NCBI GenBank assembly: GCA_016192135.1
Contig: JACPUR010000019.1
Coordinates: 62,001-126,000, forward strand
Source of the DNA: Candidatus Tectomicrobia bacterium
GTDB lineage: Bacteria > UBA8248
Direction of reading: 5' to 3'
Length of the DNA stretch: 64,000 bases
Shown here: positions 1-64,000 of the stretch, one piece after another
How positions within the stretch are numbered: position 1 is the stretch's first letter
Layout of the letters: every line of letters begins with the position of its first letter
Position numbers and translations under genes: made by a program
Notes under the pieces: generated by a model
Databases searched by the model: none
Told to the model about the DNA's origin: nothing
The model's input: only the letters and a program-made list of their open reading frames with translations

Positions 1-898
1 GCCGGATGATCTCCTCGAACTCGGCCCGCGTGATCTCCCGCCGCCAGGAGAGGGGCTCGGGGCCTCCGATCTCGAGGGCGAAGAGGGCCGACGCGCGCTC
101 GGAGAGCCCCCGCTTCGCCGCCTCGCAGAGAACGGTCAGCTCCCCCACCCGCTCGGGGCTCGCGCCGAGGTCCAGGCCCGCCTCCTCCCGCGCCCGGGCG
201 CGCGCCCAGTCCGCGAGGGCCCGGTCGAAGTCGTCCCCGCCCAGGCGGGTGTCGCCCCCGGTCGCGAGGACCTCGAAGATGCCGTCCTTCACCCGCAGGA
301 TGGAGATGTCGAAGGTGCCCCCGCCCAGGTCGTAGACCGCGATGACGCCCCGGTCGCGGTCGTGGAGCCCGTAGGCGAGGGAGGCGGCCGTGGGCTCGTT
401 CACGATGCGGAGGACATCGAGGCCCGCGAGCCGGCCGGCGTCCTTGGTGGCTTGGCGCTGGGCGTCGTTGAAGTAGGCGGGGACGGTGACGACCGCCCGC
501 GTCACGGGCCGGCCCAGCGCGCGCTCGGCCCGCGCCTTGAGCTCGCGAAGGATCAGGGCGCTGATCTCGGGCGGGCTGTAGGAGCGCCCGCGCGCCCTCA
601 CGTGGGCCACCTCCTGGTGCGCGGGGTCCACCTCGAAGGGCATGTGGCGGAGGTCTTCCTCGATGTCGCGGTAGCCCCGGCCCATGAAGCGCTTGATGGA
701 GAAGACGGTGTGCCGGCTGTTCGAGACGCGGTCGGCCTGGGCCCGGTCCCCCACGAGGACGCGGTCCGGCCGGAAGCTCACCACCGAGGGCACGAGGGCG
801 CGCTCTTCCGGGGGCGCCAGCACGCGGGGCCTGCCGTCCCGCATGGCGGCGACCAGGCTGTTGGTGGTTCCCAGGTCGATTCCGACGATCTCGGTCAC
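1..898 (-). CDS. hscA: HscA, Hsp70-family chaperone for Fe-S cluster assembly (3' part outside window)
   Basis: The Hsp70 ATPase helps IscU release its Fe-S cluster to acceptor proteins, working with HscB. Only the first 299 codons are present, covering most of the nucleotide-binding domain. The N-terminus reads [18 protein letters not shown], the phosphate-1 motif of DnaK/HscA proteins, and near the window edge [11 protein letters not shown] matches the conserved ITRAxFE segment. The start is GTG at 896-898, overlapping the hscB stop in a GTGA arrangement, so translation is probably coupled. The isc context favours HscA over DnaK. The substrate-binding domain lies beyond the edge and cannot be checked. 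Confidence 0.93.
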
Positions 899-1551
899 GA
901 TGCCGTTTCCAGGGCTTCCCGCAGGCTGCGGAGGGTGTTCTCGATGTAGTTGCGCTGGCTGAGGACGGAGCGCAGGCGCCGGAGGGCATCCTCGGGCACC
1001 GTCCGCCCCTCGTCCACGGCGCGGTCCCACTGCGCCCCCAGGTCCTCGAGCGCCTTCCGCTGGCCGGCGCGCAGGGCCTCGAAGCACTCCCGCGCCGCCT
1101 GGATGCGCCCGCGCAGCTCCTCGGCCTCCTCCCCCTCGCAGCCGCAGCGCAACTCGGCGGCGGCCTCCTGGGCCTCGAGGATCTGCTCGAGGAGATCGGC
1201 CGGGGGCCGGGCGTCGTTCTCGGCCAGCTTGCCGCTCGCGCGCTCGACCAGGTAGACGGCGCGGCGGACGGGGTCCCTGAGTATCTTGTAGGCCTCGTTC
1301 AGGCGGGCCGAGGCCTCCAAGCTGCGGATGCGCTCCCCGACCGGGGCGTTCATGAAGAAGTCGGGGTGGAGGCGGCGGCTCAGGGCGTGGTAGCGAGCCT
1401 CGAGCGCGCGCTCGTCGAGCGAGACCTTGGGAGGGAGGCCGAAGAGGCCGAAGTGGCTCACCTCCGCCGGGATGCGGCGGACCTCGCCGCCCTCCCCGAG
1501 GAGGGCGAACTCCTTCTCGTCCGTCAGGGCCTCGTGCATCGTCTCACCCAT
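895..1551 (-). CDS. hscB: HscB, J-domain co-chaperone of HscA
   Basis: J-protein that delivers IscU to HscA and stimulates its ATPase. The J domain covers about residues 34-105 with the HPD signature at residues 62-64 (RRLHPDFF), followed by a C-terminal helical part of about 100 residues (roughly 120-218) that in the family binds IscU. The product is 218 residues, longer than E. coli HscB (171), because of a 32-residue N-terminal extension; an internal Met at residue 5 is an alternative start. It ends in a 4-bp overlap with hscA. It is separated from iscA by a hairpin with a T-tract, so hscBA may be expressed at a lower level than iscRSUA. Confidence 0.92.
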
Positions 1552-1579
1552 GCGCTTGCGCCACGAAGGGCTCCGCCAG

Positions 1580-1613
1580 AAAAAAGCGCGCCGCGGATTT
1601 CGGCCGGGCGCGC
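1580..1613 (-). terminator. intrinsic terminator or attenuator between iscA and hscB
   Basis: On the minus strand a perfect 7-bp stem (GCGCGCC at 1586-1592 pairing with GGCGCGC at 1607-1613) encloses a 14-nt loop and is followed by six T residues (A1580-A1585 on the plus strand). It lies in the only sizeable gap of the operon, between iscA (ends 1628) and hscB (starts 1551). The geometry fits a Rho-independent terminator with read-through into hscBA. Confidence 0.7.
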
Positions 1614-1627
1614 GTCTTTTCGCTGAC

Positions 1628-1993
1628 CTACGCGGAGAAGCTCGATCCGCAGCCGCAGGTCTGCCGGGCGTTCGGATTCTTGAACGTGAAGCCCTTCCCC
1701 ATCAGGCCCTCCTCGTAGTCGAGGACGGTCCCGGCGAGGAAGAGGGCGCTCTTGCGGTCCACGGCCAGGCGCACGCCGTCGCGCTCGACGACCGTGTCCG
1801 TCATCGGGTTGAGCTTCTCCGCCGGCTCGAACTGGAGCACGTAGGAGAGCCCCGAGCATCCCCCGCCCTTCACGCCCACCCGGACGATGGAGCCGGCCTT
1901 CCCATCCTTCTCCATGAGGCGCTTCATGTGGGCGAAGGCCCCGTCCGTCACCTCGAGCGAGGCGGGCTTCCTGGCCGCCGCGGCGTCCGTCAT
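1628..1993 (-). CDS. iscA: IscA, A-type Fe-S cluster carrier
   Basis: Small A-type carrier that accepts Fe-S clusters from IscU and passes them to apoproteins. The 121-residue product carries the three invariant cysteines: C46 in GGGCSGLSY and C113/C115 in the CGCG motif near the C-terminus. The core FKNPNARQTCGCG segment is diagnostic of the HesB/IscA family. It follows iscU after a 16-bp gap in the same operon. The first 12 residues are an Ala-rich extension. A-type carriers (IscA, ErpA, SufA) are hard to separate by sequence; operon position is why IscA is chosen. Confidence 0.93.
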   Translation of the reverse strand: MTDAAAARKPASLEVTDGAFAHMKRLMEKDGKAGSIVRVGVKGGGCSGLSYVLQFEPAEKLNPMTDTVVERDGVRLAVDRKSALFLAGTVLDYEEGLMGKGFTFKNPNARQTCGCGSSFSA

Positions 1994-2009
1994 GATCTCT
2001 CCCTTTCCC

Positions 2010-2417
2010 CTAGTGCTTCTTGCGCTCGGCGAGGGGCATGCCCTTCTTCGACCGGTAGTCGTTCAGCGCCGTCTTGATGGCGTCCTCCGCCAGGACGGAG
2101 CAGTGGATCTTCACCGGGGGAAGGTTCAGCTCCTCGACAATCTGGGTGTTCTTGATCTGCTCGGCCTCGTCGACGGTCTTGCCCTTGAGCCATTCGGTGG
2201 CGAGCGAGCTCGACGCGATGGCGCTGCCGCAGCCGAAGGTCTTGAACTTGGCGTCCTCGATGACGCCCTCCTCGTTGACCTTGATCTGCAGCTTCATCAC
2301 GTCGCCGCACTCGGGGGCGCCGACGATGCCCGTCCCCACGCTGGGGTCCTTCTTGTCGAGGGACCCCACGTTGCGGGGGTTGTTGTAGTGATCCACCACC
2401 TTCTCGCTGTACGGCAT
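2010..2417 (-). CDS. iscU: IscU, Fe-S cluster assembly scaffold
   Basis: Scaffold on which IscS-derived sulfide and iron are assembled into [2Fe-2S]. The start is ATG at 2417 (MPYSEKVVDHYNNPRNVG), preceded by a GGGAG ribosome site; longer upstream extensions lack family similarity. The 135-residue product has ligands C37, D39, C63 and C106. The LPPVK motif at residues 99-103 is the classic HscA recognition site, which matches the presence of hscBA in this operon. Length and motifs are those of a standard housekeeping IscU. Confidence 0.96.
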   Translation of the reverse strand: MPYSEKVVDHYNNPRNVGSLDKKDPSVGTGIVGAPECGDVMKLQIKVNEEGVIEDAKFKTFGCGSAIASSSLATEWLKGKTVDEAEQIKNTQIVEELNLPPVKIHCSVLAEDAIKTALNDYRSKKGMPLAERKKH

Positions 2418-2493
2418 CGGTTGCTCTCCCTGGATGGCCCTCGGGCCGTCCTTGAAAGCCGGGTCCCCGCGGGCGCCCGGCACTCGGTTCGCG

Positions 2494-3714
2494 TTAGTGG
2501 GCCTGCCACTCCACCTTCGAGAGGTCGACCCCCTCCTTCACCATCTCGTAGAGGGGGCTCATCTCGCGGAGCCGCTTGACGATCTCCGTCGTCTTCTCGG
2601 CCACGTACTCGATCTCCTCCTCGGTCGTGAAGCGGCCGAAGCCGAAACGGATGGAGGAGTGGGCCAGCTCGTCGCCCCGGCCCATGGCCTTGAGCACGTA
2701 GCTGGGCTCGAGGCTCGCCGAGGTGCAGGCCGAGCCCGATGAGACCGCCACGTCCTTGAGCCCCATGATGAGGGACTCGCCCTCGACGTAGGGGAAGCTC
2801 ACGTTGAGGTTGCCCGGCAGGCGCTTCGTCTCGTGGCCGTTGACGTACACCTCGTCGAGGCTCTCGAAGATGATGCTCTTGAACTTCTCGCGCAGGTTGA
2901 CGAGGCGGACGCTCTCCTCCTCCATCTCCCGGGCGCACAGCTCGGCCGCCTTCCCGAAGCCCACGATGCCCGTCACGTTCAGGGTGCCCGACCGCATGCC
3001 GCGCTCGTGGCCGCCGCCGTCGATGAGGGCCGCGAGCCGCACGCGCGGCTTGCGCCGCCGGACGTAGAGGGCGCCGATCCCCTTCGGGCCGTAGATCTTG
3101 TGGGCCGACATCGAGAGGAGGTCGATGCACATGTCGTCCACGTTGATGGGCACCTTGCCGTAGCCCTGGGTGGCGTCGGTGTGGAAGAGGACGCCCCGCT
3201 CGCGGCAGAGCTGCCCGATCTCCTTCGCCTCGTTCAGCACCCCCACCTCGTTGTTGGCCGTCATGATGGAGACGAGGATGGTGTCGTCGCGCAGGCGCTC
3301 CTTCACCATCCCGGCCGTGGTGATGCCATCCGTCGGGGGCTCGATGTAGCTCACGTCGAAGCCCCACGTCTCGAGCCGCTTGGCCGAGTCGATGATGGCC
3401 TTGTGCTCGATGGCCGAGGTGATGATGTGCTTGCCCTTGCTCTTGTACATCTCGGCCACGCCCTTGAGGGCCATGTTGTCGGACTCGGTGGCCCCGCTCG
3501 TGAAGATGATCTCGCGCGGGTCGGCGCCGATGACCGAGGCGATCTGCTCGCGGGCCGTATCGACCGCCTTCTCCGCCTCCCAGCCGTAGGAGTGGTTGCG
3601 GCTGGCGGCGTTGCCGAACTTATCCTTGAAGTACGGCAGCATCGCCTCCACCACCCGGGGGTCGGCCGGGGTGGTGGCTTGGTAGTCCATGTAGATCGGG
3701 AATTTCAGGCTCAT
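2494..3714 (-). CDS. iscS: IscS, cysteine desulfurase
   Basis: PLP enzyme converting cysteine to alanine and enzyme-bound persulfide, the sulfur source for Fe-S clusters, thiolated tRNA and, in some bacteria, selenium handling. The 406-residue product has the PLP lysine in [10 protein letters not shown] (K206), the PLP-binding histidine region IEHKAI near residue 104, and the mobile-loop catalytic Cys in [17 protein letters not shown] near residue 330, which defines group I desulfurases. Its ATG overlaps the iscR stop (ATGA at 3711-3714), so the two are translationally coupled. Confidence 0.97.
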
Positions 3715-4136
3715 CGAGGCTCTCCCACGGAAGTGCCGATCATATCGAGTAGGGTCATTCCCTCAAGCAGGTGCGTGACCTTCTGCTGGATGCGCTCCAT
3801 CGGCCGCACGATGGGGCAGTGGCGGAACTGCTCGCAGTCCGAGGTTTCGCCCGCCTGGCAGATGGCCATGGCGATGGGGCCCTCGATCGCGCGGATAACC
3901 TCGGCCACCGTGATCGAGTCGGGCCGGCGCGAGAGCACGTAGCCTCCCTTGGGGCCGTTCCGCGACTCCACGATGCCGCTCCGGGCCAGGATCTGCATCG
4001 TTTTCGCCAGAAGCTCGGCCGGGATGCAGTAGGCCGCCGCGATCGCCTTGGCGTTGGTGGCTTCCCCCTCCCCCTGCTCGGCCAGATACGCCAGCGCCAT
4101 CAGGCCGTAGTCGGTCCGCTTGGAGAGGGTGAACAT
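3711..4136 (-). CDS. iscR: IscR, Rrf2-family Fe-S-sensing regulator
   Basis: Rrf2-type winged-helix repressor that senses Fe-S status and autoregulates the isc operon. The start is ATG 4136 ([19 protein letters not shown]), with a GGAGG site 8 nt upstream. An HTH covers about residues 28-70. Cluster-ligand cysteines are C93, C101 and C107, spaced C-X7-C-X5-C rather than the C-X5-C-X5-C of E. coli IscR. The 141-residue product lacks the long E. coli tail. It is first in the operon, and its likely binding sites are in the promoter at 4209-4272. Confidence 0.93.
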
Positions 4137-4208
4137 GGGCTGCCTCCATCTGGGCATCCGGGCGGCCGCCGGAGCTTTGGCATACGGCGCTCCGGCGCCG
4201 TTTCTTAA

Positions 4209-4227
4209 GGCGACAAAATCGGTCGCC
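4209..4227. promoter_or_regulatory. inverted repeat in isc leader (possible regulator site)
   Basis: GGCGAC (4209-4214) and GTCGCC (4222-4227) form a perfect inverted repeat with a 7-bp AT-rich centre. It lies just downstream of the predicted isc -10 box, where a repressor would block transcription. It does not obviously match the E. coli IscR type 1 or type 2 consensus, so assignment to IscR is inference. Confidence 0.4.
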
Positions 4228-4243
4228 GATGAATCTACTCGCA

Positions 4244-4272
4244 TATATACGGCCGGTTTTCGGCCCTGTCAA
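4244..4272 (-). promoter_or_regulatory. isc operon promoter
   Basis: On the minus strand a perfect -35 TTGACA (4272-4267) is followed after exactly 17 bp by TATATA (4249-4244). It sits about 100 nt upstream of the iscR ATG. It is one of the best sigma70-type promoters in the window. The spacer contains a GGCCG-N5-CGGCC inverted repeat (4251-4265). Confidence 0.75.
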
Positions 4273-4366
4273 CCCGCCAAGCCCAATCAAATCCAGGGGA
4301 TTTAACAACGAAACCGGGGCACTGGCGAATCTTCACGTTCAGGGGCAGAAGTCTCTTTAATTATTG

Positions 4367-5554
4367 TTATTTCTCCCCCGGCGTGGTCACCAGGGTCCAC
4401 TTTCCCCCCTTGATCCGTACCATGACGAGGGCGTCCGGCCCCAGGCCGTTGTGGTTGCTCTCGGAGAAGTTGAAGCGCCCCGTCAGGCCGACGTACTGGC
4501 GGGTGTCCACCAGGTACTTGGGGACCCGGGCCCGGCTGGCCCCCGCCGCCCGCAGGGCCCCCAGGAGGAGCCGGAAGGCGTCGGCGGCGAAGCCGGCCAC
4601 CCCGTCCGGGGGGCGGCGGTGGCGGAGGAGGAAGACCTCGCGGAACTCCTGGAGCTCGCGCAGGCCCGCGGCGTCCGCGGGGAGGATGCCGGCCGCGGGC
4701 ACCCGGGCGGCGGGGAACACCACCCCCTCGGCCGCCCGCCCCGCCTCCTTGAGGTCGAGCTCAGGCCCCAGCGCCGTCCCGAAGTAGACCGGCACCTCCA
4801 GGTCCAGCGCCATGCGGGCCCGCACGAGGTCGAGCTGGGCCGCCGGCCCTCCCCAGTGGACGAAGGCCTCCATCCCCCGGACGCGCGCCCGGTGCAGGAA
4901 GGGCAGGAAGTTATGCTCGTCGGGGCGGTAGGCCTCGTTCATCAGGAGGGAGATGCCCGCCTGGGGCGCGAGCGCGCTGAGCTGGGCGCGGCCCTCGGCC
5001 CCCCGCGCGTCCCCCTCCCCCAGCAAGGAGATGCGAGTGACGCCCACCGCCACCATGTGGGAGAGGATGGCCCGGGCGCCCAGCGAGGCGGGCAAGGCCG
5101 TCGAGAACACCCAGGGCCGCGGCGGATCGAAGACATCCTCCGGGGCGGCGAGGGTGAAGAGAGGAATCCGCTGCCGGTCCGCCTCCCGGGCGGCGGCCCG
5201 GACCTCCTCGAGCCCGGCCGGGCCGAGGACCGCCACCGCCTCCTTCTCCCGCGCCAGCTCCCGCACGGCCCCGGCGGCGCGGGCGGGGCTCCCGCCCGAG
5301 TCCACGATCAAGAGGACGAGCGCCCGGCCGGCCACCCCCCCGCCCGAGCGGTTGGCCTGGTCGAGCTCGAGCAGGAGGGCGTCACGGGCCTCCCGGCCGG
5401 CTTTCGACCCCGGGCCCGAGAGATCGAGCACCGCCCCCGCCACCACCGGAGCGGGGGCCTCGGCGGCGCGCGCCGGCCCGGCCGGGGCCAGGAGGGCCGC
5501 GGCGAGAAGCGCGGGGGCGAGGAGCATCCGCGGGAGGCGCTTGCGCGCGGGCAT
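4367..5554 (-). CDS. LivJ-like periplasmic amino-acid/ligand binding protein (type 1 fold)
   Basis: Predicted solute receptor of an ABC transporter of the branched-chain amino-acid class (Peripla_BP_6). It has a clear signal peptide (MPARKRLPRMLLAPALLAAALLA..ARA). The mature part begins PVVAGAVLDLSGPGSKAGREARD, the typical LivJ opening in which Gly/Ser residues contact the ligand, and continues with VLGPAGLEEVRAAA and an ending YVGLTGRFNFSESNHN..PDALVMVRIKGG, both common in this family. ATG 5554 or the ATG 9 nt upstream could be the start. No permease or ATPase genes are adjacent, so it is an orphan receptor here; the ligand cannot be told. It diverges from mutY. Confidence 0.85.
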   Translation of the reverse strand: MPARKRLPRMLLAPALLAAALLAPAGPARAAEAPAPVVAGAVLDLSGPGSKAGREARDALLLELDQANRSGGGVAGRALVLLIVDSGGSPARAAGAVRELAREKEAVAVLGPAGLEEVRAAAREADRQRIPLFTLAAPEDVFDPPRPWVFSTALPASLGARAILSHMVAVGVTRISLLGEGDARGAEGRAQLSALAPQAGISLLMNEAYRPDEHNFLPFLHRARVRGMEAFVHWGGPAAQLDLVRARMALDLEVPVYFGTALGPELDLKEAGRAAEGVVFPAARVPAAGILPADAAGLRELQEFREVFLLRHRRPPDGVAGFAADAFRLLLGALRAAGASRARVPKYLVDTRQYVGLTGRFNFSESNHNGLGPDALVMVRIKGGKWTLVTTPGEK

Positions 5555-5632
5555 GGCGTACAATGGCGTCCGTCCCTGTGCGTGAATCTCGATCCGCCCG
5601 GATTGCCGCTAGCTAGCGGCCGAGCCTTGGCC

Positions 5633-6810
5633 ATGTCAAACCGGCGCAATCCCGCCCCTCCCGGGGCGTCCCCGGTCCCCGGCCGCCCCCCGGGCGCCAA
5701 GGGCCCAAGCTCCGTCTGGCGCAGGCGCGTGCGGGAGCGGCTGCTCGGCTGGTACGGCCAGGAGAAGCGCGCGCTTCCCTGGCGGGGGGAGAGGGAACCT
5801 TACCGCGTTTGGGTGTCCGAGGCCATGCTCCAGCAGACCCGGGCCGGGACGGCCGCCCCCCGCTACGCCCGCTTCCTCTCGCGTTTCCCCACCCTCCGGG
5901 CCCTGGCCGACGCCCCGCTCGAGGCCGTCCTGGCCGAGTGGCAGGGGCTCGGCTACTACGGCCGCGCCCGCAGCCTCCACCGCGCCGCCCGCGAGGTGGC
6001 CGGGCGCTTCGGCGGCCGGCTCCCCTCCGACCCAGAGGCGCTCCGGTCCCTCCCCGGCTTCGGGCCCTACATGGCGGGGGCCGTGGCGAGCATCGCCTTC
6101 GGCCTGCGCGAGCCCGCCGTGGACGGGAACGTCCTGCGCGTCCTGAGCCGGCTCCTCGACCTCCCCCTCCCGGTGGACAAGCCCGGGGGCCGCGCCGCCG
6201 TCGAGGCGGAGGCGCGCGCCCTCCTCCCCTCCTCGCGGCCCGGGGACTTCAACCAGGCCCTCATGGACCTGGGGGCGGGCCTCTGCCTCCCCCGCGGCCC
6301 CCGCTGCGGCGAGTGCCCCTTAGGGAATCTCTGCGCGGCGAAGAAGGCGGGCACGGTCTCGAAGCGGCCCGTCAAATCCCCCAAGCGTCCCCCGCGCGAG
6401 GCCACCGTCTTCCAGCTCTGGGCCGAGCGGGGCGGGAGGCTCCGCCTCGTGCGCCGGAAAGAGGACGGCCTCTTCGGCGGCCTCTGGGAGCTCCCGGGCT
6501 GGATGGCGGAGGGAAGGCCCGAGCCCGGCGAGGCCGAATGGAGCGCCGCCTGCGCCGAAAGCCTCGGCCCCGGCTGGACGGCGGGGGAGGAGATCGCCCG
6601 GGCGGAGCGCGCCCTGACCCACCGGCGGATCCTCTTTGTCCTCCGCCGCGCCCTTCCCCTGAACGGCGCGCGCCCCGTCCTCAAGGAGGAAGACGGCGCC
6701 ATCTGGGCGGACGCGGAGACGCTCAAGGCGCTGCCGCTCTCCAACGCGCAGCGCGCGGCCATCGAGGCGGGGAGGCGGGGGATGGAAAAGAGGCGGGGGA
6801 GGCTCGCGCC

Positions 6811-6814
<4 letters not shown>
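5633..6814 (+). CDS. mutY: MutY, A/G-specific adenine DNA glycosylase
   Basis: Removes adenine mispaired with 8-oxoguanine. The start is ATG 5633 (MSNRRNPAPP). E63 in SEAMLQQT is the catalytic Glu, the HhH segment LPGFGPYMAGAVAS leads to the catalytic Asp D164 (VDGNV), and the [4Fe-4S] ligands C218-X6-C225-X2-C228-X5-C234 are canonical. The C-terminal NUDIX-like domain that reads 8-oxoG covers about residues 255-385. The 393-residue length suits the family. The N-terminal 25 residues are Pro-rich and poorly conserved. Its TAG stop shares a CTAG with the stop of the convergent kinase gene. It needs an Fe-S cluster, fitting the isc operon nearby. Confidence 0.96.
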
Positions 6815-8103
<1,289 letters not shown>

Positions 8104-8193
8104 GGCCGGCAGCTTACCAAGACCCGGCCTCCTCTGAAGGGCGGGGGCCGGCGGCGCCGCGCCCGGCCCCCTTTCCGCTCTTACGCGCACTCC

Positions 8194-8619
8194 CTACCCC
8201 AGCCCCTCCGGCAGGCTCTCGACGAAGCGGCGGATCTCGTCCCGCACCCGGCGGTAGTGGGCGAGGGCCTCCTCCTCCGACCGGGCGCCCTCGGCGAGGC
8301 GGGGCGGGTCGTCGAAGCCCCGGTGCAGGACGCGCGCCCCGGCCGGGAAGACGGGGCAGGTTTCGTGGGCGTGGCCGCACACCGTCACCACCCAGTCGAA
8401 GCGCTCCCCGGCGAGATCGTCCAGGGTCTTCGAGCGCTGGCCCGAGATGTCCACCCCGGCCTCGCGCATCACCCGCACCGCCCGGGGGTCGAGCCCTTTA
8501 GCGAGCAGGCCCGCCGAAAAAGGCTCGATGGCCTCGCCCTTGAACACCCGGGCGAAGCCCTCCGCCATCTGGCTCCGGCAGGAGTTGCCCGTGCAGAGGA
8601 AGAGGACGCGGGATTTCAT
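8194..8619 (-). CDS. arsC: ArsC, thioredoxin-coupled arsenate reductase / LMW-phosphatase fold
   Basis: Reduces arsenate to arsenite using a three-cysteine relay. The 141-residue product begins MKSRVLFLCTGNSCRSQMAEG: C9-X4-C14-R-S is the phosphate-binding loop. C81 and C88 in VTVCGHAHETCP correspond to the relay cysteines of the pI258 ArsC type, which is regenerated by thioredoxin. No arsR, arsB or acr3 gene is adjacent; the small permease at 11251 is on the other strand. A plain LMW protein tyrosine phosphatase is the alternative, but the second CX6C pair favours arsenate reductase. Confidence 0.88.
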   Translation of the reverse strand: MKSRVLFLCTGNSCRSQMAEGFARVFKGEAIEPFSAGLLAKGLDPRAVRVMREAGVDISGQRSKTLDDLAGERFDWVVTVCGHAHETCPVFPAGARVLHRGFDDPPRLAEGARSEEEALAHYRRVRDEIRRFVESLPEGLG

Positions 8620-8653
8620 GGGGATCGATCCTCGCGTGCGCCGCCGTGAATTT

Positions 8654-8721
8654 GTAGGGGCGAGGCACGCCCCGACCCTGCGTAACCGGCCATCCGCCTC
8701 GATGAGAAATGCGGCCCCTAC
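8654..8721. repeat. family A palindromic repeat, long variant
   Basis: Begins gtaggggcg and ends cggcccctac, the terminal signature shared by family A elements in this window, with a 50-nt interior. It sits between the epimerase gene and arsC, just before a second copy. Confidence 0.6.
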
Positions 8722-8743
8722 GGAATCTGCGCCGGGCCCCTCT

Positions 8744-8771
8744 GTAGGGGCGGTTCGCGAACCGCCCCTAC
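8744..8771. repeat. family A palindromic repeat (28 bp)
   Basis: Perfect 28-bp palindrome built of gtaggggcggttcg and its complement. A nearly identical sequence recurs at 11115, 30845 and, with other centres, elsewhere. Intergenic. Confidence 0.8.
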
Positions 8772-8810
8772 GAAGTCCTTGTTCCGGCACGTCTCCAGCC
8801 TGGCGCGGCC

Positions 8811-9716
8811 TCACCCCCTCCCGAACCGCTCCCTCAAATAGTCCTCCAGCGCTCGGGGCTCGAAGCCGAAGGCGCGCTTCATGGGCCCGGGGTCGCAGAC
8901 GTTGTCTTCGGCCAGCATGGTGATCTGGTCCTCGGTGAAGGGGGGCTTCACCGGCAGGAGGTTGAAGAGCTTGGCCTGGAGCCGGGCCACGGGCTCGGGG
9001 ATGTGGGGGAAGAACCGCCGCTTGCCCATCGCCCCCGCCACCATGCGCAGGAGCTCCTCCAGGGAGTAGGCGCGCTCGCCCCCCAGCTCGAAGGCCTGGC
9101 CGGCGGTCTCGGCCTTCGTCAGGGCCCCGGCGAAGCAGCGGGCCACGTCCTCCACCCAGATGGGCTGGAGCCGTCCCCGCCCCGCCCCGATGACGGGCAC
9201 GGCGGGGGAGCGGCGGGCGATGCCGGCGAAGACGTTCAGGAACTCGTCGTTCTCCCCGAAGATGATCGAAGGCCGGAAGATGGTCCATGGGATGGGGTTC
9301 CCGCGCACGAGCTCCTCGGCCGCCCACTTCGTCTGCTGGTAGTGGGCGGGGGCGCCCGGGCGGGCCCCGAGGGCGCTCATGTGGAGGTAGCGCTTGACCT
9401 TGGCCCGCTCCGCCGCGGCCAGGACGCGCCTCGTGCCCTCGACGTGGATGGCCTCGTAGCCGGGCGTCCCCTTCTCCACGATGACGCCGACCAGGTGGAC
9501 CACCGCCTCGCACTTCGACATGAGCTCGGCGAGCTGGTCCGGGCTGCTCGCGGTGATGTCCCCGCGCACGGGGTAGACGCCCTCCAGGGCGGTGAGCCGC
9601 CGCCGGTGGGCCTCCGCGTCGCGCGAGAGCACCCGGCACTCGTGCCCCGAGAGCGAGAGATGGCGGAGGACGGCCCCCCCCACGTAGCCCGAACCGCCGG
9701 TGACGAACACTTTCAT
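8811..9716 (-). CDS. NAD(P)-binding atypical SDR, complex I NDUFA9-like family
   Basis: Extended/atypical short-chain dehydrogenase of the NmrA/NDUFA9-like group. The Rossmann motif TGGSGYVGGAVLRHL is at residues 6-20, followed by an acidic/basic switch and VVHLVGVIVEKG. A YQQTKWAAEE segment resembles the YxxxK pair, and WTIFRPSIIFGENDEFLN is typical of NDUFA9-like epimerase homologues. The length is 301 residues. The start is ATG 9716, overlapping the truD stop by ATGA (9713-9716), so it is co-transcribed with truD. The substrate is unknown; in related bacteria such genes are often annotated as NADH-ubiquinone oxidoreductase-associated or ubiquinone-biosynthesis proteins. Confidence 0.88.
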   Translation of the reverse strand: MKVFVTGGSGYVGGAVLRHLSLSGHECRVLSRDAEAHRRRLTALEGVYPVRGDITASSPDQLAELMSKCEAVVHLVGVIVEKGTPGYEAIHVEGTRRVLAAAERAKVKRYLHMSALGARPGAPAHYQQTKWAAEELVRGNPIPWTIFRPSIIFGENDEFLNVFAGIARRSPAVPVIGAGRGRLQPIWVEDVARCFAGALTKAETAGQAFELGGERAYSLEELLRMVAGAMGKRRFFPHIPEPVARLQAKLFNLLPVKPPFTEDQITMLAEDNVCDPGPMKRAFGFEPRALEDYLRERFGRG

Positions 9717-11047
9717 GCGCCGGTGTCTCCTTGGCCGATGGTTCCCCGGGTCCAGCCGAGGCGCGCGCCGAGGGGCGGCTCGTGCTTCGCCGCCTCGCGC
9801 AGCACCTCGGTCGCGTAGGCGCCGGGGGGGAGGACGAAGCGGAGCCGGAGGTCCTCCCCCTCGCGCCGGATGTCGAGCTCGCTCAGCCTGGCGCGGTAGG
9901 CCCGCCGCGCCCCGCGAAGGCCCATCCGCGCCAGCCCCGCCGCGGCCCCCGCCGGGTCGAAGCCCAGCCGCCGGGCCGCCTCCGCCTCGATGGCGGCGGG
10001 CTCCCCGCGCGCCTCGAGCATCTTCTCCCCCGCCAGCGGCCCGGCCGGGCTCAGCTCGAAGCTCAGGAGGACCTCCGCCTCCTGGGCGGGATCGCCCACC
10101 CGGCGGGCCTTGCCCGAGCCCCCCGGGAGATGGCTCACCGCCACGTCCCCCGGCAGGAGCCGGTCGTGCAGGCCGCGCCCGAGGCGCAGGGCCAGGCAGG
10201 CGTTGAACCAGGCCGCCTGGAGGGCCGAGCCGTAGAGCGCCCGCTCCCTCGCGGGGATGGCCCGCACCGCCTGCCCGGGCTTGGCGCCCCCGGCCAGGCG
10301 GGCGAGGAGCCGCCGCTCGGCCTCCCACGAGGAGGGATAGAGCGCGAGCGCCCCGGCGTGGTCCCCCGCCTCGAACCGGCGGGCGGCCTCGAGGAGCCGG
10401 GCGTCGGGCCCCTCCATTCCCTCGCCCCGGAACCGCGCGGAGCCGAGCAGGACCGCGAGGGCGGCCTCGTGATCCCCCATGGCGAGGGCGAGGCCCGCCT
10501 CGGCCGAGTGGCCGTGGGCCCCGAAGCGCTGGGGGCCGAAGCCGTTCGGCACCCCCCGCGCCGCGAGGAGGGCGAGGCACTCGCGCGCGCTTTGCTCGCC
10601 CTCGGGCGTGACGCTCACCAGCCGGATGGAGAAGCGGTTGCCCCGGAGCGCCCCCCGCCTGAGCTTGGCGCGGCCCCGGGCCGCCTGGAGGACGCGAAGG
10701 CCCTCCCCCGGCTCCGCCCCGGCCAGGCGCGCCTCGGCGTCGCTCCCGCAGCGGAGCGAGATCCACTGGCGCGCCACGGCGCGGGCGTCCTTGAGGCCGG
10801 CGTAGCCCGCCTCGCCCTCGGGGACCCCGGCCAGGCGGGCCAGGCGGCGCACGGCCTCGAGCGTCGGCAGGCCCCGCTTCTCTATCCACAGATACAGATG
10901 GTCGCCCGCGCCCCCGGGCGGGGCGAGGGGGATCTCCTCGACCTCGAAGTCCCCGGGCGCCGGCCGGCCGCCCTCCGGGACGCCCCCGCAGCCGGGGATT
11001 CCCGGGGTGAGGTAGGCGCCGCGGACCTCATGCTCGCTCTCGCGCAT
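9713..11047 (-). CDS. truD: TruD, tRNA pseudouridine(13) synthase
   Basis: Isomerises U13 of tRNA-Glu. The catalytic motif YAGLKDARAVARQW holds the nucleophilic Asp in GLKDxxA, and NGFGPQRFG is the second family signature; LRGNRFSIRL is also conserved. The product of about 444 residues is longer than E. coli TruD (349) because of a larger insertion domain (TRUD domain, about residues 150-345). ATG 11047 (MRESEHEVRG) is preferred because a TATAAT sits at 11060-11055, so the transcript would start at or next to this ATG and be leaderless; an ATG at 11056 is the longer alternative. Confidence 0.93.
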   Translation of the reverse strand: MRESEHEVRGAYLTPGIPGCGGVPEGGRPAPGDFEVEEIPLAPPGGAGDHLYLWIEKRGLPTLEAVRRLARLAGVPEGEAGYAGLKDARAVARQWISLRCGSDAEARLAGAEPGEGLRVLQAARGRAKLRRGALRGNRFSIRLVSVTPEGEQSARECLALLAARGVPNGFGPQRFGAHGHSAEAGLALAMGDHEAALAVLLGSARFRGEGMEGPDARLLEAARRFEAGDHAGALALYPSSWEAERRLLARLAGGAKPGQAVRAIPARERALYGSALQAAWFNACLALRLGRGLHDRLLPGDVAVSHLPGGSGKARRVGDPAQEAEVLLSFELSPAGPLAGEKMLEARGEPAAIEAEAARRLGFDPAGAAAGLARMGLRGARRAYRARLSELDIRREGEDLRLRFVLPPGAYATEVLREAAKHEPPLGARLGWTRGTIGQGDTGA

Positions 11048-11114
11048 CGCGGGCATTATACCGGGCGGGGGATTGGAGGCCAGCCGGGGGGGGGCGCGGA
11101 CGGCATGGGCCTTC

Positions 11115-11142
11115 GCAGGGGCGGTTCGCGAACCGCCCCCGC
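11115..11142. repeat. family A palindromic repeat (28 bp)
   Basis: Palindrome with core aggggcggttcg / cgaaccgcccc in the gap between the divergent truD and permease genes. The ends are gc instead of gt, a diverged copy of the 8744 element. Confidence 0.75.
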
Positions 11143-11250
11143 GGATGCAAACGCGCCCTTCCTGAATCCCGGGTTTCGATTGCGGATTTGGGGGATCGGC
11201 GCTAGCTTTCAGGCGCCTCTTTTCCCGCGCGCGAGCCGAGGAGCGAACCC

Positions 11251-11763
11251 ATGGGCGGCCTGTTCGACCGGACCACCCTCGGGCTGGCCGCCATCGCGGC
11301 GGTCCTCTACTTCCTGCTCTACCGCCGGACGGGCTTCTTTCCCCTGGGGACGGCCGGGAAGGGCGCCCAGCTCATGGCGGCCCTCCTCCCCCGGATGGTG
11401 CTCGGCATCCTGGTGGGGGTGGCGGTGGCGGAACTCCTCCCGCGGGAGGTGATCGAGGGCTGGCTCTCGGATCGCTCGGGCTGGCGCGGCCACGCCATCG
11501 GCTGGACGGCCGGGATCGTGGCCCCCATCGGGATGCCCTACGTCCTCTACCCTCTCGCGGCGGGGCTCATGGCGGGGGGCGCGGGGGTGGGGCCCATCGT
11601 CACCTTCCTGACCGCCTCGGCGCTCTTCGGCCCCATCCGGGTCATCACCTTCGAGCTGCCCATCCTGGGGGGCGGGTTCTTCGCCCTGCGGCTGCTGTGC
11701 GTCTTCTGGATGCCCCCGGTGGCGGGCTACCTCGCCCAGGGGCTGGCGCGCTTCGTGCGCTGA
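11251..11763 (+). CDS. half-length predicted permease (DUF318/YraQ-like)
   Basis: Membrane protein of 170 residues with about four or five hydrophobic segments (residues 8-25, 38-60, 82-105, 112-135, 138-160). PIGMPYVLYPLAAGLMAGGAG and FLTASALFGPIRVITFE resemble repeats of the DUF318 (YraQ/ArsP-like) permease family, which is normally about 300 residues with two such halves. Here only one half is present, so it may work as a dimer. It has an AGGAG site. ArsP-type permeases export organoarsenicals, but linkage to arsC is weak (opposite strand, 2.6 kb away). Function is inference. Confidence 0.65.
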   Translation: MGGLFDRTTLGLAAIAAVLYFLLYRRTGFFPLGTAGKGAQLMAALLPRMVLGILVGVAVAELLPREVIEGWLSDRSGWRGHAIGWTAGIVAPIGMPYVLYPLAAGLMAGGAGVGPIVTFLTASALFGPIRVITFELPILGGGFFALRLLCVFWMPPVAGYLAQGLARFVR

Positions 11764-11790
11764 CCCATTCTCGCTTAGGAGCGGAACGCT

Positions 11791-12408
11791 ATGGACTGGA
11801 ACTCGTGGGCCGGAATCGCCGCCATCGCCGGCTTCGTCGCCGTCGCCGCCCTCTTCCGGCGCTGGAACACCGACCGGAAGATGAAGCCCCTGCGCGCGGT
11901 GTTCGACGGGGGCCAGTACGAGCGCAAGGGCATCGGGCTGGGCGAGACCCGCTACGTCGGCCGCTACAACGGCCGCCGCGCCGTCATCAACTACGATCCT
12001 CCTTCCCCCGGCAAGGAGGGGATGCTCTCCCTCGAGCTCGCCTGCCGCATCCCCTGGAGCTTCTACGTCCGCGTTTTGAAAAAGCAGCGCCTCATGGGCT
12101 GGATGGCCAAGAGCGGCCAGAAGCTCGAGCTGAACGACCCCGCCCTCGATGCCCGGCTCGCCCTCCACTCCGACACCCCCGGGCCCGCGCTGCGCTGGTT
12201 CAACGACCCCGAGGTGAAGGCCCTCGTCGCCCGCTGGATCACCGAGGAGGACGCCGTCTTCATCGCCCAGCGCGAGAGCAACGATCTCAAGGAGCGCGCC
12301 CTCGTCGTCCAGTACTCCTACATGATCCCGCTGCGCACCGAGGAGAACATGCGCCTCCTCCTCAACCGGCTCGAATGGCTCGCCCTGAAGGCCGAGGCGG
12401 CGGGGTAG
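11791..12408 (+). CDS. unknown membrane-anchored protein, paralogue 1 of tandem pair
   Basis: Unrecognised 205-residue protein. A single N-terminal hydrophobic segment (about residues 6-22) is followed by RRWNTDRKMKPLRAVFDGGQYERKG and a soluble part with Y-V-G-R-Y-N-G-R-R-A-V-I-N-Y-D-P-P. The layout suggests an N-anchored cytoplasmic domain. It shares about half of its residues with the next gene, including the juxtamembrane WNTxRKM and the HSDTPG motif near residue 125. An AGGAGCGG site precedes the ATG, and the second gene has the same spacing, so the pair arose by duplication including the leader. No known domain is recognised. Confidence 0.8.
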   Translation: MDWNSWAGIAAIAGFVAVAALFRRWNTDRKMKPLRAVFDGGQYERKGIGLGETRYVGRYNGRRAVINYDPPSPGKEGMLSLELACRIPWSFYVRVLKKQRLMGWMAKSGQKLELNDPALDARLALHSDTPGPALRWFNDPEVKALVARWITEEDAVFIAQRESNDLKERALVVQYSYMIPLRTEENMRLLLNRLEWLALKAEAAG

Positions 12409-12447
12409 GCGAGAGTGCGGGCTTTCTTCCCGGCGGGAGCGGACTCG

Positions 12448-13071
12448 ATGGGCTGGGACTGGACCTCGCCCGAGGACCTTCTCCTCTTCCTCGGCCTGAT
12501 GATCGCCTTGATCTTCTTCCGCGCCTGGAACACGAACCGCAAGATGCGGCGCCTGCGCGGCCTCTTCGACGGCGGCCGGTACGAGCGCAAGGGGACCGGG
12601 ATCATCGCCACCCGCTACATCGGCCGCTTCCGCGGCCGGCGGGCCGTCCTCTCCTTCGACCCCCCGGGCTGGGGCCGGCCCGGCAACTTCGACATCGAGG
12701 TCGCCTGCCGCGCCCCCTGGGGCTTCTACGCCCGCACCCTCCTCCGGGAGAAGATCGCCGGCTGGTACAGCGGCGCCGGCCGGGAGGCGGACCCCGGCGA
12801 CCCCGAACTCAAGGGCAAGCTCGCCTTCCACTCCGACACCCCCGGCGCCCTCGCGAAATGGCTCGGCGAGCCCGAGGTCCGGGCCCTCGTCACCGGCTGG
12901 CTCCTCGGCGGGGATGCCGTCTTCCTCGCCCTGCGCGAGAGCCGCGACCTCAAGGAGCGCGCCCTCCTCGCCGCCTACATCACCCGGCTCCCCGCCCGGA
13001 CCGAGGCAGAGGTGCGCCCCCTCCTCGAGCGGCTGGCCCGGCTGGCGGAAAGAGCGGAGGGGGTGGGGTAA
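12448..13071 (+). CDS. unknown membrane-anchored protein, paralogue 2 of tandem pair
   Basis: Paralogue of the preceding gene, 207 residues, beginning MGWDWTSPEDLLLFLGLMIA with one hydrophobic helix. The start at 12448 is chosen because its GGAGCGG leader aligns with that of paralogue 1; a GTG at 12415 would add 11 residues with no similarity. Conserved blocks are RAWNTNRKMRRLRGLFDGG, YERKGTG, RYIGRF and FHSDTPGALAKWLGEPEVRALV, and the C-terminal LLERLARLAERAEG is helical. The function is unknown. The pair may form a hetero-oligomer, which is only inference. Confidence 0.78.
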   Translation: MGWDWTSPEDLLLFLGLMIALIFFRAWNTNRKMRRLRGLFDGGRYERKGTGIIATRYIGRFRGRRAVLSFDPPGWGRPGNFDIEVACRAPWGFYARTLLREKIAGWYSGAGREADPGDPELKGKLAFHSDTPGALAKWLGEPEVRALVTGWLLGGDAVFLALRESRDLKERALLAAYITRLPARTEAEVRPLLERLARLAERAEGVG

Positions 13072-13124
13072 ACTGTATATCCCTACACTTTCGGCCGTTC
13101 ATTTATTGGGCGAAACCAATCATA

Positions 13125-13153
13125 TTGACAAAATTTCGACCACTGTTCATATT
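13125..13153 (+). promoter_or_regulatory. promoter-like sequence in low-GC gap
   Basis: TTGACA (13125-13130), 17 bp, then CATATT (13148-13153) in an AT-rich 150-bp gap. It points into the 3' end of the DUF3800 gene, so it would make antisense RNA, or it may be a chance match in AT-rich DNA. Confidence 0.3.
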
Positions 13154-13221
13154 GCATATGGGACTGGGGGCTGTTCCCGGTCGGCGGCTGGCTCCGGTGT
13201 AAATCGGGGCCTTTCGCTTTC

Positions 13222-13962
13222 TTAGGGGAACACTTTTAGGCCCCATCCATTCACAACCCCGCTTGGACTCCGGCGAAATTTGGTTTCGATAATTTCGTAG
13301 GCCCGATTAGCTTGCGCACGGTTCAGCACGTGGCGCCCAATGGGCCGGACCGTTAGGTCTGCCAATTGCAGGCCTGTTGAGTTAACCCGCTTGTCAGCAA
13401 AGACAATCTCAAAGCCTGGCATCGCACCCCATTGGTTGTCATCGTCACGAACGCGCCGAAAAGCCAATTCCAGGGCGTCGTCTTCGCCGTGGCCTCGCTT
13501 TTCCACGACAATGTGTGTTTTCTTGAGGTGCTGGCCCCTGTCTCTCAAAAATGCATACGCCCGTTCCATGCAGAATTTGAGGGCGATTTCGTATGGATTG
13601 TCGGGATGTCGGTACCGGCCTGTCAGTCTCTGCTTGTCAATCACGGCCGCGATGATGGTGAAGTCCGCCGAACGAATAATTTCGTTGAGCCCGTCCATAA
13701 AAACAACTCGTTTGCTTTCGCTTTTCAGAAAAACAAATGGGGGTTTCTGCTTCCGCATGTCATGCTCGTGCAAGACGACCAGATCATGTCCGAAATGCTG
13801 GAACTTGAATTTCTGCACCGCCGGCACGACAGCCGTGAGGTAATGGTCTTTCCGGAAAATGCAGAAATCCAAAACGAATATGGGAAAATCCCGGTCGACA
13901 GCATCCAAGCTATGGTCGCCGCTCTCGTCCGCATAAATGATGAACTCGCCAAAGTTCATCAT
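13222..13962 (-). CDS. DUF3800 family protein (low-GC insertion)
   Basis: DUF3800 proteins are predicted RNase H-fold-like enzymes of unknown role, common in mobile or defence-associated contexts. The 246-residue product has the N-terminal YADESGDHSL (residues 9-18) and a C-terminal STGLQLADLTVRPIGRHVL, the D-E-S and Q-x-A-D signatures of the family. The start is ATG 13962 or the adjoining ATG 13959, only 8 nt after the rhodanese stop with GAGGGGGTGAGG as ribosome site. GC is clearly lower than in its neighbours, which points to transfer. A second DUF3800 gene lies at 43316. Function is not established. Confidence 0.82.
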   Translation of the reverse strand: MMNFGEFIIYADESGDHSLDAVDRDFPIFVLDFCIFRKDHYLTAVVPAVQKFKFQHFGHDLVVLHEHDMRKQKPPFVFLKSESKRVVFMDGLNEIIRSADFTIIAAVIDKQRLTGRYRHPDNPYEIALKFCMERAYAFLRDRGQHLKKTHIVVEKRGHGEDDALELAFRRVRDDDNQWGAMPGFEIVFADKRVNSTGLQLADLTVRPIGRHVLNRAQANRAYEIIETKFRRSPSGVVNGWGLKVFP

Positions 13963-13970
13963 GCCCCCCC

Positions 13971-14864
13971 TCACCCCCTCTTCGGCACCACAATCGGCAG
14001 ATCCTCCCTGTCCCCCCACTCCTTCCAGGAGCCGAGGTAGTTGCGCACCCGGGGGTAGCCCAGGAGCCGGTAGACCAAGTAGGCGTGGGCGGAGCGGTAG
14101 CCGCCCTGGCAGAGGGGAACGATCTCCTTGTCGGGGGTGAAACCCCGGGGCTCGAGGAGGGCGCGCAGCTCGGCGGCGGGCTTCAGGGCGCCGTCCTTGG
14201 CGATGAACTGGGTCCACTCCAGGTGCCCGGAGCCGGGGATGGCGCCGCCCCGCTTGGCGCGCACGTTCTCGGCGTACCACTCGCCGTCCGAGCGGGTGTC
14301 GTGGACGCGCACCCCCGTGTCGCCCAGGTGCTCCAAGATGTACTGGGCGCTCGCCAGGCGGCCCTCGACGGGGGGCTTGAGGTGGCTGGCGAAGCTGGTG
14401 CGGAGGATGGCCCGCTCGCCCGAGGGGGCGTCGAAGGCGGTCTGGGCCATGGGCCAGGCGTCCCGGGTGAGGGGATGGCCGGCGGCCTTCCAGGCGTCCA
14501 GGCCCCCGTCCAGCACGTGCACGTCCTCGTGGCCCAGGTACTCGAGGAACCAGAAGCCCCTCGCCGAGCGGAAGCCCGTGTTCTCCTGGTAGAAGACGAC
14601 TGTCTTGCCGTAGTCCACCCCGCGGATCTCCATCAGGTAGGCGAGCATCCAGGTGAAGGCGGCGAGGGGCCCGGGCCGGGTGTCGTTGAGCGAGATGCCG
14701 TAGATGTCGAGGTGGGCCGCGCCCTCGATGTGCCCGGCGCAGAAGTCGGGCGCGGGGCGGGTGTCGATGAGGACGAGGCCGGGGCCCTTCCGGGCGCCGA
14801 TGCGCTCGCGCAGCCGCTCGGGGGTCCAGGCCAGATCGGGGTTGGCGTAGCTTTTGTCCGCCAT
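13971..14864 (-). CDS. tandem-domain thiosulfate sulfurtransferase (rhodanese)
   Basis: Two rhodanese domains: the first, about residues 10-135, lacks the active cysteine (FYQENTGFRS). The second, about 155-290, has the catalytic loop PLCQGGYRSAHAY near residue 255. This is the layout of TST/MST-type sulfurtransferases, which move sulfane sulfur from thiosulfate or 3-mercaptopyruvate to thiophilic acceptors. The length of 297 residues is normal. ATG 14864 is preceded by GGAGG. The protein has no signal peptide, so it is probably cytoplasmic. The six-residue active loop CQGGYR favours thiosulfate over mercaptopyruvate, but that is a weak guide. Confidence 0.92.
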   Translation of the reverse strand: MADKSYANPDLAWTPERLRERIGARKGPGLVLIDTRPAPDFCAGHIEGAAHLDIYGISLNDTRPGPLAAFTWMLAYLMEIRGVDYGKTVVFYQENTGFRSARGFWFLEYLGHEDVHVLDGGLDAWKAAGHPLTRDAWPMAQTAFDAPSGERAILRTSFASHLKPPVEGRLASAQYILEHLGDTGVRVHDTRSDGEWYAENVRAKRGGAIPGSGHLEWTQFIAKDGALKPAAELRALLEPRGFTPDKEIVPLCQGGYRSAHAYLVYRLLGYPRVRNYLGSWKEWGDREDLPIVVPKRG

Positions 14865-14890
14865 TTCGAGCGCCTCCGGTGGGGGCCGTT

Positions 14891-14918
14891 GTAGGGGCGA
14901 CCGGCCGGTCGCCCCTGC
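14891..14918. repeat. family A palindromic repeat (28 bp)
   Basis: Palindrome gtaggggcgaccgg with its complement, ending in ctgc instead of ctac. It lies just upstream of the rhodanese gene. Confidence 0.75.
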
Positions 14919-14951
14919 GGAAACATTTCGATACCTCCAGTGAACAAACAC

Positions 14952-14979
14952 GAGGGGCGGGTTTGAAACCCGCCCCTAC
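14952..14979. repeat. family A palindromic repeat (28 bp)
   Basis: Palindrome gaggggcgggtttg with its complement, ending cccctac. The centre differs (GTTTGAAAC) but the arms are those of the family. It is 33 bp from the previous copy. Confidence 0.75.
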
Positions 14980-15013
14980 AGAATCTCTCGCCCCGGGGAA
15001 AAACGCTACGCCA

Positions 15014-15107
15014 CCCTCTCCCTCTGGGAGAGGGTAGGGTGAGGGCAAGAACCACCGGGCAAAGAGATTTCCCCCTCACCCCAGCCCTCTCCCAAGGGGG
15101 AGAGGGA
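15014..15107. repeat. family B ccctctccc repeat, inverted pair
   Basis: A unit starting ccctctccctctgggagagggtaggg (15014 on) and its inverted partner ending aagggggagaggg (to 15107) enclose about 25 nt. The same ccctctccc/gggagaggg grammar recurs at 62152-62247 and in weaker form at 19564, 51885 and 61978. Intergenic, between the FGE lipoprotein and rhodanese genes. Confidence 0.65.
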
Positions 15108-15129
15108 GCAAAACGCGACAAGGAGAATT

Positions 15130-16452
15130 CTATCCCTTGGGCGCGTCCTTGGCGCAGCGGAAGCCGTAAGCGGGGAGCCTGCGGTCCGGGAGGTCGCCGG
15201 TGCGGCTGGTGGCGGACATGGCCCACCGGCCGTTCACCCAGGAGCCGCCCCGCAGGGTGCGGTAGGTCTTGCCGTTCCGGGCGACGGGCCGCCCCTCGCC
15301 GGGGGCGCGGTGGAAGGGGTCCTCCACCCATTCCCAGACGTTGCCCGCGAGGTCCTCCACCCCGTGGAGGCTCGCGCCGTCGGGCCGGCGCCCCACCGAC
15401 TTGGGCCCGCCCGCGTTGGGCACGAGGCCGAAGACCACGTTGCGGTCCTCGAACTTGTTGCCCCAGGGATAGAGCCGGCCCTCGGCGCCCGCCCGGGCGG
15501 CGTACTCCCACTCGGCCTCGGTGGGGAGGCGCTTGCCCGCCCACCGGCAGAAGGCGCGCGCCTCCTCCCAGGTCACCCCCACGACGGGCAGGGCGTGGCC
15601 CGCGAAGCGCGGGGCGTTCCAGAAGGGGGGCTCCCCGGCGGGGGTGGCCCGCACGAAGTCGCCGTACTGGGCGTTCGTCACCTCGAGCTTGTCGAGGTAG
15701 AAGCTCTTCACCTTCGTCTTGGGCCCGCCCCGGCGGCCCGGGGGGGCGCCCATCTCGAACTCCCCTCCCGGGATGAGGGCCATGTTGCCGGTGTTGTCCG
15801 CCGGGGCGGCCGCGGGCGGCGCCTCGGGCTTCTCCTCGGGCCCCTCGCCCGAGCCCGGGACGCGCGCCTGGAGCGAGGGCTCCCAGAAGGAGGCCTCGCC
15901 CGGCCGCCCGGCTGCAGCGGGCCGGGGCGCGGGGAGCCCGCGCCGGGCGAGCTCGCGCAGCCGGTCGTCGATGTTCGCGAGCTCGGGCCAGCGGCGCCGG
16001 TCGAGCGAGCCCAGGAGCTCGCGGGCCCTCACCCGGTCGCCGTAGCGGTAGTAGAGATAGCCCAACCCGCGCCGGGCGCTGCCGTCCCCGGGGAAGAGCT
16101 CGTGGGCGCGCAGGAAAAGGGGGAAGGCCTGGTCGGGCCGGTCGGTGTCGTAGAGGGTCCAGCCGAGGCCGGTCAGGGCGTGAAGGTAGCCCGGCGCGAG
16201 GCGCAGCGCGGCGAGGAAGTCGCGCTCGGCGGCCGCGAAGTTCTCGGTGCGGTAGGCGCGCTCGCCCCGGTCGCTGAGCTCCACGGCCTGGAGGGGGACC
16301 TCCGCCGCCGGCGCCTCCTGGCCCTCGGGCGCGCGGAGGGGCTCGGCGGCCCGGGGGGCGCGGGCGGCGGCCCGCCGCTCCTCCGGCGGGGCGGCGGCGC
16401 AGCCGGCGAGCAGGAGCCCGGCGAGCAGGAGGAGGGCGAGGCGGCGGCCCAC
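15130..16452 (-). CDS. lipoprotein with TPR and FGE-sulfatase (SUMF1) domains
   Basis: Secreted lipoprotein: signal peptide with lipobox LLLAGC at residues 13-18. TPR-like repeats lie around residues 55-165 (ERAYRTENFAAAERDFLAAL..). A formylglycine-generating-enzyme-like domain spans about residues 225-435, starting MALIPGGEFEMGAPPG and containing VTWEEARAFCRWAGKRLPTEAEWEYAAR and LRGGSWVN. The catalytic Cys pair of true FGE is not evident, so it probably acts as a structural or ligand-binding SUMF1 domain. The GTG start at 16452 is only 3 nt after the gyrA stop with a GGAGGGG site, so it is in the gyrA operon. Confidence 0.88.
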   Translation of the reverse strand: MGRRLALLLLAGLLLAGCAAAPPEERRAAARAPRAAEPLRAPEGQEAPAAEVPLQAVELSDRGERAYRTENFAAAERDFLAALRLAPGYLHALTGLGWTLYDTDRPDQAFPLFLRAHELFPGDGSARRGLGYLYYRYGDRVRARELLGSLDRRRWPELANIDDRLRELARRGLPAPRPAAAGRPGEASFWEPSLQARVPGSGEGPEEKPEAPPAAAPADNTGNMALIPGGEFEMGAPPGRRGGPKTKVKSFYLDKLEVTNAQYGDFVRATPAGEPPFWNAPRFAGHALPVVGVTWEEARAFCRWAGKRLPTEAEWEYAARAGAEGRLYPWGNKFEDRNVVFGLVPNAGGPKSVGRRPDGASLHGVEDLAGNVWEWVEDPFHRAPGEGRPVARNGKTYRTLRGGSWVNGRWAMSATSRTGDLPDRRLPAYGFRCAKDAPKG

Positions 16453-16455
16453 GGC

Positions 16456-18918
16456 CTACTTCCCCTCCGGCACGGCGCCGTTCCCGTTCTCCTCGATGCG
16501 GCCGAGGGCGGCCACCTTGTCTCCCTCGTGGAGGTCGATGAGGCGCACCCCCTGGGTCGCGCGCCCGATGAGGCGCACGCCCTTGGCCGGGAGGCGGATC
16601 ATCTGGCCCTTCGTGGTGACGAGCATGATCTCGTCCTCGTCCGCGACCCGGCGCACCCCCACGACGGGGCCGTTCTTCTGGGTCACCTTCATGTTGATGA
16701 CGCCCTTGCCGCCCCGGTTCGTGACCCGGTAGTCGTCGACCGGGCTGCGCTTGCCGAAGCCCATCTCGGTGGCGGTCAGGATGACCTCGCCCGGGGCGAC
16801 GATCTCCATGCCCACGACGTAGTCGCCCTTGCCCAGCGAGATGCCGCGCACGCCCCGCGCCGTGCGGCCCATGGGCCGCACCTTGGCCTCGGGGAAGCGC
16901 AGGGCCTTGCCCAGGCGCGTGCCGATGAAGACCTCGCGCGTGCCGTCGGTCTGGCCGACGCCGATGAGCTCGTCGCCCTGGTCGAGGGAGATGGCGATGA
17001 TGCCCCCGGCCCTCGGGTGGCTGAAGGAGGTGAGCTCGACCTTCTTGAGGACGCCCTGCCGGGTGGCCATCACGATGTAGCGATCGGGCTCGAACTTCCG
17101 CACGGCCAGCACGGCCGAGACGCTCTCGCCCGGCCCGATCTGGAGGAGGTTCACGATGGCCTTGCCGCGCGCGGCGCGGCCGGCCTGCGGGATCTCGTGG
17201 ACCTTGAGCCAGTGGCACCGGCCCTTGCTGGTGAAGATGAGGAGGTAGTCGTGCGTCGAGGCGATGAAGAGCGCCTCCACGAAGTCCTCCTCCTTCGTCC
17301 CCATGCCGATGACGCCCTTGCCCCCCCGGCGCTGGGAGCGGTAGAGGCTGATGGCGTTGCGCTTGATGTAGCCGGTGTTCGAGATCGTGACCGCCATGTC
17401 CTCCTCGACGATCATGTCCTCGAGGGAGATCTCGCCGGTCTCGTCCACGATCTCGGTGCGCCGCGGATCGGCGAACTTCTTCTTGATCTCCAGGATCTCG
17501 TCCTTGATGATCTGGGTCTGGAGGGCCCGCTCCACCAGCACGCGCCGCAGGTGGGCGATGGCCTTCTGGAGCTCGGCGTACTCCTCCTCGATCTTCTCGC
17601 GCTCGAGGCCCGTGAGGCGCTGGAGGCGCATCTCGAGGATGGCCTGGGCCTGGATCTGGGAGAGGCCGAAGTTCGCCATCAGCCCGTCGCGCGCGGCCTC
17701 GGCGGTGCGGCTCTTTCGGATGAGGGCGATGACGCGGTCGATCTTGTCGAGGGCGATGCGGTAGCCCTCGAGGATGTGGGCCCGCTCCTCGGCCTTGCGC
17801 AGCTCGTAGCGGCTGCGCCGGAGCACCACCTCGCGCCGGAAGCGCAGGAAGTGCACCATCATGTCCTGGATGCCCATTACGCGCGGCTGGTTGTTCACCA
17901 GCGCGAGGAGGATGACGCCGAAGGTCATCTGCATCTGGGTGTGCTTGTAGAGCTGGTTGAGCACGGCCCCGCCCACCGCGTCGCGCTTGAGCTCCATGAC
18001 GATGCGCATGCCCTTGCGGTCGCTCTCGTCGCGGATGTCGGAGATCTCGCGGATCTTCTGGTCGCGCACCAGCTCGGCGATGCGCTCGATGAGGCGCGCC
18101 TTGTTGAGCGCGTAGGGGATCTCGGTGACGACGATGGTCTGCCGGCCGGTGCGGGCGTCCACCTCGAGCACCGCCTTGGCGCGGAGCTGGAGCTGGCCGC
18201 GCCCCGTGGCGTAGTAGTCGCGGATGCCCTTCTTCCCGTAGATGATGCCCCCCGTCGGGAAGTCCGGCCCGGGCATGGCCCTTAGGATTTTCTCGGGGGG
18301 CGTCTTCTCGTCGTCCAGGAGGAGGATGAGGGCGTCGACCAGCTCGCCCAGGTTGTGGGGCGGGATGTTGGTGGCCATGCCGACGGCGATGCCGGTCGAG
18401 CCGTTCAGCAGGAGGTTCGGCACGCGCGCGGGCAGAACGGCGGGCTCCGTCCGCGTGTTGTCGTAGTTGGGGACGAAGTCGACCGTCTCCTTGTCGATGT
18501 CGACGAGGAGGTTCTCGGCCAGCTCGGTCATGCGCGCCTCGGTGTAGCGCATGGCCGCGGGCGGGTCGCCGTCCACCGAGCCGAAGTTGCCCTGGCCGTC
18601 CACGAGCAGGGCGCGCAGGGAGAAGTCCTGCGCGAGCCGCGCGAGCGCCGGGTAGACCACGGCCTCGCCGTGCGGATGGTAGTTGCCGCTCACGTCGCCG
18701 CAGATCTTGGCGCACTTGCGGAAGGCCTTGGTGTGCGTGAGGCCCAAGTCGTGCAGGGTGGTGAGGATGCGCCGCTGCACGGGCTTCAGGCCGTCGCGCA
18801 CGTCGGGAAGGGCGCGCGAGATGATGACGCTCATGGCATAGTCCATGAACGACGTGCTCATCTCTTGCTCGATGCTGACCGAACGGAGATTGTCCGCCAT
18901 GCTCTCGCGATTCTCCAT
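16456..18918 (-). CDS. gyrA: GyrA, DNA gyrase subunit A
   Basis: Breakage-reunion subunit of gyrase. The catalytic tyrosine is Y125 in [10 protein letters not shown]. The C-terminal beta-pinwheel has the GyrA box QRRGGKG, which distinguishes it from ParC. At 820 residues the length is normal. In the quinolone-determining region the sequence [19 protein letters not shown] has Ala where E. coli has Ser83 and Pro where E. coli has Asp87. ATG 18918 gives [13 protein letters not shown] 18900 (MADNLRSV) is an alternative. No parC/parE was seen, so gyrase may be the sole type II topoisomerase encoded in this region. Confidence 0.98.
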
Positions 18919-19096
18919 GGGGCGGCCCGGATCGGGGGACCGCCGGCTAGGCGCTTGCGCTCCGGCTGTGGGAGCTTCGGGCGGGATGCCGCCAGACCTT
19001 TATTTTACTATGAAATCGCCCAAAAATGCCATGAAAAACAACCACTTAAATGCGGCCCGGGGCGCCTCCGCGCGGCCCCGCCGCCCGGGAGGGACC

Positions 19097-19528
19097 ATGC
19101 CGCCGAAACCCCGCTCCGGCCGCCCCCGCGCGCGGGCGCTCGCCGTCCTGCTCGCCCTCTTCCTCGGGCTGTCCGCCCCGGCCCGGCCCGCCCGGGCCCA
19201 GGACGTGATCGATCTGATGAGCCAGATGGAAAAGGCCTACCTGGCCCTGATCCAGCAGGTCCTCGTCCTGCCGATCCAGAACCTGGGCGACCCCCCCTTC
19301 GCCGACGCGGCCCAGACGGCGGCCCGCATCGCCCAGATCGCGGACGGGGTCGCCAAGTCCAACGCCTTCCCGGGCGACCAGGGCTTCCTCAAGCGGGCGG
19401 AGGAGGCCCGGGCCGCGGCCCGGGAGGCGGAGGCGGCCGCCCGGGAGAAGCATCTGGCCGGCGCGGCCGCGGCCCTTCTCAGGCTGCACGGCGCCTGCGC
19501 CGCCTGCCACAAGGACTTCAGGTTCTAG
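19097..19528 (+). CDS. cytochrome c'-like periplasmic protein
   Basis: 143 residues with a signal peptide (hydrophobic stretch about 15-30, ending ARPARA). The mature part is helical, and a single heme motif CAACHKDFRF sits at the extreme C-terminus. C-terminal CxxCH after a four-helix region is the hallmark of the cytochrome c'/b562 superfamily, which binds NO/CO or carries electrons. ATG 19097 has a GGGAGGG site. It diverges from gyrA over a 178-bp gap. A classical c' needs about 125 mature residues; the roughly 110 seen here is slightly short. Confidence 0.82.
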   Translation: MPPKPRSGRPRARALAVLLALFLGLSAPARPARAQDVIDLMSQMEKAYLALIQQVLVLPIQNLGDPPFADAAQTAARIAQIADGVAKSNAFPGDQGFLKRAEEARAAAREAEAAAREKHLAGAAAALLRLHGACAACHKDFRF

Positions 19529-19563
19529 CGCGGAATCCAAGCGCGCTGTTCGCTCCGTGGGAC

Positions 19564-19640
19564 GGCCTTCCCCTCTCCCTCCTTCCGAACCGGCGGGCCG
19601 GTTCGGGGATCCGAAAAGACGGGGAGAGGGGAGCAGAACC
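19564..19640. repeat. family B-like repeat with internal palindrome
   Basis: cttcccctctccct at the left and ggggagaggggag at the right flank a palindrome centred on gaaccggcgggccggttc (about 19587-19604). The gap 19529-19703 holds nothing else recognisable and lies between two convergent genes. Confidence 0.5.
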
Positions 19641-19703
19641 TGCCGAAGAACAGGCGCCTGGGTGAACGGCCTGTTCAGGCTTCGCATCCAGGCGCGCCCG
19701 CGC

Positions 19704-20414
19704 CTAGGCGTATCCTTTCTCCTTGAGGGCGGCCGCGATGAGGCCGGCCATCTCCCCGACCGTGTTGCGGCCGTTGTTGAGCACCAGGTCGTAGTGCTCG
19801 GGGGCGGCCGCGTCCTTGCCCGTGAAGTCCCGGACGAAGGCCTCCCGCGCCTCCTCCTCGCGCAGCGCGACGGCCTCGGCCTGGGGGAGGCCGATCCCCC
19901 GGGTGCGCGCGATCTTGCCGGCGCGCCAGCCGAGGGGCGCCACCAGCCGCACGTGGTAGCCCCGGGGCGCCTCCGCGCAGGCGATGACGCCGCCCCGGCC
20001 GAGCAGGATGACCCGGCCGGCATGGGCCAGCGCGAGGAGCGCCCGGACCAGGGTCTGGTAGGCCTGGTACTCCGTGGGCCGGTTGCCGAGGAGGACGCCC
20101 ACCGTCTGCTCGATGAAGCCGCGCCGCTCCCGCGCCAGCGCCTCGACGAACTCGGCGGAGGCGCCCTTCTGGGCGGCGACGGCCTCGATGATGTCCTTCC
20201 CCATGACCACCCAGGGAGTGGGCCGGGCCGAGGCGGCGTTCAGCCGCGCGGCCAGCGCCTCGGCCAGGGGGGCGCCCTCGCACCCGTAGGCCCGGGAGAC
20301 GGTGACGAAGGGCCCGGGCTGGACCGCCTTCTCCTCGCGGGGGCTGGCCGCGTGGGCGCGGGCCTGCCAGGTGAGAAAATTCTCGATGCTCGAGGGGAGG
20401 GGGCCAAAGGCCAT
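19704..20414 (-). CDS. cytidylate kinase-like P-loop protein
   Basis: 236-residue protein of the cytidylate-kinase-like family (Cytidylate_kin2). It reads FVTVSRAYGCEGAPLAEALAARLN at about residues 36-59, a degenerate P-loop in which GCEG replaces the usual GxGKS/T, followed by VVMGKDIIEAVAAQKG and VILLGRGGVIACAEAPRGYHVRLVAP. These are typical of this family, often found alone and of unknown substrate. The true CMP kinase (cmk) is probably elsewhere. ATG 20414 has GAGGAG 8 nt upstream. It lies downstream of gyrB on the same strand. Confidence 0.82.
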   Translation of the reverse strand: MAFGPLPSSIENFLTWQARAHAASPREEKAVQPGPFVTVSRAYGCEGAPLAEALAARLNAASARPTPWVVMGKDIIEAVAAQKGASAEFVEALARERRGFIEQTVGVLLGNRPTEYQAYQTLVRALLALAHAGRVILLGRGGVIACAEAPRGYHVRLVAPLGWRAGKIARTRGIGLPQAEAVALREEEAREAFVRDFTGKDAAAPEHYDLVLNNGRNTVGEMAGLIAAALKEKGYA

Positions 20415-20516
20415 GGCGCTGCTCCTCTGTGCCGTCCTCGCGGACGGGCGGGCCTGACCGTGGGCCGAGTGGGGTGACGCGGAAGGCCGGGCCGGCGCGA
20501 GGGCGCGGCGCCCGGG

Positions 20517-24241
<3,725 letters not shown>

Positions 24242-24468
24242 GGGGCCTTCCTTAGTCCTTAAGGTTTTGTATATGAAGATCAAGATCAGGTAGAAGTAGA
24301 AGAGCCTGTGGAAATGTGGAGTCAGGCTCAAGATATTGATTTTTATTGTATTGGAAGAATCCCGCCTGTGCAAACCCCGGCAGGGATTCGTGGGGGGCGG
24401 GGAGGGGGCCGCCGGCAATCCCCAGCCGCAAGGCGTGGGTCATGGGTTTTCCACAGCCTTTCCCGGCG
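24242..24468. other. candidate oriC segment with DnaA-trio-like run (recF-dnaA gap)
   Basis: An unusually AT-rich stretch for this genome (24250-24365). On the plus strand it reads AT-rich DNA, then TAGAAGTAGAAG (24291-24302, four trinucleotides fitting the DnaA-trio rule [T/A]A[G/A]), AGCC, and a DnaA-box-like TGTGGAAAT (24307-24315), immediately followed by a weaker TGTGGAGTC (24315-24323). A closer box TTTTCCACA (one mismatch to TTATCCACA) lies at 24447-24455. The order AT-rich, trios, short GC spacer, DnaA box is that of the B. subtilis basal unwinding element. No gene is seen here, and dnaN, usual at this position, is absent. Confidence 0.65.
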
Positions 24469-25812
24469 TCATACCGCGGCCTCCGCCTTCTCCTTGAGGA
24501 GCTGCACGGTGGCCGCGAACTCGGGGTCGCGGCGCGTCATCTCCCGGATCTTGTTGGTGGAGTGGATGACGGTGGAATGGTCCTTCCCGCCGAAGCGGCG
24601 GCCGATCTCGGTCGTGGAGGCCCGGGAGAGCTCGCGGGCGAGGTACATGGCGATCTGGCGCGGGAGGGCGAAGGACTGGGAGCGGTTCTTGGACTTGATG
24701 TCCATCACGCGCACCTGGAAGTGCTCCGACACGATGCGCTGGATCTGGTCGATGCTCGCCGAGCGCGAGGGCTCGCGGATGATGCCCTTGAGCACCTCCT
24801 GGGCCATGGCGACGTCGATGTCCGCGCCGTGGAGCGAGGCGTGGAAGATGATCTTAATGAGGCAGCCCTCGAGCTCGCGGACGTTGGAGCGGGCGCGCTC
24901 GGCGATGTAGTGGGCCACCTCGGAGGGCAGGTTGAAGTTCTGCTCGGCCGCCTTCTTCTGGAGGATGGCCACCTTGGTCTCGAAATCCGGCGCGCCGATG
25001 TCGGCCGTCATGCCCCAGACGAAGCGCGTCTTGAGCCGCTCCTCGAGCCCGGGCGTGTCCTTGGGCATCTTGTCGCTGGTGATGATGATCTGCTTGCCCG
25101 ACTCGTAGAGCGCGTTGAAGGTGAAGAAGAATTCCTCCTGGGTGCGCTCCTTGCCGGCGATGAACTGCACGTCGTCCACCAGGAAAACGTCGATTTTCCG
25201 GTACTTGCTGCGGAATTCCGCCATGCGGTTGTGCTGCAGCGAGGAGATGAGCTCGTTGATGAAGTTCTCGGAGGAGGTGTAGTGCACCCGCGCCTCGGGC
25301 CGGGCCTCGAGGACGCGGTGGGCGATGGCGTGGAGGAGGTGGGTCTTGCCCAGCCCGACGCCCCCGTAGAGGAAGAGCGGGTTGAGGCCGCGCCCCGGGG
25401 CCTCGGCCACCCGCAGCGCGCAGGCGTGGGCGAACTCGTTCGAGCCGCCGATGACGAAGGTGCCGAAGGTGTACTTCGGATTAAGGAAGTCCGGCTTGGC
25501 CGGAGGCGGGGCGGCGGCCGGCGGAACGGGCAAGGGCGCCGGGGCGGGCCGCGCGGCCGCCGGGTGGCCCCCGTTCATCGCGGCCACCCAGCGCAGGCCC
25601 AGGGCTCCGCTCCCTTCCTGGTGGAGGATGGATTCCACGAGGCCGCTGAAGCGCGACTTGAGGTTGTCGAGGGAGAACAGGTCGGGCGCCTCGACGACGA
25701 GGGCGCCGTCCTCGATGCGGACGGGCCGGGTGCCCGAGAACCAGCGCTGGAAGGCCTGGGGCGAAACCTCTTCCCGCACGCGCGCCAGGCACTTGCTCCA
25801 CAGATCCTGCAT
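24469..25812 (-). CDS. dnaA: DnaA, chromosomal replication initiator
   Basis: AAA+ initiator that binds DnaA boxes and opens oriC. Domain I is at residues 1-80 ([22 protein letters not shown]). A Pro/Ala-rich linker covers 83-108. Domain III has Walker [12 protein letters not shown] (150-160) and Walker [11 protein letters not shown]. The domain IV HTH has the signature [15 protein letters not shown] near residues 415-430. 447 residues is normal. The start is ATG 25812; upstream codons cross the origin-like DnaA boxes. DnaA-box-like sites lie on both sides of the gene, so autoregulation is likely. Confidence 0.97.
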
Positions 25813-25929
25813 GTAAGCGGCCACCACCAGGGAAAGAAGCCAAACCGGCGACTGATTGAAATCGCCCCGCGCGCGAAGCCCCTTCGGCCGGGCGATCCGA
25901 GGACGAGATTGGATATCGGGCGGGGAAAG

Positions 25930-26015
25930 ATTTCCACAACCCAGATGCCTTTGGCAAGCTTTTTCCACAGCGCGCACGCAGAAACTTTGAAGGCGACTGA
26001 TTTTGCTGTGGGTAA
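25930..26015. other. candidate oriC segment with DnaA boxes (dnaA-rpmH gap)
   Basis: Three DnaA-box-like 9-mers in 86 bp: ATTTCCACA (25930-25938), TTTTCCACA (25961-25969) and TGTGGGTAA (26007-26015, opposite orientation). The last two differ from TTATCCACA/TGTGGATAA by one base. The gap between divergent dnaA and rpmH is a classic oriC location. Together with the recF-dnaA gap this suggests a bipartite origin flanking dnaA. Confidence 0.6.
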
Positions 26016-26065
26016 GTGGCCCGGGAGCGGCCGGGGAGGGGCTCCGGCCCGAATGGCCCCGGTTC

Positions 26066-26094
26066 TTGACAGGGGGGAGGCTCGGGGCTAAGGT
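26066..26094 (+). promoter_or_regulatory. promoter of rpmH-rnpA-yidD-yidC
   Basis: Perfect -35 TTGACA (26066-26071), a 17-bp spacer, and a weak -10 TAAGGT (26089-26094). It lies about 83 bp upstream of the rpmH GTG and points into the operon. Confidence 0.6.
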
Positions 26095-26176
26095 AGGCGC
26101 GTTTTTCGGCGGCCAGAAACGGCCGGTTTTTGCGCCCCGGGGCCTCGGCCCGGCGGGGAAATGAGGCCCACGCGCA

Positions 26177-26317
26177 GTGAAACGGACATATCAGCCGAAT
26201 CGGAACAAAAGGGTGAAGACCCACGGTTTCCGCCGGAGGATGAAGACCGCCGCCGGCCAAAACGTGATCCGGCGCCGCCGCGCCAAGGGGCGCAAGCGCC
26301 TGAGCGTCTCGGGCTGA
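26177..26317 (+). CDS. rpmH: ribosomal protein bL34
   Basis: 46-residue basic ribosomal protein of the large subunit. It reads [18 protein letters not shown] followed by [28 protein letters not shown], the near-invariant L34 sequence (KRTYQPN, HGFRxRM, GRxVxxRRRxKGRxxL). The start is GTG at 26177, which is unusual since ATG is the rule for L34. It lies upstream of rnpA as in nearly all bacteria. Confidence 0.95.
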
Positions 26318-26349
26318 GGCCGCCTTCGTCCCTCCGGGGGGGCGGGCCG

Positions 26350-26691
26350 TTGAGCCAGAAGTTCCGGCCGCAGATGCGGATCTGCCGGGGCGCGGACTTC
26401 GCGCTGATCCTGCGCAAAGGCCGGAAGCGGCGCAATACCCTGTTCACCCTCCATCTTCTTCCGACCGGCGGAATCGGCGTCCGCCTGGGGATTATCGCCT
26501 CGCGCAGCGCCGGGGACGCGGTGAGGCGCAACCGCGCCAAGCGCCTGTTGCGCGAGGCGTTCCGGCGGATGCGCGCCGGGCTGCCGCCCGGCCTGGACTT
26601 GGTGGCCGTGGCGAAGAAGCCCCTGGCGGAGGCGGACCTGAGCGATGTGGAAGGAGCCTTGCGGGACGCGCTGGGCCGGCACGGACGGTGA
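26350..26691 (+). CDS. rnpA: RnpA, ribonuclease P protein component
   Basis: Protein subunit that helps the RNase P RNA process tRNA 5' ends. The RNR signature is present as [19 protein letters not shown]. The N-terminus [20 protein letters not shown] aligns with the F-P-x-x-x-R-L-x-x-x-x-x-F opening of the family, which favours the TTG start at 26350 (GGGGGG site) over ATG 26374. 113 residues is normal. It lies 32 bp after rpmH and overlaps yidD by 47 bp. Confidence 0.93.
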
Positions 26692-26929
26692 GGCGTGGCG
26701 CGGCTCCGTCGCCGGCCTCGTCGGTGGCGCCGCCATCATCCTGATCCGTGGCTATCAGCTGCTGATATCCCCTCTTCTGCCCGGGCATTGCCGCTTCGAG
26801 CCCACGTGCTCCCGGTACGCCATGGAGGCCTTCCGGCGCCATCCGCCCCACCGGGCCCTCTGGCTGGCCCTTCGCCGGATCGGCCGCTGCCATCCGTTCC
26901 ACCCGGGCGGGGTCGACCCCGTCCCCTGA
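26645..26929 (+). CDS. yidD: YidD, membrane protein insertion efficiency factor
   Basis: Small membrane-associated protein that supports YidC-dependent insertion. [19 protein letters not shown] followed by [13 protein letters not shown] is the invariant core with its conserved cysteines, and [15 protein letters not shown] ends the family. The 94-residue ATG 26645 start is the only reasonable in-frame start and makes a 47-bp overlap with rnpA, larger than usual but common for this gene pair. It is followed by yidC after 23 bp. Confidence 0.93.
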
Positions 26930-26952
26930 TTTCGCGCAGGCGGAGAACCTGA

Positions 26953-28569
26953 ATGGAACGCAACGCAATCATCGCCGCCGCGCTCTCGCTCGCGGTGCTT
27001 CTCGTCTGGCAGTACCTCGTCCTGCGGCCCGCCGAGGACCAGCGCGCCCGCGAGCGCCAGGCCCAGCAGCAGGCGGTCCAGAAGCCCAAGGAGGCGCCGC
27101 GGCCGGAGCCGCCCGTCCCGGCCGCGCCCCAGCCCCCGGCCGGGGCCAAGCCGGGCGAGCCCCTCGCCGCCGCGGAGAAGGAGCGGCGCGTCCGGGTGGA
27201 CGTGGGGGTGGCCGTCTACGAGTTCACGAGCCGGGGCGCGGGCCTGACCTCGGCCGCGCTGAAGGACTATCCGACGAAGGAGAACAAGCCCGTCGAGCTC
27301 GCGCCGGGCGGGAGCCCCCGCCTGCGGCCCCTCTACTTCTGGGGCGGCCAGGCGGCCGAGCGGCTGAACGCCGCCACCTTCCGCGTGGAGGGAGAAGGCC
27401 TCCGGCTCGGCCCGGGGAATCCGTCCGGCGAGATCCGCTTCGTCTACCGCGCGGAGGATGGCCTCTCGGCCGTCAAGACGCTCACTTTCCACCACGGGCG
27501 CTACCACGCCGAGCTGCGGGTGAGGGTGGAGGGGGCGCAGGGCCCCATCGGGGTGGCCCTCGGCCCCGACATCGGGGGGAGCGACGGGAACACCTACGGC
27601 GGGGTGATCGAGGGCCCCATGAGCTACGTGGGGAAGAAGCTCCACTACGACTATCCCGAGGCCGGCAAGCCCGCCGCCCACAAGGGGGAGGTGCGCTGGG
27701 CGGCGCTCCAGTCCAAGCATTTCCTCATGGCTCTTGTGCCGCGCGCCGGGGCCCAGGACGTCGAGGCGCTCCTGCTGGGCCAGAAGGACGGGAAGAACGA
27801 GTACGCGGTCGTGCTCCCGCTCGCGGGCCAGGAGGCGCGGTTCGACTTCTACGCCGGCCCCAAGGAGCCGGAGCGGATGGCCGCCCTGAACGTGAGCCTG
27901 GAGGACTCCCTCGACTACGGCATCTTCTCCTTCATCGCCAAGCCGCTCATGATGGTGCTCCGGGCGTTCCACACGGTCTCGGGCAACTGGGGGGTGGCCA
28001 TCATCCTGCTCACCGTGCTGGTGAAGATCATCTTCTACCCCCTCACCCACATGAGCATGAGGAACATGAAGGAGATGCAGAAGCTCCAGCCGCGCATGGA
28101 GCAGCTCCGCGAGCTCTACAAGGACGACCGGGCGAGGCTGAACGAGCAGGTCATGGCGCTGTACCGCGAACGTAAGGTGAACCCCATGATGGGGTGCCTG
28201 CCCATGATCATCCAGATCCCGGTCTTCTTCGGGCTTTACGAGGCCCTTCTGGTCTCGATCGAGCTGCGGCACGCGCCCTTCTTCGCCTGGGTGCAGGACC
28301 TCTCGGCGCCGGAACCCTGGCCCGTCTATACGGTACTGATGGGGCTCTCGATGTACCTCCAGCAGAAGATGTCGCCCGCCCCCGCCGACCCCGCCCAGGC
28401 CAAGATGATGATGTTCATGCCCGTCATCTTCACGGGCATGTTCGTTTATTATCCGGTGCCGGCGGGGCTTGTGATTTATTGGCTGGTGAACAACATTCTT
28501 TCCATCGCCCAGCAGTATTATGTGAACCGGAGCGTGAAGCCCCCGAGGCTGGCCGAGGAGAAGGGGTAA
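26953..28569 (+). CDS. yidC: YidC, inner-membrane protein insertase
   Basis: Inserts and folds inner-membrane proteins, alone or with Sec. 538 residues in the Gram-negative layout: N-terminal TM (about 5-22), Pro/Ala linker, large periplasmic P1 domain (about 75-325), then the conserved five-TM core starting NWGVAIILLTVLVKIIFYPL. The core arginine lies in the first core helix region or the cytoplasmic loop; the helical hairpin is MKEMQKLQPRMEQLRELYKD. The C-terminal tail is short. The product fixes the organism as having a periplasm. Confidence 0.97.
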   Translation: MERNAIIAAALSLAVLLVWQYLVLRPAEDQRARERQAQQQAVQKPKEAPRPEPPVPAAPQPPAGAKPGEPLAAAEKERRVRVDVGVAVYEFTSRGAGLTSAALKDYPTKENKPVELAPGGSPRLRPLYFWGGQAAERLNAATFRVEGEGLRLGPGNPSGEIRFVYRAEDGLSAVKTLTFHHGRYHAELRVRVEGAQGPIGVALGPDIGGSDGNTYGGVIEGPMSYVGKKLHYDYPEAGKPAAHKGEVRWAALQSKHFLMALVPRAGAQDVEALLLGQKDGKNEYAVVLPLAGQEARFDFYAGPKEPERMAALNVSLEDSLDYGIFSFIAKPLMMVLRAFHTVSGNWGVAIILLTVLVKIIFYPLTHMSMRNMKEMQKLQPRMEQLRELYKDDRARLNEQVMALYRERKVNPMMGCLPMIIQIPVFFGLYEALLVSIELRHAPFFAWVQDLSAPEPWPVYTVLMGLSMYLQQKMSPAPADPAQAKMMMFMPVIFTGMFVYYPVPAGLVIYWLVNNILSIAQQYYVNRSVKPPRLAEEKG

Positions 28570-28573
28570 GGAA

Positions 28574-29242
28574 GTGGCCAAGAAACCGCAGCAGCGCGCG
28601 AGGCGGCCGCAGCCGCCGGCGAAGAGGGCCGGCTTCTCCCGCCGGGGGATCGCCGTGGCCGCCGTCCTGGCCGCGCTTCTCCTGGCCGGGCTCTGGGCTC
28701 AGTTCGGCGGCAAGGAGGCCCCGCCCCTCCCGCCCCCCCGGACGGCGGACGGGAGGGTGACGGTGCTGGAGTTCTCGGACTATGGCTGACCTTTCTGCGC
28801 TCAGGTGCAGGGTGCACTGGGAAGGCTGAAGCTGGAGTTCGCGGGCAAGATTGAGTTCCAGGCGCGGGACTTCCCCCTGCGGCCCCTCACCTTCCGCGCC
28901 GCGGAGGCGGTCCGCTGCGCGGGGGACCAGGGCAAGGGGGAGGAGATGCGCGGCATGGTCTTCTCGGGCCAGCCGGCCTGGGCCACGAGCCCGAGCCCGG
29001 ATTCGGTCTGGACGGGCTACGCGCGGGGCCTCAACCTGGACCCGGAGAAGTGGGGGAGCTGCGTGCGCTCCGAGCGGCACCGCTCCGCCATCGAGGCGGA
29101 CCACGAGCTGGGGGTCCGCATGGGCGTGAGCGCGACCCCGACGATCTTCATCGGCGGGCGCAAGATCGACGGGGCGGTGCCCTTCGAGACGCTCGCCGAG
29201 GCGGTGCGGGCCGGGCTGCAGGGAGCGCCGGCGGGGCGTTGA
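28574..29242 (+). CDS. DsbA-like thioredoxin-fold selenoprotein (in-frame UGA at active site)
   Basis: A single reading frame with one in-frame TGA at 28787-28789. Read as selenocysteine it gives a 222-residue membrane-anchored thiol oxidoreductase: TM about 24-42, then VTVLEFSDYG-U-PFCAQV, so Sec72 replaces the first Cys of the DsbA C-x-x-C motif and Cys75 is the partner. The conserved thioredoxin cis-proline follows in VSATPTIFIGGR (Pro about 189). Reading frame, codon use and similarity continue unbroken past the TGA. A hairpin at 28800-28821 fits a bacterial SECIS. The start is GTG 28574 with AAGGA. The stop overlaps the next gene, a MauE-like quinone-linked partner. A pseudogene is the alternative but is unlikely given the precise placement of the TGA. 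Confidence 0.9.
28800..28821 (+). promoter_or_regulatory. bacterial SECIS-like hairpin of the DsbA-like selenoprotein
   Basis: Upper stem GUGCA (28805-28809) with UGCAC (28813-28817), apical loop GGG (28810-28812), and a lower stem of C14-G35, U15-G34, C16-G33 and G18-U32 with A17 bulged (numbering from the U of UGA). There are 20 nt between the UGA and the loop. The bSECIS rules (loop 16-37 nt after UGA, at least 4-bp upper stem, G among the first two loop bases) are all met. It resembles the E. coli fdhF UGCA-GGUC-UGCA tip. Confidence 0.75.
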
Positions 29243-29718
29243 GCGGGCTCCTGGGCGCCCTGGCGCGGCCCTGGCCGGCGCTGGCGTTCCGGCTGGCCGT
29301 GGGCGGCTTCTTCGCGGCGGCTGGCCTGGGCAAGCTGGCCCGGCCGGCGGAGCTCTTCGCCGCCCAGATCCGCTCGTTCGGGCTCGTGCCCGAGGCGTGG
29401 GCGCTGCCGCTGGCCCGCGTCCTGCCGTGGGCCGAGCTCCTCTCCGGAGGGCTCCTGATCGCGGGGCTCTTCACGGGGGCCGCGGCGGCGGCGGTGGCGG
29501 TCCAGCTCGGGCTCTTCTCGGCCGTGCTGGGGATCGCGCTCGCCGCGGGGAAGGCCCCCGAGGACTGCGGCTGCCTGCCGGGCCTCTCGGAGTCCCCGGG
29601 GCAGGCGCTGGCGCGGGACGTTGCGATGCTTGCATGGGCCGCCCTGGCCGCCCCGGGGCTGCCCGGAAGGCTGTCGCTGGACGGGTGGATGTCCGGCGCA
29701 GAGAAGAAGGAGGATTAG
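29239..29718 (+). CDS. MauE/DoxX-like membrane protein, redox partner of the DsbA-like selenoprotein
   Basis: Four-helix membrane protein of 159 residues (hydrophobic segments about 5-25, 55-75, 78-100, 118-138) with APEDCGCLPG between helices three and four. A C-x-C (CGC) pair at this place is typical of MauE/methylamine-utilisation and DoxX-type proteins that pass reducing equivalents to or from periplasmic thioredoxins. The start is TTG 29239, overlapping the upstream stop as TTGA, so expression is coupled to the selenoprotein. MauE partners with the thioredoxin-like MauD, which supports a working redox pair here. The substrate is unknown. Confidence 0.8.
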   Translation: MSGLLGALARPWPALAFRLAVGGFFAAAGLGKLARPAELFAAQIRSFGLVPEAWALPLARVLPWAELLSGGLLIAGLFTGAAAAAVAVQLGLFSAVLGIALAAGKAPEDCGCLPGLSESPGQALARDVAMLAWAALAAPGLPGRLSLDGWMSGAEKKED

Positions 29719-29722
29719 CGTG

Positions 29723-30814
29723 ATGAGTGGCCGCCGCAAGCGCGATTGGGACGAGCACGGGGGAGACGGCGAGCGCCGCAGCGAATCCCGCCGGGAGCGG
29801 CCCGACTTGGGCCCCCTGGCGCGGATGTCGGGGCGGGCCCTCCGGCGGCTGATCGAGCGGGTGGACATGGACACCCTGAGCCTCGCCCTCCGCTACGCGG
29901 AGGAGGCGCTGGTGCAGCGCGTCCTGCGGAACGTCTCCGCCCGGACGGCCGCCGCCCTTCGCGTGGAGATGGAGGACGGCCCCTCGGCCGCCCCCGAGGA
30001 CTGCGTCGAGGCCCAGCAGGTGCTGCTGGACGTGGCGCACGACCTCGAGGAGCGCGGCGAGATCTCCTTCGAGGGCCCGGCGGACGACGCCCTGCCCCCG
30101 CTCGACCGCGAGCTCGAGCGCCGCATCGTGGCCTTCAGCCTCGCCGAGGCTGGCGCCCCGGACGTCATCGCCCTCGTGGCGGGCCTCTCGGGGCGCGGGC
30201 GCGAGCACGGCCTCGTCTCCCTGGAGCCCGCCCTGGAGCGGCTGCCCGAGGGGGTGCTGGCCGCCGGCCTGCGCATGGCGGTGGACCAGCTCGCCGTCGA
30301 GGAGATCGAGACCGTCCTCGGGCGGCAGATCGACGCCGCGGTCTACGCCATGGAGCGCAACTCCGAGATCGCGGTGGAGGGCGCGCTCTCCATCGTCGAG
30401 GGCGAGGACCAGGAGCGCACCCGCCAGCGGCTGGTCGCCTTCCTGCCCGAGGGCGAGGCCGACTTCCAGCGCATGCCCGAGGTGAGGCTCCCCCCCTCGG
30501 CCCAGGCGGCGAACGACATCATCCGCGCGAGCTGCGACCTGGCCGCCCTGGCCCGCCGCGAGGGCCTCGGCGCCCTCGAGGATCGCCTTGAGGAGCTCCC
30601 GCATCCCCTGCTGGCCCGGGGCGTCCGGCTGGCCCTCGACGGGAACGACCTCGACGAGATCGAGCGCATGCTCCGGCGGCGCAGCCGCAGCCGCGTCGAG
30701 CGCGAGCGGCGGAAGCTCGAGACCCTGCTGGAGGGGATCCTCCTCCTCCGCGAGGGCCGCGACCCCGCCTACATCCGCGAGGCGCTGGAAGGGTTCCTGG
30801 AAGAGAAGGCGTAG
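29723..30814 (+). CDS. FliG-like / MotA-like cytoplasmic chimeric protein
   Basis: 363-residue soluble protein. Residues about 40-115 (ALRYAEEALVQRVLRNVSARTAAALRVEME..EAQQVLLDVAHDLEERGEI) closely follow the FliG C-terminal region (LxxAxEELxxKILxNMSxRAAxxLxEDME..IVxxARxLEExGEI). Two later segments, about 155-210 and 280-325 (RREGLGALEDRLEEL..LLARGVRLALDGNDLDEIERML), look like the cytoplasmic part of MotA/ExbB-type stators (R-E-G-L-L-A-L-E..G-L-x-L-V-x-D-G). No flagellar genes are near. ATG 29723 or GTG 29720 follows a GGAGG. It occupies the place where jag (khpB) normally follows yidC. Function unknown. Confidence 0.72.
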   Translation: MSGRRKRDWDEHGGDGERRSESRRERPDLGPLARMSGRALRRLIERVDMDTLSLALRYAEEALVQRVLRNVSARTAAALRVEMEDGPSAAPEDCVEAQQVLLDVAHDLEERGEISFEGPADDALPPLDRELERRIVAFSLAEAGAPDVIALVAGLSGRGREHGLVSLEPALERLPEGVLAAGLRMAVDQLAVEEIETVLGRQIDAAVYAMERNSEIAVEGALSIVEGEDQERTRQRLVAFLPEGEADFQRMPEVRLPPSAQAANDIIRASCDLAALARREGLGALEDRLEELPHPLLARGVRLALDGNDLDEIERMLRRRSRSRVERERRKLETLLEGILLLREGRDPAYIREALEGFLEEKA

Positions 30815-30844
30815 GGAGCCGCCGGGAACAGGCGAAAATTTTCT

Positions 30845-30872
30845 GTAGGGGCGGTTCGCGAGCCGCCCCTAC
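30845..30872. repeat. family A palindromic repeat (28 bp)
   Basis: gtaggggcggttcg joined to cgagccgcccctac, one base different from the 8744 element. It lies between the FliG-like gene and the first SDR. Confidence 0.8.
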
Positions 30873-30907
30873 ATTCGCATCTGCGCGATCATTTCAGAGG
30901 GAACGCG

Positions 30908-31669
30908 ATGACCGATCGGTCCTCCATCCGGGGGCAGGTGGCGGTGGTGACGGGGGGCGGCGCGGGCATCGGCCTGGCCGTGGTGGAGCGCTTCGCCTCG
31001 GAGGGCGCCAAGATCGCCGTCCTGGACTTCGACCCCGGGCGCGGGGCCGCCGCCGCGGAGAGGGCGAAGGAGGCGGGCGCCGAGGCCCTCTCCCTCCAGG
31101 CCGACGCGGGCTCCCGGGCCGACGCCGAGCGGGCCGCCCGGGAAGTGCTCTCCCGGTGGGGGCGGATCGACATCCTGGTGAACTGCGCGGGGGGCTTCAC
31201 CCACACCGATACGCTCGAAGACCTCGCCGAGGCGGAGTGGGACCGCATCGTGGACTGGAACCTGAAGAGCGCCTACCTGTGCTCTCAACAGGCCGCCCCC
31301 GCCATGAAGAGGCAGGGCTACGGCCGCATCGTGAACATCTCCTCCCAGGCCGGGCGCGAGGGCGTCCTCGAGACCTCGCTCCCCTACAGCTCGGCCAAGG
31401 CGGGGGTGCTGGGCCTCACGCGCCGGCTCGCCGTCGAGCTCGCCCCCCACGGGGTCACCGTGAACGCGGTGGCGCCGGGCCTCGTGCTCTCCCCCCGCGT
31501 GGCCGAGCTGCACAAGGACCGCCTGCCCATGATCTACGCCCAGATCCCCATGCGGCGGGCCGGCGAGGCCGCCGAGATCGCCGACGCCGTCTGGTACCTC
31601 TCCACCCCCGGCGCCTCCTACATCACCGGCGTCACCATCGACGTGAACGGGGGCAGGTTCATGTGCTGA
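30908..31669 (+). CDS. SDR-family oxidoreductase, tandem copy 1
   Basis: Classical 253-residue short-chain dehydrogenase (FabG-like). The cofactor motif is TGGGAGIGLA at residues 16-25. Asp after the second strand (VLDFDPG) suggests NAD(H). Other motifs are NCAGGF, the catalytic Ser in NISSQAGREG, and Y-S-S-A-K as the Tyr/Lys pair. The end SYITGVTIDVNGGRFMC is normal for 3-oxoacyl-ACP reductase-like enzymes. The substrate cannot be told from sequence. A GAGGGAACGCG-ATG leader is present. The next gene is a close paralogue. Confidence 0.9.
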   Translation: MTDRSSIRGQVAVVTGGGAGIGLAVVERFASEGAKIAVLDFDPGRGAAAAERAKEAGAEALSLQADAGSRADAERAAREVLSRWGRIDILVNCAGGFTHTDTLEDLAEAEWDRIVDWNLKSAYLCSQQAAPAMKRQGYGRIVNISSQAGREGVLETSLPYSSAKAGVLGLTRRLAVELAPHGVTVNAVAPGLVLSPRVAELHKDRLPMIYAQIPMRRAGEAAEIADAVWYLSTPGASYITGVTIDVNGGRFMC

Positions 31670-31804
31670 GGGGCGCCGCCGCATCCCGCGGCGGCGAAGC
31701 GGAAAGGGCGGCGGCATGGCCGGTTTCCAGCTGAGCCCCGGGCAGCTCGAGCGGGGCGGCGGCCCGTCCCTTCCGCCCCGCGAGTCCGTTCCGGGAGATC
31801 GGAC

Positions 31805-32566
31805 ATGAATCGCCCAGCCTCCCTCCTCGGACAGGTGGCGGTGGTGTCGGGGGGCACCGCGGGCATCGGCCTGGCCGCCGCGGAACGCCTCGCCGGAGAG
31901 GGGGCCCGGGTCGCCATGCTGGGCCGCGACCCCGAGCGGGGCGCCGCGGCCGAGGAGCGGGTCCGGCGGTCCTCTCCGGACGCCCTCTTCCTCCGGGCGG
32001 ACGCGGCCAGCCGGGAAGACGTCCAGGCGGCCTTCGGCCAGATCACGGCCCGGTGGCCGAGGCTGGACATTCTGGTGAACTGCGCCGGGGGCTTCACCCG
32101 GGCCGACCCCTTGGAGGGCCTCGCCGAGGCGGAGTGGGACCGCATCGTGGACTGGAACCTCAAGAGCGCCTACCTCTGCGCCCAGCAGGCCGCCCCCACC
32201 ATGAAAAAGGCGGGCTACGGGCGCATCGTCAACGTCTCCTCCGTCGCCGGGCGGGAGGGCGTCCTCGAGGCCTCCCTGGCCTACAGCGCCGCCAAGGCGG
32301 CGATGCAGGGCCTCACGCGCAGGCTCGCCGCCGAGCTCGCCCCCCACGGGGTCACCGTGAACGCCGTGGCCCCGGGCGTCGTCCTCAGCCGGCGGGCGGT
32401 GGAGGTCCACCGCCACCGGATGGAGAAGGTCCTGGCGGCCATCCCGATGGGCCGCACCGCCGAGGCCGAGGAGGTGGCGGACGCGATCTGGTACCTCGCC
32501 TCCCCCGGCGCCTCCTACATCACCGGCGTGACCATCGACGTGAACGGCGGGAGGTTCATGTGTTGA
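31805..32566 (+). CDS. SDR-family oxidoreductase, tandem copy 2
   Basis: Same length (253) and about two-thirds identical to copy 1, with TSGGTAGIG-type cofactor loop (SGGTAGIGLAAAERL), NCAGGF, VSSVAGREG and YSAAK. The second-strand end reads MLGRDPERG, with Gly-Arg in place of the Asp of copy 1, which suggests NADP(H) instead of NAD(H). The identical C-terminal sequence (SYITGVTIDVNGG) and matching lengths point to a recent tandem duplication with cofactor divergence. The 135-bp gap between copies holds no gene. Confidence 0.9.
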   Translation: MNRPASLLGQVAVVSGGTAGIGLAAAERLAGEGARVAMLGRDPERGAAAEERVRRSSPDALFLRADAASREDVQAAFGQITARWPRLDILVNCAGGFTRADPLEGLAEAEWDRIVDWNLKSAYLCAQQAAPTMKKAGYGRIVNVSSVAGREGVLEASLAYSAAKAAMQGLTRRLAAELAPHGVTVNAVAPGVVLSRRAVEVHRHRMEKVLAAIPMGRTAEAEEVADAIWYLASPGASYITGVTIDVNGGRFMC

Positions 32567-32627
32567 GGGGGGAAATAGCCTAAAGACAAACACGGCAGGA
32601 TGTGAATGCGCAGGAATGAGGGGCGGT

Positions 32628-33626
32628 TTATCCCGCCCCTCTTAATTTCTCCGCCGCTTCCTCCGGGCTCACCTCCAGGATGTGCGCGCCCGCGCCGAGC
32701 TCCAGCCCCGCGATGTGGGTGAGGCGGGGGAGGATCTCGATATGCCAGGGGTGCGCCCGGGGGTCGGAGCCGTCCCGGCACTCGATGTGGAAGAGGACGT
32801 TCAGGGGCGGGTCGTCCAGCAGGGCCTTGAGGCGGCGGAGCTGGCGCGCGAGGGCGGCGCCCGCCGCGGCGAGGGCCTCCTCCGGGGCCTCGAGGCAGGA
32901 GGCTTGCGCGGGCCAGGGGAGGACGAGGGACTGGTAGGGGAGGCGCGAGGCGAAGGGGCAGAGGACGAGGGCGCCCTCCCCCGCCTCGACCACGCGCGCG
33001 CCGTGTCTCAATTCCTCCTCGGCCAGATGCGCGAGCAGGGGCTCGCCCCGCTCCTTGAAGAAGCGGGCCTCGTTCGCGCGGCGGCGCTCGATGTGGGGCG
33101 GGAGGACGGGCAGGCCCAGGAGCTGGATGTGGGAGTGGCCCATCGAGGCCCCGGCCTCGGCCCCGTGGTTCTTGAACAGGGCCACGGCGCGCACCGAGGG
33201 GTCCCGGAGGAAGGCCCGGGCGCGCCGTCGGATCGTGCGCAGGGCCTGGATGCTCTGGCCGTCCGGGAGGTCGGCCAGGCCCATCGTGTGCCCGGGCGAG
33301 TCCACGAGGACCTCGTGATATCCTCCCCCCGCGAGGGCCTCGAAGGGCGCCGCGCCCCGCTCTTGCAGGGGGCCGGGCGCGATCGCCTGGAACTTGTTGG
33401 GGACGCAGCGCAGCCGCCAGCCGGGGGAGTCCGGGGAAGTTCCATCCTCGCGGAGGGCGTCCGTCTCGGGGGGCGTCATGCCCTCCCGGCCCGGGCAAAA
33501 GGGGCACCCCGGATCGGGCGCGCCCGGGGTGGCGCGGCCCCTCCGGTGGCGCCCGGGCCTCCGGATGCGCTCGGGGGCGAGGAGCACCCAGGCCCCCGAG
33601 AGGGGGTCGTGCCTGAGCTCGGGCAT
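32628..33626 (-). CDS. galT: GalT, galactose-1-phosphate uridylyltransferase
   Basis: HIT-superfamily transferase of the Leloir pathway, exchanging UMP between UDP-glucose and galactose-1-phosphate. Zn site CPFCPGRE near residue 43; NHGAEAGASMGHSHIQLLGLP carries the H-x-H-x-Q active site with the histidine that forms the UMP adduct. The C-terminal part has LFHIECRDGSDPRAHPWHIEILPR, the second histidine/Zn-region motif. 332 residues is normal. The ATG 33626 has GGAGAGGAG. No galK or galE is adjacent, so it may serve a general sugar-nucleotide role or be an ADP-glucose-type homologue. Confidence 0.88.
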   Translation of the reverse strand: MPELRHDPLSGAWVLLAPERIRRPGRHRRGRATPGAPDPGCPFCPGREGMTPPETDALREDGTSPDSPGWRLRCVPNKFQAIAPGPLQERGAAPFEALAGGGYHEVLVDSPGHTMGLADLPDGQSIQALRTIRRRARAFLRDPSVRAVALFKNHGAEAGASMGHSHIQLLGLPVLPPHIERRRANEARFFKERGEPLLAHLAEEELRHGARVVEAGEGALVLCPFASRLPYQSLVLPWPAQASCLEAPEEALAAAGAALARQLRRLKALLDDPPLNVLFHIECRDGSDPRAHPWHIEILPRLTHIAGLELGAGAHILEVSPEEAAEKLRGAG

Positions 33627-33669
33627 GGGCTCCTCTCCTTTTCTCCCAGGGGCCGGCGCGGGGGATGGG

Positions 33670-35061
33670 ATGGTAGCACAGGGGCGGGACACCATCGTGG
33701 CGCTCTCCTCGGGCCCGGGGCGCGGGGCCATCGCCGTGGTGCGCCTGAGCGGCCCGGGGACGCGGGGCGTGCTCTCCAAGGTTTTCCTCCCGAAGCCGAA
33801 GACCAAGAAGGCGCTCCCCGCGCGCAGGCTCGTGCTCGGCCGCTTCGTGGACGCGGAGGGCCGGGCCTTCGACGAGGGGATGGCCGCCTTCATGCCCGCG
33901 CCCGGCTCCTTCACCGGGGAGGACCTGGCGGAGCTCTACTGCCACGGGGGGCCGGCGATCCTGGAGGCGCTGATCGAGGCGGCGCGAACGGCGGGGGCGC
34001 GCCCGGCCGCGCCGGGGGAGTTCACCAAGCGCGCCTTCCTGGCCGGGAAGGTGGACCTCGTGCAGTCCGAGGCGGTGGCGGACCTCATCTGCGCCGAGAC
34101 GCGCCGGGCGGCCCGGGCGGCGCTCCATCACCTGGAGGGCGGGCTCTCGCGGGAGCTCGAAAGCATCTGGGAGCGCATCGTGGAGGCGGGGGCGCACCTG
34201 GAAGCCGCCATCGACTTCCCGGAGGAGTTCGAGCCGGGGGCGGGGCCCTCGGTCTCGGGCGCCCCCATGGGCCAGGCGGAGCTCGGGGCGCTCTTCGGGC
34301 GCATCGAGGGCGATCTCCAAAAGCTGGAGGCGAGCTACCGCGCGGGGCGGGCGCTGCGCGAGGGGGCGCGGGTGGCCATCCTCGGGCGGCCGAACGCGGG
34401 AAAATCCACCCTCATCAACCGCCTGCTCGGGATGGAGCGGGCCATCGTGAGCCCCCTCCCCGGCACCACCCGGGACACGGTGGAGGAGGTGTGCGACATC
34501 GGCGGGGTGCCGGTGCGCCTCATCGACACGGCGGGCCTCCGGGAGACGGGGGACGCCATCGAGCGCGAGGGGGCGGAGCGGGCCCGGCGGGCGGCGGCGG
34601 GGGCGGACCTCCGCCTCCTCCTCCTGGATGCGTCGGCGGGGGAGGAAGAAGCCGGGTGGGCGCTCGCCGAGCGCGCGAGGCTGGAGGGCCCCTCCTTCCT
34701 CGTGGCGAACAAGATGGACCTCCCGGGGGCGGTTCTGCCGGAAGGCGCCCTGGCGGTATCCGCCCTCAAGGGGGACGGGATGGAGGGGCTGCGCGAGGCC
34801 ATCGCCCAGGCCCTGGCCGGGGAGGCGGGGGAGGCCGGTTCGGGCCAGAGCCTCCTCACCCGGGAGCGCCACCGGGACCTCGTCGCCAGGTGCCGGGCCG
34901 CCGTGGGCCGGGCGAGGGAGGCGGCGCTCGGGGGCGTCTCGCCCGAGCTCGTGGCCGTGCATCTCAACGAGGCCCAGGCCGCCCTCGCAGAGCTTCTGGG
35001 GAGAAACTACGGCGAGGCGCTACTGGATCGGATTTTTGAGACGTTTTGTGTGGGGAAGTGA
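33670..35061 (+). CDS. mnmE: MnmE, tRNA U34 modification GTPase
   Basis: With MnmG installs the carboxymethylaminomethyl group on U34 of tRNAs. N-terminal formyl-THF-binding domain (residues about 1-118), helical domain, and G domain with G1 GRPNAGKS, G2 TTRDT, G3 DTAG and G4 NKMD. The C-terminus ends FETFCVGK, the family FCIGK motif with the catalytic cysteine. 463 residues. ATG 33670 (MVAQGRDTIVALSSGPGRGAI) is chosen since the family motif D-T-I-x-A starts right after. It diverges from galT over 43 bp. Confidence 0.97.
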   Translation: MVAQGRDTIVALSSGPGRGAIAVVRLSGPGTRGVLSKVFLPKPKTKKALPARRLVLGRFVDAEGRAFDEGMAAFMPAPGSFTGEDLAELYCHGGPAILEALIEAARTAGARPAAPGEFTKRAFLAGKVDLVQSEAVADLICAETRRAARAALHHLEGGLSRELESIWERIVEAGAHLEAAIDFPEEFEPGAGPSVSGAPMGQAELGALFGRIEGDLQKLEASYRAGRALREGARVAILGRPNAGKSTLINRLLGMERAIVSPLPGTTRDTVEEVCDIGGVPVRLIDTAGLRETGDAIEREGAERARRAAAGADLRLLLLDASAGEEEAGWALAERARLEGPSFLVANKMDLPGAVLPEGALAVSALKGDGMEGLREAIAQALAGEAGEAGSGQSLLTRERHRDLVARCRAAVGRAREAALGGVSPELVAVHLNEAQAALAELLGRNYGEALLDRIFETFCVGK

Positions 35062-35405
35062 ATGGGTATTTATAGTATTATAATTAATGGATTATTAATA
35101 GGGCCCGGACACTGTCATGGAGGAAACAATCGGTGGAGATTATTTGGGTGGCGGCTATCGATACCTGACAGCTCCTACCAGATGTAGGGGTTCACTGAGA
35201 TAAATCCTCCAAGATATTTGAATATTCACACAGACTTAATTGTCGGGACCGCATAATAAAGTTTTTCTTTAAAATTTAATTATGATAGCGTATTAGTAAA
35301 GCAGCCGAAATTGCGGCTCGGATATCTCCCGCTTCCCCTCGCAAGCCTCGCGGCCATCTTCCAGGCCAAAGACAATCCCTGCGGTGGAAAACGAAAGGCT
35401 CAACG
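35062..35405. other. AT-rich gene-free interval before Fic gene
   Basis: 344 bp with far lower GC than the surroundings. It contains an isolated TATAAT (35079-35084) with no good -35 and only a 28-codon ORF (35117-35203) with no ribosome-site support. No repeat of families A-C is found. It marks the left edge of the low-GC island that carries the Fic gene. Confidence 0.6.
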
Positions 35406-36551
35406 ATGAATCCGGAAGATTTCAGGCAGGGAGCTCCTGGGCGCTTGGTGAAGACGCTGGACGGAGCCTGGGCGTTTGTTCCCGCCCCACTCCCCCCAAA
35501 GATTGACCTTTCCCTTGAGCTTATGACAGCGGTGGGGGAGGCGCGAGGGGCGCTGGGCGAGTTGGCGGGGGTGGGACGTTCCCTGCCTAATCCTCATCTT
35601 CTCATTCAGCCGTTCTCTAGGAAGGAAGCGGAAGCCTCGAGCCGGATTGAAGGCACGGAAACCGATCTCGGCGAATTGTTTGTCCACGAGGTGGATCCTG
35701 CCCGCCGACCAGAGCGCGCGGACATCCGGAGAGAAGTGCTGAATTACGTCAGGGCTCTCGAAGCGGGCTTGAGCAGCGATCTGCCCGTGAGCCTTCGGCT
35801 CGTGAAGGAAATGCATTCCGTCTTGATGGAGGGAGTGAGAGGCCAGAACAAAGCGCCAGGAGATTTCCGCCGCGTCCAGAATCGAATCGGCGGCACCTCG
35901 AACCTTGATGCGAAATATGTTCCCCCGCCCGTTCCCGAAATGGAGAGTTGCATCTCGGATTGGGAGAAATTCCTGCATGCGGAATCCTCCTTGTCGCCGT
36001 TGATGCGCTTGGCAATGATCCATTATCAGTTCGAGGCGATCCATCCGTTCGTCGACGGGAACGGACGGATTGGAAGGCTGCTGCTCCCGCTTCTGTTATG
36101 CAGATGGCAGATACTTCCGCTTCCGTTGCTTTATTTGAGCGCCTACTTCGAGAGGCACCGCAGCCAGTATTACGATTTGCTGTCAGCGGTAAGCCAGCGC
36201 GGAGAATGGCCCGGCTGGCTGAAATTTTTCTTGCATGCCGTGGAAGTGCAGGCAAAAGACGCCGCTAGGCGCGCGAAGAAGCTTATGGACAAAAAAGAAG
36301 AATACCGTCAGAGGGCGCAGATCAAGGGTTCGACGACGGCACTTCGTTTGGTGGATGAATTGATCGCCCAGCCCGCTTGCCATACGAAGAAAGCCATGGA
36401 GAAGCTGGATATCACCATGCCGACAGCTCTCCGGGCGATTGATACGCTGGAGCGGGCGGGGATATTGAGGGAGATCACGGGCAGGCAGAAAAACCGCGTT
36501 TGGGTCGCCACGGAGATTCTCGAAATCTTGCAGGCGGAGGACAGCCCCTAG
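35406..36551 (+). CDS. Fic-domain AMPylase-type protein 1, class II
   Basis: 381-residue Fic protein that probably transfers AMP (or another NMP) to a protein target. Fic_N domain at about residues 20-110 with the auto-inhibitory motif S78-x3-E82-G83 (SSRIEGTE), placed before the Fic core, which defines class II. The active site HPFVDGNGRIGRLL begins at H213. A C-terminal winged-helix part (about 310-375, KKAMEKLDITMPTALRAIDTLERAGIL) resembles a DNA-binding domain. GC is well below that of its neighbours. It interrupts the mnmE-mnmG order. A second, diverged copy is at 57470. The target is unknown. Confidence 0.92.
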   Translation: MNPEDFRQGAPGRLVKTLDGAWAFVPAPLPPKIDLSLELMTAVGEARGALGELAGVGRSLPNPHLLIQPFSRKEAEASSRIEGTETDLGELFVHEVDPARRPERADIRREVLNYVRALEAGLSSDLPVSLRLVKEMHSVLMEGVRGQNKAPGDFRRVQNRIGGTSNLDAKYVPPPVPEMESCISDWEKFLHAESSLSPLMRLAMIHYQFEAIHPFVDGNGRIGRLLLPLLLCRWQILPLPLLYLSAYFERHRSQYYDLLSAVSQRGEWPGWLKFFLHAVEVQAKDAARRAKKLMDKKEEYRQRAQIKGSTTALRLVDELIAQPACHTKKAMEKLDITMPTALRAIDTLERAGILREITGRQKNRVWVATEILEILQAEDSP

Positions 36552-36600
36552 AGCATCGAGGCAACCGTTCTGGTTGCCAGGTGTTGGTGCTCCCCCCCCC

Positions 36601-37026
36601 TCACTCCGGCAGCACGATGCTCCCGTCCTCCTTCATCCCGAAGCCCGGGTTCCAGGCCACCTCCCACGGAAAGCCGTCCGGGTCGGCGAAATAGCCGGAG
36701 TAACCGCCCCAGAAGGCCGTCTGCGCGGGCTTGAGGAGCGTGGCGCCGGCCGCCACGGCCTCGTCCAGGACGGCGTCCACCTCTTCCTCCGTCCGGGCGT
36801 TGTAGGCGAGCGAGACCCCGCGGAAGCCGCCCCCCTCGGGAGATACCCGCGCGTCCTTGGCCAGCTCGCCGCGCGGGAAGAGGGCCAGGGCCATCCCGCC
36901 CGCCTGGAAGAAGACGACGCCCTCGGCGCCCTTCATGGATCGCTTCCACCCCAGCCGCTCGTAGAACGCCCGGCTCCTCTCCAGATCGGCCACGCCCAGG
37001 GTGATCAAGCTGAGCCGCTGCTCCAT
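36601..37026 (-). CDS. VOC-superfamily (glyoxalase-like) protein
   Basis: 141-residue protein with two beta-alpha-beta-beta-beta modules. It starts RLSLITLGVADLERSRAFYERLGWK and ends GYSGYFADPDGFPWEVAWNPGF. Metal ligand His/Glu positions are partly present (E in WEVAW), while the first His is replaced by Thr (ITLGV). Such proteins range from glyoxalases to fosfomycin or bleomycin binding proteins and cannot be assigned further. A GGAG site precedes the ATG. It sits alone between the Fic gene and mnmG on the opposite strand. Confidence 0.85.
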   Translation of the reverse strand: MEQRLSLITLGVADLERSRAFYERLGWKRSMKGAEGVVFFQAGGMALALFPRGELAKDARVSPEGGGFRGVSLAYNARTEEEVDAVLDEAVAAGATLLKPAQTAFWGGYSGYFADPDGFPWEVAWNPGFGMKEDGSIVLPE

Positions 37027-37181
37027 CTCTCACTCCTTCCGTGACAAGGAGACGCCAGTATATCGCGCCGGTGCGGGGGCGAGGTCCTTTATCCAAAGGC
37101 GCGCATTGACAGGGCGGAGGCCCTTGGGGGAAAACGCGCCCAGGATGAAATTCGCATGATGGAAAAATCCTGGAGCGGATA

Positions 37182-39092
37182 GTGAGCGCGGGTTACGACG
37201 TCATCGTGGTGGGGGCGGGGCACGCCGGGTGCGAGGCGGCGCTCGCCTCCGCCCGCATGGGGGCGCGGACCCTTCTCCTCACCATGAACCTGGACACGGT
37301 GGGCCTCATGTCCTGCAACCCGGCCATCGGGGGGCTGGCCAAGGGCGTCCTGGTGCGCGAGGTGGACGCCCTGGGCGGGGAGATGGCGCGTGCCATCGAC
37401 GCGACGGGCATCCAGTTCCGGATGCTGAACACGAGCAAGGGTCCGGCCGTCCAGGCCCTCCGGGCCCAGGCCGACAAGCAGGCCTACCGCCTCTACATGA
37501 AGCGCGCGGTGGAGCAGCAGCCGGGGCTCCACCTGAAGCAGGGGATGCTCCGGCGGCTTCTCATTGAAAATGGCCGAGTTGTGGGCGTAGAGACCCTCCT
37601 GCGCGAAGAGTTCCGGGCCCGGGCGGTGGTGCTGACGCCCGGCACCTTCACCCGGGGGCTCCTCCACTACGGGGACCGCAAGGTCGAGGGGGGCCGGGCC
37701 GGGGAGGGCGCGAGCCACGGCCTGACCGAACAGCTCACCGGGATGGGCTTCCGGGTGGGGCGCCTGAAGACCGGCACGCCTCCCCGCTTGGACGGGAAAA
37801 CCATTGATTATTCAGAGCTTGCGATCCAGCTTGGGGACGAGCCGCCCATCCCCTTCTCCTACCGGACCGAGGCCCTTACCCAGCCCCAGATGCCCTGCTG
37901 GATCACCTGGACGAACCCCGAGACCCACGCCGTCATCCGGGCCAACCTGGACCGGGCCCCCATGTACAACGGCCAGATCGAGGGCACGGGGGTGCGCTAC
38001 TGCCCGAGCATCGAGGACAAGGTGATGCGCTTCGCGGCCAAGGAGGCGCACCAGATCTTCCTCGAGCCCGAGGGCCGCGAGACCTGCGAGATCTACGTGA
38101 ACGGCATCTCGACCAGCCTCCCGGCCGAGGTGCAGCTCCAGCTGGTGCGCACCATCAAGGGCCTGGAGCGGGCCGAGATGATGCGGGCGGGCTACGCCGT
38201 GGAGTACGACTTCGTGGACCCGACCGAGCTCCATCCCAGCCTCATGACCAAGCGGGCGCCGGGGCTCTTCCACGCCGGCCAGATGAACGGCACCACCGGC
38301 TACGAGGAGGCCGCCGCCCAGGGCCTGATGGCGGGGATCAACGCGGTCCGCTTCGGCCGGGGGGAGGAGCCCGTCGTGCTCGGCCGGGAGGAGGCCTACA
38401 TCGGGGTGCTGATCGACGACCTCGTGACCAAGGGGACCACGGAGCCCTACCGGATGTTCACCAGCCGGGCCGAGCACCGCCTCCTCCTCCGCCACGACAA
38501 CGCCGACCACAGGCTCCTCCCGCTGGGCCACAGGTTAGGTTCGGCGGACGCAGAGACTTGGCGGAGATTTGGCGATAGACAATTGAAATCAAAAGAGTTT
38601 CTGGATTACGTCGAATCCCGCCCGCTCGTCCTCAAGCCTGAAGTCCTGGCCGCGCTGGAGACCATTGGAGCCCCCTCTCCCCGGAAGCCCCTCACCCTGG
38701 GAAGCTTCCTGCGCCGCCCGGATGCCGATCCCGCCCTCGCCGCCCGGCTGGACGCCCTCCAGGGGGGACGATTCGGGGAGCTTTGGGAGGGACTGGATCG
38801 GGAGTCGCGCCGGTTCGTCCTGGCCGAGGTGAAATACAAGGAATACCTCGAGCGGGAGGCCCAGCAGGTGGCCGTTCTGCGGGCGGCGGACCGGGTTCGC
38901 ATCCCGGAGGAGCTCCGCTACGCCGAGGTTTCCCATCTCACCGCGGAGGTCCGCCAGCGCCTGGAAGAAGTCCGTCCCCGGACCCTGGGCCAGGCCAGCC
39001 GCATCTCGGGGGTGACCCCCGCCGCCATCGCCGTCCTGGAGGTTCATCTGCGGCGGGGGCAGGACAAGAATGGGGGTTCCGCCGCCGTGTAG
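37182..39092 (+). CDS. mnmG: MnmG (GidA), tRNA U34 modification FAD enzyme
   Basis: FAD/NADH-dependent partner of MnmE. It has the dinucleotide motif [19 protein letters not shown] (residues about 8-26), the GidA signature [15 protein letters not shown] seen as [14 protein letters not shown], and [20 protein letters not shown]. The C-terminal helical MnmE-binding domain includes [21 protein letters not shown]. 636 residues is normal. The start is GTG 37182. The TAG stop lies inside a family A palindromic repeat, so the repeat may have set the present C-terminus. Confidence 0.97.
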
Positions 39093-39116
39093 GGGCGCAC
39101 GGCCGTGCGCCCCTAC
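39089..39116. repeat. family A palindromic repeat overlapping the mnmG stop
   Basis: gtaggggcgcacgg and its complement; the TAG of its gTAGgggcg end is the mnmG stop codon (39090-39092). It could also serve as a terminator-like hairpin. Confidence 0.8.
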
Positions 39117-39139
39117 GGGTCGAATTTCCCGGCGTTTTC

Positions 39140-39155
39140 CGTTCCACGTGAAACA
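39140..39155. promoter_or_regulatory. parS: parS centromere site 1
   Basis: CGTTCCACGTGAAACA matches the universal parS 16-mer TGTTTCACGTGAAACA at 14 of 16 positions, with the CACGTG core intact. It is located 119 bp upstream of parA. Confidence 0.85.
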
Positions 39156-39182
39156 AAATCCTCCCTTTTCCGTAAAATCCAG

Positions 39183-39198
39183 CGTTCCACGTGGAACC
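39183..39198. promoter_or_regulatory. parS: parS centromere site 2
   Basis: CGTTCCACGTGGAACC contains a perfect 14-bp palindrome (GTTCCACGTGGAAC, 39184-39197). It is 43 bp from site 1 and carries the same GTTCCACGTG arm, so this species may prefer GTTCCACGTGGAAC over the standard consensus. Confidence 0.8.
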
Positions 39199-39273
39199 CG
39201 CCTTGAATTTCCCTCCGGGCTGTGCCAGTCTCTCCGAAACGTTTCGGCATTCCTTTAAGGCGATCCCTCGGCC

Positions 39274-40119
39274 ATGAATGACCCTGTCTCGGCACCCGCC
39301 CCTCCGATTCATTCGGCGCCTGCCCCGGCCGAGCCCTCGGACGGGTGCCGGGTGGTGGCCATCGTGAACCAGAAGGGCGGGGTGGGGAAGACCACCACAG
39401 CGGTGAACCTGGCCGCCTGCCTGGCCGTGGCGGAGGAGCCCACCCTCCTGGTGGACCTGGACCCCCAGTCGAACGCTACGAGTGCTTTCGGATTTCATTC
39501 GCCTGGACCCGCCCTTTACCGCGCCCTCGTCCTTCGGGAGCCGCTGCGGGAGGGGTCGATTCAACATATTGATATAAAAGGACTTAAATTGCTCCCGTCC
39601 TCCATGGACTTGGCCGGGGCGGAGGTGGAGCTGGCGGACCTGTCCGACCGGGCGAACCGCCTGCGGGAGGCCATCGCCCCCCTCCGGAGCCGGTTCCGCT
39701 TCATCCTCATCGACTGCCCACCCTCGCTCGGTTTCCTCACCCTGAACGGGCTGCGCGCGGCGGACGAGATCCTCATTCCCCTCCAGGCCGAGTATTTCGC
39801 CCTCGAGGGCCTGGCCCGGCTGATGAAGACGGTCGAGCGCATCCGGGCCGGCGTCCATCCGGGCCTCAAGACGGGCGGGATCGTCCTCACCATGTACGAC
39901 GCGCGCACCAATCTCTCGCGCCAGGTGGCGGAGGAACTGCGCAGCCACCTGCCGGACCTCGTCTACCGGGTGGCCATCCCCCGGAGCGTGCGGCTGGCCG
40001 AGGCCCCCAGCCACGGCAAGCCCATCATCTCCTACGACATCTCCTCCCCGGGGGCGCAGGCCTACCTCGCCCTGGCCGGGGAGTTCCTGGCCCGCTGCGG
40101 CCGAAAGCCGAGGGGATAA
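39274..40119 (+). CDS. parA: ParA (Soj), chromosome-partitioning ATPase
   Basis: Walker-type ATPase that moves ParB-parS complexes. The deviant Walker A KGGVGKTTTAVNLAA near residue 34, switch LLVDLDPQSNATSAF, and Walker B FILIDCPPSLGFLTLNGL are all present, along with LSRQVAEELRSHLPDLVYR and IPRSVRLAEAPSHGKP, typical of chromosomal Soj. 281 residues, with a 25-residue Pro/Ala-rich N-terminal lead. It lies 3 bp before parB. Confidence 0.96.
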   Translation: MNDPVSAPAPPIHSAPAPAEPSDGCRVVAIVNQKGGVGKTTTAVNLAACLAVAEEPTLLVDLDPQSNATSAFGFHSPGPALYRALVLREPLREGSIQHIDIKGLKLLPSSMDLAGAEVELADLSDRANRLREAIAPLRSRFRFILIDCPPSLGFLTLNGLRAADEILIPLQAEYFALEGLARLMKTVERIRAGVHPGLKTGGIVLTMYDARTNLSRQVAEELRSHLPDLVYRVAIPRSVRLAEAPSHGKPIISYDISSPGAQAYLALAGEFLARCGRKPRG

Positions 40120-40122
40120 GCC

Positions 40123-41046
40123 ATGGCGCTCGCGCGCAAGAAGGCCTTGGGCCGCGGCCTGGACGCCCTGCTCGCCGAGGAGTCCGCCGCCCCCGCCGCC
40201 GCGGAGGAGGCGCCCGTCCCCGCATCCGAGCCGGGCGAAGGGAAGCTCTTCGCCATCTCCCCGGACCGCCTCCGGCCCGGCGTCCACCAGCCCCGCACCG
40301 ACTTCGACGAGGAGGACCTGGCCGAGCTGGCCGAGTCGGTGCGCGCCCACGGCATCCTCCAGCCCATCCTCGTGCGGCGGCTGCCGAACGGGGACTTCGA
40401 GATCGTGGCGGGCGAGCGGCGATGGCGCGCGGCGCGCCTCGCGGGCCTGGCCGAGGTGCCCGTCCTCGCCATCGAGGCGGCGGGCGGACGGGCGCTCGAG
40501 ATCGCCATCATCGAGAACGTGCAGCGCTCCGACCTCAACCCGATGGAGGAGGCCTCCGCCTTCCAGAGCATGGTGGAGCGCCTCGGCCTTACCCAGGAGG
40601 AGGTGGCCGCGCGCGTCGGGAAGGAGCGCTCCACGGTGGCGAACTACATCCGCCTGCTGCGCCTGCCCGCGGCGGTACAGGAGATCGTGGCGGCGGGGGA
40701 CCTGTCGATGGGCCACGCCCGCGCGCTGCTCTCGCTGCGCACGGAGGAGGAGATGACGGCCTTCGCACGGGCGGCCGCGCGCAGCGGGCTTTCGGTGCGC
40801 CAGCTCGAGGGGCGGATCCGCAAGCTGCTTGCGGGGCCTCCCGCCGCGAGAGCACAATACGAGCGTCCCCCCGCGGACGAAGGGCCGGACGGGCCGCAGG
40901 CGGTCTTCATCCGCGACATCGCCGCCCGCCTCCGCGCCTCCCTGGGGACGAAGGTGACGATCCAGGGCGACGAGAAGCGCGGCCGGATCCTCATCGAGTA
41001 CTACTCTTCCGAGGTCCTCGAGGGGCTGGCCGACCGGCTCTCCTGA
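40123..41046 (+). CDS. parB: ParB (Spo0J), parS-binding CTPase
   Basis: Binds parS and slides as a CTP-dependent clamp. KKALGRGLDALLAEE at the N-terminus is the ParA-contacting start. The CTPase motifs are LQPILVRR and IVAGERRWRAARLAGL, then ENVQRSDLNPMEEA and an HTH (LTQEEVAARVGKERSTVANYIRLLRL). The C-terminal dimer part is about residues 265-307. 307 residues is normal. The two parS sites lie about 0.95 kb upstream. Confidence 0.96.
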   Translation: MALARKKALGRGLDALLAEESAAPAAAEEAPVPASEPGEGKLFAISPDRLRPGVHQPRTDFDEEDLAELAESVRAHGILQPILVRRLPNGDFEIVAGERRWRAARLAGLAEVPVLAIEAAGGRALEIAIIENVQRSDLNPMEEASAFQSMVERLGLTQEEVAARVGKERSTVANYIRLLRLPAAVQEIVAAGDLSMGHARALLSLRTEEEMTAFARAAARSGLSVRQLEGRIRKLLAGPPAARAQYERPPADEGPDGPQAVFIRDIAARLRASLGTKVTIQGDEKRGRILIEYYSSEVLEGLADRLS

Positions 41047-41090
41047 GCCGGGCGCCGAGGGGGGCTTCCATGGGCGCAGGAGGATGGTGG

Positions 41091-41483
41091 ATGAGCCGCA
41101 ACTCGAAGAACTACGAGAAGACCATCCGGGCCTTCCTCGGGGAGGGCACCGAGTTCAAGGGCGTGATCACCTTCGAGGGCACGGTGCGGGTGGACGGCGT
41201 GCTCGAGGGCGAGGTGATAACGGAGGACACCTTCATCATCGGCGCGGCCGCGCGGGTGAAGGCCACGGTGCGGGCGGGCGTCGTGATCATCATGGGGAAG
41301 ACCGAGGGCCGGATCGAGGCCAAGGAACGGTGCGAGATCCGAGCCGGCAGCCACGTGAAGGGAGAGGTCCACACCCCGAGCATCTACATCGAGGAGGGCG
41401 CCGTCTTCGAGGGCGTCTGCCACATGACGGGGGAGGGCGAGGCCGCCAAGCGGCTGGCCGCCGCCGCCCCGAAGGAAGGCTGA
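41091..41483 (+). CDS. bactofilin
   Basis: Polymer-forming cytoskeletal protein of the bactofilin family (DUF583). The 130-residue product has the right-handed beta-helix core, starting TEFKGVITFEGTVRVDGVLEGEV and continuing with Gly/Val-rich turns (IIGAAARVKATVRAGVVIIMGKTEGRIEA). ATG 41091 is preceded by AGGAGG at a good distance; ATG 41070 would add seven residues. Bactofilins next to parAB are known in myxobacteria, where they position the ParABS machinery, so a role in chromosome arrangement is plausible here. Confidence 0.9.
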   Translation: MSRNSKNYEKTIRAFLGEGTEFKGVITFEGTVRVDGVLEGEVITEDTFIIGAAARVKATVRAGVVIIMGKTEGRIEAKERCEIRAGSHVKGEVHTPSIYIEEGAVFEGVCHMTGEGEAAKRLAAAAPKEG

Positions 41484-41485
41484 TT

Positions 41486-42064
41486 TTGCGCTCCCACTTC
41501 TCTCTTGCCGCCGCCCTCCTCGCCGCCTCGCTTGCGGCGGGCTGCGGCTCCTTCTCGCCCCGCCAGGCCATGAGCGGCCGCGACATGAGCGTTGAGCACC
41601 AGCCCCCCGCCGGGAGCGCCGCCTTCCGGGGGCTGGCGCTCGAGAAGACGCCCTCCATCGTGGTGCTCAAGATCGACGGCGATGATGTGCGTTCCAACAT
41701 GGAGAGCGTTTCCCAGGCCCTCGTGTCCAGGGGATACCTGGTGCGAAATTATTCGGCGACCCTCGACGAGCTGACCAAGGCCGGGCTCCTGCACAGCCGC
41801 TCGCTGGACCCGGAGGCCCTCCGCAAGGCCTCCCAGATCTTCAAGGAGGAGGCCGCGGTCGCGGGCACGCTGGAGGTTTCCCAGCTCGAGCCGCTGCGGG
41901 CCCGGCTCAGCCTGTCGTGGATCGACCTCAGGACGCTGAAGACCCTCTGGACGGCCAAGGCCGACTATTCCGGCTACGCGATCGGAGGGCGCAACCGGTT
42001 CGAGGCCGCCGTGCGCGACATGATAGAGAGGGCGCTCGCCCCGCTTCCCCCCGCGAGGCCCTGA
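41486..42064 (+). CDS. unknown lipoprotein
   Basis: 192 residues starting at TTG 41486 (LRSHFSLAAALLAASLAAGC) with GAAGGAAGG upstream; the lipobox SLAAGC places the acylated cysteine near residue 21. The mature part has KTPSIVVLKIDGDDVRSNMESVSQALVSRGYLV and later AVAGTLEVSQLEPLRARLSLSWIDLRTLKTLW, an alpha/beta pattern like that of penicillin-binding-protein-activator or curli-assembly (CsgG-like) lipoproteins, but the match is too weak to name. It begins 2 nt after the bactofilin stop. Confidence 0.8.
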   Translation: MRSHFSLAAALLAASLAAGCGSFSPRQAMSGRDMSVEHQPPAGSAAFRGLALEKTPSIVVLKIDGDDVRSNMESVSQALVSRGYLVRNYSATLDELTKAGLLHSRSLDPEALRKASQIFKEEAAVAGTLEVSQLEPLRARLSLSWIDLRTLKTLWTAKADYSGYAIGGRNRFEAAVRDMIERALAPLPPARP

Positions 42065-42076
42065 GGCATCGGGATC

Positions 42077-42307
42077 ATGGGAGGCCGTTCGGCGCTCGCG
42101 GTCTGCGCGGGCTTTCTCTTCTGGGTCGGGCTCGCCTATTTCTACTACGTGCAGGACCTGGGCGGGGCCATCGTGCTCGCCCTTTCGTTCGTGGCGGCGG
42201 TGGCCGTCTATAGCTGGATGCGCCGCCGCCCTAGGCGCACCCCGCGCCCCAAGTCGGACCTCCCCGACTTCAAGTTCGACAACGTGACGCCCAAGGACTT
42301 CGAGTGA
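42077..42307 (+). CDS. small two-helix membrane protein
   Basis: 76 residues: two hydrophobic helices (about 5-24 and 27-46), then a basic stretch RRRPRRTPRP and an acidic tail DLPDFKFDNVTPKDFE. Probably both termini are cytoplasmic. The stop overlaps the next GTG by GTGA (42304-42307). No family is recognised. Confidence 0.7.
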   Translation: MGGRSALAVCAGFLFWVGLAYFYYVQDLGGAIVLALSFVAAVAVYSWMRRRPRRTPRPKSDLPDFKFDNVTPKDFE

Positions 42308-43179
42308 GAGCGCGGGGCTTCCCCGCGCCGGCCGCGCTGGCGCTCGCCTTGCTGGCGGCGTGGGGATGCGGCGGCGCCCGCCCCGAACCCTCCCTGCCCA
42401 CGGCCCCGGCCGGGGTGATCCGCGACCCGGCGCCGATGGTCCTGGTCCCGGCCGGGCCCTTCCTGCGCGGTTCCCCGGCGCCCACCCCGCCGGAGAAGGA
42501 CGACGCCCCCGCCCGCCCCATCCAGCTCGGCGCCTTCCGCGTCGACCGGGCCGAGGTCACCAACGCCGCCTACGCGCGCTTCGTCGAGGCCACCGGGCGC
42601 CGCCCGCCCCAGTGGGGCGCCGAGGACGCCCGGCGCGCCCGCCGGCCGGGGGAGGCCTCCGCCCCGGACTGGAGCCGCTTCGGCTGGGACGGAGGCCGCC
42701 CCCAGCCGGGGACCGGGGATCTCCCCGTCACCCTCGTCACCTGGTTCGACGCCGAGGCCTACTGCGCCTGGGCCGGCAAGCGCCTCCCCACCGAGGCCGA
42801 GTGGGAGAAGGCCGCCCGGGGGACGGACGGGCGCCGCTATCCCTGGGGGGGAGACCCCCCCGGGGGCCGGGCGAACTTCGGGGGCGCCCACCCGGGGCCG
42901 CTCCCCGCCGGCACCTTCCCCGGCGGGGCCAGCCCCTATGGCGCGCTGGACATGGCAGGGAACGCCGCCGAGTGGGTGGCGGACTACCACGCCCCCGGCT
43001 ACTACCGCGAGGCCCCGGAGCGCGATCCCCGGGGGCCCGGGCGGGGCGTTGCGCGGGCCGTGCGCGGGGGCTTCTGGCGCGATCCGGCGGAGCGGATCAC
43101 GGCGCACCGCCGCTGGCGCCTCCCCCCCGCCCAGAAGCACGGCGGCGTGGGCTTTCGCTGCGCGCGATCGGTGGAATAG
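42304..43179 (+). CDS. FGE-sulfatase (SUMF1) domain lipoprotein
   Basis: 291 residues with a signal peptide and lipobox-like LLAAWGC, then a full SUMF1 domain: MVLVPAGPFLRGSP (start), VTNAAYARFVEATG, VTWFDAEAYCAWAGKRLPTEAEW, YPWGG, MAGNAAEWVADYH and VRGGFW, ending GVGFRCARSVE. The two catalytic cysteines of true formylglycine-generating enzyme are not apparent. It is the second such protein in the window (see 15130), without TPRs. GTG start, coupled to the small membrane protein. Confidence 0.88.
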   Translation: MRARGFPAPAALALALLAAWGCGGARPEPSLPTAPAGVIRDPAPMVLVPAGPFLRGSPAPTPPEKDDAPARPIQLGAFRVDRAEVTNAAYARFVEATGRRPPQWGAEDARRARRPGEASAPDWSRFGWDGGRPQPGTGDLPVTLVTWFDAEAYCAWAGKRLPTEAEWEKAARGTDGRRYPWGGDPPGGRANFGGAHPGPLPAGTFPGGASPYGALDMAGNAAEWVADYHAPGYYREAPERDPRGPGRGVARAVRGGFWRDPAERITAHRRWRLPPAQKHGGVGFRCARSVE

Positions 43180-43303
43180 ACTGCCGAAATGACGTGCAAT
43201 TCACTCACTTTTAGCGGTCGAACCCGGCAAACAGGCAGGGATTATATACTTGACTCCCTGACCTCCCGGGACTATTTTTAGTAACGGAGGCTTTGGTGGT
43301 GCC

Positions 43304-43330
43304 AAAAGGCGCGCCTTAGCCTTTTTCTTT
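43304..43330. terminator. intrinsic terminator, probably bidirectional
   Basis: AAAAGGC (43304-43310), 8-nt loop, GCCTTTT (43319-43325), then TCTTT. The stem is perfect and the A and T tracts make it functional on both strands. It lies between the convergent SUMF1 and DUF3800 genes and overlaps the last DUF3800 codons. Confidence 0.8.
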
Positions 43331-44266
43331 TCCTAGAGGCAGATCCCCCTGCTGAGGTTTTTTTCGCAACCCTTCGATGAAGTCCTGAACCTTTTCCTCT
43401 TTTGGCCTTAGATCATCAATATAGCTGAATCCAAATATCGGCCATTCCCGGCCATCCTCTTCGGAATAGCGCCGGGCAAAGAATCTCATCTCTTCCACTC
43501 TCTTGCCATAGGGTTCCATCTCGGGCCGGGTCGGTTCTCTCATGCCCGGAATTCTCAGACCCCAATTCAAACAGTAGGCGCAGATATCGGCGATTTGGGT
43601 CGCTGTAGTCAGATCGGACATAACAAAGAACGGCTCGGGGATAATACGGGAACTTCGCGCACGGCCTCTGATGGTTTCAGAGAAATAATGACTCATCTGG
43701 TCGCCGAGAAGTTTGCATTTGGTCTTTTCGAATTCATCAAACACGACGATTCCGCGTTCGTCTGGTTGTTGCGTTTCAAGAAAATAGAAAAATCTCTGGA
43801 ATAAATATGAATAGTCCTTCCTCAAAAAATTCCCGGAGGGAACCTTTGCATCCCGCGACACAATGGAGGCAAATGCGACGACCTGGTGGGCTTGGCAAAG
43901 ATCGAAGACCTTGTGGACAAAAGCAATCTTCGCTTGTCCATAGGCAGCAAACTCCATCCGGGAGCCCTTGTTTTCCTTGCGCTGCCCTTTTTCCAGAAAT
44001 GACAGGACGAGTTTGGTTCGTTCATCAAGGGCAATGGGCTCTGCGGATGTGGCCAACCGGAAGGTTTTCCGCTTGAGAAGTTTCTTTCCCTTGAATTCGT
44101 CGTCGGTGCTCTTCAGGGGCATTCCAAAGTATTCTTTTTCGGCGGATCGAATAGCCTGTATAAGGTTCCACAGCTGCAATTCCTTGATGGCCACGCCGCA
44201 TAGGACATTATACGGCGTACCATCAGGGCCGACGCCCGAGAGGCTTTCGTCCACGAAGAAAAGCAT
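43316..44266 (-). CDS. DUF3800 family protein 2 (low-GC insertion)
   Basis: 316 residues. The N-terminus MLFFVDESLSG and the C-terminal SDLTTATQIADICAYCLNW hold the D-E-S and Q-x-A-D hallmarks of DUF3800. The start is ATG 44266, preceded by AAAGGAGG; a longer frame to 44344 has no ribosome site. GC is much lower than in flanking genes, and the gene is isolated, with a bidirectional terminator at its end. Sequence similarity to the 13222 protein is low outside the motifs, so these are separate acquisitions. Role unknown; some relatives sit in defence islands. Confidence 0.85.
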   Translation of the reverse strand: MLFFVDESLSGVGPDGTPYNVLCGVAIKELQLWNLIQAIRSAEKEYFGMPLKSTDDEFKGKKLLKRKTFRLATSAEPIALDERTKLVLSFLEKGQRKENKGSRMEFAAYGQAKIAFVHKVFDLCQAHQVVAFASIVSRDAKVPSGNFLRKDYSYLFQRFFYFLETQQPDERGIVVFDEFEKTKCKLLGDQMSHYFSETIRGRARSSRIIPEPFFVMSDLTTATQIADICAYCLNWGLRIPGMREPTRPEMEPYGKRVEEMRFFARRYSEEDGREWPIFGFSYIDDLRPKEEKVQDFIEGLRKKPQQGDLPLGKEKG

Positions 44267-44414
44267 CGTTTCCTCCTTTGAGAGGAAGTTATCTATTTTC
44301 CTTGAATCCGGCAATTGATCTCCGCCGGGCCGCCGACGCTTCAATCTTCACCCCGGATGTGCTAGAGATTTCCCTTCCGCGATTCGGGCGGCTCCAATCC
44401 GACGGGAGACCCGC

Positions 44415-45293
44415 ATGAAGTTCCTGGCCGCGCTGGCCCAGATCGGCCCCACCCTCGGGAACCTCGAGGCGAACTTCGCGATGTTCGAGGCGTCCGTCCG
44501 GAGCGCGAGGCGCAAGGGGGCGGAGCTGCTCGTCTTCCCGGAGCTCTCCCTGACGGGGTATTTCCTGAAGGACATGGTGCCCGACGTGGCCGAGCGGCCG
44601 GGCGGGGAGCTCCTCAAGCGCGTGGCCGCGCTGAGCGAGGAGGTGGCGCTCGTGGTGGGCTTCGTCGAGGAGTCGGCGCGCCACGCCTTCTACAACGCGG
44701 CGGCCTACTTCGAGGGCGGCAAGCTCGTCCATCTCCACCGCAAGATCTACCTCCCCACCTACGGCCTCTTCGACGAGCACCGCTACGTGGGGGCGGGGAG
44801 CCAGATGCGCGCCTTCGAGACGCGCTTCGGGCGGGCGGCCATCCTGGTCTGCGAGGACGCCTGGCACCCCAGCCTGGCCTACGTCGCCGCGCTGGACGGG
44901 GCGGACCTCCTCTTCGTGCCCTCGGCCAGCCCGGCGCGGGGCCCCCACCGCCGGAAGGGGGCGGGCCCGGCCCCGGGCAAGGGGGCCACCCTCTCCATCC
45001 AGCGCACCTGGCAGTCCCTCACCCGCGCCTACGCGACCGCCTTCAACCAGTACGTCTTCTTCGCCAACCGGGTGGGCTACGAGGACGGCATCCACTTCTG
45101 GGGGGGCTCGGAGGTCATCGCCCCCTCGGGCGAGGCCGCCGCCTCGGCCCCCCTCGGGAAGCCCCACCTCCTCCTCGCAGGGGTGGACACGGCCGAGGTG
45201 CGCCGCTCCCGCGTCGCCTCCCCCACCCTGCGCGACGAGAACCCGATCCTCGTCCTCCGCGAGCTCCGCCGCATCGAAGCCCGAAAAGAGTAG
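44415..45293 (+). CDS. nitrilase-superfamily amidohydrolase (NAD synthetase glutaminase-like)
   Basis: 292 residues with the catalytic triad of the superfamily: E43 (FPELSLTGYF), K110 (HRKIYLPTYGLFDE) and C146 (ILVCEDAWHP). The K-I-Y-L-P-T-Y-G-x-F-D-E and V-C-E-D-x-W-H-P motifs resemble the glutaminase domain of glutamine-dependent NAD synthetase. A stand-alone NadE without such a domain is encoded at 50909, so this protein could supply ammonia to it, but that is inference. N-carbamoyl-amine amidohydrolase is the alternative. Confidence 0.85.
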   Translation: MKFLAALAQIGPTLGNLEANFAMFEASVRSARRKGAELLVFPELSLTGYFLKDMVPDVAERPGGELLKRVAALSEEVALVVGFVEESARHAFYNAAAYFEGGKLVHLHRKIYLPTYGLFDEHRYVGAGSQMRAFETRFGRAAILVCEDAWHPSLAYVAALDGADLLFVPSASPARGPHRRKGAGPAPGKGATLSIQRTWQSLTRAYATAFNQYVFFANRVGYEDGIHFWGGSEVIAPSGEAAASAPLGKPHLLLAGVDTAEVRRSRVASPTLRDENPILVLRELRRIEARKE

Positions 45294-45470
45294 CTCCGCG
45301 CCCGGTAGAAACCGCCGGCTCAGGCAGGATTATTTGTTTATTTATTAATCCGCCTCAATCAAATTGAGAATGTGCGTGATTTTTTCACGAAATGTGATCT
45401 GGATCACATTTCGGAGGCTCCGCCCGGCATAGATTTAATGTTACGTTATCTTTGCTAGACAAAAAAGCGG
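45294..45470. promoter_or_regulatory. AT-rich regulatory gap with near-consensus CRP-type operator
   Basis: The centre of this 177-bp AT-rich gap holds TGTGATCTGGATCACA flanked by AAA/TTT (45390-45411), a perfect half-site pair identical to the E. coli CRP consensus apart from one central base. An adjoining shorter palindrome CGTGA-TTTTT-TCACG lies at 45375-45389. They sit 60-130 bp upstream of the kinase gene. A CRP/FNR-family regulator probably acts here. Confidence 0.75.
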
Positions 45471-45545
45471 ATGCAAGTTCGAGGACCGGGCAGTCTGATT
45501 TGGCCTTGCCCGGCAGGGCCGCGGCCGGATCGGAGGGACGGAGGG

Positions 45546-47357
45546 GTGCCACCATTGCTGGGGGAGCGGGCGACGCAGCGGTTCGCCCGCCTAGGCCTCC
45601 GCGCCCGCCTCCTGATGCTGGTGGGGGCCGCCCTCGTCCCGGCCCTGGGCGTCATCCTCTACAGCGGGCTCAAGCACCGCGCCACCGAGATCGCCGGCGC
45701 CCGGGAGCGCGCCAGCCACCTCGTCCGGGCGGTTTCCGCCGGACACGAGGAGGCGATCCTCCAAACCCGCCTTCTCCTGGACATGCTGTCCCGGCTCCCC
45801 GAGGTCCGAGGCAAGGACGCCCCGGCCTGCTCCGCCCTCTTCGCCGGCCTCATCAAGCGCTTCCCCCGCTACCTCAACCTCGGCGTGGCCGGGCCGGACG
45901 GCCTCATCTGGTGCAGCGGCCTCCCGATGGCGCAGCCGGTGGACGCCTCCCACCGGGAGTATTTCCGCAGGGCCATGGCTACGGGAGGCTTCGCCTCCGG
46001 GGGATACCAGATCGGCACCATCACGCAGAGGCCCTCCATCAATTTCGGCCAGGCGTACTACGGCGCCTCGCCGGGCATCGAGGGCGTGATGTTCGCCGCC
46101 CTGGATCTGGCGTGGCTGGCGGGGGCGGCGGACCGGGTGCTCCTTCCTCCGGGCGGCCAGTTCGCCCTGGTGGATCGGGAGGGGCGGGCCCTGGCGCGCA
46201 TCCCCGAAACCCAGGTCGGCGAGAGGCTCGCCCACGCTCCCTTCATCCAGCGGATGGCGGCGGAGGGAAGGACCGTCGCCGAGCGGACGGGCAAAGACGG
46301 CGTCCGCTGGCTCACCGCCCTCGCGAGGACGGGGGCGCGGATCGACGGAATCTACGCTGTGGTGGACATCCCGCTGCCCGCCGCGCTGGAGGAGGCGAAC
46401 CGGGTCTTCCTGCGCAGCCTCCTGGCCCTGGGCTTCATCGCCCTCCTCGCCTTCGCGGCCGCTTGGGCCGGAGGGGAGTGGTTCGTCCGCCGGCCGATCG
46501 GCAGCCTCCTCGCCGGCGCCCGCCGCATGGCGGCGGGCGACCTGAAGGCGCGCACCGGGCTCCCCCACGAGGGCACCGAGCTGAACCGCCTGGCCGGGGC
46601 CTTCGACCGCATGGCTGATTCCCTTGAGGCGTCGGCAAAGGAGAACCAGCGGAACCAGGATATCGTCTTCCGATCCGAAAAACTCTCCACCATGGGGGTG
46701 CTGCTGGCGGGGGCGACCCATGAGATACTGAACCCGGCGAACATCATCGGCCTGCACGCCCAGCGGCTCATCCGGGACAACGCGGAGGGAAGCATGGAGC
46801 ACAAGTCCGGCGAGGTCATGTGGGCGAGCGTCCAGCGGATCACCGACATCTGCGGCGGGCTTCGGCGCTTCTCCCGCGACGACGCGCCGAAATCCGAGCC
46901 GATCGCCCCCAGCCAGGTCGCGGACGACTGCCTCCAGCTCCTGGCGCACAAGCTCCGGCTGGCCAGCGTGCGGGTGGAGCGGGAGTTCGAGGACGGGGAG
47001 GCGAGGGTCCTGGGGGACCGGAACCGCTTCATGCAGATCTTCCTCAACCTCATCTCGAACGCCGTGGACGCCATGCCGGGGAGCGGCACCCTGACCGTCC
47101 GGACCTCCGTCGTGGAGGAGGAGGGGCGGCGCTGGTGGGAGGGCCGCTTCCTGGACACCGGCGCCGGCATTCCGGCCGAGGTCATGCTGAAGATCTTCGA
47201 GCCCTTCTTCACCACCAAGCCCGAGGACCAGGGGACGGGCCTGGGGCTTCCCGTCTCCCGCCAGATCGCCGAGGCCCACGGCGGCAGGCTGTGGGCCGAG
47301 AGCCCGCCGGGGATGGGAGCGGTCTTCGTGGTCCGGTTCCCGCTGGCGGAGGGTTAG
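45546..47357 (+). CDS. membrane sensor histidine kinase with HAMP domain
   Basis: About 603 residues: TM1 near 22-40, extracytoplasmic sensor of about 240 residues (dCache-like; contains GGYQIGTITQRPSINFGQAYY), TM2 near 285-308, HAMP, then the H-box LAGATHEILNPANIIGLHAQRL, N-box LNLISNAVDAM, G1 DTGAGIP, F-box FEPFFTTK and G2 GTGLGLP. GTG 45546 (after GGAGGGA) is preferred to ATG 45471, which has no ribosome site and gives an odd Pro-rich lead. It is cotranscribed with the response regulator that follows directly. A CRP-type operator lies upstream. Confidence 0.9.
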   Translation: MPPLLGERATQRFARLGLRARLLMLVGAALVPALGVILYSGLKHRATEIAGARERASHLVRAVSAGHEEAILQTRLLLDMLSRLPEVRGKDAPACSALFAGLIKRFPRYLNLGVAGPDGLIWCSGLPMAQPVDASHREYFRRAMATGGFASGGYQIGTITQRPSINFGQAYYGASPGIEGVMFAALDLAWLAGAADRVLLPPGGQFALVDREGRALARIPETQVGERLAHAPFIQRMAAEGRTVAERTGKDGVRWLTALARTGARIDGIYAVVDIPLPAALEEANRVFLRSLLALGFIALLAFAAAWAGGEWFVRRPIGSLLAGARRMAAGDLKARTGLPHEGTELNRLAGAFDRMADSLEASAKENQRNQDIVFRSEKLSTMGVLLAGATHEILNPANIIGLHAQRLIRDNAEGSMEHKSGEVMWASVQRITDICGGLRRFSRDDAPKSEPIAPSQVADDCLQLLAHKLRLASVRVEREFEDGEARVLGDRNRFMQIFLNLISNAVDAMPGSGTLTVRTSVVEEEGRRWWEGRFLDTGAGIPAEVMLKIFEPFFTTKPEDQGTGLGLPVSRQIAEAHGGRLWAESPPGMGAVFVVRFPLAEG

Positions 47358-47714
47358 GTGCGCATCCTGGTGGTGGACGACGAAGCCTTCCTCCGGGAGT
47401 TCCTCGCGGAGGAGCTCGCCCGGCTCGGCCATGAGATGGTGGCCGCCTCCACCGCTCCCGAGGCGCTGGCCGAACTCGAGCACCTGCCGCCGGACCTGAT
47501 TCTCCTCGACCTCAGGATGCCCGGCATGGACGGGGTGGACGCCCTGCGGAAGCTGCGGGACCGGAAGGCCCGCGCCCCCATCATCGTCCTGACCGCCCGC
47601 CGCAACCCGGAGACGATCGCCCACGCCAAGAGCCTGGGCGCCTGCGAGGTGCTGTTCAAGCCCGTGGACCTGAGCCAGCTCTTCGAGATCGTGAAGCGGA
47701 AGCTGGGGGGCTAG
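47358..47714 (+). CDS. single-domain response regulator (CheY-like)
   Basis: 118 residues: acidic pair in VVDDEAF, phospho-acceptor Asp in LILLDLRMPGMDG, Thr in VLTAR and Lys in LFKPVDL. There is no output domain, so it relays phosphate or acts through protein contact. The GTG start is adjacent to the kinase TAG (gttag-gtg), which implies coupling and a cognate pair. Confidence 0.94.
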   Translation: MRILVVDDEAFLREFLAEELARLGHEMVAASTAPEALAELEHLPPDLILLDLRMPGMDGVDALRKLRDRKARAPIIVLTARRNPETIAHAKSLGACEVLFKPVDLSQLFEIVKRKLGG

Positions 47715-47841
47715 CGGGCGGATTGTCTGCGCAGGAGCCTCACCCCCCGCCCTTGGTTTCTGTCGTAGCCCAGGCAAGAATAGCCTCCGGTTCAGCGGAG
47801 CGACGGAGGGGTGTTTGTGCGGGAGGGGTGGGAAAGGGAGC

Positions 47842-48249
47842 ATGATCCGGCAAGGAAATCATAACGACATCCAGGCGATCCGGAGATTGATGGAGGGAGA
47901 GCCCGGTTTTTGGCGGGAGGACTGGTCGGACGATACCCTCGCCCGGGGCATCGAGGCGGCGCGGGGGCTCGCCTTCGTCTGGGAGGAAGAAGAGAATATC
48001 CTCGGCTTCGCCTGCGGCCACGACTTGGGATTTCGGGGCTACCTGAGCGAACTCATCGTGGGGAGGAGCGCGAGGGGCCGGGGGATCGGAAGAGCACTCG
48101 TCGAGCGGATTCAGGAAGGGCTGGCCTCCCGCGGCTGCCCCACCCTCATCGCCGACGTCTGGCGCGACGCGGCTTCTTTCTATGGGAAGCTCGGCTGGGG
48201 GCCGCCCGACGCGGTGCTGCTCAGGAAGCGGCTCGGCGGCGCCGCCTAG
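47842..48249 (+). CDS. GNAT-family N-acetyltransferase
   Basis: 135 residues, start ATG 47842 (MIRQGNHNDIQAIRRL) with GGGAAAGGGAG. Acetyl-CoA binding motif A appears as YLSELIVGRSARGRGIGRALVERIQE (Q/R-x-x-G-x-G/A near residue 82-87). The end SFYGKLGWGPPDAVLLRKRL is typical. The substrate cannot be inferred. Confidence 0.9.
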   Translation: MIRQGNHNDIQAIRRLMEGEPGFWREDWSDDTLARGIEAARGLAFVWEEEENILGFACGHDLGFRGYLSELIVGRSARGRGIGRALVERIQEGLASRGCPTLIADVWRDAASFYGKLGWGPPDAVLLRKRLGGAA

Positions 48250-48250
48250 C

Positions 48251-48643
48251 TCAGCCCTTCTTCGGCTCGAATATCTCGACGAGGACGCCGTCCGGCGCCT
48301 CGAGGAAGAACCCCCGGCCCGAGGGCAGGTGGAAGAGAGGCTCGGCGAAGAGGGCTCCCTTCGCCTCCGCGTCCCGCAGCGCCTCGTCCAGGTCGTCCAC
48401 CGCCAGGCAGATGTGGTTGAAGCCGTAGTGGGCGTTGGCCGGGGCGGGGGCGTGGCGCTCGCCCGCGCGGGAGGCGCGGATGTTGAGGAGGGCCTCCCCC
48501 ACCATGAGGCGGACGTTGCGGGCGCCGCGCAGGTCGGCGTCGGCGGTGATGCGGGCGCCCAGGTGCTTCACGTACCAGGCCGCCGCCCCGGCCGGGTCCG
48601 GGCTGGCGAGGTGGATGTGGTGGTAGCCGCCGACGATGCGCAT
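48251..48643 (-). CDS. VOC-superfamily protein (glyoxalase/dioxygenase fold)
   Basis: 130 residues, starting MRIVGGYHHIHLASPDPAGAAAWYVKHLGAR. First metal ligand His in HHIHL, second in FNHICLAVDD, and Glu in VLVEIFEPK, so the metal triad His/His/Glu is present. This favours a true metal-dependent VOC enzyme. A paralogue lies 2 kb away at 50403, on the other side of the ABC binding protein; the three minus-strand genes may form one unit, with the kinase cluster ending just before. Confidence 0.88.
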   Translation of the reverse strand: MRIVGGYHHIHLASPDPAGAAAWYVKHLGARITADADLRGARNVRLMVGEALLNIRASRAGERHAPAPANAHYGFNHICLAVDDLDEALRDAEAKGALFAEPLFHLPSGRGFFLEAPDGVLVEIFEPKKG

Positions 48644-48761
48644 GGGACTCTCCCCCCTTGTTCCGCCTGGATGGGCGCGAAGAGGGCGTTATCGGGCCGC
48701 CTGACGAAGGCGCCCCCTCGCCCGCCGGAGGCCCCCTGCGGGGGGCCTCCGGCGGGGCGGG

Positions 48762-50309
48762 CTACTTCGCGGTGATCTCCCAGGGGTAGATCTTCTCGTC
48801 GTGGCGCGCGGCGAAGTTCAGGCGCTTGTCGTAGGCGTAGACGTCGTGGATCCGGAAGAAGGGGGTGACGAGCGCCCGCTCCTTGAAGATGTCGATGATC
48901 TTGCCGAAGGCCGCGTTCTGGTCCTCGAGGTCGGGGTGGCGGGCCGCCTTGTCGATCGCCGCGTCTAGCTCCTTGTCGCAGTAGTAGCTCCAGGCGCCCT
49001 TGCAGCCCGCGAAGGCCCGCATGATGCCGGCCGGGTCGTTCGCGGAGTTGCCGAAGCCCTGGTAGAGGAGGACGGGCTCCATCTTTTCGTAATCCTTCTT
49101 GCCTACCTTGTCGATGTAAGCCCGGCGGAGCCTGGTGTACAGGGGGTAGTTCATGGGTTTGCAGGTGGCGTCGATGCCGATCGCCTTGAGCATCCCGGGC
49201 AGGGCCTCGCAGGTCTCCTTGTCGCCCGGGTAGCGCCCGATGGCCGTGTGGATGGTGATCTTGAAGCCGTTGGGGTACTTGGAGGCCTTCATCAGGGCCT
49301 TGGCCTTTTCCGGGTCGTAGGGGTACCACTGTCTCTTCGGATCGTAGCCCGCGTAGGTCCAGGGGTGGTAGATCTGGCCCATGGGCTCGGCCAGCCCGCC
49401 CAGGATGGTCTTGCGGATCTTCTCGAAGTCGACGGCGTGGTTGATGGCCAGGAGCACGTTCCGGTCGGCCAAGGGGCCGATGCCGTGGCTGTAGTTGAGG
49501 TACATGAGGCGGACACCGGGGACGGCGGCCACCGCCTTCTTCGGGTTGGCCCGGACCTGCTCGATCAGGTGGGGCGGGACGCCCGACATGACGTCCACCT
49601 CATCCGCGAGCAGGGCCTTGACGCGGGTGGTCGGCTCGACGATGCGGCGGAGGATCACGGTCTTCGGCAGGTCGGGGTATTTCGCCCTGCCCCACCAGTT
49701 GGGGTTGGCCTCGAAGACCATCCGCTGGGCCTTCTCCCACGACTTGAGGATGTAGGGGCCCGAGCCGTGGCTGGTCTGCGCGAAGACGGCGAGCGGCTTC
49801 CCCTTCGTGTTGGGGTTGACGATGAGCCCCCACGTGGCGAGCCGGTCCAGCAGCCCGTTGTCGACCCCCTTGCTGTGCCAGATGAAGGTGTGGTCGTCGA
49901 GGACCTCGATGCCCTTGTACTCCCTGAAATAGGCGGCCTGCCGGCTCTTGGTCTCGGGGGCCACGATGGTGTCGATGGAATATTTCACCGCCGCGGCGGT
50001 GACCGGCGTCCCGTCGGCGAACTTGGCGTCCTTGCGGAGCCAGAACTTCGTCTGCGTGGGGCCGAGCTTCTCCCACTTCTCCGCGAGCCAGGGGCCGATC
50101 TTCCCGGTGCCCGTCTCGGCGGAGACGAGGGTGTCGTAGGCCCACCGCCAGACGATGGTCCCGATGAAGTTCGACTCCGTCAGGGGGTGCATGGTGGGCG
50201 TCTCGCTGGGCAGGACGATGGTGACTTTCTCCAGCGGGGCCGCCTGGGCCTGCGCCCCCCACGCGAGCATGAATGCGCACAAAATCGCTGAAAGAAACCG
50301 CATGGCCAT
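48762..50309 (-). CDS. extracellular solute-binding protein family 5 (peptide/nickel/opine type)
   Basis: 515-residue ABC receptor with a signal peptide (MAMRFLSAILCAFMLAWGAQAQAA). Family-5 features: LTESNFIGTIVWRWAYDTLVS, PWLAEKWEKLGPTQTKFWLRKDAKFADGTPVTAAAVKYS, GSGPYILKSWEKAQRMVFEANPNWWG, and LLAINHAVDFEKIRKTILGG. The start is ATG 50309 with GGAGG 7 nt before. No permease or ATPase genes are adjacent, so it lacks its own transporter in this window. The substrate (peptide, nickel, opine, glutathione) cannot be told. Confidence 0.92.
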   Translation of the reverse strand: MAMRFLSAILCAFMLAWGAQAQAAPLEKVTIVLPSETPTMHPLTESNFIGTIVWRWAYDTLVSAETGTGKIGPWLAEKWEKLGPTQTKFWLRKDAKFADGTPVTAAAVKYSIDTIVAPETKSRQAAYFREYKGIEVLDDHTFIWHSKGVDNGLLDRLATWGLIVNPNTKGKPLAVFAQTSHGSGPYILKSWEKAQRMVFEANPNWWGRAKYPDLPKTVILRRIVEPTTRVKALLADEVDVMSGVPPHLIEQVRANPKKAVAAVPGVRLMYLNYSHGIGPLADRNVLLAINHAVDFEKIRKTILGGLAEPMGQIYHPWTYAGYDPKRQWYPYDPEKAKALMKASKYPNGFKITIHTAIGRYPGDKETCEALPGMLKAIGIDATCKPMNYPLYTRLRRAYIDKVGKKDYEKMEPVLLYQGFGNSANDPAGIMRAFAGCKGAWSYYCDKELDAAIDKAARHPDLEDQNAAFGKIIDIFKERALVTPFFRIHDVYAYDKRLNFAARHDEKIYPWEITAK

Positions 50310-50402
50310 CTTCCTTCCTCCATGAGAAACGCGGCCTTCCCCGAGGCCTCGCACTCCTCTATTTGGGATGCCGCCATTCTAGCACGAAATCCCCGCCCCC
50401 CC

Positions 50403-50795
50403 TCAGGCCGTGATGAGCTCGATGGGCATCTTGTCCGGCCCCTCGATGAAGGCGGCGAACTTGCCGCTCACGTGCTGGGGCATCTCCTGGAGCACGTTCA
50501 CCCCGCCCTTGCGCATCTCCGCGAGCAGGCCCTTGAGGTCCTCCACCACGAAGCAGAAGTGATGGATGCCGTAGCCCTTGGGCCGGGGGCCGTCCGCCTC
50601 GGTGAGGCCGTCCGGGGGCCGGGGGGTGCGCACGCTCAGGGTGGCGTCCCCGATGCGCATGACGAGGTTGCGCGCCCCGCCCGGGTGCTGCTCGGCCACC
50701 ACCTGGCCCCCGAACCAGCGCTCGAACCACTGGGCCACCGCGTCTGGGTCCCGGCTGATCATGTGGACGTGATGAAACGCGCCGACAACCGCCAT
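50403..50795 (-). CDS. VOC-superfamily protein, paralogue of 48251
   Basis: 130 residues, [30 protein letters not shown]. The metal ligands His (HHVHM), His ([10 protein letters not shown]) and Glu (PIELITA) are present. Length and layout equal those of the 48251 protein, so the two are a duplicated pair around the solute-binding gene. The conserved pairing with a family-5 receptor hints at uptake and modification of one small molecule, which is inference. Confidence 0.88.
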
Positions 50796-50908
50796 GCCTC
50801 TCCCTCCCGAGACCGAAAAAGCTGCCGCGCCGCGGCCGGGTCCCCTGGGGCCCGCCGCCGCCCGGGGGCCGGCTCCCGGCGCCGTTGCCAGGAGGAGCCC
50901 GGCCCTGC

Positions 50909-51805
50909 ATGATGAGAATGGATGGAGGGTACCACGTGAGCCGGGACGGGAAAAAGCGAATCGGGGACCCGGCGCGGGAGGTACTGGCCGAGCTCGAGCT
51001 CGAGGAGCGCCTCACGGTGGACCTCCTCGCGGGCTTCCTGCGCGACGAGGTGATCAAGGTCGGGGTGCGCAAGCTCGTGCTCGGCCTCTCGGGGGGGATC
51101 GACAGCGCCCTCTCGGCCTTCCTCGCGGCCCGTGCGATGGGTCCCGGGAACGTCACGGGCGTGGTCATGCCCTACCGGACCTCCAGCCCCCAGAGCGAAA
51201 GGGACGCCCGCGCCGTCGCCGAGGCCAGCGGCATCCAGCTCAAGATCGTGGACATCAGCCCCCAGGTGGACGCTTACTTCGAGCGCTTCCCGGACGCCGA
51301 CCGCCTGCGCCGGGGCAACAAGATGGCCCGCGAGCGCATGACCATCCTCTACGACCACTCCGCCCTGCTCGGGGCGCTCGTGGTGGGCACCTCCAACAAG
51401 ACCGAACTCATGCTCGGCTACGGCACCCTCCACGGCGACATGGCCAGCGCCGTGAATCCCATCGGCGACCTTTTCAAGACCCAGGTGCGCCAGCTCGCCC
51501 GCTGGATCGGCGTGCCGGCCGCGGTGGTGGACAAGGCGCCCAGCGCGGACCTCTGGGTCGGCCAGACCGACGAGCAGGAGCTCGGCTACACCTACGAAGA
51601 GGCCGACGCCGTCCTCTACCGCATGGTCGACTGCCGCTGGGGCCGCTCCGAGCTGCTCGCGGCCGGCTTCCCCGAGAACCTGGTGGACGGCATCCGGCGC
51701 CTCGTGCAGCGCAGCCAGTACAAGCGCCGGCTCCCGCTCATCGCCAAGATCAGCCACCGCACCATCGACCGCGACTTCCGCTACGCCCGCGACTGGGGGG
51801 TGTAG
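50909..51805 (+). CDS. nadE: NadE, ammonia-dependent NAD synthetase
   Basis: Converts nicotinate-adenine dinucleotide to NAD. The PP-loop [18 protein letters not shown] carries the S-G-G-x-D-S signature. Other family motifs are [53 protein letters not shown], and [18 protein letters not shown]. It lacks a glutaminase domain, so ammonia must come from elsewhere. The start is uncertain: ATG 50909 lies 12 nt after AGGAGG, while GTG 50936 has GGAGGG at 6 nt. Confidence 0.95.
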
Positions 51806-51884
51806 GAAAGCCGCGGCCTCCGCGGAATTTCCGGGGGCGGATGGCGGTCACTTTGGAACCTTTCTGGCAGCGCTCGTGTGGAAA

Positions 51885-51960
51885 CCGGCCTCTCCCCCTC
51901 CCCGGCCCTCCCCCCATCGGGGGGAGGCAGGGCGGGGGAGGGGCTGGAACCGCAGCGGGA
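51885..51960. repeat. family B-like repeat
   Basis: ctctccccctccccgg and gggggaggggctgg flank ccccccatcggggggagg. It follows the C/G-rich hairpin grammar of family B and lies between nadE and the peroxiredoxin gene. Confidence 0.45.
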
Positions 51961-52106
51961 GGCTCTTATCATCCCGCTCCCCCCGCTCCCAGGCGAACTG
52001 GCCCACTGCCGGGGGCTTGAGGAAAATCGCTCCCCTATGGCACGATATGAAACACGGCCTATCCAGGAATCGTCCGGCGGTCCCCCTGCGCGGAGGAAGG
52101 ATTGGA

Positions 52107-52562
52107 ATGGCCCTCAAGGAAGGAAGCTCCGCACCAGACTTCAAGCTGAAGGACGGCACGGAGCGCCTGCATCGCCTTTCCCAGTACCGCGGCCGCAAGG
52201 TGATCCTCTACTTCTACCCCAAGGACGACACCCCCGGCTGCACCGTCGAGGCGCGGGGGTTCAACGCCTGCCTCAAGGAGATCGAGCGGAAGCAGGCCGT
52301 CGTGCTGGGCGTCAGCCCGGACGACGCGGCCAGTCACCGCAGGTTCTGCGAAAAGCTCTCCCTCGGTTTCCCCCTGCTCTCGGACCCCGAGGGCAAGGTG
52401 GCCGCGAAGTACGGCGCCTACGGCGAGAAGACCCTCTACGGGCGCACCTTCATGGGCGTCTACCGCACCACCTACGTCATCGATGAAAAGGGCCGCATCG
52501 CGAAGGTCTTCGAGAACGTGAAGGTCGAGGGCCACTGCCAGGCGGTGCTCGAGGCCCTCTGA
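52107..52562 (+). CDS. bcp: Bcp/PrxQ-type peroxiredoxin
   Basis: Thiol peroxidase reducing H2O2 and organic peroxides. 151 residues from ATG 52107 (MALKEGSSAPDFKL) with GGAGGAAGG. The peroxidatic motif is YPKDDTPGCTVEARGF, Cp = C45. The usual PrxQ resolving cysteine at Cp+5 is Arg here (R50); C55, ten residues on, may act instead, or the enzyme is 1-Cys. The frame upstream to 51876 is open but unlike the family. Reductant unknown, thioredoxin likely. Confidence 0.92.
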   Translation: MALKEGSSAPDFKLKDGTERLHRLSQYRGRKVILYFYPKDDTPGCTVEARGFNACLKEIERKQAVVLGVSPDDAASHRRFCEKLSLGFPLLSDPEGKVAAKYGAYGEKTLYGRTFMGVYRTTYVIDEKGRIAKVFENVKVEGHCQAVLEAL

Positions 52563-52588
52563 CATCCATGCCGCCGGGAGGACTGGCC

Positions 52589-53071
52589 ATGCGCCTTCCA
52601 GGCCGTCTTCTTCCTGCGGCGCGGCTCGCCTCCGCCGCAATCCTGGCCGCCCTCCTCTTGCCCTCCCCCCTGTGGGCCGACGGCATCGACCTCGAGCCCG
52701 AGCCCTCCTATGGGGACGTCCTCCTCCTCTACGGCAAGGGGCTGGGCGCCCGGGCGCCCCTCTGGCGCTGCGAGCCCGCGCGCAAGGTCGTCTGCGAAAA
52801 GGAGGGCTGCGCGGAGGGGAAGGACCGGACCTGGGTGTCCCTCGACTTCCCCCGGGGCGCCTACCGCCGCTGCGACCGCAAGGGGTGCGAAACCCTCGCC
52901 ATGACCCACCGCGTGAGCGGCATCTACACCCTGATCGAGCCGAAGGAGGGCGGGGGCTTCCTCCGGGCCGTGAACGACGGGAGCGAGTATGTCGAGGCCT
53001 GGGGCGAGAAGACCGGCGCCGCCCTCGCCTTCGGCGCCTGCGTCCCCGCCGGGAGCCCCCTCGCGCCGTAG
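52589..53071 (+). CDS. unknown secreted protein with several cysteines
   Basis: 160 residues from ATG 52589 (MRLPGRLLPAARLASAAILA) with signal peptide, cleavage after PLWA. The mature part has six or more Cys (RCEPARKVVCEKEGC, RRCDRKGCETL, ACVPAG), suggesting disulfide-stabilised secretion, which would match the DsbA-like oxidoreductase seen at 28574. No family is recognised. It lies 26 nt after the peroxiredoxin gene and is probably cotranscribed. Confidence 0.7.
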   Translation: MRLPGRLLPAARLASAAILAALLLPSPLWADGIDLEPEPSYGDVLLLYGKGLGARAPLWRCEPARKVVCEKEGCAEGKDRTWVSLDFPRGAYRRCDRKGCETLAMTHRVSGIYTLIEPKEGGGFLRAVNDGSEYVEAWGEKTGAALAFGACVPAGSPLAP

Positions 53072-53399
53072 TTTTTGTTCTTGGTGATGGCGTTCGGATC
53101 CCATTGATCATGGGTTTCACGGTCAGGGCCCGGCGGTTCTTCCCGCCCAGGGCCCCGCTCTTTTTTCGGGCATTCCTGGCGTGCGGCGGCTTGCGGGCCG
53201 GTATAGAATCCTCCGTTGCGAAAGATGGAGAGCAGGCGCTGGGTCCCGGCCGGGACATCGGCCCGCCCTCAGCCCTTTAGGTTCACGCGCATTCGCCTTC
53301 CTGGGCATCCGGGGGGCGGGGAGGGAATGCGTCCGGCCCCTGGCCGGTTAGCGGGGGTGAGCCGCGAATTCCGCTTTCTTTTTTCCGGAGGAGTGCAGC
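53072..53399. other. gene-free interval
   Basis: 328 bp with no ORF that has a ribosome site and family similarity. A TATAGAAT near 53201-53208 could be a -10 element for the OsmC gene, about 200 bp upstream, but no convincing -35 is seen. No family A-C repeat is present. Confidence 0.5.
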
Positions 53400-53870
53400 A
53401 TGTCGATCCGACCGAAGGAGCTTCCCGAAAAGACGGACAACTGGGCCGAGGCCGACTTCAAGGGCCACGCCAAGAGCGTCGTGACGGTCAAGAGCGGCCA
53501 CACCCTCGTCGTGGACGAGCCGAAGCGGCTCGGCGGCACGGACGAGGGGCCCTCCCCGACGGGCTACCTCGCCGTCTCCCTGGCCGGCTGCACGGCGGTC
53601 ATCCTGGAGCGCTGCGCCAAGGACGCCAAGCTCGAGGTCGAGTCGCTCCGCGTGAAGTCCACCATCGTCTACAGCCCGCGCGGCATCGCCGGGGAGGAGG
53701 GCTACCCCGCCCAGCCCACCGAGGCGGCGAGCGAGGTGTGGCTCCGCATCCAGGCCACCCCGGCCCAGGTGGAGGCGCTCAAGAAGGATTACTTCCGCCG
53801 CTGCCCCGTCTATAACCTGTTCAAGGCCTCCGGCTGCAAGATGACGGACATCTGGCGCGTGAACGAGTAG
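53400..53870 (+). CDS. OsmC-family peroxidase-like protein
   Basis: 156 residues. The OsmC/Ohr fold has two conserved cysteines: C64 (SLAGCTAVILERC) and C135 (RRCPVYNLFKASG). The first is the reactive and the second the resolving residue. It is closer to the OsmC/YhfA-like branch than to Ohr. GGAGG lies 8 nt before the ATG. Sec-containing OsmC homologues are known in other bacteria, but both active positions are Cys here. Confidence 0.9.
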   Translation: MSIRPKELPEKTDNWAEADFKGHAKSVVTVKSGHTLVVDEPKRLGGTDEGPSPTGYLAVSLAGCTAVILERCAKDAKLEVESLRVKSTIVYSPRGIAGEEGYPAQPTEAASEVWLRIQATPAQVEALKKDYFRRCPVYNLFKASGCKMTDIWRVNE

Positions 53871-53883
53871 GAGGAACGTCTTC

Positions 53884-54801
53884 ATGCGAAAGTTCATCCG
53901 CACCGCCTTCCTCTGGGGAGGGTTCGTCCTGGGCGCGGCTCTCGCGGCGGCTCCCACCGCCGGCCAGCACGCCCCGCATGGTTCGAGCCCGCTGCCCAAG
54001 GCCCCCGCCCCGGAGGAGCCTCCCATCCGCAGGACCATGGAGGAGCTCCACAAGAGCGGGGGGGTGCCCTCCGGCTGGAAGTTCCAGGTCCCGCCCGGGG
54101 ACGCCAAGGCGGGGCGCGAGGCCTTCGAGAATTTCGAGTGCTATGCCTGCCACAACGTGCAGGGGGAGAAGTTCCCCCGGCGCGATCCCAAGCCCGCCGA
54201 GAAGGGCCCCGACCTCACCGGGATGGGGGCGAACCACCCGGCGGAGTACCTCTTCGAGTCCATCCTCCATCCCAACCGGGTCATCGTGAGCGACCCGGGC
54301 TTCACCGCGAAGGACGGCCTCTCCATCATGCCGAGCTACAACCTGGCGCTCACCCTCGAGGACGCCGTGAACCTCACGGCCTATCTCATGAGCCTGACGG
54401 GCGGCGGGCACCCCTCCGGGGGCGGGCACGGCGGCGGCCATTCGCAGGGCGGCGGGCAGGTGCAGGCCGCCGCGCCTCCGGCCGCGCCGGACGGGGCGGC
54501 GAAGGGGCCCTTCACGGAATTCCAGGTGAGGGGCGGCAAGCTGGCCTCGGGGCCCAAGGTCCTGCGGGTGAAGCAGGGCGACGCCGTGCGCCTGCGCTTC
54601 CACGCGGATAAGGAGACGCAAATCCACCTGCACGGCTACAACGTCGAGCGCAAGGCCGGGCCGGGCGCCCCGGCGGAGATGGTGTTCCGCGCCCGGGCGG
54701 CGGGGCGCTTCCCGGCCGAGGCGCACGCCGGGAGCGATGGCGGCGGCCACGGCCACGGCGCCGCCGCCACGCTGTTCCATCTCGAGGTGCATCCGCGCTG
54801 A
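53884..54801 (+). CDS. c-type cytochrome fused to cupredoxin-like domain
   Basis: 305 residues: signal peptide (about 1-25), a monoheme cytochrome c domain with CYACHN (C86, C89, H90) and probable distal Met in SIMPSYN, then a Gly/His-rich linker (GGGHPSGGGHGGGHSQGGG), then a beta-rich domain (about 205-305) with a histidine pair in ETQIHLHGYNVER and EVHPR, resembling a cupredoxin. The His-rich linker may bind copper or zinc. 13 nt after osmC-like, 6 nt before the next gene. Confidence 0.85.
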   Translation: MRKFIRTAFLWGGFVLGAALAAAPTAGQHAPHGSSPLPKAPAPEEPPIRRTMEELHKSGGVPSGWKFQVPPGDAKAGREAFENFECYACHNVQGEKFPRRDPKPAEKGPDLTGMGANHPAEYLFESILHPNRVIVSDPGFTAKDGLSIMPSYNLALTLEDAVNLTAYLMSLTGGGHPSGGGHGGGHSQGGGQVQAAAPPAAPDGAAKGPFTEFQVRGGKLASGPKVLRVKQGDAVRLRFHADKETQIHLHGYNVERKAGPGAPAEMVFRARAAGRFPAEAHAGSDGGGHGHGAAATLFHLEVHPR

Positions 54802-54806
54802 GGCGC

Positions 54807-56276
54807 ATGGAGGGGGGGGCGGTGCGAATCTTGCGGGGATGGCGGGCGGCGGCGGGCGGGGCGGCCCTCGTGCTCGTGCGTCCCGCGCCCGCTCTCGCCC
54901 ACGCGTTCGAGCGGCGCTACGACCTGCCCATGCCGCTCGACATGTTCCTGCTGGGAGCCGGGCTGGCGGTGGCGCTCTCGTTCGCGGTGATGGGGCTCTT
55001 CGTCCGGAGCGGCGGCGGGCGGGCCGCCTTTCCGCGCTACAACCTCCTCAGGCTGGGGCCGGTCCGCCTCCTCGCCCATCCCTGGGCGCTCCTCGCGGTG
55101 CGCGCCTTCGCGGCGGGGGTGTTCCTCCTCGCGATCGCCGCGGGCTTCCTGGGGGAGCAGAACCCGCTTCGCAACCTCATCGTCACCCTCGCATGGATCG
55201 TCTGGTGGGTGGGGCTCGCCTACGCGTGCGCCCTCTTCGGTAACGCCTGGGCCCTCCTGAATCCCTGGGACACCCTGTTCGCCGGGGCCGAGGGCCTCTG
55301 GCGCCGCGCCACGGGAAAGAACCTCTCCCTCGGCATCCCCCTGCCCGGCTGGGTGGGGGCGTGGCCCGCCGCGGCGCTCTTCCTCTGGTTCGCCTGGGGG
55401 GAGCTCGCCTGGCGGGACAACCACATCCCGGCGAGCCTCGCCTTCGCGGCCTCCGTCTATTCCCTCATCACCTGGTTGGGGATGGCCCTCTTCGGCCGGG
55501 AGGAGTGGCTGCGGCGGGGGGAGGCCTTCTCGGCGGTGTTCGGGCTCATCGGGCGCTTCGGGATCACCGAGGGCCGGACGGGGCCGGGCGGCCGGGAGTG
55601 GAACCTCCGCCCGCCCGCCGCGGGCCTGCTCCAGAAGGAAGCGCCCCATCCCTCCGAGGTGGCGCTGGTGCTCGCGCTCCTCTCGACCGTCACCTTCGAC
55701 GGCTTCGGCGAGACGGTCCAGTGGGAGCTCCTCCGCACCCGGCTCTACGACCTCTTCGGCTGGATGGAGGCGCGGGCCGCCTTCCAGGCCACGGACGCCT
55801 TCGCGCTCTTCGCCACCCCCGTCATCTTCTTCGCGGTGTACGCGGCCTTCGCCGGGCTCATGCGCCTCGCGGCGGGGAGCGGAATCTCGACCGGTGGGCT
55901 CATCCGCCGTTTCGCCTACTCCCTCGTCCCCATCGCCGTCGGCTACCACCTCGCCCACTACTTCTCCTACCTCGTCATCCAGGGGCAGCGCATCCTCCCC
56001 CTGGCCTCGGACCCCTTCGGCTGGGGCTGGGACCTCCTCGGGTGGGCTTCCTACCAGGTGGACATCGGCATCGTGGACGCGCGGATCGCCTGGAACGTCT
56101 CCCTCGCCGCCATCGTGCTCGGGCACATCTTCGCGGTGTACCTCGCCCACATGGTGGCGCTCGAGGCCTACCCGGACCACCGCCGCGCGCTCCGGAGCCA
56201 GTACCCCATGCTGGCCCTCATGGTGGGCTACACCATGGTGAGCCTCTGGATCATCGCCCAGCCGATCGTGAATTGA
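54807..56276 (+). CDS. polytopic membrane protein, 'fenitrothion hydrolase'-type annotation
   Basis: 489 residues with about ten to twelve hydrophobic helices. The N-terminus reads LAHAFERRYDLPMPLDMFLLGAG, and HAF-x-x-RYDLP is the start shared by a family that databases often label 'fenitrothion hydrolase'. That name comes from one pesticide study and does not establish the role. Several conserved His/Trp residues lie in the helices (WIVWWVG, GYHLAHYF). It is 5 nt after the cytochrome/cupredoxin gene, so a membrane electron-transfer or copper-handling unit is plausible but unproven. Confidence 0.75.
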   Translation: MEGGAVRILRGWRAAAGGAALVLVRPAPALAHAFERRYDLPMPLDMFLLGAGLAVALSFAVMGLFVRSGGGRAAFPRYNLLRLGPVRLLAHPWALLAVRAFAAGVFLLAIAAGFLGEQNPLRNLIVTLAWIVWWVGLAYACALFGNAWALLNPWDTLFAGAEGLWRRATGKNLSLGIPLPGWVGAWPAAALFLWFAWGELAWRDNHIPASLAFAASVYSLITWLGMALFGREEWLRRGEAFSAVFGLIGRFGITEGRTGPGGREWNLRPPAAGLLQKEAPHPSEVALVLALLSTVTFDGFGETVQWELLRTRLYDLFGWMEARAAFQATDAFALFATPVIFFAVYAAFAGLMRLAAGSGISTGGLIRRFAYSLVPIAVGYHLAHYFSYLVIQGQRILPLASDPFGWGWDLLGWASYQVDIGIVDARIAWNVSLAAIVLGHIFAVYLAHMVALEAYPDHRRALRSQYPMLALMVGYTMVSLWIIAQPIVN

Positions 56277-56298
56277 AGGGGGGGATTTCCGGCCGGGC

Positions 56299-56580
56299 CT
56301 ACGCCACCCGCTTGACCTTGATCTTGCGGGCGCGCTGCTTGGCGTGCCAGAGGTCGTAATCCATCTGCATGCCCAGCCAGACTTCCGGGGTGCTGCCGAA
56401 GGCCTTGGAGAGCCGGATGGCCATCTCGGGCGAGATGCCGGACTTGCCGTTGACCAGGTTGTTCAGGGCCTGGCGGGTCACCCCGAGGACCTTCGCCCCC
56501 TCGGTGACGGTGAGGCCGAGGGGCTCCAAACACTCATGCCGGACAAATCCACCGGGATGAGGCGGATCGTACATGGGCAT
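56299..56580 (-). CDS. higA: HigA-type antitoxin/regulator, no toxin gene adjacent
   Basis: 93 residues from ATG 56580 (MPMYDPPHPGGFVRHECLEPLGLTVTEGAK). The HTH reads VTEGAKVLGVTRQALNNLVNGKSGISPEMAIRL, and the end WLGMQMDYDLWHAKQ is the HigA family signature. A HigB toxin gene normally precedes it by a few nt; here the upstream DNA holds only a promoter, so it is an orphan antitoxin or a regulator of other genes. Confidence 0.9.
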   Translation of the reverse strand: MPMYDPPHPGGFVRHECLEPLGLTVTEGAKVLGVTRQALNNLVNGKSGISPEMAIRLSKAFGSTPEVWLGMQMDYDLWHAKQRARKIKVKRVA

Positions 56581-56626
56581 GGTCGGCCCCCCTTCGGCGA
56601 ATAGCAACATACAGCCTGATTCAGGC

Positions 56627-56647
56627 GCGACAAGCGTCGCTTGTCAA
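56627..56647 (-). promoter_or_regulatory. promoter and operator-like palindrome of higA
   Basis: On the minus strand TTGACA (56647-56642) is directly followed by an inverted repeat, GCGAC-GCTT-GTCGC (56640-56627), which lies in the -35/-10 spacer. It could be the autoregulatory site of the HigA protein. The -10 is weak. Confidence 0.55.
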
Positions 56648-56692
56648 GTAAAGCCGAAAAAGGACGAGAGAAACACGGGCCCGAGGCTACGC

Positions 56693-56698
56693 TATAAT
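56693..56698 (+). promoter_or_regulatory. -10 element of DUF2939-like gene
   Basis: Perfect TATAAT on the plus strand, 35 bp upstream of ATG 56733, with a poor -35 (GAAACA at 56670-56675) at 17 bp. It is divergent from the higA promoter. Confidence 0.55.
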
Positions 56699-56732
56699 GT
56701 CTCCGGCCGCGCCGCCGGGGAAAGGCGCCTCC

Positions 56733-57233
56733 ATGTCCCTCCGCAGGACGGTCCCGCTCCTCATCGCCGGAATCATCTTCACCGCCGCCGCGCTCGTCTA
56801 TCTCTCGCCCTACGCCGCCGTCACCCGGATGGAGCGCGCCGTCCGGGAGAAGGACGCGGCCGCGCTCTCCCGCTACGTGAACTTCCCCGCGCTGCGCGAG
56901 AACCTGAAGTCCCAGGCCGGGGCAGTCCTGGGCCAGGCCGAAGAGAAGGGACGGGACGACTTCATCGCCCCCTTCCTGTTGTCGCTGGCGGCGCGCCTGA
57001 CGGGCCTCACGGTGGACGCCCTGGTCACCCCCGAGGGCCTGGAACTCTGGCTGCGCCACTGGACGCCCGAGCGGACCGAGGAGGTGGAGGCCTCCAGGCG
57101 CCACGAGAGCCCGGACCGCTTCGCCGTGCGCGTCCGGGAGAGGGCGCGGCCCGGCCGGGAGATTGTCCTGGTCTTGCGGCGGGACGGGCTGGTGTCCTGG
57201 CGACTCTCCGAGGTGCGGCTGCCGAAAAGGTGA
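56733..57233 (+). CDS. DUF2939-like membrane-anchored protein
   Basis: 166 residues, MSLRRTVPLLIAGIIFTAAALVYLSPY gives one N-terminal membrane helix. The next part AVTRMERAVREKDAAALSRYVNFPALRENLKSQ matches the DUF2939 opening (SPYxAVxxLxxAxxxxDxxxLxxxVDFPxLRxxLKxQ). ATG 56733 is preferred since the in-frame ATG 56697 overlaps the -10 element. Function unknown. Confidence 0.82.
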   Translation: MSLRRTVPLLIAGIIFTAAALVYLSPYAAVTRMERAVREKDAAALSRYVNFPALRENLKSQAGAVLGQAEEKGRDDFIAPFLLSLAARLTGLTVDALVTPEGLELWLRHWTPERTEEVEASRRHESPDRFAVRVRERARPGREIVLVLRRDGLVSWRLSEVRLPKR

Positions 57234-57469
57234 GGCAAGGTATTCGCCTCAAGATTTTGTGCTTATTTGGAACTTGCCCCCCAAGACAATGTGCTCATGT
57301 AACATATTGATTTAATTTACATAAAATGAAGATCCTTCCCGGGTTGGCTCGACTTGCTTACATAGCCAATTTCTTATGTAAGTTTTCTCTGTTTTATTTA
57401 CATTGTCACGGATTTGGGCTAAATTATCGAGGGAAATTTACATCTTTGGCGGGTGGGAAAGGAAAGCAA
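57234..57469. other. AT-rich gap before second Fic gene
   Basis: 236 bp with low GC. An upstream ATG at 57326 would extend the Fic frame by 48 codons, but these lack similarity and no ribosome site precedes them. No repeat or promoter of good quality is seen. Confidence 0.5.
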
Positions 57470-58666
57470 TTGAAGCGGCCCAACACAGGCGTGGGATTTC
57501 GGGGGGGACGTTATATCCGGCAACCCGCCGGATATAGCGCATTTATTCCTTCTCCTCTTCCTCCGACGCCGCCGCTTCGCCTAGAAAATGAACTGCAACT
57601 TTTATTGTCTAAGGCTGACCGGGCACTGGCAAGGTTGGATGGCGTGGGCTCGATTCTGCCAGACCCGGAGCGGTTCATCTCAGCATATGGCTTGAAGGAA
57701 GCGCTGCTAAGTTCTCAGATTGAGGGGACCCAAGCTTCCTTGACAGATGTGCTGGAAGCGGAAGTCGTAGAGCCAACCCGCGAACGAAGAATGGACGTAA
57801 TGGAGGTGGTCAATTACACACGGGCTCTCCGTTATGGATTGGAGAGGGTGAAAACCCTTCCGCTATCGCTTAGGCTGATATGCGAGATTCATGGCCTCCT
57901 TTTGGAGGGAGTCCGGGGTTCGGGCAGCGGTCGAGGCGAATTCCGGCGGAGCCAGAATTGGATTGGACCAGAAGGATGCACACTCGCAGAAGCAGCATAT
58001 GTGCCCCCCCCAGTTCATGAGATGAAAGAGGCTCTTCATGATTTCGAGGGATACATCCGTGAAAATCAATCCGATCCACCCCTCATTCGTTGCGCCCTTG
58101 CACATGCCCAGTTTGAGACGATCCATCCATTTATCGATGGGAACGGTCGCATGGGTCGTCTCTTAATCGCGTTCATGCTGTGTCAACAAAATGTCCTGGA
58201 ACGGCCTCTCTTGTACCTAAGTTATTATTTTAAACGGAAACGGGATGAGTATTACCGGATGCTTATGGTCACAAGAGAGCAGGGCGACTGGGAGGGATGG
58301 GTACGTTTCTTCCTTGATGGTGTTGTGGAAACCGCAGAGCAAGCGGCCATGACAGCCAGGGCAATCGTCCGCATGAGGCAAGACCATGAAAAAATGCTTT
58401 CCTTGCCCCGGCTCAAGAGCAAGCATTCTTTGCCGCTTCTTCAGTTCTTGTTCGAGAGGCCGATCGTTACGGCTCCTCTGGTTGCTAACATGCTTAAAGT
58501 CTCTCATCAAACGGCGATAGAACTGTGCAGGCGGTTCGCCGAATCAGGATTGCTGCGGGAATTGCCGGGTCGAAAGCGTAATCGCTCTTTTGTATATCAA
58601 CCCTACTTGGAGATCTTGCGAGAAGGCACCGATCCCATTCGTTCGGCGCGGCCTTCTCAGGCATGA
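57470..58666 (+). CDS. Fic-domain protein 2, class II
   Basis: 398 residues from TTG 57470 (LKRPNTGVGFRGGRYI; AAAGGA six nt before). Fic_N (about 25-115) starts with FIPSPLPPTPPL, the motif also seen in the 35406 protein as FVPAPLPP. Inhibitory S81-x3-E85-G86 (SSQIEGTQ), active site HPFIDGNGRMGRLL from H219, and a C-terminal winged-helix part (about 330-385). It is probably an AMPylase acting on a protein target. GC is far below that of the neighbours, marking recent transfer. Confidence 0.92.
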   Translation: MKRPNTGVGFRGGRYIRQPAGYSAFIPSPLPPTPPLRLENELQLLLSKADRALARLDGVGSILPDPERFISAYGLKEALLSSQIEGTQASLTDVLEAEVVEPTRERRMDVMEVVNYTRALRYGLERVKTLPLSLRLICEIHGLLLEGVRGSGSGRGEFRRSQNWIGPEGCTLAEAAYVPPPVHEMKEALHDFEGYIRENQSDPPLIRCALAHAQFETIHPFIDGNGRMGRLLIAFMLCQQNVLERPLLYLSYYFKRKRDEYYRMLMVTREQGDWEGWVRFFLDGVVETAEQAAMTARAIVRMRQDHEKMLSLPRLKSKHSLPLLQFLFERPIVTAPLVANMLKVSHQTAIELCRRFAESGLLRELPGRKRNRSFVYQPYLEILREGTDPIRSARPSQA

Positions 58667-58684
58667 CCGAAGGATTGCTAAAAG

Positions 58685-59068
58685 TTACCCCCGCAGCAGG
58701 CTCCTGGCCTTCTCCCCCGTGGCCTCGTAAGCGCTCACCTTGCCGCCCGCGCGGGCCGGGTTGAGGGAGAGGACGAACTCCAGCGGCTCCCCGAGCGCCA
58801 TCACCTCGTGCACCGCCCGGGGCGGGAAATGGAGGAGGGCCCCAGGGCCCGCCTCCGCCACCTCCCCCTCCACCGCGACGCGCGCCCTCCCCTTCGTGAT
58901 GTAGAGGAACTGCTCCTCGTCGTGGAAGTGGGGGTTCGAGAAAGTGCCGGCGGCCATGCGGAGGTAGCCGATGCTCGCGTTGCGGCCGTCCACCCAGGCG
59001 GCGGAGGCGGGGGTGTGCGCGGCGGCGGCGCCTTCCTTGAGATGGGGCAGGTCGGGATGGATGTGCAT
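58685..59068 (-). CDS. cupin-domain protein
   Basis: 127 residues of a single-domain cupin: motif 1 NPHFHDEEQFLYITKGRARV with H-x-H-x-E and a later Gly, and motif 2 PPRAVHEVMALGEPLEFVLS with the last His. The metal-binding set 3-His/1-Glu (H/H/E/H) is present. GAGGAG lies before the ATG. Substrate unknown; the family covers isomerases, dioxygenases and sugar-binding proteins. Confidence 0.88.
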   Translation of the reverse strand: MHIHPDLPHLKEGAAAAHTPASAAWVDGRNASIGYLRMAAGTFSNPHFHDEEQFLYITKGRARVAVEGEVAEAGPGALLHFPPRAVHEVMALGEPLEFVLSLNPARAGGKVSAYEATGEKARSLLRG

Positions 59069-59233
59069 GGCGTCTCTCCTCGAAAGCCGGTGGCGCGCCG
59101 GTCGGATGCATTCCCTCGGGACTCGCGTTATAGTTCAGCCGGCTCGCCGAGCACAAACGCCCAAACCGAGATCGGCCCCCACGCGCGACGGCGCATGCCG
59201 CGGGCCGGACCCTTTCTCCCGGAGGATGTCCGG

Positions 59234-59686
59234 ATGAGGCTCGCAGCGCTCGCACTTTCGCTCCTGCTCTCCCTGGCCTTGGCCATCCCCGCCCAGGCCT
59301 ACGACCCCGCCCGCCATCCCGCGCCGAACCCGCAGGGCGCCTCCTACGACCAGGGCCGCCTCATGCTCCAGGCCGGGGAGTGGGAGCGGGCGGCCGTCCT
59401 CTTCCGCCGGGCCGTGGACGAGAACCGCATGGACCACCGCGCCTGGACCCTGCTGGGCTACAGCCTGCGCCAGCAGGGCCGCCACCGGGAGGCCCTCGCC
59501 GCCTACGACCAGGCGCTCCGGATCAACCCCGTCTACGCCGAGGCCCTGGAGTACCGGGGCATCGCCCACGCCGCGCTCGGAAACCTCGGCCTCGCCCGGC
59601 ACGACCACGCGCGCCTCGTGCACCTGGGCTCGCCCCTGGCCGAGGACCTGGCGCGGGCCATCGCGGGGGCGGGGCAGAAGAACTGA
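59234..59686 (+). CDS. secreted TPR protein
   Basis: 150 residues: signal peptide (MRLAALALSLLLSLALAIPAQA), then three TPR units (about 35-68, 69-102 and 103-136; WERAAVLFRRAVDENRMD, HREALAAYDQALRINPVYAEAL, and LGLARHDHARLVHL). ATG 59234 has GGAGG six nt before. TPRs mediate protein contacts; no partner is evident. Confidence 0.82.
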   Translation: MRLAALALSLLLSLALAIPAQAYDPARHPAPNPQGASYDQGRLMLQAGEWERAAVLFRRAVDENRMDHRAWTLLGYSLRQQGRHREALAAYDQALRINPVYAEALEYRGIAHAALGNLGLARHDHARLVHLGSPLAEDLARAIAGAGQKN

Positions 59687-59715
59687 GAGCCCGCCCGGCC
59701 TAGCAGCAGTATGCT

Positions 59716-59768
59716 GTAGGGGCAGGCCCCCGTGCCTGCCCTGGGCGGCCACAGGGGGCCGCCCCTAC
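59716..59768. repeat. family A repeat, tandem hairpin variant
   Basis: Begins gtaggggcaggc and ends ccgcccctac; it has two small hairpins (caggcccccgtgcctg and ggccacagggggcc). It lies in the 106-bp gap before the first triplet gene. Confidence 0.7.
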
Positions 59769-59792
59769 ACCACGACCGGGCCCAGTCTGCGA

Positions 59793-60824
59793 ATGAGCGG
59801 TCCCCCCATGGACGAGTTCGAGTTCTTCTTCGGGAAGGAATGGTCGGACGGCCTCCCGGTCGTCCCCCCGACCGAGGCGCGCATCGCCGCCATGTTAAAG
59901 GGCGCACGGCGCGATCCGGAGGAGGCGCTCGGCCAGGTCCCGCCCGGGCTGGCGGAGGCCACGGTCCGCTCGGTGGCGGTCCACGCCGTGATGGCCGGCT
60001 GCAAGCCTGAGTACCTGCCCGTGCTCCTCGCCGGGGTGGAGGCCGTGCTCGACCCGGCCTTCAACATCGCGGGCGTGCAGGCCACCCTCGCCCCGGCCGC
60101 GCCCCTCCTCATCGTGAACGGCCCCTATGCGAGGAAGATCGGCCTGCACGGGGGGCTCGGCTGCTTCGGCCCGGGCTTCCGGGCGAACGCGACGATAGGC
60201 CGGGCGCTCCGCCTCATCCTGATGAACCTGGGCGCGGGCCTTCCCGGCATCACCGCCATGAGCTCGTTTTCTCACCCCGCGCGTTTCACCTACTGCATCG
60301 CCGAGAACGAGGCCGAGAGCCCCTGGGAAGCCCTCTCCGTCACGCGGGGCTTCGGCCCCGGGGAGAACGTGGCGACCGCCGTGGCGGCCGAGGGCCCGGT
60401 CATGGTCTGGGACGACGCCAGCGCCTCGCCGGACCGCCTGCTTCCCCCGGTCGCGGAGGTGATGTCCCATCTCGGCTGCTGGAACGTCTGGGCCAGCACG
60501 GATCAGGTGGTGGCCCTCACCCCTCAGCAGGCCGCCATCTGCACCAAGGCCGGCCTGGGCAAGGCGGACGTCCACCGGCGGCTCTGCGGGCTGGCGGGCC
60601 GCACCGTGCGCGAGCTCAAGCGCGGCGGGCAGTTCCGCCCGAGCCGGATCGCGGACTTCCCTTTCCCGGTCGACCTCGAGGACGACGATCTCTGGGTCCC
60701 GACCGTGAAGGAGCCCGAGCGGCTCCTCGTCATCGTGGCGGGCGGGGTGCCCGGCCCCATGACGGCCGTGATGCACGGCTGGAACGGCACCAGCCGCATC
60801 GTGAGCCGGGCGTTCGAGGGGTAG
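59793..60824 (+). CDS. unknown protein, triplet family member 1
   Basis: 343 residues of a family I cannot name. All three members share DEFEFFF/L-x-K-x-WSDGLPVV-x-PTE at the start, AVMAGCKPEYLPV near residue 70, and GLHGG-x-GCFGPGFRANATIGRA-x-RL near residue 135. The last is Gly/Cys-rich and looks like a cofactor or metal site. Conserved Cys lie at about 69, 138 and 181, and an AIC-x-K-AGL block near 262 may be a fourth. No TM or signal peptide. The end (IVAGGVPG..MHGWNGTSRIV) is also conserved. ATG 59793 or ATG 59808. Confidence 0.82.
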   Translation: MSGPPMDEFEFFFGKEWSDGLPVVPPTEARIAAMLKGARRDPEEALGQVPPGLAEATVRSVAVHAVMAGCKPEYLPVLLAGVEAVLDPAFNIAGVQATLAPAAPLLIVNGPYARKIGLHGGLGCFGPGFRANATIGRALRLILMNLGAGLPGITAMSSFSHPARFTYCIAENEAESPWEALSVTRGFGPGENVATAVAAEGPVMVWDDASASPDRLLPPVAEVMSHLGCWNVWASTDQVVALTPQQAAICTKAGLGKADVHRRLCGLAGRTVRELKRGGQFRPSRIADFPFPVDLEDDDLWVPTVKEPERLLVIVAGGVPGPMTAVMHGWNGTSRIVSRAFEG

Positions 60825-60838
60825 GAGGCGCGCGGAAT

Positions 60839-60910
60839 GTAGGGGCGGCCCTCGTGGCCGCCCTTCGATCCGGCGAGACGAATCAGGGCGGGGACAAACC
60901 CCGCCCCTAC
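60839..60910. repeat. family A repeat, long variant
   Basis: Starts gtaggggcggccctcgtggccgcc and ends ggcggggacaaaccccgcccctac. It separates triplet members 1 and 2; a partial relative is found before member 3. Confidence 0.7.
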
Positions 60911-60940
60911 AACAGCCCTTGATTCCCGGAAGATGATCCC

Positions 60941-61954
60941 ATGGACGAGTTCGAGTTCTTTCTGGAGAAGCCCTGGTCGGACGGCCTCCCGGTCGTCACC
61001 CCGACGGAGGAGCGCATCGGGCGCATGCTCGCGGGAACCAGGCGCGATCCCGAGGAGCTGATTGGGGTTGTCCCGCCCGCCAACGAGGAGGCCACCGTTC
61101 GCGCCGTGGCCGCCCACGCCGTCATGGCGGGGTGCAAGCCCGGGTACCTCCCGGTGGTGCTGGGGGGCCTCGCCCTCATCCTCCGCGAGGAGTTCAACCT
61201 GAACGGGGTGCAGGGCACCATGCACGGGGTGGCCCCCCTCATGATGGTGAACGGCCCCCACGCCAGGCGGATCGGCTTACACGGCGGGAACGGCTGCTTC
61301 GGCCCGGGCTTCCGCGCCAACGCGACCATCGGCCGCGCCATCCGCCTCATCCTGACCAACCTGGGGGGCGGCATCCCGGGCGTCTCCTCCATGACCGTCC
61401 TGGGGAGCCCGCTGCGCTACACCGCCTGCGTGACCGAGAATATCGAGCAGAGCCCCTGGGAGAGCCTGGCCGCCTCCAAGGGCTACGGGCCGGACGAAAA
61501 CGTCATCACCTGCGCCATGGTGGAGGGCCCGCGCCTCCACTTCGACGACACGAGCGCCGGGCCCGGGCGCCTGCTCGCGGGGATCGCCGACGCCATGACC
61601 GGCCTGGGGTCCTGGAATATGCACGCCCGCTCCGACATGGTGGTGGCCATGGGGCCCCAGCACGCCGGCATCTGCGCCAAGGGCGGCCTCTCGCGGCAGG
61701 ACGTGCACCGGAGGCTCCGCGAGCTGGCGGGCCGGACGGTGGGGGACTTGAAGAGGGGCGGCAACTGGCGGGAGAGCCGGGCGCGGGAGCTCCCGATCAA
61801 GGTGGACCCGGATGACGACGGCTTCTTCGTCCCCGCCATCAAGGACCCCTCCGACCTCCAGCTCATCGTGGCCGGGGGCTGGGGCTCCTGCACCGGCGTC
61901 TTCCACGGCTGGAGCGGGGGGAGCCGGGCGGTGCACGGGAGGTATGGGGTGTAG
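60941..61954 (+). CDS. unknown protein, triplet family member 2
   Basis: 337 residues, about 60 percent like members 1 and 3 by eye. Starts MDEFEFFLEKPWSDGLPVV. It keeps MAGCKPGYLPV, GLHGGNGCFGPGFRANATIG and AGRTVGDLKRGG. Distinct features: an extra C in ITCAMVEGP, TACVTEN instead of TYCIAEN, and the tail reads GWGSCTGVFHGWSGG, where a G-x-x-C-x-G replaces the VPGP of its sisters. This suggests a changed active site. Function unknown. Confidence 0.82.
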   Translation: MDEFEFFLEKPWSDGLPVVTPTEERIGRMLAGTRRDPEELIGVVPPANEEATVRAVAAHAVMAGCKPGYLPVVLGGLALILREEFNLNGVQGTMHGVAPLMMVNGPHARRIGLHGGNGCFGPGFRANATIGRAIRLILTNLGGGIPGVSSMTVLGSPLRYTACVTENIEQSPWESLAASKGYGPDENVITCAMVEGPRLHFDDTSAGPGRLLAGIADAMTGLGSWNMHARSDMVVAMGPQHAGICAKGGLSRQDVHRRLRELAGRTVGDLKRGGNWRESRARELPIKVDPDDDGFFVPAIKDPSDLQLIVAGGWGSCTGVFHGWSGGSRAVHGRYGV

Positions 61955-61977
61955 ATCCGCGCCGGCGCGAGCCGTTG

Positions 61978-62072
61978 CCTTTTCCCCCTCCCTCCGGGAG
62001 GGGGCTGGGGGGAGGGAAAGCCGTCAGGGAATTTCCACCACCCTATCCTCCCCCGGCGGGGGAGGGAGAACC
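61978..62072. repeat. family B-like repeat cluster
   Basis: ttccccctccctccgggagggggctgg (61980 on) followed by tcctcccccggcgggggaggg. Same grammar as the 15014 and 62152 elements. Gene-free. Confidence 0.5.
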
Positions 62073-62094
62073 GCGGGTGCTACAGCTGGCTGCC

Positions 62095-62129
62095 AGGGCG
62101 GTCCTTGTGGCTGCCCTTCGATCCGGCGA
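62095..62129. repeat. degenerate family A fragment
   Basis: cggtccttgtggctgcccttcgatccggcga is nearly the same as the inner part of the 60839 element (cggccctcgtggccgcccttcgatccggcga is its counterpart), but it has lost the gtagggg end. Confidence 0.55.
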
Positions 62130-62151
62130 TTTGTCGGAGGTTCTTGCTTTT

Positions 62152-62247
62152 CTCCCTCTCCCTATGGGAGAGGGCCGGGGTGAGGGAGGGTTGGTGCCCG
62201 GCGTCATGTTCCCTCACCCCCTTCCCCTCTCCCAGAGGGAGAGGGGT
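62152..62247. repeat. family B ccctctccc repeat, inverted pair
   Basis: ctccctctccctatgggagagggccgggg (62152 on) and its inverted partner cctctcccagagggagagggg (to 62247) enclose a 30-nt centre. It equals the 15014 element in layout. It is located upstream of the third triplet gene. Confidence 0.65.
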
Positions 62248-62313
62248 GACCACAGTTCCATCGCGTCTGTCCCTATGGCGCCGCGATTTATTTGCGGGCG
62301 GGAGAAATCCAGC

Positions 62314-63336
62314 ATGACCCAGCCCCCCGACGAATTCGAGTTCTTCTTCGAGAAGCCCTGGTCGGACGGCCTGCCCGTCGTCATCCCCACGGAAGATCGC
62401 ATCGCGCGCATGCTCTCTGGCACCCGGCGCGGCCCGGAGGAGTCCCTCGGCCCCGTCCCGCCCCTCATGGAGGAGGCGACGGTGCGCTCCGTCGCGGTCC
62501 ACGCCGTCATGGCGGGCTGCAAGCCCGAGTACCTGCCGGTGGTGCTGGCCGGGCTCGAGGCGATGCTGGAGGATTCCTTCAACCTGAACGGCATCCAGGG
62601 GACGCTCAACAGCGTGGCGCCGCTCCTGATCGTGAACGGCCCCTACACCCGGAAGATCGGCCTGCACGGGGGGAGCGGCTGCTTCGGCCCGGGCTTTAGG
62701 GCCAACGCCACCATCGGCCGCGCCATCCGGCTCATGCTGCTGAACCTGGGCGGGGGCATCCCGATGGTGGCCTCCATGAGCACCTTCGGCCAGCCCTCGC
62801 GCTACACCTACTGCATCGCCGAGAACGAGGCCGAGAGCCCCTGGGAGCCCCTCTCCGTCACCAAGGGCTCGCCCCCCGGGGCGGACGCCGTCACCGTCGT
62901 GGCCTGCGAGAACCCCCAGCTCGTGGTGGACGACGGGAGCCGCGGCCCCGAGTCCCTCTGCGCGGCCATCGCGGACGCCATGGCGCACCTCGGCTCCTGG
63001 AACCTGTGGACGCGGACCGACCTCGTGGTGGCGCTGAGCCCCCAGCAGGCGGCCATCTGCGCCCGGGCGGGCTGGAGCAAGGCGGATGTCCACAGGAGGC
63101 TGATGGAGCGCGCGGGGCGGCCACTGGGGGATTTGAAGAAGTCCGGCCACTACCGGCCGGAGCGGATGGTGGGCCTTCCGATCGACCTGGACGACGACGG
63201 CGCCTTCGTCCCCGCCCTGCGCGACCCCTCCGACCTCCACGTGATCGTCGCGGGCGGCGTCCCCGGCCCCCACAGCGCCCTCATGCACGGCTGGAGCGGC
63301 GGGAGCCGGTCGGTGCATAGGAGGTATGAGCCCTAG
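62314..63336 (+). CDS. unknown protein, triplet family member 3
   Basis: 340 residues from ATG 62314 (MTQPPDEFEFFFEKPWSDG); the longer open frame to 61975 runs through repeat DNA and is rejected. It keeps MAGCKPEYLPV, GLHGGSGCFGPGFRANATIG, TYCIAENEAESPW and the AIC-x-R-AG block. It is closer to member 1 in the middle and C-terminal parts (VPGPHSALMHGW). Its TAG shares the CTAG at 63333-63336 with the stop of the convergent MGMT gene. Confidence 0.82.
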   Translation: MTQPPDEFEFFFEKPWSDGLPVVIPTEDRIARMLSGTRRGPEESLGPVPPLMEEATVRSVAVHAVMAGCKPEYLPVVLAGLEAMLEDSFNLNGIQGTLNSVAPLLIVNGPYTRKIGLHGGSGCFGPGFRANATIGRAIRLMLLNLGGGIPMVASMSTFGQPSRYTYCIAENEAESPWEPLSVTKGSPPGADAVTVVACENPQLVVDDGSRGPESLCAAIADAMAHLGSWNLWTRTDLVVALSPQQAAICARAGWSKADVHRRLMERAGRPLGDLKKSGHYRPERMVGLPIDLDDDGAFVPALRDPSDLHVIVAGGVPGPHSALMHGWSGGSRSVHRRYEP

Positions 63337-63842
63337 CGCCGCCCCTCACTTTCTTCCAACTCCAGCAGCGCGGCCTTGAGCCCCGTGAGCCTCTTCCCTC
63401 TCGCGAATCCCCCGAGCCCGCCCGAGCCCGCGACGACGCGGTGTCAGGGCACGACGAGGGGCACGGGGTTGCGGCCCATGGCCTGGCCCACGGCGCGGGC
63501 GGCGCCGGGCCTGCCGATCTTCTGGGCGATCCAGCCGTAGGAGCGCGTCCCGCCGTAGGGGATGCGGGCGGCCTCGCGCAGCACGGCCCGGACGAAGGGG
63601 GTGCAGGCCGAGAGGTCGGCCCGCACGGTGAAGGCGCGGCGCCTGCCGGCCAGGTACTCGGCGATCTCCCGCCGGGCCTTCTTCGCCAGGGGGGAGCCGT
63701 CCTCCCCGCCCTCCGCCTCGTCCTCGCGGAGCATCCCGATCCCGCAGACGCCCCGCGCCGAGGCGCGCACGGTGAACTCGTCCTTCACGCGGGCGAGCCA
63801 GGGGGTGTCATCGGCCGTGAATAATTCCGGATGAGGATTCAT
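63333..63842 (-). CDS. ogt: selenocysteine-containing O6-alkylguanine-DNA alkyltransferase (MGMT)
   Basis: One frame of 170 codons with an in-frame TGA at 63446-63444. Read as selenocysteine it yields a 169-residue MGMT: VLREAARIPYGGTRSYGWIAQKIG, ARAVGQAMGRNPVPLVVP, then U133-H-R-V-V-A-G-S-G-G-L-G-G-F-A-R-G. The family motif is PCHRV, where Cys is the one-use methyl acceptor; here it is P-U-H-R-V. After the TGA the match goes on unbroken to a TAG at 63335-63333. A SECIS-like hairpin lies at 63413-63430. ATG 63842 has GGGAAGA upstream. The HTH and N-terminal domain are normal. A stop-truncated protein would lack the active site completely. Confidence 0.9.
63413..63430 (-). promoter_or_regulatory. 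bacterial SECIS-like hairpin of the MGMT selenoprotein
   Basis: Counting from the U of UGA, bases 17-23 (CGGGCUC) pair with 28-34 (GGGCUCG) to give seven pairs, two of them G-U. The apical loop is GGGC at 24-27, exactly 20 nt after the UGA. Bases 15-14 with 36-37 extend the stem beyond one mismatch. The loop begins with G, so the bSECIS rules are met. Confidence 0.65.
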
Positions 63843-63872
63843 CGATCTTCCCGTTCTAAGGATCTGCTCGCG

Positions 63873-63956
63873 CTGTCATTCTGAGCGAAGCGAAGAATCT
63901 CGGTGTGGCCTTGAACCGAGATTCTTCACTCCGCTTCGCTCCGTTCAGAATGACGT
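63873..63956. repeat. family C inverted repeat (tcattctgagcgaagcgaag)
   Basis: The left arm gtcattctgagcgaagcga agaatctcgg and the right arm ccgagattcttcac..gaatgac are near-perfect complements around gtgtggccttgaa. It forms one 84-bp hairpin in the MGMT leader region. Only one copy is in the window. Confidence 0.75.
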
Positions 63957-64000
63957 CCTTTGGCGGTTGTTCTTGCCCTACTTCCTCGCCGCGCTCAGGC

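Follow-up and report, generated by a model that had tools for sequence, protein, structure and literature searches.

A DsbA-like protein with a predicted active-site selenocysteine, encoded next to a MauE-like membrane protein in Candidatus Tectomicrobia

A 64,000-nucleotide stretch of a Candidatus Tectomicrobia genome (the window; all window coordinates below are on its forward, +, strand) carries a DsbA-like/Thioredoxin_4 gene (28574..29242; 222 residues) in which an in-frame TGA (28787..28789) occupies residue 72, the first position of the active-site motif U-P-F-C. In our reading, to which we give a probability of roughly 90%, this UGA is decoded as selenocysteine (Sec) by means of a hairpin that follows it, the product is an anchored periplasmic DsbA-like protein, and the MauE-like membrane protein encoded next to it is its probable partner.

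Results

One in-frame TGA in an otherwise continuous gene

The gene starts with GTG at 28574, with the stop codon of yidC 4 bases upstream, and terminates with TGA at 29240-29242. Within it a single further in-frame TGA was found, at codon 72 in the context EFSDYG-U-PFC, and comparison with homologues placed this codon at the first Cys of their C-x-x-C motif. When UGA is taken as a stop, the frame ends at codon 71, ahead of the active site. When it is read through, the protein gave one continuous match to Pfam Thioredoxin_4 across the TGA (2.1e-23) and a match to DSBA (PF01323) that also spans it (4.7e-15; 56.3 bits against a cut-off of 25.6); DSBA was matched at E <= 0.001 by all seven members of the Sec clade described below. 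The motif T-P-T (residues 188-190; 29135..29143), which we take to be the cis-Pro loop of thioredoxin-fold oxidoreductases, is invariant in 7/7 members, as are Cys 115 and Cys 163. A first-pass annotation, made from the sequence alone, had described one TGA at these positions, exactly at the catalytic Cys of a single thioredoxin-fold protein with a cis-Pro, and its coordinates, frame and motif were all reproduced. Furthermore, comparison of the part 3' of the TGA with the corresponding gene of a genus-mate (G001) gave a dN of 0.195 and a dS of 0.424; thus, the downstream part is constrained as protein.

The TGA is shared by a clade of diverged relatives

One pattern used in the search of genome contigs held a Cys codon, so that UGA-containing genes were under-sampled, and we added a phylum-wide search of 18 genomes in which stops were translated through. 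A close homologue was found in seven of them (the window genome included), each with exactly one in-frame TGA, and in these independent assemblies the TGA lies at the identical codon in 7/7. The proteins of the other six are 70, 51, 50, 46, 50 and 31% identical to the window protein. No close Sec homologue was detected in a second genus-mate (G002). Loci of this clade that carry a name come from metagenome genomes of Candidatus Tectomicrobia, Nitrospinota and Nitrospinaceae.

Among 120 homologous matches examined, taken from the collection search and the relatives and with some genomes present more than once, the codon at the Sec position was TGA in 11 (L012 and L062 included) and TGC or TGT in 100, while the motif was unreadable in nine. 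All 100 distant matches with a readable motif carried TGC or TGT. At the position of residue 72, where the first-pass annotation had suggested testing homologues for Cys or Sec, the close clade therefore has TGA alone and everything readable outside it has Cys codons alone. The two groups are also separated by score, the Sec clade lying above 280 bits and the remaining homologues at or below 126 bits, and in an unrooted maximum-likelihood tree the seven Sec rows formed one side of a 100/99 branch. Being unrooted, the tree does not give the direction in which Sec and Cys replaced each other.

A SECIS-like hairpin and rare codons follow the UGA

A SECIS-like apical hairpin (GGTGCA-GGG-TGCACT; 28804..28818) lies shortly 3' of the UGA, with its GG loop at 28810-28812, 20 nt after that codon. 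The published bSECIS model has a loop of 3-9 nt, a stem of 4-16 bp, a G in the first two loop positions, a spacing of 16-37 nt and a minimum free energy at or below -7.5 kcal/mol (PMC13188914), and the window hairpin falls within these bounds. The hairpin can form in all seven Sec-clade sequences (-8.1 to -17.9 kcal/mol), with a 3-nt loop starting GG (5 nt in G005), a stem of about 4-6 bp and a spacing of 19-20 nt. For four of the seven it is the fold of lowest energy; for the other three, the window's among these, it is not, and the pair probabilities are about 0.2-0.35.

One stem pair is U-A in three sequences, C-G in three others and U-G in the seventh; in the three C-G genomes a Val-to-Ala difference on one side is accompanied on the opposite side by GCG where the others use GCA, a synonymous Ala codon. 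This was the single pair varying on both sides among the seven sequences, and its score was reached by 60 of 500 shuffles and is not significant alone; covariation therefore supports a SECIS element and does not prove it. In addition, five of the 12 codons directly after the UGA (28790..28825) are rare synonymous codons (CCT, GCT, GGT, GCA and GGA), compared with 5/209 in the rest of the gene (Fisher p = 4e-5) in this GC-rich genome. This cluster is consistent with a constraint on RNA structure, and we attribute it to the SECIS-like hairpin. In selD genes of relatives, a hairpin of this type (GGTCC-GGA-GGACC) can form downstream of the gene's own UGA, and three of the four such genes examined are predicted to fold in that way.

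Selenocysteine machinery in the genome

The first-pass annotation had pointed to selA, selB, selC and selD as the genes on which selenoprotein synthesis would depend, and the first three were found. The tRNA-Sec (selC) scored 74.8 bits, above the Rfam cut-off, with anticodon TCA, and selA (540 bits) and selB (389 bits) are adjacent on one contig. selD was not found in this assembly (96.8% complete, 41 contigs), in which the best match was ThiL, and the 6-kb selD neighbourhood of a genus-mate had no counterpart there. On closer inspection, a weak 39-bp match on contig C21 proved not to be selD. Both genus-mates and most of the family members searched do carry selD, and in these relatives (loci L145 and L146) it contains an in-frame TGA itself. 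An assembly gap is the simplest reading of its absence here, true loss being the alternative. Formate dehydrogenase gave no match above the family cut-off and no UGA.

In-frame TGAs were also found in 10 of the 24 AhpC/TSA-type matches of this genome. In the eight of these ten that were read (L186-L193, at G000:C3:12878, C40:110635, C28:318, C5:13320, C35:108473, C30:138634, C1:373267 and C41:155707), the TGA coincides with or adjoins the position expected for the active site, as judged by motif, and two of them (on C40 and C5) have a U-x-x-U motif. The presence of tRNA-Sec, selA, selB and these TGA-bearing genes indicates that Sec decoding is probably in use in this genome, which appears to be rich in selenoproteins. 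As a separate observation, a repeat some 70 bases long is dispersed over many contigs (also at L145:249-319), with about 40 matches, some of which are the same place on both strands.

Fold, topology and the MauE-like neighbour

In the AlphaFold2 model most of the domain has a pLDDT above 90, and a helix at residues 23-44 (28640..28705), which follows a basic N-terminus, is predicted to be a membrane anchor. The basic residues ahead of this helix suggest that the domain faces outward, into the periplasm. The best matches among solved structures were DsbA/TsdA, BdbD and related proteins (4pwo, 7unn and 3eu3), with TM-scores of about 0.55-0.76 and about 22-26% identity; 4pwo also gave a sequence E-value of about 1e-16. 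These share the fold and the position of the C-x-x-C motif with the window protein but have Cys and not Sec, and to our knowledge no MauE partner has been described for any such oxidoreductase of solved structure. ScsC-type proteins, one disulfide isomerase included, were also among the fold matches, as was Wolbachia alpha-DsbA1, one entry of which carries the changes C97A/C146A. The spacing of the latter two residues is about that of Cys 115 and Cys 163, which may be the same pair. From sequence and model, the product is most likely a membrane-anchored, periplasm-facing DsbA-like thiol-disulfide oxidoreductase.

The next gene (29239..29718) encodes a MauE/DoxX-like membrane protein with an EDCGC motif, and its TTG start overlaps the stop codon of the Sec gene (TTGA). 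It matched Pfam MauE (PF07291) at 2e-22, with 80.3 bits against a cut-off of 27. A MauE-like gene lies 3' of the Sec gene in six of the seven Sec genomes, G005 having no adjacent MauE gene, and it follows the Sec gene also in G008, G010 and G012, where yidC is not a neighbour. Furthermore, members of the MauE family with the CGC motif were found just 3' of Cys-type DsbA-like homologues at eight other loci, four of which are named Elusimicrobia. This recurring pair of DsbA-like and MauE genes is the main functional clue, and the adjacent MauE-like protein is probably the redox partner of the Sec protein. Beyond this gene the window contains an open reading frame with a FliG C-terminal domain (29621-30814), 80% identical in genus-mate G001, and a tandem pair of similar short-chain dehydrogenase genes (30908-31669 and 31805-32566).

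Discussion

An ordinary Cys-type gene for a DsbA-like protein, hit by a nonsense mutation or misread in sequencing, would explain why one TGA breaks an otherwise intact frame, and the lack of selD in this assembly would fit such a pseudogene as well. Six other genomes, assembled independently and with 31-70% protein identity to the window protein, also have TGA at this codon, and this reading is therefore rejected; the constraint on the sequence 3' of the TGA, the hairpin and the rare codons argue against it too. We consider it exceedingly improbable; the first-pass annotation, too, had noted that a random nonsense mutation would fall on this one codon by chance alone, and had seen no other defect. 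No more weight is given to a genome-wide reassignment of UGA to Trp or Cys, with no selenium involved. It would account for the many TGA-containing frames of the genome, but the Sec gene itself ends in TGA, so UGA is still a stop; the in-frame TGAs that were read sit at or beside the redox active sites of thioredoxin-fold proteins, and tRNA-Sec, selA and selB are present. We infer, as had been proposed at the outset, that Sec is inserted in the protein, on the evidence of codon conservation, the hairpin, tRNA-Sec, selA and selB.

A third explanation accepts Sec insertion and concerns what the protein does. It may act mainly as a reductase, an isomerase or a detoxifying thiol enzyme and not as a disulfide-forming DsbA, and the MauE-like neighbour would then donate electrons to it and not accept them. 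Selenols favour reductive chemistry, and the ScsC-type proteins among the fold matches, with their disulfide isomerase, point the same way. Against this, most of the best matches, by fold as well as by sequence, belong to the DsbA/BdbD/TsdA type, and MauE is associated with the formation of disulfides in methylamine dehydrogenase. We regard this explanation as a real possibility that falls somewhat short of even odds.

Under our preferred reading, SelB with Sec-tRNA would read UGA 72 as selenocysteine, directed by the hairpin directly 3' of it, and a single N-terminal helix would anchor the product with its DsbA-like domain on the periplasmic side. The Sec72-x-x-Cys75 pair may then exchange electrons with protein thiols or disulfides, with the CGC motif protein next to it as redox partner, on the model of the proposed cooperation of MauD with MauE or of DsbA with DsbB. 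MauD and MauE of methylamine utilisation likewise combine a thioredoxin-like protein with a CGC-motif membrane protein of the MauE family, whereas in the present pair a DsbA-like selenoprotein takes the thioredoxin-like role, and its gene lies beside yidC in three genomes. None of the identified neighbours of the Sec gene was a methylamine gene, and in the collection of papers searched there was none on MauE/MauD.

Selenoproteins with UxxC of the DsbA-like and DsbG-like kinds have appeared in the literature since 2005 (PMC1088965, PMC2398784), and a 2026 review (PMC13188914) includes them, in agreement with the first-pass remark that such proteins were already known from metagenomes. Form 1 of the DsbA-like selenoproteins (PF01323, UxxC; PMC13188914, PMC2398784, PMC1088965) has the same DSBA domain, a Sec at the first position and a SECIS-like hairpin after the UGA, and the window protein shows its listed features, PF01323 above the cut-off and UPFC. 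The clade described here differs from form 1, as far as the published description sets them apart, in having been seen in one phylum and in being paired with MauE. The best NCBIfam match, found for all seven members, was the DsbG-like/Rcas_1661 family (NF041057, COG1651), which is likewise thioredoxin-like with UxxC. The score was 54.1 bits against a curated cut-off of 190, and the window protein is therefore not a member by that model; furthermore, the members of NF041057 are described as lipoproteins, whereas the window protein has a predicted N-terminal helix anchor. The window protein thus belongs to a separate Sec-only clade within an already known kind of selenoprotein, and its novelty is modest. 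Among the papers searched, none was found that names both Tectomicrobia and selenoproteins. The pairing with MauE is the freshest part of the finding.

We give about even chances to the proposal that the Sec-DsbA protein and its MauE-like neighbour form a selenium-dependent disulfide-exchange system of the envelope, in which a Trx_4/MauE module that recurs in other phyla, and is otherwise built on Cys, would here use Sec instead. Gene-calling software for which UGA is only a stop cuts the gene at codon 71 and loses the active site, so that annotation is likely to miss the protein and, with it, the MauE pairing. With Sec here and Cys elsewhere, the gene pair offers a natural comparison of what selenium contributes to disulfide chemistry in the envelope.

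Follow-up and report, generated by a model that had tools for sequence, protein, structure and literature searches.

Introduction

With few exceptions, selenoproteins are redox catalysts that use their selenium again and again. A suicide enzyme that loses one selenocysteine (Sec) for every base it repairs would be an extreme use of this amino acid. The alkyltransferase-like (ATL) proteins lack both the acceptor Cys and transfer activity. Sec-containing MGMT is already known as a predicted selenoprotein, listed since 2008, and it is a thinly documented kind. The Global Ocean Sampling (GOS) study of that year tabulates one Sec-containing MGMT-family sequence (PMC2398784), which agrees with the initial annotation of the locus described here, where Sec-MGMT candidates were believed to be listed in marine metagenome surveys. 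Reviews of 2022 and 2026 list a Sec-MGMT under the accession ABB14497.1 (PMC9312934, PMC13188914). On the experimental side, an engineered human MGMT carrying Sec at its acceptor position (C145U) is active and protects E. coli from MNNG, and this Sec145 enzyme works even without Asn137, unlike the Cys enzyme (PMC4150793). In the open-access literature searched, we found no paper reporting a measurement on a natural Sec-MGMT.

Here we present a gene from a Candidatus Tectomicrobia bacterium, located in a stretch of 64,000 nucleotides that we call the window, which we read, with a probability of about 0.9, as coding for a suicide O6-alkylguanine-DNA alkyltransferase with predicted Sec in place of the acceptor Cys. 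What is new is the retention of the Sec codon across a phylum, a co-varying SECIS hairpin, and switches between Sec and Cys.

Results

The gene and its acceptor site

The window protein matches Pfam PF01035 with 99.8 bits (cut-off 27), in an alignment that runs unbroken across the in-frame TGA, and TIGR00589 with 91.5 bits (cut-off 46.4). The TGA falls on the position of the acceptor Cys in the solved MGMTs 4wxc, 4bhb and human 1eh6, and beyond it the frame continues for 36 residues to its stop. The initial annotation had placed the TGA exactly at the acceptor codon, between intact flanking motifs and in a frame running on to a normal stop at the coordinates of Table 1, and each of these points is borne out. 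The partners of the acceptor site are all present (Tyr102, Arg116, Asn125, P132-U133-H134-R135 and Glu163), and none of the 19 Sec genes collected in this work departs from the R, N, P, H and R residues, while the Tyr and Glu positions were taken from reading the sequences. The closest solved structures are Mycobacterium tuberculosis Ogt, the C-terminal domain of E. coli Ada, and human AGT. An AlphaFold2 model, built from 27 sequences with C substituted for U at the acceptor, has a pLDDT of 83.8 and finds its best PDB match in M. tuberculosis Ogt (TM 0.71); as modelled, the protein has the MGMT fold with an N-terminal domain, the N-terminal part being less certain.

A second MGMT domain lies elsewhere in the host genome and has an ordinary Cys, so that the host is predicted to encode both Cys and Sec MGMT acceptors. 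The nested inverted repeats upstream of the window gene occur as a single copy within the window and are possibly a mobile or REP-like element.

Table 1. Coordinates of the Sec-MGMT gene, its predicted recoding signals and associated features
Feature	Position	Strand	Details
Sec-containing O6-alkylguanine-DNA alkyltransferase (MGMT/Ogt)	63333..63842	(-)	169 aa; ATG 63842-63840, TAG stop 63335-63333; predicted Sec protein
In-frame TGA, predicted Sec133, alkyl acceptor in P-U-H-R	63444..63446	(-)	predicted; TGA at the same codon in 15/18 phylum genomes
Bacterial SECIS element, predicted	63413..63430	(-)	arms 63430-63424 and 63419-63413, loop 63423-63420; fits the published bSECIS model
Nested inverted repeats	63875-63954		GTCATTCTGAGCGAAGCGAAG... 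and complement; 33-112 bases upstream of the MGMT ATG
Second MGMT domain of the host (L009)	G000:C17:173836-174075		ordinary Cys; inside a 372-aa open frame
Weak cysteine-dioxygenase-like gene of relatives	L021:2026-2598, L026:850-1425, L030:2052-2624, L031:2045-2620, L033:784-1359, L039:1931-2509		

Retention of the TGA among relatives

We searched all of 18 genomes of the phylum, which belong to one family and include the host (G000), and 15 of them, the host among these, carry an MGMT orthologue with TGA at the acceptor codon. Of the other three, G003 has an orthologue (L029) in which the codon reads TGC and whose identity to the window protein is about 50%; in G004 there is just a remoter MGMT homologue with Cys; and no MGMT orthologue was found in G001, a genome that is 67% complete. 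Because the orthologues share merely ~50-58% identity with the window protein (36% for L039), the TGA codon must be old, and the protein sequence past it stays conserved among them. Outside the phylum, no TGA-containing MGMT appeared among the matches listed (386 genomes, mostly of other families). A scan of named genomes placed such genes in at least four MAGs that carry the label Deltaproteobacteria or Desulfobacteraceae (L062, L096, L098 and L100), a distribution that is partly mapped, and found a close Cys relative, L068, in strain NaphS2. In total, 19 TGA genes could be set against 72 Cys homologues at the acceptor codon.

The SECIS hairpin

Counting the U of the UGA as base 1, bases 17-23 of the window transcript would pair with bases 28-34, so that the hairpin begins 16 nt past that U. 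Its 7-bp stem (CGGGCUC / GGGCUCG) closes on an apical loop GGGC, with a gap of 20 nt between UGA and loop. The folding energy of this hairpin is not unusual against shuffled sequences (z = -0.62), and the case for the SECIS is for that reason built on comparison rather than on a single sequence. Across the 15 TGA genes of the phylum, all 105 of 105 stem pair cells hold standard pairs, among them stem variants such as CCAGCUC-GGGC-GAGCUGG and CAAGUUC-UGGA-GAACUUG. When codons were swapped for synonyms drawn from local usage, the simulated pairing averaged 66.0 (sd 5.3, maximum 81), and none of 2000 trials reached 105. Two of the stem pairs change on both sides, one of them occurring as GC, CG and AU and the other as CG and UA, and shifting one arm by 1-3 columns lowers the pairing to 27-56%. 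The four deltaproteobacterial Sec genes have a 7-bp stem too, which starts from the same base and closes on loops of 5-8 nt. Of the 72 Cys homologues, not one forms all seven pairs when the offset is fixed (maximum 5); a 7-bp stem does occur in nine of them if the offset or the loop size is allowed to differ. In L029, the only Cys orthologue of the phylum, the stem is broken, with 4/7 pairs. The Rfam SECIS models gave no match within 63300-63900, which is a weak test since bacterial SECIS elements vary.

These comparisons bear on whether the TGA is simply a stop or a sequencing error, in which case the gene would code for a dead, shortened MGMT whose likeness to the family past the TGA is residual. 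Such a reading could draw on the TGC of the G003 relative, on the draft state of the assembly, and on the second, intact MGMT domain protein that the host owns. We consider it very improbable, given that the TGA is shared by 15 phylum genomes and four deltaproteobacterial MAGs, that the residues past it are conserved, that the co-varying hairpin is confined to TGA genes, and that the host has selenoprotein machinery; at the comparative level, a sequencing error or pseudogene is refuted by the 15 genomes of the phylum together with the co-variation of the hairpin. The initial annotation had named TGC or TGT in other strains, pointing to an assembly error, as grounds against the Sec reading; the other genomes keep TGA, with G003 the single Cys orthologue, and the reading stands. 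It had also proposed a test for Sec/Cys pairs in the family, which do occur: since the G003 orthologue has both TGC and a lost SECIS stem, it forms with the window gene a natural pair of this kind.

Selenocysteine machinery of the host

The Sec reading also withstands the second check named in the initial annotation, a lack of Sec machinery in the genome: most of this machinery is present. The host genome encodes tRNA-Sec (74.8 bits, anticodon TCA), SelB (389 bits) and SelA (540 bits). SelD was not found in the host assembly, a draft of 41 contigs, where only ThiL-like and other weak matches turned up; the candidate was rejected as a ThiL-like protein, judged from its translation. As SelD, itself with an in-frame TGA, is present in 14/18 phylum genomes, the two congeneric ones among them, its absence is likely a gap in the 41-contig draft assembly.

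TGA is the true stop of the host SelA, SelB and second MGMT, which rules out a general reassignment of TGA. The same fact counts against a further possibility, that a near-cognate or suppressor tRNA reads this UGA as another residue, for instance Cys or Trp, yielding either a Cys enzyme or a Trp protein of the ATL type. Read-through of UGA with residues other than Sec is known in general, and ATL proteins do have Trp at the MGMT acceptor position. But tRNA-Sec is present, the hairpin matches the SECIS model and is missing from genes that encode Cys, and the catalytic neighbours and the full C-terminus are retained, leaving this possibility the slightest of chances. Selenocysteine is the strongly supported decoding of TGA133, as judged from the genomes compared here.

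Ten of the 24 AhpC-TSA/thioredoxin-fold matches in the host contain an in-frame TGA (e.g. L160, L162-L166, L168 and L173), and two of the ten contain two. In the eight of these genes that were read, the TGA lies at active-site Cys positions, in motifs such as UPVU, UPPF, UPYU, UIFC, UINC and UPYC. With in-frame TGAs at the active sites of its thioredoxin-fold genes, the host is, by prediction, unusually rich in selenoproteins.

Evolution of the acceptor residue

In an MGMT tree of 91 rows and 133 columns, the phylum genes form one set (support 98/98; 15 Sec and one Cys) and the deltaproteobacterial genes another (support 100/95; four Sec and one Cys). The well-supported branches require at least three changes between the Sec and Cys states, which speaks against a single origin of all Sec-MGMTs. 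The two Sec clades could represent separate gains or a transfer, and the 133 columns fit either. Within the deltaproteobacterial set, NaphS2 (Cys) nests with L062 (Sec) with support 100/99. A tRNA-Sec over the cut-off is present in 4/4 of the deltaproteobacterial Sec-MGMT genomes, and none over the cut-off was found in the NaphS2 genome, which fits a switch from Sec to Cys where the Sec system would have been lost. The placement of L029 within the phylum clade is less firmly supported.

Gene neighbourhood in relatives

At five loci in two genera (L020, L030, L031, L032 and L033, of G014, G007, G012, G010 and G008), the open frame of the Sec-MGMT reaches further upstream and takes in a conserved segment. 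This segment gives weak ribbon-helix-helix matches (TacA1/NikA-like) that fall short of the cut-offs, and the frame has a possible internal MGMT start. Segment and enzyme could possibly form an Ada-like fusion of regulator and repair protein; the window gene is without such an upstream segment. In four genera a protein of ~191 residues, whose match to cysteine dioxygenase is weak (E 0.003) and does not reach the cut-off, is encoded directly downstream of Sec-MGMT, and in two genera an acyl-CoA dehydrogenase lies upstream. Neither of these two neighbours was seen beside the window MGMT gene.

Discussion

In the mechanism that we propose, SelB with Sec-tRNA(Sec) would recognise the hairpin lying 16-33 nt past the U of the UGA, so that Sec is put in at residue 133. 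The protein would then flip an alkylated guanine out of the DNA, and the Sec133 selenolate, presumably ionised at neutral pH, would attack the O6-alkyl carbon directly (in-line). The alkyl group would stay on the protein irreversibly as alkyl-selenocysteine, leaving the guanine repaired. The family and the engineered human Sec enzyme are our grounds for inferring this chemistry and its irreversibility. In a selenoprotein-rich host, the putative benefit is likely a faster transfer or a lesser need for activation of the nucleophile. Higher nucleophilicity of the selenolate would be expected on chemical grounds, and the closest experiment is the active, Asn137-independent human Sec145 MGMT (PMC4150793). 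Natural Sec-MGMTs keep the Asn (N125 in the window protein) that the human Sec form can lose, which suggests that this residue has a further role in binding or positioning.

It could be argued that Sec is inserted and that its main role is nevertheless not that of a DNA alkyl acceptor, the protein being instead a multi-turnover enzyme, a sensor of alkylation or redox state, or an enzyme for some other alkylated substrate. Selenium is costly for a protein used once, most selenoproteins are redox catalysts, the ribbon-helix-helix-like N-terminal segment of five relatives recalls the sensor-regulator Ada (through a weak match), and a weak cysteine-dioxygenase-like gene often adjoins Sec-MGMT. Every residue of the MGMT acceptor site is kept, however, no resolving Cys stands beside the Sec, the modelled fold matches Ogt, and human Sec-MGMT repairs DNA, so we hold such a role to be unlikely. 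Another proposal, and quite an improbable one, is that alkyl-Sec is dealkylated by cellular thiols or oxidation, which would allow turnover, or that the Sec form senses alkylation and, in the relatives with a fused ribbon-helix-helix-like segment, would control transcription as well. Our preferred reading remains the suicide alkyltransferase, with Sec133 as the predicted acceptor.

The data show Sec-MGMT to be more than the accident of one read: the Sec form is kept across a phylum, is present in a second, separate lineage, and has given way to Cys on at least one occasion, in a genome in which tRNA-Sec was not found. The natural Sec/Cys pairs L062/L068 and window/L029 offer a direct route to what selenium gives to alkyl transfer, whether in rate, pH range, substrate range or turnover.

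Among known systems, the ATL proteins (3gva, 2kif) have the DNA-binding domain in common with the window protein; their acceptor Cys is replaced by Trp or Ala, whereas the window gene has TGA, SECIS and a full-length C-terminus, and so falls outside the ATLs. M. tuberculosis Ogt (4wxc, 4bhb) and other Cys-containing MGMT/Ogt/AGT proteins agree with it in fold, in the DNA-binding domain and at every neighbour of the acceptor site, and differ in the acceptor itself, which is Cys in those proteins and in the window a predicted Sec encoded by TGA, with a SECIS inside the coding sequence. Human C145U MGMT has Sec at the acceptor, as predicted for the window protein, but it is artificial and made by amber (UAG) suppression (PMC4150793), whereas the window holds a natural UGA/SECIS gene; the window protein also keeps its Asn (N125), while the human Sec form can dispense with the equivalent Asn137. 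The Sec-MGMTs listed before, the GOS sequence and ABB14497.1, belong with the window gene to the common family PF01035, with Sec recorded. ABB14497.1 is a Carboxydothermus accession, likened to the window gene through its listing. Where the GOS list holds a single Sec sequence, this work describes 19 Sec genes that fall into two clades, a SECIS that co-varies, switches between Sec and Cys, and retention throughout the phylum.
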